Part shown: in pieces, positions 1-7,764 of the stretch
Numbering within the stretch: the first letter of the stretch is position 1
Layout: each line of letters begins with the position of its first letter
Position numbers and translations under genes: made by a program
The notes under the pieces: model-generated
Seen by the model: the letters and a program-made list of their open reading frames with translations, nothing else
Database searches by the model: none
Told to the model about the DNA's origin: nothing
Source of the DNA: Bryobacteraceae bacterium
Lineage (GTDB): Bacteria; Acidobacteriota; Terriglobia; Bryobacterales; Bryobacteraceae
Reading direction: 5' to 3'
Assembly (NCBI GenBank): GCA_025350445.1
Contig: JANXXV010000645.1
Location: 1 to 7,764 of the forward strand
DNA: 7,764 bases

Positions 1-135
1 GGCTCGACCGATTTCCCGTTCGACGAGCCAAATAATACTATGCTGGCCGTCGCCACCCCCGAACCCTCGACTTTATTGATGCTTGCTGTAGGGCTCCTGG
101 CATTGGGCGGGCGACGTCCGCATTGGCGCAATTAG
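1..135 (+). CDS. C-terminal end of a PEP-CTERM sorting-domain protein (partial)
   Basis: Reading from base 1, an open frame gives 44 residues and ends at TAG (133-135). The tail reads ATPEPSTLLMLAVGLLALGG followed by RRPHWRN. This is a textbook PEP-CTERM signal: a Pro-Glu-Pro motif at residues 20-22, a hydrophobic segment of about 14 residues, then a short basic cluster at the extreme C terminus. In this family the tail directs a secreted protein to the inner membrane, where an exosortase (EpsH/XrtA type) cleaves at the motif; mature products usually go to the surface or to exopolysaccharide. The start and the functional domain lie outside the window, so the protein's own role cannot be told. 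No exosortase is present here. The gene points the same way as the resolvase but is 151 bp from it and is probably a separate unit. Confidence 0.85.
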   Translation, partial: GSTDFPFDEPNNTMLAVATPEPSTLLMLAVGLLALGGRRPHWRN

Positions 136-151
136 CGACCACGGGCGTCGC
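135..151 (+). terminator. Small GC hairpin at the stop of the PEP-CTERM gene
   Basis: GCGAC (135-139) and GTCGC (147-151) form a 5-bp stem with a 7-base loop, starting on the last base of the TAG stop. A second small hairpin, CCGA/TCGG (156-159 and 163-166), follows. Neither has a T-run, so this would be a weak terminator at best and may have no function. Confidence 0.2.
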
Positions 152-237
152 GGGACCGAGCATCGGCAGGGCTGGTTTGCACAAACGATCCTTTCTGCAA
201 CGAATCGCCCGATCCCACGTTTCTGTGGATATGTGCA

Positions 238-266
238 TTGCAGAAACCTGTTGCTTAATGTAAAGT
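238..266 (+). promoter_or_regulatory. Candidate promoter for the resolvase gene
   Basis: TTGCAG (238-243) and TAAAGT (261-266) lie 17 bases apart and match 3/6 and 4/6 bases of the sigma-70 -35 and -10 consensus. Transcription would start near 273, inside the palindrome at 271-285 and about 13 bases before the ATG. That leaves almost no leader and no visible Shine-Dalgarno. A 7-bp inverted repeat, GTTTCTG (219-225) / CAGAAAC (241-247), overlaps the -35 element. These are weak matches. Confidence 0.3.
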
Positions 267-270
267 AATG

Positions 271-285
271 GCAATAGATTATTGC
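271..285. promoter_or_regulatory. Perfect palindrome before the resolvase start; possible operator or res subsite
   Basis: GCAATA-GAT-TATTGC is a perfect 6-bp inverted repeat with a 3-base spacer that ends one base before the ATG at 287. Tn3-family resolvases bind sites upstream of their own gene both to recombine and to repress transcription, so this is a reasonable place for an operator or half of a res subsite. The link to the resolvase rests on position only. The region does not show a clear three-subsite res layout that I can define by eye. Confidence 0.4.
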
Positions 286-286
286 A

Positions 287-847
287 ATGCTTATCGGATA
301 CGCCCGAGTTTCAACCAACGATCAGGAAACCGCCACGCAGGTGGCGGCTTTGAAGGCGGGCGGGTGTGAGCGGATTTATCGCGAGAAGGCTTCGGGGGGA
401 CGGTGGGACCGGCCTGAACTCCACCGGCTCCTCGATCAACTCCGCAAAGGAGATGTGCTCGTCGTTTGGAAGCTCGATCGGCTGTCCCGTTCGCTGCGCG
501 ATGTCTTGACGATCATGGAGCGCCTAGTCGATGCCGAAGCTGGCTTCCGCAGTCTGACCGAGGCGATCGACACCACGACAGCTGCAGGGCGGATGATGAT
601 GCAGATGGTTGGGGCGTTCGCGGAATTCGAACGCGCCATGCTACGGGAAAGAACGAAGGCGGGTCTGGATTCTGCCCGTCGAGAGGGACGCATCGGCGGA
701 CGACCGCCAAAGCTGACAACCCAGCAGCAGTCCGAAATCAGGAAGATGGTTTCAAAAGGTCGCAAGACGGCAGCCGACGTTGCCCGCCTTTTCAAAGTTC
801 ACCCAGCTACAGTCTCGCGGCTGCTGGCGCGGGAGTACGCCAAATAG
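287..847 (+). CDS. Serine recombinase / resolvase, Tn3 resolvase-invertase family
   Basis: A 186-residue protein, the usual size of a Tn3/gamma-delta resolvase. The N-terminal catalytic domain (about 2-135) carries YARVST with Arg7 and the nucleophile Ser9, a DRLSR motif (64-68) holding the other active-site arginines, and the long E-helix region with EFERAMLRERT (113-123). A GRPPKL linker (138-143) leads to a C-terminal helix-turn-helix (about 147-183, ending VHPATVSRLLARE). All expected catalytic residues are present, so it looks active. Such enzymes cut and rejoin DNA through a phosphoserine bond to resolve cointegrates or invert segments. No transposase, inverted terminal repeats or cargo gene is visible, so it is an orphan or the remnant of an element. 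Its 3' end overlaps two imperfect direct repeats and the truncated antitoxin frame on the other strand. The ATG lacks a clear ribosome binding site, but YARVS follows it at the normal distance. Confidence 0.93.
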   Translation: MLIGYARVSTNDQETATQVAALKAGGCERIYREKASGGRWDRPELHRLLDQLRKGDVLVVWKLDRLSRSLRDVLTIMERLVDAEAGFRSLTEAIDTTTAAGRMMMQMVGAFAEFERAMLRERTKAGLDSARREGRIGGRPPKLTTQQQSEIRKMVSKGRKTAADVARLFKVHPATVSRLLAREYAK

Positions 848-1001
848 CGTGCAAAGTTCTACGCCAGATAATTTGCAAAGTGACATGCAGCGGATCGAGC
901 AAGATTTCCAGCAGTCCAACGACGGCAGTCAGCTTTTCCGGCGCTAGCAGCTCAATCAAACCGTGAGCATGTTGCCTCTGTTGTGCGAAATCGGTATTCA
1001 T
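807..1001 (-). pseudogene. Truncated small antitoxin-like gene (5' part only)
   Basis: The minus-strand frame starts with ATG (999-1001), preceded by a good ribosome binding site, GAGGAAG (1009-1015), seven bases upstream. The first 38 residues contain QQRQHAHGLIELLAPEKLTA and VVGLLEILLDPL. From memory these resemble the N terminus of small acidobacterial addiction-module proteins, which normally continue with an acidic region and are followed by a RelE/ParE-type toxin. After Leu38 (about 888) the sequence changes to an Arg/Trp/Ala-rich tail encoded opposite the resolvase 3' end and its direct repeats, stopping at 807. The acidic C-terminal half and any toxin gene are missing. I read this as an antitoxin gene cut by arrival of the resolvase segment. 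The 64-residue product might still be made, but its tail is probably junk. The family assignment is recalled, not searched. Confidence 0.55.
836..881. repeat. Two imperfect 22-bp direct repeats straddling the resolvase stop
   Basis: Copy A (836-857) and copy B (860-881) both begin TACGCCA, share ATA in the middle and end TGCAAAGT. They match at 18 of 22 positions and repeat every 24 bases. Copy A contains the last codons and stop of the resolvase gene. Copy B ends seven bases before the point where the neighbouring antitoxin frame stops resembling its family (about 888). The position fits an element end or a recombinase binding site; no matching copy is obvious at the left side. The start of the resolvase gene has a loosely similar inverted string, but that is probably coding coincidence. 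Confidence 0.55.
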
Positions 1002-1060
1002 GGTGTTTCTTCCTCGTTGCCATTACGCTTCGGATCTCTGCAAAATGAAAGCGTCTACTG
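1002..1060. other. Short intergenic stretch after the glycan operon
   Basis: 59 bases between the membrane protein stop and the truncated antitoxin start. It holds the antitoxin ribosome binding site (1009-1015) and a weak inverted repeat, ACGCTT (1025-1030) / AAGCGT (1049-1054), with an 18-base loop and no T-run. No convincing terminator for the operon is visible. Confidence 0.4.
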
Positions 1061-2920
1061 TCAGTTTAGCCGCTTGGCTGTAAGGTAATACCGGCAAAGC
1101 GCGAGCATCCAGACGGCGGCCGTCCAAAGCGATAGTGTGCGCAAAACCATCCAGACGGGATCGGGGCGAAGAATATATTCGAGTGCTCCGGCTTCCGGTT
1201 TTCTATCGATCATGATGAGCATGTCCCGATTCGCCGTTATTTCTTCGAACGGGATCTCGCGGCCATTCCACAGGATGTGGTTCCAGGGAAAGATTTGTAT
1301 GTTTGTCCGAAGCCGCCCGGTACGCAAAGCGTTCGGCCCGGTACGCAAAGCGTTCGGCCCGGTACGCAAAGCGTTCGGCCCGGTACGCAAAGCGTTCGGC
1401 CCGGTACGCGAAGCGTTCGGCCCAGTTTCCTCCGCGGGAATCACGACCGGCAGCACGTCTCCAAAATATTGTTGTGCTCCGATAGGAAACGATACCGGCG
1501 AGGGAACCGCGCTATCGGCCAGGATGCTGCGGCTGCCGCCTTTCACGGCGTACCCGCTCACTCCGTAAAAGGTGGAAGGCAGGGACCGCAGCGCATCGCG
1601 ATTGGTGGTTGTCCATCCGGACCCGGCCAGCATATTGGGCTCTTCGACGTGATGAGCGTGGACGAGTTTTATGGAAACGCCGGCGGTGGAGAGCACGAGG
1701 CACACGGCAAGAACAGCCATCAGCGGGCGATCCGGCAAGGCGGCGCTTTGCCGTCGCATGCCAGCCAGCAGGAATAGAACCGCAAACAGAAGAAACAGAT
1801 CCGCGTAGGTTACCAGGCGGTAGGCAAATTGGATGAACTGCAGAGTCTTCGGCAGCAGTTTCCAGGTTAGGTGCGACACGGACAGGAAAGACACGAACGC
1901 GAAGCCGGCGAAGGCGGCCCAGGCAAGGCGGAACTCATGCGGGAACTCATGCCGGAGCGCTTTTGCGCGGCCTGGTCCGGCGATGCGGAAGAACAGGAAA
2001 ACAGCCAGAATCAGCAGCGCGAAGTTAATTTGCGCATCCAGATGGGGAGTTCCCCACCGGACAAGCTCCACGGTACCCACGCGCGGATCCCAGGGGAGCG
2101 GAGAAAACCGGGTGGTGAAACTGTCGAGACTATCCGGGAAGATGCCGATCCACCCGCCGGATAGCTGTATTGCACGCCCGTAGAGTGCGACCGCATAAAT
2201 CCACGGCTCCATCACCAGGGAGAGAAGCGCCGCGGTCCAGCCGAGCGGCTTCCAAAGATCGTGCTTATGGTGGAGAAACGGCAACGACGCTAGAATCGCA
2301 AGGCACACCATGCAGCCGCCGAGAATGGCGGTGATGGGGTGCGTCCCCATGGCGAAGGCCAGAGCGAGGGCCGCGCCGAATAGTAAACGGCGGCGTTGGA
2401 GAGGATCGTTCATCCGCACCATGCGCAGCCATATCATGCATACCGAGATCACCAGCGAAACGGCAATGAATTCGGTTATCGCCCCTCGGTTGTACAGGTT
2501 GGTGAGAGGGTAGGTAGCGAAGGAAACCAGGACGGTAACGGTGCAGGCTATGAAGGGATTGCCCGAGATAGCCTCCACCGCCTTGCTCACCTGCCGGACC
2601 TGCAGTAGAAATACCAGACTACAGACGAAGCGCAGCGCAAAAGAGCAGCCGGTGAAGGCGCTGATCAGGCCCGCGGCCGGGTAGAAGAGGAATCCGTAAA
2701 AGACCGGGTAAGGAACACCGGCGGCCTGTCCGGTATTAAGGGTGATGGGGAACGCCCAGTGACGGCGGAAGTATTCACCGAAATAACCGATTTCCCAGAG
2801 ATGGTTATTCCAATCGAAATAGAAGGCGTTGTTGCCGTGCCAGAGAAGACAGATCGGCAAGAGGCCCAGCAGATAGGTGAGTGCGGTCCATAGCCGGTGC
2901 TGGGTCACGGCCCGGGTCAC
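1061..2920 (-). CDS. Polytopic membrane protein, PTPS-related / GT-C glycosyltransferase-like
   Basis: A 619-residue protein with many hydrophobic segments: roughly 12-28, 72-106, 124-168, 178-215, 226-250, 298-315, 332-350, 368-388, 398-420 and a last helix at 591-611. The soluble part is about 421-590. Features fitting the 6-pyruvoyl-tetrahydropterin-synthase-related membrane family (PF10131, GT-C-like) are Asp36 with HLWEIG in the first external loop, GVPYPVFYGFLFYP (68-81), YNRGAITEF (143-151) and LQFIQFAYRL (360-369, in place of the usual QFPWR). Such proteins are thought to act in surface glycan assembly, but their reaction is mostly unproven. The start is GTG (2918-2920), overlapping the upstream stop as GTGA. 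There is no good ribosome binding site, so translation is probably coupled. A second in-frame GTG lies four codons in. Residues 499-533 are five 7-residue repeats of TGPNALR type. Family assignment is moderate; the membrane protein call is firm. Confidence 0.75.
   Translation of the reverse strand: MTRAVTQHRLWTALTYLLGLLPICLLWHGNNAFYFDWNNHLWEIGYFGEYFRRHWAFPITLNTGQAAGVPYPVFYGFLFYPAAGLISAFTGCSFALRFVCSLVFLLQVRQVSKAVEAISGNPFIACTVTVLVSFATYPLTNLYNRGAITEFIAVSLVISVCMIWLRMVRMNDPLQRRRLLFGAALALAFAMGTHPITAILGGCMVCLAILASLPFLHHKHDLWKPLGWTAALLSLVMEPWIYAVALYGRAIQLSGGWIGIFPDSLDSFTTRFSPLPWDPRVGTVELVRWGTPHLDAQINFALLILAVFLFFRIAGPGRAKALRHEFPHEFRLAWAAFAGFAFVSFLSVSHLTWKLLPKTLQFIQFAYRLVTYADLFLLFAVLFLLAGMRRQSAALPDRPLMAVLAVCLVLSTAGVSIKLVHAHHVEEPNMLAGSGWTTTNRDALRSLPSTFYGVSGYAVKGGSRSILADSAVPSPVSFPIGAQQYFGDVLPVVIPAEETGPNASRTGPNALRTGPNALRTGPNALRTGPNALRTGRLRTNIQIFPWNHILWNGREIPFEEITANRDMLIMIDRKPEAGALEYILRPDPVWMVLRTLSLWTAAVWMLALCRYYLTAKRLN
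1320..1424. repeat. Five-copy 21-bp in-frame tandem repeat
   Basis: Five direct copies of a 21-bp unit lie head to tail at 1320-1340, 1341-1361, 1362-1382, 1383-1403 and 1404-1424. The first four are identical; the fifth has two substitutions (A to G at 1410 and G to A at 1424). Each unit contains the inverted repeat ACGC-AAA-GCGT. On the coding (minus) strand it encodes TGPNASR once, then TGPNALR four times, residues 499-533 of the membrane protein. The unit length is a multiple of three and the unit has no stop codon in any of the six frames. It lies in the predicted soluble region before the last helix. The near-identity of the copies suggests recent expansion. Confidence 0.97.
1930..1953. 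repeat. 12-bp in-frame tandem duplication
   Basis: GGAACTCATGCG (1930-1941) is followed at once by GGAACTCATGCC (1942-1953), identical at 11 of 12 bases. On the coding strand this gives the doubled HEF in RHEFPHEFR (residues 323-331 of the membrane protein), in the charged stretch between two predicted membrane helices. Confidence 0.85.
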
Positions 2921-2925
2921 GGCTT
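2902..2925. repeat. 12-bp tandem duplication covering the operon's stop/start junction
   Basis: GGGTCACGGCCC (2902-2913) and GGGTCACGGCTT (2914-2925) match at 10 of 12 bases. Each copy carries, on the minus strand, CCGTGACCC, which holds both a TGA in the frame of the upstream gene and a GTG in the frame of the downstream gene. The actual GTGA overlap uses the copy at 2914-2925; the other copy gives Val5 of the membrane protein and a back-up stop for the upstream gene four codons on. Confidence 0.8.
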
Positions 2926-5900
2926 TGGTGGAGCGTCCACGGTGAACTGTAGCCGGTCCGATTCGCCGAAATCGTTCATCAGGTAAATGTCGACTACGCC
3001 GGGCGATTCGTAGAGCCCCGGCGGAATGAGTGCGCTAATTACCGAGGGGGTCTGATACCACGACGCAAGGATGGTGGATCCCCAGACGATTGCGGTGCCC
3101 GGCGTTGCATTCTCGCACTCCACGCCCAACGCCGATTGGCCGGTGGGCTGGATTTGAAAACCCTCCCGCGCATAACAGGTAGAAGGGTGCAGTTTGTTTA
3201 ACTTCAATCGAAATTCCGGCCTTTGCCCGCTTATCGACCCGACCCGAATGAACTCGACCGGCGAGCCGGTATCGAATCGATGAACGAAAACATCCTGGGC
3301 GGCGACCCTGTGGATACCCTCGAACCCGCCGGCTTTATCCCATGCGGCTTTGGGAATAAGGACGCAGTCCAGCGCGGTTGCGGGAGTGTTTGAAACTTGT
3401 TCAAACTTATCCTTTGCAATACCCAGTGCAAAGGCCTGCATCTCCAGAACGTTCTCATAATCGCCTTCTGAAAATGTGGTCACGGCGGCGACAGCGCCGA
3501 TGGAGGGATCGCGCCGGCAATGGCGGACCATGCGTTCCAGCCACCCCGGAGTAACGATAATCCGCGGGTTGAGGAACACCAGATACTCGCCGGTTGCTTT
3601 TTGCGCGGCCACGTTATAGCAACCGGCGGTGGCGGTATTCTCATTGATCAACTCTAGATGAATGCGATTGTTTAAGGCCGCGCGTTTCAGCAGCGTGGCG
3701 CGGGTGGCATCGCTGGAATTGTTGTCGGCCACGATGATTTCGTAGTTCGGCCAGGCTGTGTTGCGCTGAACGGAATCGAAGAAGGTTTCAAGAAATGCTT
3801 CTTCTCCGCTTTCGGTGGCAACCAGAATGGAAACCATGGGGAAAGATTTGCGAACGGCTTCGTCGATGACGTCAACGCGGGCGGCCCAGGTGTTCGCCTT
3901 TGCGTATTCAATGCGGCGGCGGCGCAACTGCGGATCGTCTTCGCGAACGGCCTCGTCCAGCTTGGCGGCGAAGTCCCCGACGTTCTTGCCGATGTAGACC
4001 AGATCGTTCAGCGAGGCCAATTCCGGCATATCGGTGGCCACCACCGGTTTGCCCTGGCTGAAATACTCATACATCTTCACCGGGTCCACACCCTTGATGA
4101 GATCGTTCAACACAAAGGGGATCAGGCAGACATCGAAGTGCGAAAGATACAGGGGAATCTCACGGTAGTTCTTTTCGCCAAGGAACGTAACGTTGGGCAG
4201 CGATTGGATCCGCGCGGTATCCAGCGCGTAGACATGGCCGATGAAGAAGAAATTGTACTGCGGGCGAAGCTCGGCAATGCGCGTCATCAGTTCCAGATCG
4301 AACCAGTCGGCAATGGCGCCGAAGTAGCCGATCACCGGCTTCGATTTATCGGGGATGAGATTATTGGCCCGGGGCGTGGACAGGAATTCGAAATCGGCGG
4401 CATTCCGGGCCAGGATTGGATCGGGCCGAAAGGCCTGCTGGCGCTCATACAACTCCTGCGCGGTGACCACCAGCACGTCGGCTTCCCGGGCCAGGTTCCT
4501 TTCCTCATCCAGATTCCACTGGCTGATGCGCGGCTCGGCGGTCCAATTCCGCCAGTCGTCCATGCAGTCGTAAATGATTCTGGAATTGAATTCCTGCCGC
4601 AGGTTGAGGCCGATGCGGCGCCAGAACGGAAACTGCAGCAGCACGCAGTTTTCGGTGATGGCAAAGTCTCTGTAAACCTCCCTGAGGGCGGCGGAGATGG
4701 GTTCGGCATCTTCGTCCGATAGAGAACCGGTATACATTTCCAGGTTCTCACCGCGGAAATGCAGTTCCCATAAATCCGGTCGCAACTGGATGGCTTCGTA
4801 GCGTTTGGGATGCGAAAGGGGAAGATGGCGGCCGGGGCTGAGCCAGAAGACGCGATGGCCGCGGCGGGCGAACTCGGCTGCGATCTGTTGCGGCCGTTGA
4901 AAGCGAAACTCGAAATCGAACACCGGAAAAACAATCACGTCGTAGGTCTGCTTTGGCAGAATCTCAGCGAGGGTGGGAACGGGTGCAGGCTCGGTTTCAG
5001 TAGCCTCTTCGGTTTCCAGCCAGGCTGAAGCCTCCGCGGTAAGAAGGGCCTCCGCTAACTGCTGTTCGGGCATATAAGCGGAAAGATTGGGAAATTGCAC
5101 ATCGTATTCGGCCAGGCTGCCGGGGCCTTGACCGGGCCAGCTCAGAACCCATTTGCAAAACGGACCCAGGCCGCGGCGGAACAGCAAAGTGTAAGCTTTG
5201 CGCAAGGCAAGCATGATTTGCCAGGCCTTTTCATTTCTATGGCTGATGAGAGTCCGCTGAAAGGCTTCCTGATAATGACGCAGCCCGCTGACAGCTTGCT
5301 GCCGTATTTGTTCGGCCTGCCATAGCTTGAAAAGATATGTTTTTTCCAGCTTCCGGTGTTCCTTGTCAAATTGAGAGATGCGGATCTTCAGCTTGGCAAT
5401 CTCGATATTTTGCGCGTTGGCAGTCTTCCCAAAAGCAGTTTCGTTTTTTGCAAGCACTACCGATAGCTCTTCCACGCGGGCGGCATTGCGCCGGCTTTCT
5501 TCCATGTAGAAGCCCACCTCTTTGAAGAGCCGCGCCGCTTCCACGCGGCCGGCATCAAAGGTTTGCAAGTGCGCCTGGATGCCGTGCCGCAGCAACAGTG
5601 AGGCTTCGGCTCCCAGAGGCTGCCGCGGTTTGGGTTCGTTTCGCAAAACATCCATCGCGATAGAGGCGTTACTTCCGGCTTGTTGCTCGAGTTCCGCTGT
5701 CTGTTCGCCGATGGTTGCGCGCAGTTCCGCGGCATTCCGCAGGGCTTCCCGCATCAGCCGGGTGAGGTGCGTATTCTCTATCGATTTAATGTCAATGCAA
5801 AGATGCGGCAGTTTCACGCGCTGCATCAGTTGATCCACTTTCGGGTCGTAGCTTAAGGCGATCACCGGTACATTGGCGAGCATGCCAAAAATGATGGCGT

Positions 5901-6768
5901 GCAGACGCATGCCCACAATCAACCCGCATTCGGCCATCCGGGCGGCAAGGCCGGCCGGGGAGAGTTCCTCCTCCACGATGTGGACGCGATTCTGGTGCTG
6001 CATCAAATCCCGCACCCGCCGCGAAACGGCGACATCGTTTTCAATTTCTCCACTCAGTTTTTGGAAGGGGAAGAATTCGATGTCGACGGGTTCGGCCTGT
6101 AAAAAGCGGTCGAGGGCGGTGGCTACTTCGGATTGCCAAAACCCTGCATCCACGTCTATGTTCCAATTGCGAAGCGAGACGCCGATTTTTCGCGCAGTGG
6201 ATTTTGGGGCGGCCGGTTTGGACCAGGGCAGGGCGAAGACGGGGTCGGCGGTGAGGTGAATCTTCGCCGCGGGAACGGCGAGGGATTCCAGCAGCAGGCG
6301 GGAGCCGCCGTCCCTTACGGTGATGATTTGCGCGGCATCGCAGATGGCTTTTGTAAACAGCTTGCCGTGCCTGGACAGCAGCGGGCCGGCGCCCACCGCG
6401 TAGAGCATCAGCGGTTTGGCATAAAGAGAAGCGAGTATGGCGGAGGTGGCGTAGAAGCTGAGGCCGGAATGATTATCGGACAGCAGCGCATTCGGATCGA
6501 CGCCCCAGTAATCCTGGAACAGGCCACCGCCGCCGATGATCACCATATCCGCGCCGCGGATGGCCTCCAGAATGCCAAGAGCGTGGGACCAGAGGATGGC
6601 TTTCACGTCATACCTGGCCGCCGTTTTCTCAGGCTCGCCGGAGGTGACTGTTACACGGAGGTCCGGCTGCAGGGCGCGGAGATGCGCCAGCATGGCGGTG
6701 AGGATCGCTTCGTCCCCGGTGTTACCAAAGCCGTAGTAGCCGGTGATGAAGATGTGGTTCCTGTTCAA
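2917..6768 (-). CDS. Fusion protein: polysaccharide pyruvyltransferase + GT-B glycosyltransferase + degenerate GT2 + IPT/TIG-like domain
   Basis: One uninterrupted 1283-residue frame with clear modules. (a) 1-375: polysaccharide pyruvyltransferase of the CsaB type (PF04230), with GYYGFGNTGDEAIL (10-23), GGGGLFQD (79-86), RLHAIIF (288-294) and ALSYDPKV (304-311). The family transfers pyruvate from phosphoenolpyruvate to a sugar. (b) About 405-500: charged, probably coiled-coil linker, then an acidic Pro/Glu stretch near 585-600. (c) 609-965: GT-B (GT4-like) glycosyltransferase, with RFQRPQQIA (622-630), YDCMDDW (733-739), KPVIGYFG (from about 808) and YEYFSQGKPVVATD (900-913). (d) About 977-1165: GT2-like domain with ADNNSSDAT (1014-1022), but NPR (1067-1069) where the metal-binding acidic motif should be, and a shortened region after GGFE (1147-1150) lacking the ED catalytic segment. 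(e) About 1184-1283: beta-rich IPT/TIG-like domain ending DFGESDRLQFTV. No signal peptide or membrane helix is seen, so it is probably cytoplasmic or peripheral. The start is TTG (6766-6768) with GGAG five bases upstream; no in-frame ATG fits better. Confidence 0.93.
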   Translation of the reverse strand: MNRNHIFITGYYGFGNTGDEAILTAMLAHLRALQPDLRVTVTSGEPEKTAARYDVKAILWSHALGILEAIRGADMVIIGGGGLFQDYWGVDPNALLSDNHSGLSFYATSAILASLYAKPLMLYAVGAGPLLSRHGKLFTKAICDAAQIITVRDGGSRLLLESLAVPAAKIHLTADPVFALPWSKPAAPKSTARKIGVSLRNWNIDVDAGFWQSEVATALDRFLQAEPVDIEFFPFQKLSGEIENDVAVSRRVRDLMQHQNRVHIVEEELSPAGLAARMAECGLIVGMRLHAIIFGMLANVPVIALSYDPKVDQLMQRVKLPHLCIDIKSIENTHLTRLMREALRNAAELRATIGEQTAELEQQAGSNASIAMDVLRNEPKPRQPLGAEASLLLRHGIQAHLQTFDAGRVEAARLFKEVGFYMEESRRNAARVEELSVVLAKNETAFGKTANAQNIEIAKLKIRISQFDKEHRKLEKTYLFKLWQAEQIRQQAVSGLRHYQEAFQRTLISHRNEKAWQIMLALRKAYTLLFRRGLGPFCKWVLSWPGQGPGSLAEYDVQFPNLSAYMPEQQLAEALLTAEASAWLETEEATETEPAPVPTLAEILPKQTYDVIVFPVFDFEFRFQRPQQIAAEFARRGHRVFWLSPGRHLPLSHPKRYEAIQLRPDLWELHFRGENLEMYTGSLSDEDAEPISAALREVYRDFAITENCVLLQFPFWRRIGLNLRQEFNSRIIYDCMDDWRNWTAEPRISQWNLDEERNLAREADVLVVTAQELYERQQAFRPDPILARNAADFEFLSTPRANNLIPDKSKPVIGYFGAIADWFDLELMTRIAELRPQYNFFFIGHVYALDTARIQSLPNVTFLGEKNYREIPLYLSHFDVCLIPFVLNDLIKGVDPVKMYEYFSQGKPVVATDMPELASLNDLVYIGKNVGDFAAKLDEAVREDDPQLRRRRIEYAKANTWAARVDVIDEAVRKSFPMVSILVATESGEEAFLETFFDSVQRNTAWPNYEIIVADNNSSDATRATLLKRAALNNRIHLELINENTATAGCYNVAAQKATGEYLVFLNPRIIVTPGWLERMVRHCRRDPSIGAVAAVTTFSEGDYENVLEMQAFALGIAKDKFEQVSNTPATALDCVLIPKAAWDKAGGFEGIHRVAAQDVFVHRFDTGSPVEFIRVGSISGQRPEFRLKLNKLHPSTCYAREGFQIQPTGQSALGVECENATPGTAIVWGSTILASWYQTPSVISALIPPGLYESPGVVDIYLMNDFGESDRLQFTVDAPPKP

Positions 6769-6773
6769 TGAAT

Positions 6774-6777
6774 CTCC
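6774..6777 (-). promoter_or_regulatory. Ribosome binding site that decides the TTG start of the fusion gene
   Basis: On the minus strand GGAG (complement of 6774-6777) lies five bases before TTG (6766-6768). No in-frame ATG or GTG lies nearby upstream, and the pyruvyltransferase domain begins right after the TTG (HIFITGYYGFGN), so TTG is the likely start. Confidence 0.6.
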
Positions 6778-6815
6778 GTATGAGGCGGCAAATGGAACGC
6801 CGGATGAAGCCAGGT

Positions 6816-6853
6816 GAATATATTATTTTACGCTGGGGAGATGAAGTTGCCTG
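6816..6853 (-). promoter_or_regulatory. Possible promoter region of the glycan operon
   Basis: An AT-rich tract (6817-6830) stands out in GC-rich surroundings. On the minus strand it offers TAAAAT (complement of 6825-6830) or TATATT (6817-6822) as a -10 element. The -35 candidates about 17 bases upstream match only 3/6. If used, the leader would be 40-50 bases. This is the only promoter-like sequence I see for the operon. Confidence 0.25.
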
Positions 6854-6892
6854 TACAGAGCGGGGAGGGGGGGCGAAACCCCTTCATGGTTG

Positions 6893-6926
6893 GCGGGTAA
6901 ACTGGAAAGAGAAAGAATCGACCCGC
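6893..6926. promoter_or_regulatory. Inverted repeat adjoining the vapB start; possible operator
   Basis: GCGGGT (6893-6898) and ACCCGC (6921-6926) form a perfect 6-bp inverted repeat 22 bases apart, the second arm touching the ATG at 6927. VapB antitoxins usually bind inverted repeats at their own promoter, so an operator is possible. A G-rich tract with a small GGGG/CCCC hairpin (6870-6873 and 6879-6882) lies just upstream. The assignment rests on position only. Confidence 0.3.
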
Positions 6927-7196
6927 ATGACACTGGCGCTTGAATTATCGCCGGAACGAGAAGCCGCCTTGAAGGCACAGGCAGAGGCAGAGGCGCGCGG
7001 CATGAGTGTCGGGCAAGGGTTACTGGACCTTATCGAGCAACTTGCGCCGTCAGCTTCCATTGCTCACCTGCAGAAAACCAATCCTAAAGAGTGGGCCCGC
7101 CAGTTTCATGAATGGGCTGAAGGCCATGATCGCACGACACCGCTCTTGAGCGATGAAAGCATTAGCCGCGATAGCATCTATCCGGATCGCCTTTAG
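6927..7196 (+). CDS. VapB-like antitoxin (orphan)
   Basis: An 89-residue protein. The N terminus, MTLALELSPEREAALKAQA, is a short beta strand followed by an amphipathic helix, typical of small VapB-like DNA-binding antitoxins. The C-terminal part, with LQKTNPKEWARQFHEWAEGH and ending DESISRDSIYPDRL, is the acidic/aromatic tail I recall from antitoxins paired with PIN-domain toxins in Acidobacteria. The frame is open further upstream to 6768, but that stretch (MNLRMRRQMERR...) is Arg-rich, overlaps the divergent gene's start and does not look like the family, so I chose the ATG at 6927. The ribosome binding site is weak (purine-rich GGAAAG about 17 bases upstream). A normal partner would start right after it; instead only vapC debris follows three bases beyond the stop. 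The antitoxin may persist as a regulator or as protection against related toxins. Family is fairly sure; present function is not. Confidence 0.75.
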   Translation: MTLALELSPEREAALKAQAEAEARGMSVGQGLLDLIEQLAPSASIAHLQKTNPKEWARQFHEWAEGHDRTTPLLSDESISRDSIYPDRL

Positions 7197-7199
7197 GGC

Positions 7200-7260
7200 A
7201 TGCTTGTAGACACCGGCGTCTGCCTGCCGTAAGGCGATCAAGACGCTAGAACGGTTGGGA
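7200..7260 (+). pseudogene. vapC (PIN-domain toxin) remnant
   Basis: Three bases after the vapB stop, ATG at 7200 opens a frame reading MLVDTGVCLP and then stops at TAA (7230-7232). MLVDTGV is the classic PIN-domain start, with Asp4 as the first metal ligand. In the next frame, 7225-7260 reads CRKAIKTLERLG, which resembles the helix usually found about 15 residues further on in VapC proteins of this type. The best reading is a vapC that has lost an internal piece with a frame change and has then been cut off near 7260, where sequence opposite the 3' end of the DUF2442 gene takes over. No toxin can be made. Each piece alone is short; their order, spacing to vapB and strand make the call. Confidence 0.55.
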
Positions 7261-7501
7261 CTTCCGGCTTGGAAGTAACTGCTTGATAGAGGGCGTCGGG
7301 AGCGAGATCGGCTCCGTTCGGCCAGCACACTGCGCCATACTCATCTACGCGCACTTGCGAGAAGAGAGCCGGATCGCGGAGGGGTTCGAATACAGCCCCG
7401 AAAAGCCTGGAGGACAGATCTACCATCCCGCTTGTGCCATCGGCGAACACCACTTTTAACGTGTATCCTTCACCGGCGCTGACCCGAACGATTCGATACA
7501 T
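7238..7501 (-). CDS. DUF2442 domain protein
   Basis: An 87-residue protein with the DUF2442 pattern: LKVVFADGTSGMVDLSSRLF (15-34), then FEPLRDPALFSQVRVDE and CWPNGADLAPDALY towards the end. The family is small and soluble; it is often encoded beside DUF4160 and its biochemical role is not established. The start ATG (7499-7501) has GGAG (7509-7512) seven bases upstream, placed across the last codon of the DUF4160 gene, and only four bases separate the two genes, so they form one operon with probably coupled translation. The last ten or so residues (KPEVPTVLAS) are encoded opposite the vapC remnant at 7238-7260, so the C terminus may have been altered when the two segments were joined. It ends facing the vapB/vapC debris. 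Confidence 0.85.
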   Translation of the reverse strand: MYRIVRVSAGEGYTLKVVFADGTSGMVDLSSRLFGAVFEPLRDPALFSQVRVDEYGAVCWPNGADLAPDALYQAVTSKPEVPTVLAS

Positions 7502-7505
7502 TCCA

Positions 7506-7764
7506 TTACTCCAACGGCTGAATGGGACTGAGCGGACTATGCTCCTGCCCCTTGTTCCAATTATCGCGCAGCTCCCCCTTGTGAAGTTCGGCCCAATCGA
7601 GCACTAACCCAAGAGCTCGGCGTGGAAGCTTTCCTTCAATGACCTCCATCGTCTCGATAGCGATCTTTGCTTCGTGCTCCCCATAGATGGCGTGAAAGTG
7701 AGGGGGTGGGTGATCGTCATAGTACATCCGGATGACGATTCCAAAAAAGATGCTGAGCGTTGGC
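7506..7764 (-). CDS. DUF4160 domain protein (missing only the first bases of its start codon)
   Basis: The frame runs off the right edge: upstream of an internal Met (7725-7727) it continues as PTLSIFFGIVIR, which is the normal DUF4160 N terminus. The base at 7764 gives the G that would complete an ATG just outside the window, so the full protein should be about 86 residues. The core reads MYYDDHPPPHFHAIYGEHEA, the diagnostic HxPPHFH motif, followed by EGKLPRRALGLVLDWAELH and the ELRDNW signature. The histidine-rich motif suggests metal or nucleic acid binding, but no activity is established. It is followed four bases later by DUF2442. The pair recurs in many bacteria and is sometimes suspected of being a toxin-antitoxin-like module; that is unproven. 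The internal Met should not be taken as the start. Confidence 0.88.
   Translation of the reverse strand, partial: PTLSIFFGIVIRMYYDDHPPPHFHAIYGEHEAKIAIETMEVIEGKLPRRALGLVLDWAELHKGELRDNWNKGQEHSPLSPIQPLE

Follow-up and report, generated by a model that had tools for sequence, protein, structure and literature searches.

On the minus strand of the 7,764-nucleotide window (the whole stretch of DNA analyzed here), which stems from a soil bacterium, probably of the Bryobacteraceae, a gene with a TTG start at positions 2917–6768 encodes a 1283-residue protein without internal stop codons. It begins with a CsaB-type polysaccharide pyruvyltransferase (PyrT), from which a long helical linker leads to a GT-B glycosyltransferase; a GT2 region comes next, and a small beta domain forms the C-terminus. 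Pfam searches place PF04230 at residues 16–309 (E 2.3e-39, 136.4 bits against a cut-off of 25.3), the GT-B models PF13692 and PF00534 at 811–939 (E 3.1e-08) and 825–957 (E 2.4e-06), and the GT2 model PF00535 at 989–1116 (E 9e-19, 68.5 bits against a cut-off of 23.3). ORF call and Pfam thus agree with the original prediction of an unbroken 1283-residue frame with the modules in this order, and every motif that it quoted is found in the translation.

A second minus-strand gene, at positions 1061–2920, encodes a 619-residue protein without named domains that looks by eye like a membrane protein and has 55 homology matches, itself included. Because its GTG start overlaps the stop codon of the fusion gene (GTGA), the two are probably co-translated. 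The left end of the window also carries a PEP-CTERM tail; because it is encoded on the strand opposite the fusion and over 2.7 kb separate it from the fusion gene's end, it shows no functional link to the fusion.

The modules are fused well beyond this locus: PyrT is followed by GT-B on one chain in 54 of 74 homology-search matches, counting the window protein, and full-length homologues at 84, 82 and 77% identity on other contigs share the module order. The domain order thus recurs elsewhere, but the refuting check named in the original prediction, homologues with separate modules, gives a mixed outcome, since one genome encodes the modules as separate genes (L004 and L135; PyrT of 378 and GT-B of 389 residues) and complete PyrT genes without glycosyltransferase modules occur at L084, L085 and L087. 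Such separate modules are the one point in favor of an assembly error or frameshift uniting distinct genes, or creating the GT2 deletion described below; this explanation is nonetheless highly improbable, as it is strongly contradicted by the shared order in homologues from independent contigs and by the in-frame shortenings of unequal size in all four members of the window protein's clade. The fusion is conserved and not an artefact, and it retains the CsaB-type active-site residues detailed below.

Pyruvyltransferase, linker and GT-B modules

Module 1 (residues 1–371; positions 5656–6768, minus strand) is matched by PF04230 and TIGR03609 and scores 218.6 bits with the latter, CsaB model, above the cut-off of 213.1. 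Residues Y12, F14, R152, R200, R288, H290 and K310 are all kept, and Y12, F14, R152, R200, H290 and K310 are the counterparts of the residues listed for PEP or acceptor binding in the available part of the report on Paenibacillus alvei CsaB (Y14, F16, R148, R207, H308 and K328; PMC10435577), a correspondence drawn from motif and order rather than from alignment to CsaB itself. By score and residues, module 1 belongs to the CsaB-type pyruvyltransferases and is predicted to catalyze pyruvylation. The P. alvei enzyme, as presented in the same excerpt, belongs to the same family and shares these important residues; unlike module 1, it is encoded by a stand-alone 1209-bp gene, and its assay acceptor was a ManNAc-GlcNAc-diphosphoryl lipid (PMC10435577).

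The linker that follows is modeled by AlphaFold2 as a single helix of 124 residues (387–510; positions 5239–5610, minus strand; pLDDT means of 64–92 over ten-residue blocks), which at 1.5 Å per residue would span about 186 Å; across the family, linker length ranges from 53 to 420 residues (median 244.5, n = 58). The long helix is in keeping with the coiled coil originally proposed, but that label is unproved: the heptad periodicity of the window linker is reached by 237 of 2000 shuffled sequences, and only 6 of 51 family members give p ≤ 0.05 (median p 0.27). As the periodicity does not surpass that of shuffles, a role of the linker as a molecular ruler is likewise unproved. At the linker end, a cationic hydrophobic helix in the AlphaFold2 model (residues 513–532; positions 5173–5232, minus strand) has a charge of +4 and a moment of about 0.33, and its W516, M519 and Y526 are kept in at least 90% of alignment rows; of the 649 sliding segments of the protein, 18 pass the same threshold. 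It is a possible candidate for the membrane contact that ruler terminators of the WbdD/WbbB kind make behind their coiled coil.

Module 2 (residues 605–965; positions 3874–4956, minus strand), assigned from Pfam, the structure model and the alignment, combines a GT-B fold with the conserved Lys and Glu residues of the GT4-like class, with K898, E901 and E916 invariant; a partial TuaH match at residues 729–963 falls far under its cut-off. The key residues of the module are intact, and it would be expected to act as a glycosyltransferase.

The GT2 region and the C-terminal domain

Module 3 (residues about 970–1185; positions 3214–3861, minus strand) is a GT2 (GT-A) enzyme by descent, scoring above the PF00535 cut-off, and lacks the residues that mark an active one. 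The metal-site Asp of the LNPD motif, equivalent to the DXD site, is replaced by an Arg (Arg1069, codon CGG at positions 3562–3564, minus strand) in the window protein and its three nearest relatives (4/4), a substitution seen in none of the 49 other full relatives. The GT2 region of these four clade members is 73–106 residues shorter, and in the window gene an in-frame deletion junction (positions 3313–3321, minus strand) marks the site where relatives carry the acidic FEDDD motif, which is absent from P0001, P0002 and P0004 and reads FEDSND in P0003. Both the Asp and FEDDD are kept in all of the 49 other full relatives. The ADNNSSDAT motif is still present in the window protein, within a module that is otherwise eroded.

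We therefore judge from these substitutions and deletions that the GT2 module of this clade is catalytically dead, a loss that the original prediction missed and that leaves its suggestion of all modules acting in sequence unsupported. With GT2 dead, a reading of the window protein as a two-sugar polymerase also fails; the rest of the protein is retained in the clade though GT2 seems inactive.

The module that follows (module 4; residues 1188–1283; positions 2920–3207, minus strand) is a small beta domain of Ig/TIG-like character, defined by modeled strands and sub-threshold matches. Its description as TIG-like holds in part: beta strands appear in the structure model and PF01833 (TIG) aligns over 4–83 of its 84 positions, but with 12.4 bits (E 0.17) the match remains below the cut-off of 20.9; a match to CoaZ_rpt_PGGG (E 9.2e-4) is also sub-threshold.

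Alternatively, the GT2 region might not be idle but have been repurposed, acting jointly with the C-terminal beta domain in acceptor binding or oligomerization, for instance. In line with this idea, the model of the remnant is of good confidence (pLDDT 77–96 in 20 of 22 ten-residue blocks), and a core segment, ATGEYLVFLNPR..V.PGWLER..RHCRRD, is alike in all four clade members. Among the six clade pairs, which share rows and are not independent, the C-terminal domain is in every case more alike than expected (z +2.2 to +3.3) and the GT2 region in every case less alike (z -2.3 to -4.4). The former trend favors repurposing; the latter and the differing deletions among clade members fit a loss of constraint. 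We consider repurposing rather unlikely.

SLH domains and the pyruvyltransferase

The S-layer link foreseen for the fusion stands only in part. CsaB matches above 150 bits, a cut picked after the scores were seen, occur in 11 of 257 genomes of the order, and SLH domains are found in 10 of those 11 compared with 20 of the 246 genomes without such a match (Fisher p 1e-9, which is overstated because the SLH-rich genomes form about two clades: an rpoB tree covering 23 genomes shows two changes). In one genome (G049), the PyrT gene adjoins two SLH genes, a nucleotidyl transferase and a GHMP kinase; in another (G003), PyrT shares its contig with an SLH match some 2.1 kb away; and G001, which carries an 85% identical copy of the window fusion gene, has SLH genes as well.

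Together with the TIGR03609 score, these associations would suit a classical CsaB that pyruvylates an envelope glycan for SLH docking, with the glycosyltransferase fusion a mere convenience that exerts no chain-length control. Against it stand, besides the limited phylogenetic independence and the post hoc cut, genomes with PyrT and no SLH (G053 and G236), SLH-rich genomes without a PF04230 match (G187, G051, G188 and G189), and the remaining CsaB-strong genomes, in which no SLH lies within 10 kb of PyrT among the matches listed. The lack of PF04230 in G051 and G189 possibly reflects incomplete bins, as both are very near the PyrT-bearing G131 on the rpoB tree. We regard the classical role as possible but doubtful.

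Proposed elongation and capping on a single chain

We favor instead, with a probability of roughly 0.5, the reading that the fusion works at the cytoplasmic membrane face and both elongates and caps a glycan on a single chain. Its GT-B module would add a sugar onto a lipid-linked surface glycan, and the CsaB-type module, spaced by the long helical linker, would use PEP to place a pyruvate ketal on the non-reducing end as a cap. Most relatives carry both GT-B and GT2, which is what one would expect of a polymerase of disaccharide repeats joined to its terminator; in the window clade, GT2 would have decayed to a structural remnant, which may lead to a simpler or shorter glycan, to a single sugar added before the cap, or to reliance on a separate glycosyltransferase. 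What the analysis establishes is the conserved fusion, the retained PyrT and GT-B residues, the loss of GT2 catalytic residues and the exchange of PyrT for a methyltransferase; the module activities, the reaction order, the ruler role, the membrane site, the acceptor sugar and SLH anchoring by the capped glycan are inferred.

The elongation-and-capping reading has precedents in WbbB (Klebsiella pneumoniae O12) and ORF6-O7, described in the available portion of PMC11231755 as single-chain terminator-polymerases with an N-terminal capping enzyme, a long helical region and C-terminal glycosyltransferase modules. The fusion has this WbdD/WbbB-kind order, with the cap N-terminal and the glycosyltransferases past a long modeled helix whose heptads do not exceed those of shuffles. 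ORF6-O7 further pairs a methyltransferase(-kinase) cap with an Ig-like domain, the latter shared by the fusion and the methyltransferase by its relatives. Compared with both proteins as presented in that portion (PMC11231755), the fusion differs in its CsaB-type pyruvyltransferase cap, in the GT4-like GT-B as first glycosyltransferase, in one glycosyltransferase that has lost catalytic residues, in the C-terminal position of its Ig-like domain and in its unproved coiled coil. By analogy, the fusion may work in the same mode with pyruvate as the cap.

As for the cap itself, K. pneumoniae O1 WbbZ, in the accessible text of PMC10629545, places a pyruvate ketal at the chain end, as proposed for the fusion, and curtails polymer growth in vitro; unlike the fusion, it is a separate protein of a different pyruvyltransferase clade. 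The part of PMC11231755 at hand states that WbbZ, the pyruvate terminator described, sets no chain length in cells, which speaks against a terminator-ruler reading. Also against the reading, neither the surroundings of the fusion in the window nor further ORF lists inspected by eye revealed a Wzm/Wzt gene, and the single ABC ATPase gene located close to PyrT (L087) showed no Wzt_C domain; Wzt_C is found in 14 of 14 genomes regardless of architecture and is therefore weak evidence.

If correct, the elongation-and-capping reading would take terminator-polymerase fusions beyond the O antigens of Klebsiella and E. coli, where they were characterized, adding pyruvate as a cap and Acidobacteriota as carriers. 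That a single catalytic module has decayed by degrees in an otherwise conserved fusion provides a natural experiment on which modules are needed, and an annotation as "CsaB with two glycosyltransferases" overstates the capability of the clade's protein. A broader proposition, in which the acidobacterial CsaB-type PyrT is the spaced terminator of a single-chain polymerase, the capped glycan docks SLH proteins, and one clade has turned a module into a pseudo-enzyme, altering the glycan while keeping the cap and the C-terminal domain, is in our view unlikely to hold in full.

Finally, sister proteins carry a methyltransferase where PyrT stands in the window protein. Two of them, from Bryobacterales (L025 and L027), have GT-B and GT2 modules homologous to those of the fusion and in the same order behind a methyltransferase and linker, and a profile search did not find the C-terminal beta domain in either. 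Across the relatives, PyrT and methyltransferase replace one another at the N-terminal position.

Architecture and conservation of the fusion

The fusion gene spans positions 2917-6768 on the minus strand and encodes 1283 residues from a TTG start, the reading frame given in the original prediction. Pfam matches a pyruvyltransferase module (PS_pyruv_trans, residues 16-309), GT-B models (residues 811-957) and a GT2 model (residues 989-1116) in that order, and NCBIfam assigns the first module to CsaB, narrowly above the cut-off (218.6 versus 213.1). AlphaFold2 models, computed as two pieces, reach mean pLDDT values of 85.3 for residues 1-610 and 90.3 for residues 600-1283. The nearest protein with a named source, P0006 (76% identity), points to a probable origin in the Bryobacteraceae, while the closest DNA, L001, is labelled Acidobacteriaceae.

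As predicted, the fusion is real, and it proves to be conserved: among 74 protein search matches, the window's own included, 54 carry the pyruvyltransferase followed by the GT-B module, and 38 contain the pyruvyltransferase, GT-B, GT2 and C-terminal domains together, with identities down to ~40%. In a search of 257 genomes of the same order, with two candidates scored per genome, 21 match P0005, a relative with an intact GT2 module, at E 1e-100 or better, chiefly over its GT-B and GT2 part. The modules also occur as separate genes, yet the fused form prevails among the protein matches: in genome G003 the pyruvyltransferase (locus L004) and GT-B (L135) genes face each other, and L084, L085 and L087 hold full pyruvyltransferase genes without glycosyltransferase modules (the frames in L083 and L086 are interrupted by contig ends). 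GT-B and GT2 modules likewise occur without the pyruvyltransferase; genome G053 (L076) encodes a pyruvyltransferase-GT-B protein and a GT-B-GT2 protein ~650 bases apart, and in L025 and L027 a methyltransferase occupies the pyruvyltransferase position. Because fused, separate and methyltransferase-bearing forms are all observed, the family layout is a capping enzyme, a linker, a GT-B module, usually a GT2 module and sometimes a beta domain.

A degenerate GT2 module in the window's clade

The original prediction of a working GT2 module is not borne out: the aspartate of the LNPD motif, which we take to be the metal ligand of GT2 enzymes, is replaced by arginine in all four clade proteins (the window's protein, P0001, and its three nearest relatives, P0002-P0004), versus an intact site in 49 of 49 other rows. 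In the 55-row alignment, with P0052 and P0058 excluded for their broken ends, the VDN, GF, NN, LNPD, FEDDD and second-histidine columns are invariant in those 49 rows; the two excluded proteins keep the LNPD aspartate and both miss an intact FEDDD. All four clade proteins further carry arginine for the second histidine of FIHHF and lack ~45 residues following FIHHFGNGSF. FEDDD is absent from P0001, P0002 and P0004, and P0003 has FEDSND at this site after a deletion, altered rather than plainly lost. The VDN segment is lost in P0003, and P0004 retains only VDGD before a deletion.

The span from the GT-B end to the C-terminal domain measures 292-303 residues in 34 of 34 listed intact rows (33 proteins below P0040 in the match numbering, plus L077), but only 224 in the window's protein and 223, 196 and 191 in the other three clade proteins. 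Against PF00535, P0005 scores 108.6 bits, compared with 68.5 for P0001, 60.9 for P0002, 28.6 for P0004 and 25.1 for P0003. With a linear fit over 561 pairs of intact proteins as the reference, clade similarity falls below the GT-B-based expectation in the GT2 module (z -2.3 to -4.4) and rises above it in the C-terminal domain (z +2.2 to +3.3), values that are descriptive only, as pairs share rows. Since the in-frame shortenings differ among four separate database proteins, biology is favored over assembly error, and the GT2 module of this clade looks dead as judged from its sequence.

At L001, a remnant of a second paralogous gene for a GT2 module plus C-terminal domain (1208-1612), ~2.5 kb upstream of the main copy, keeps the intact-type HHFGNGSF segment.

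Proposed division of labor and the linker

Excerpts of PMC11231755 describe O-polysaccharide enzymes in which a coiled-coil ruler separates the terminator from sugar-transfer modules, all within one chain in WbbB and partly so in ORF6-O7, where a methyltransferase-kinase serves as the cap. WbbZ, a pyruvyltransferase, caps the chain and halts its growth in vitro (PMC10629545, in excerpt), though according to the PMC11231755 excerpts it exerts no control over chain length in cells. We infer by analogy that the C-terminal half of the fusion would elongate a glycan and the N-terminal half would cap it, because the module order resembles that of WbbB and ORF6-O7, with a pyruvyltransferase or methyltransferase here at the cap position. 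Counting against this reading, linker heptads surpass shuffles at p 0.05 or less in only 6 of 51 family members, and a membrane-helix test on the fusion protein was not specific. Linker length ranges from 53 to 420 residues (n=58). By eye, the P0029 linker (residues ~372-690) appears to have lengthened through internal repeats such as EAETESERE and EAAWNDERAALLLRADRL.

Surface proteins and genomic surroundings

SLH surface-protein domains (E 1e-5) occur in 10 of 11 genomes whose CsaB match exceeds 150 bits versus 20 of 246 others (257 genomes; Fisher p 1e-9), but the SLH-rich genomes fall into about two clades in an rpoB tree of 23 genomes. In G049 the pyruvyltransferase adjoins two SLH genes, a nucleotidyl transferase and a GHMP kinase, and in G003 an SLH match lies ~2.1 kb from it; G002 and G001 each have an SLH gene immediately downstream of a GT-B gene or contig-end GT-B fragment, not of the fusion. 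G053 and G236 have the pyruvyltransferase and lack SLH, and SLH-rich G187, G051, G188 and G189 give no PF04230 match at E 1e-5, which would mean that the bins are incomplete or that SLH proteins there use a different anchor. CsaB may plausibly work together with SLH proteins in this lineage. Among 14 chosen genomes, all encode Wzt_C and seven SLH domains (E 1e-3).

The neighboring gene (1061-2920, minus strand) overlaps the fusion stop as GTGA and encodes a 619-residue protein with no named domain in Pfam or NCBIfam, by eye a putative membrane protein. It has 55 matches, its own included; one of these and one fusion both list a longest contig of 88,773 bases, a hint that the two may lie together. 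Within the gene, a 21-bp unit repeated 5.2 times (1315-1423, 98% matches) is in frame and yields TGPNALR repeats.

Positions 1-135 hold the terminal part of a plus-strand gene, which bears a PEP-CTERM sorting motif (PF07589, E 4.5e-07). A serine recombinase/resolvase gene also lies near the left end (287-847; PF00239, E 6.6e-47). The right end (7238-7764) carries a DhiA/DhiT-like DUF2442/DUF4160 pair, scoring under curated cut-offs, as does L001:1-420; the L001 contig starts at the same base with nearly identical DNA, as if a single repeated element had broken both assemblies. By eye, four loci seem to share a radical SAM protein (with a beginning similar to LPEHLRDEVRVNWYMTQWCNYSCPYCPV) near the pyruvyltransferase or fusion (L070:6702-8120, with Pfam run on this copy only; L084:5544-6968; L087:3-950; L072:14585-16108).
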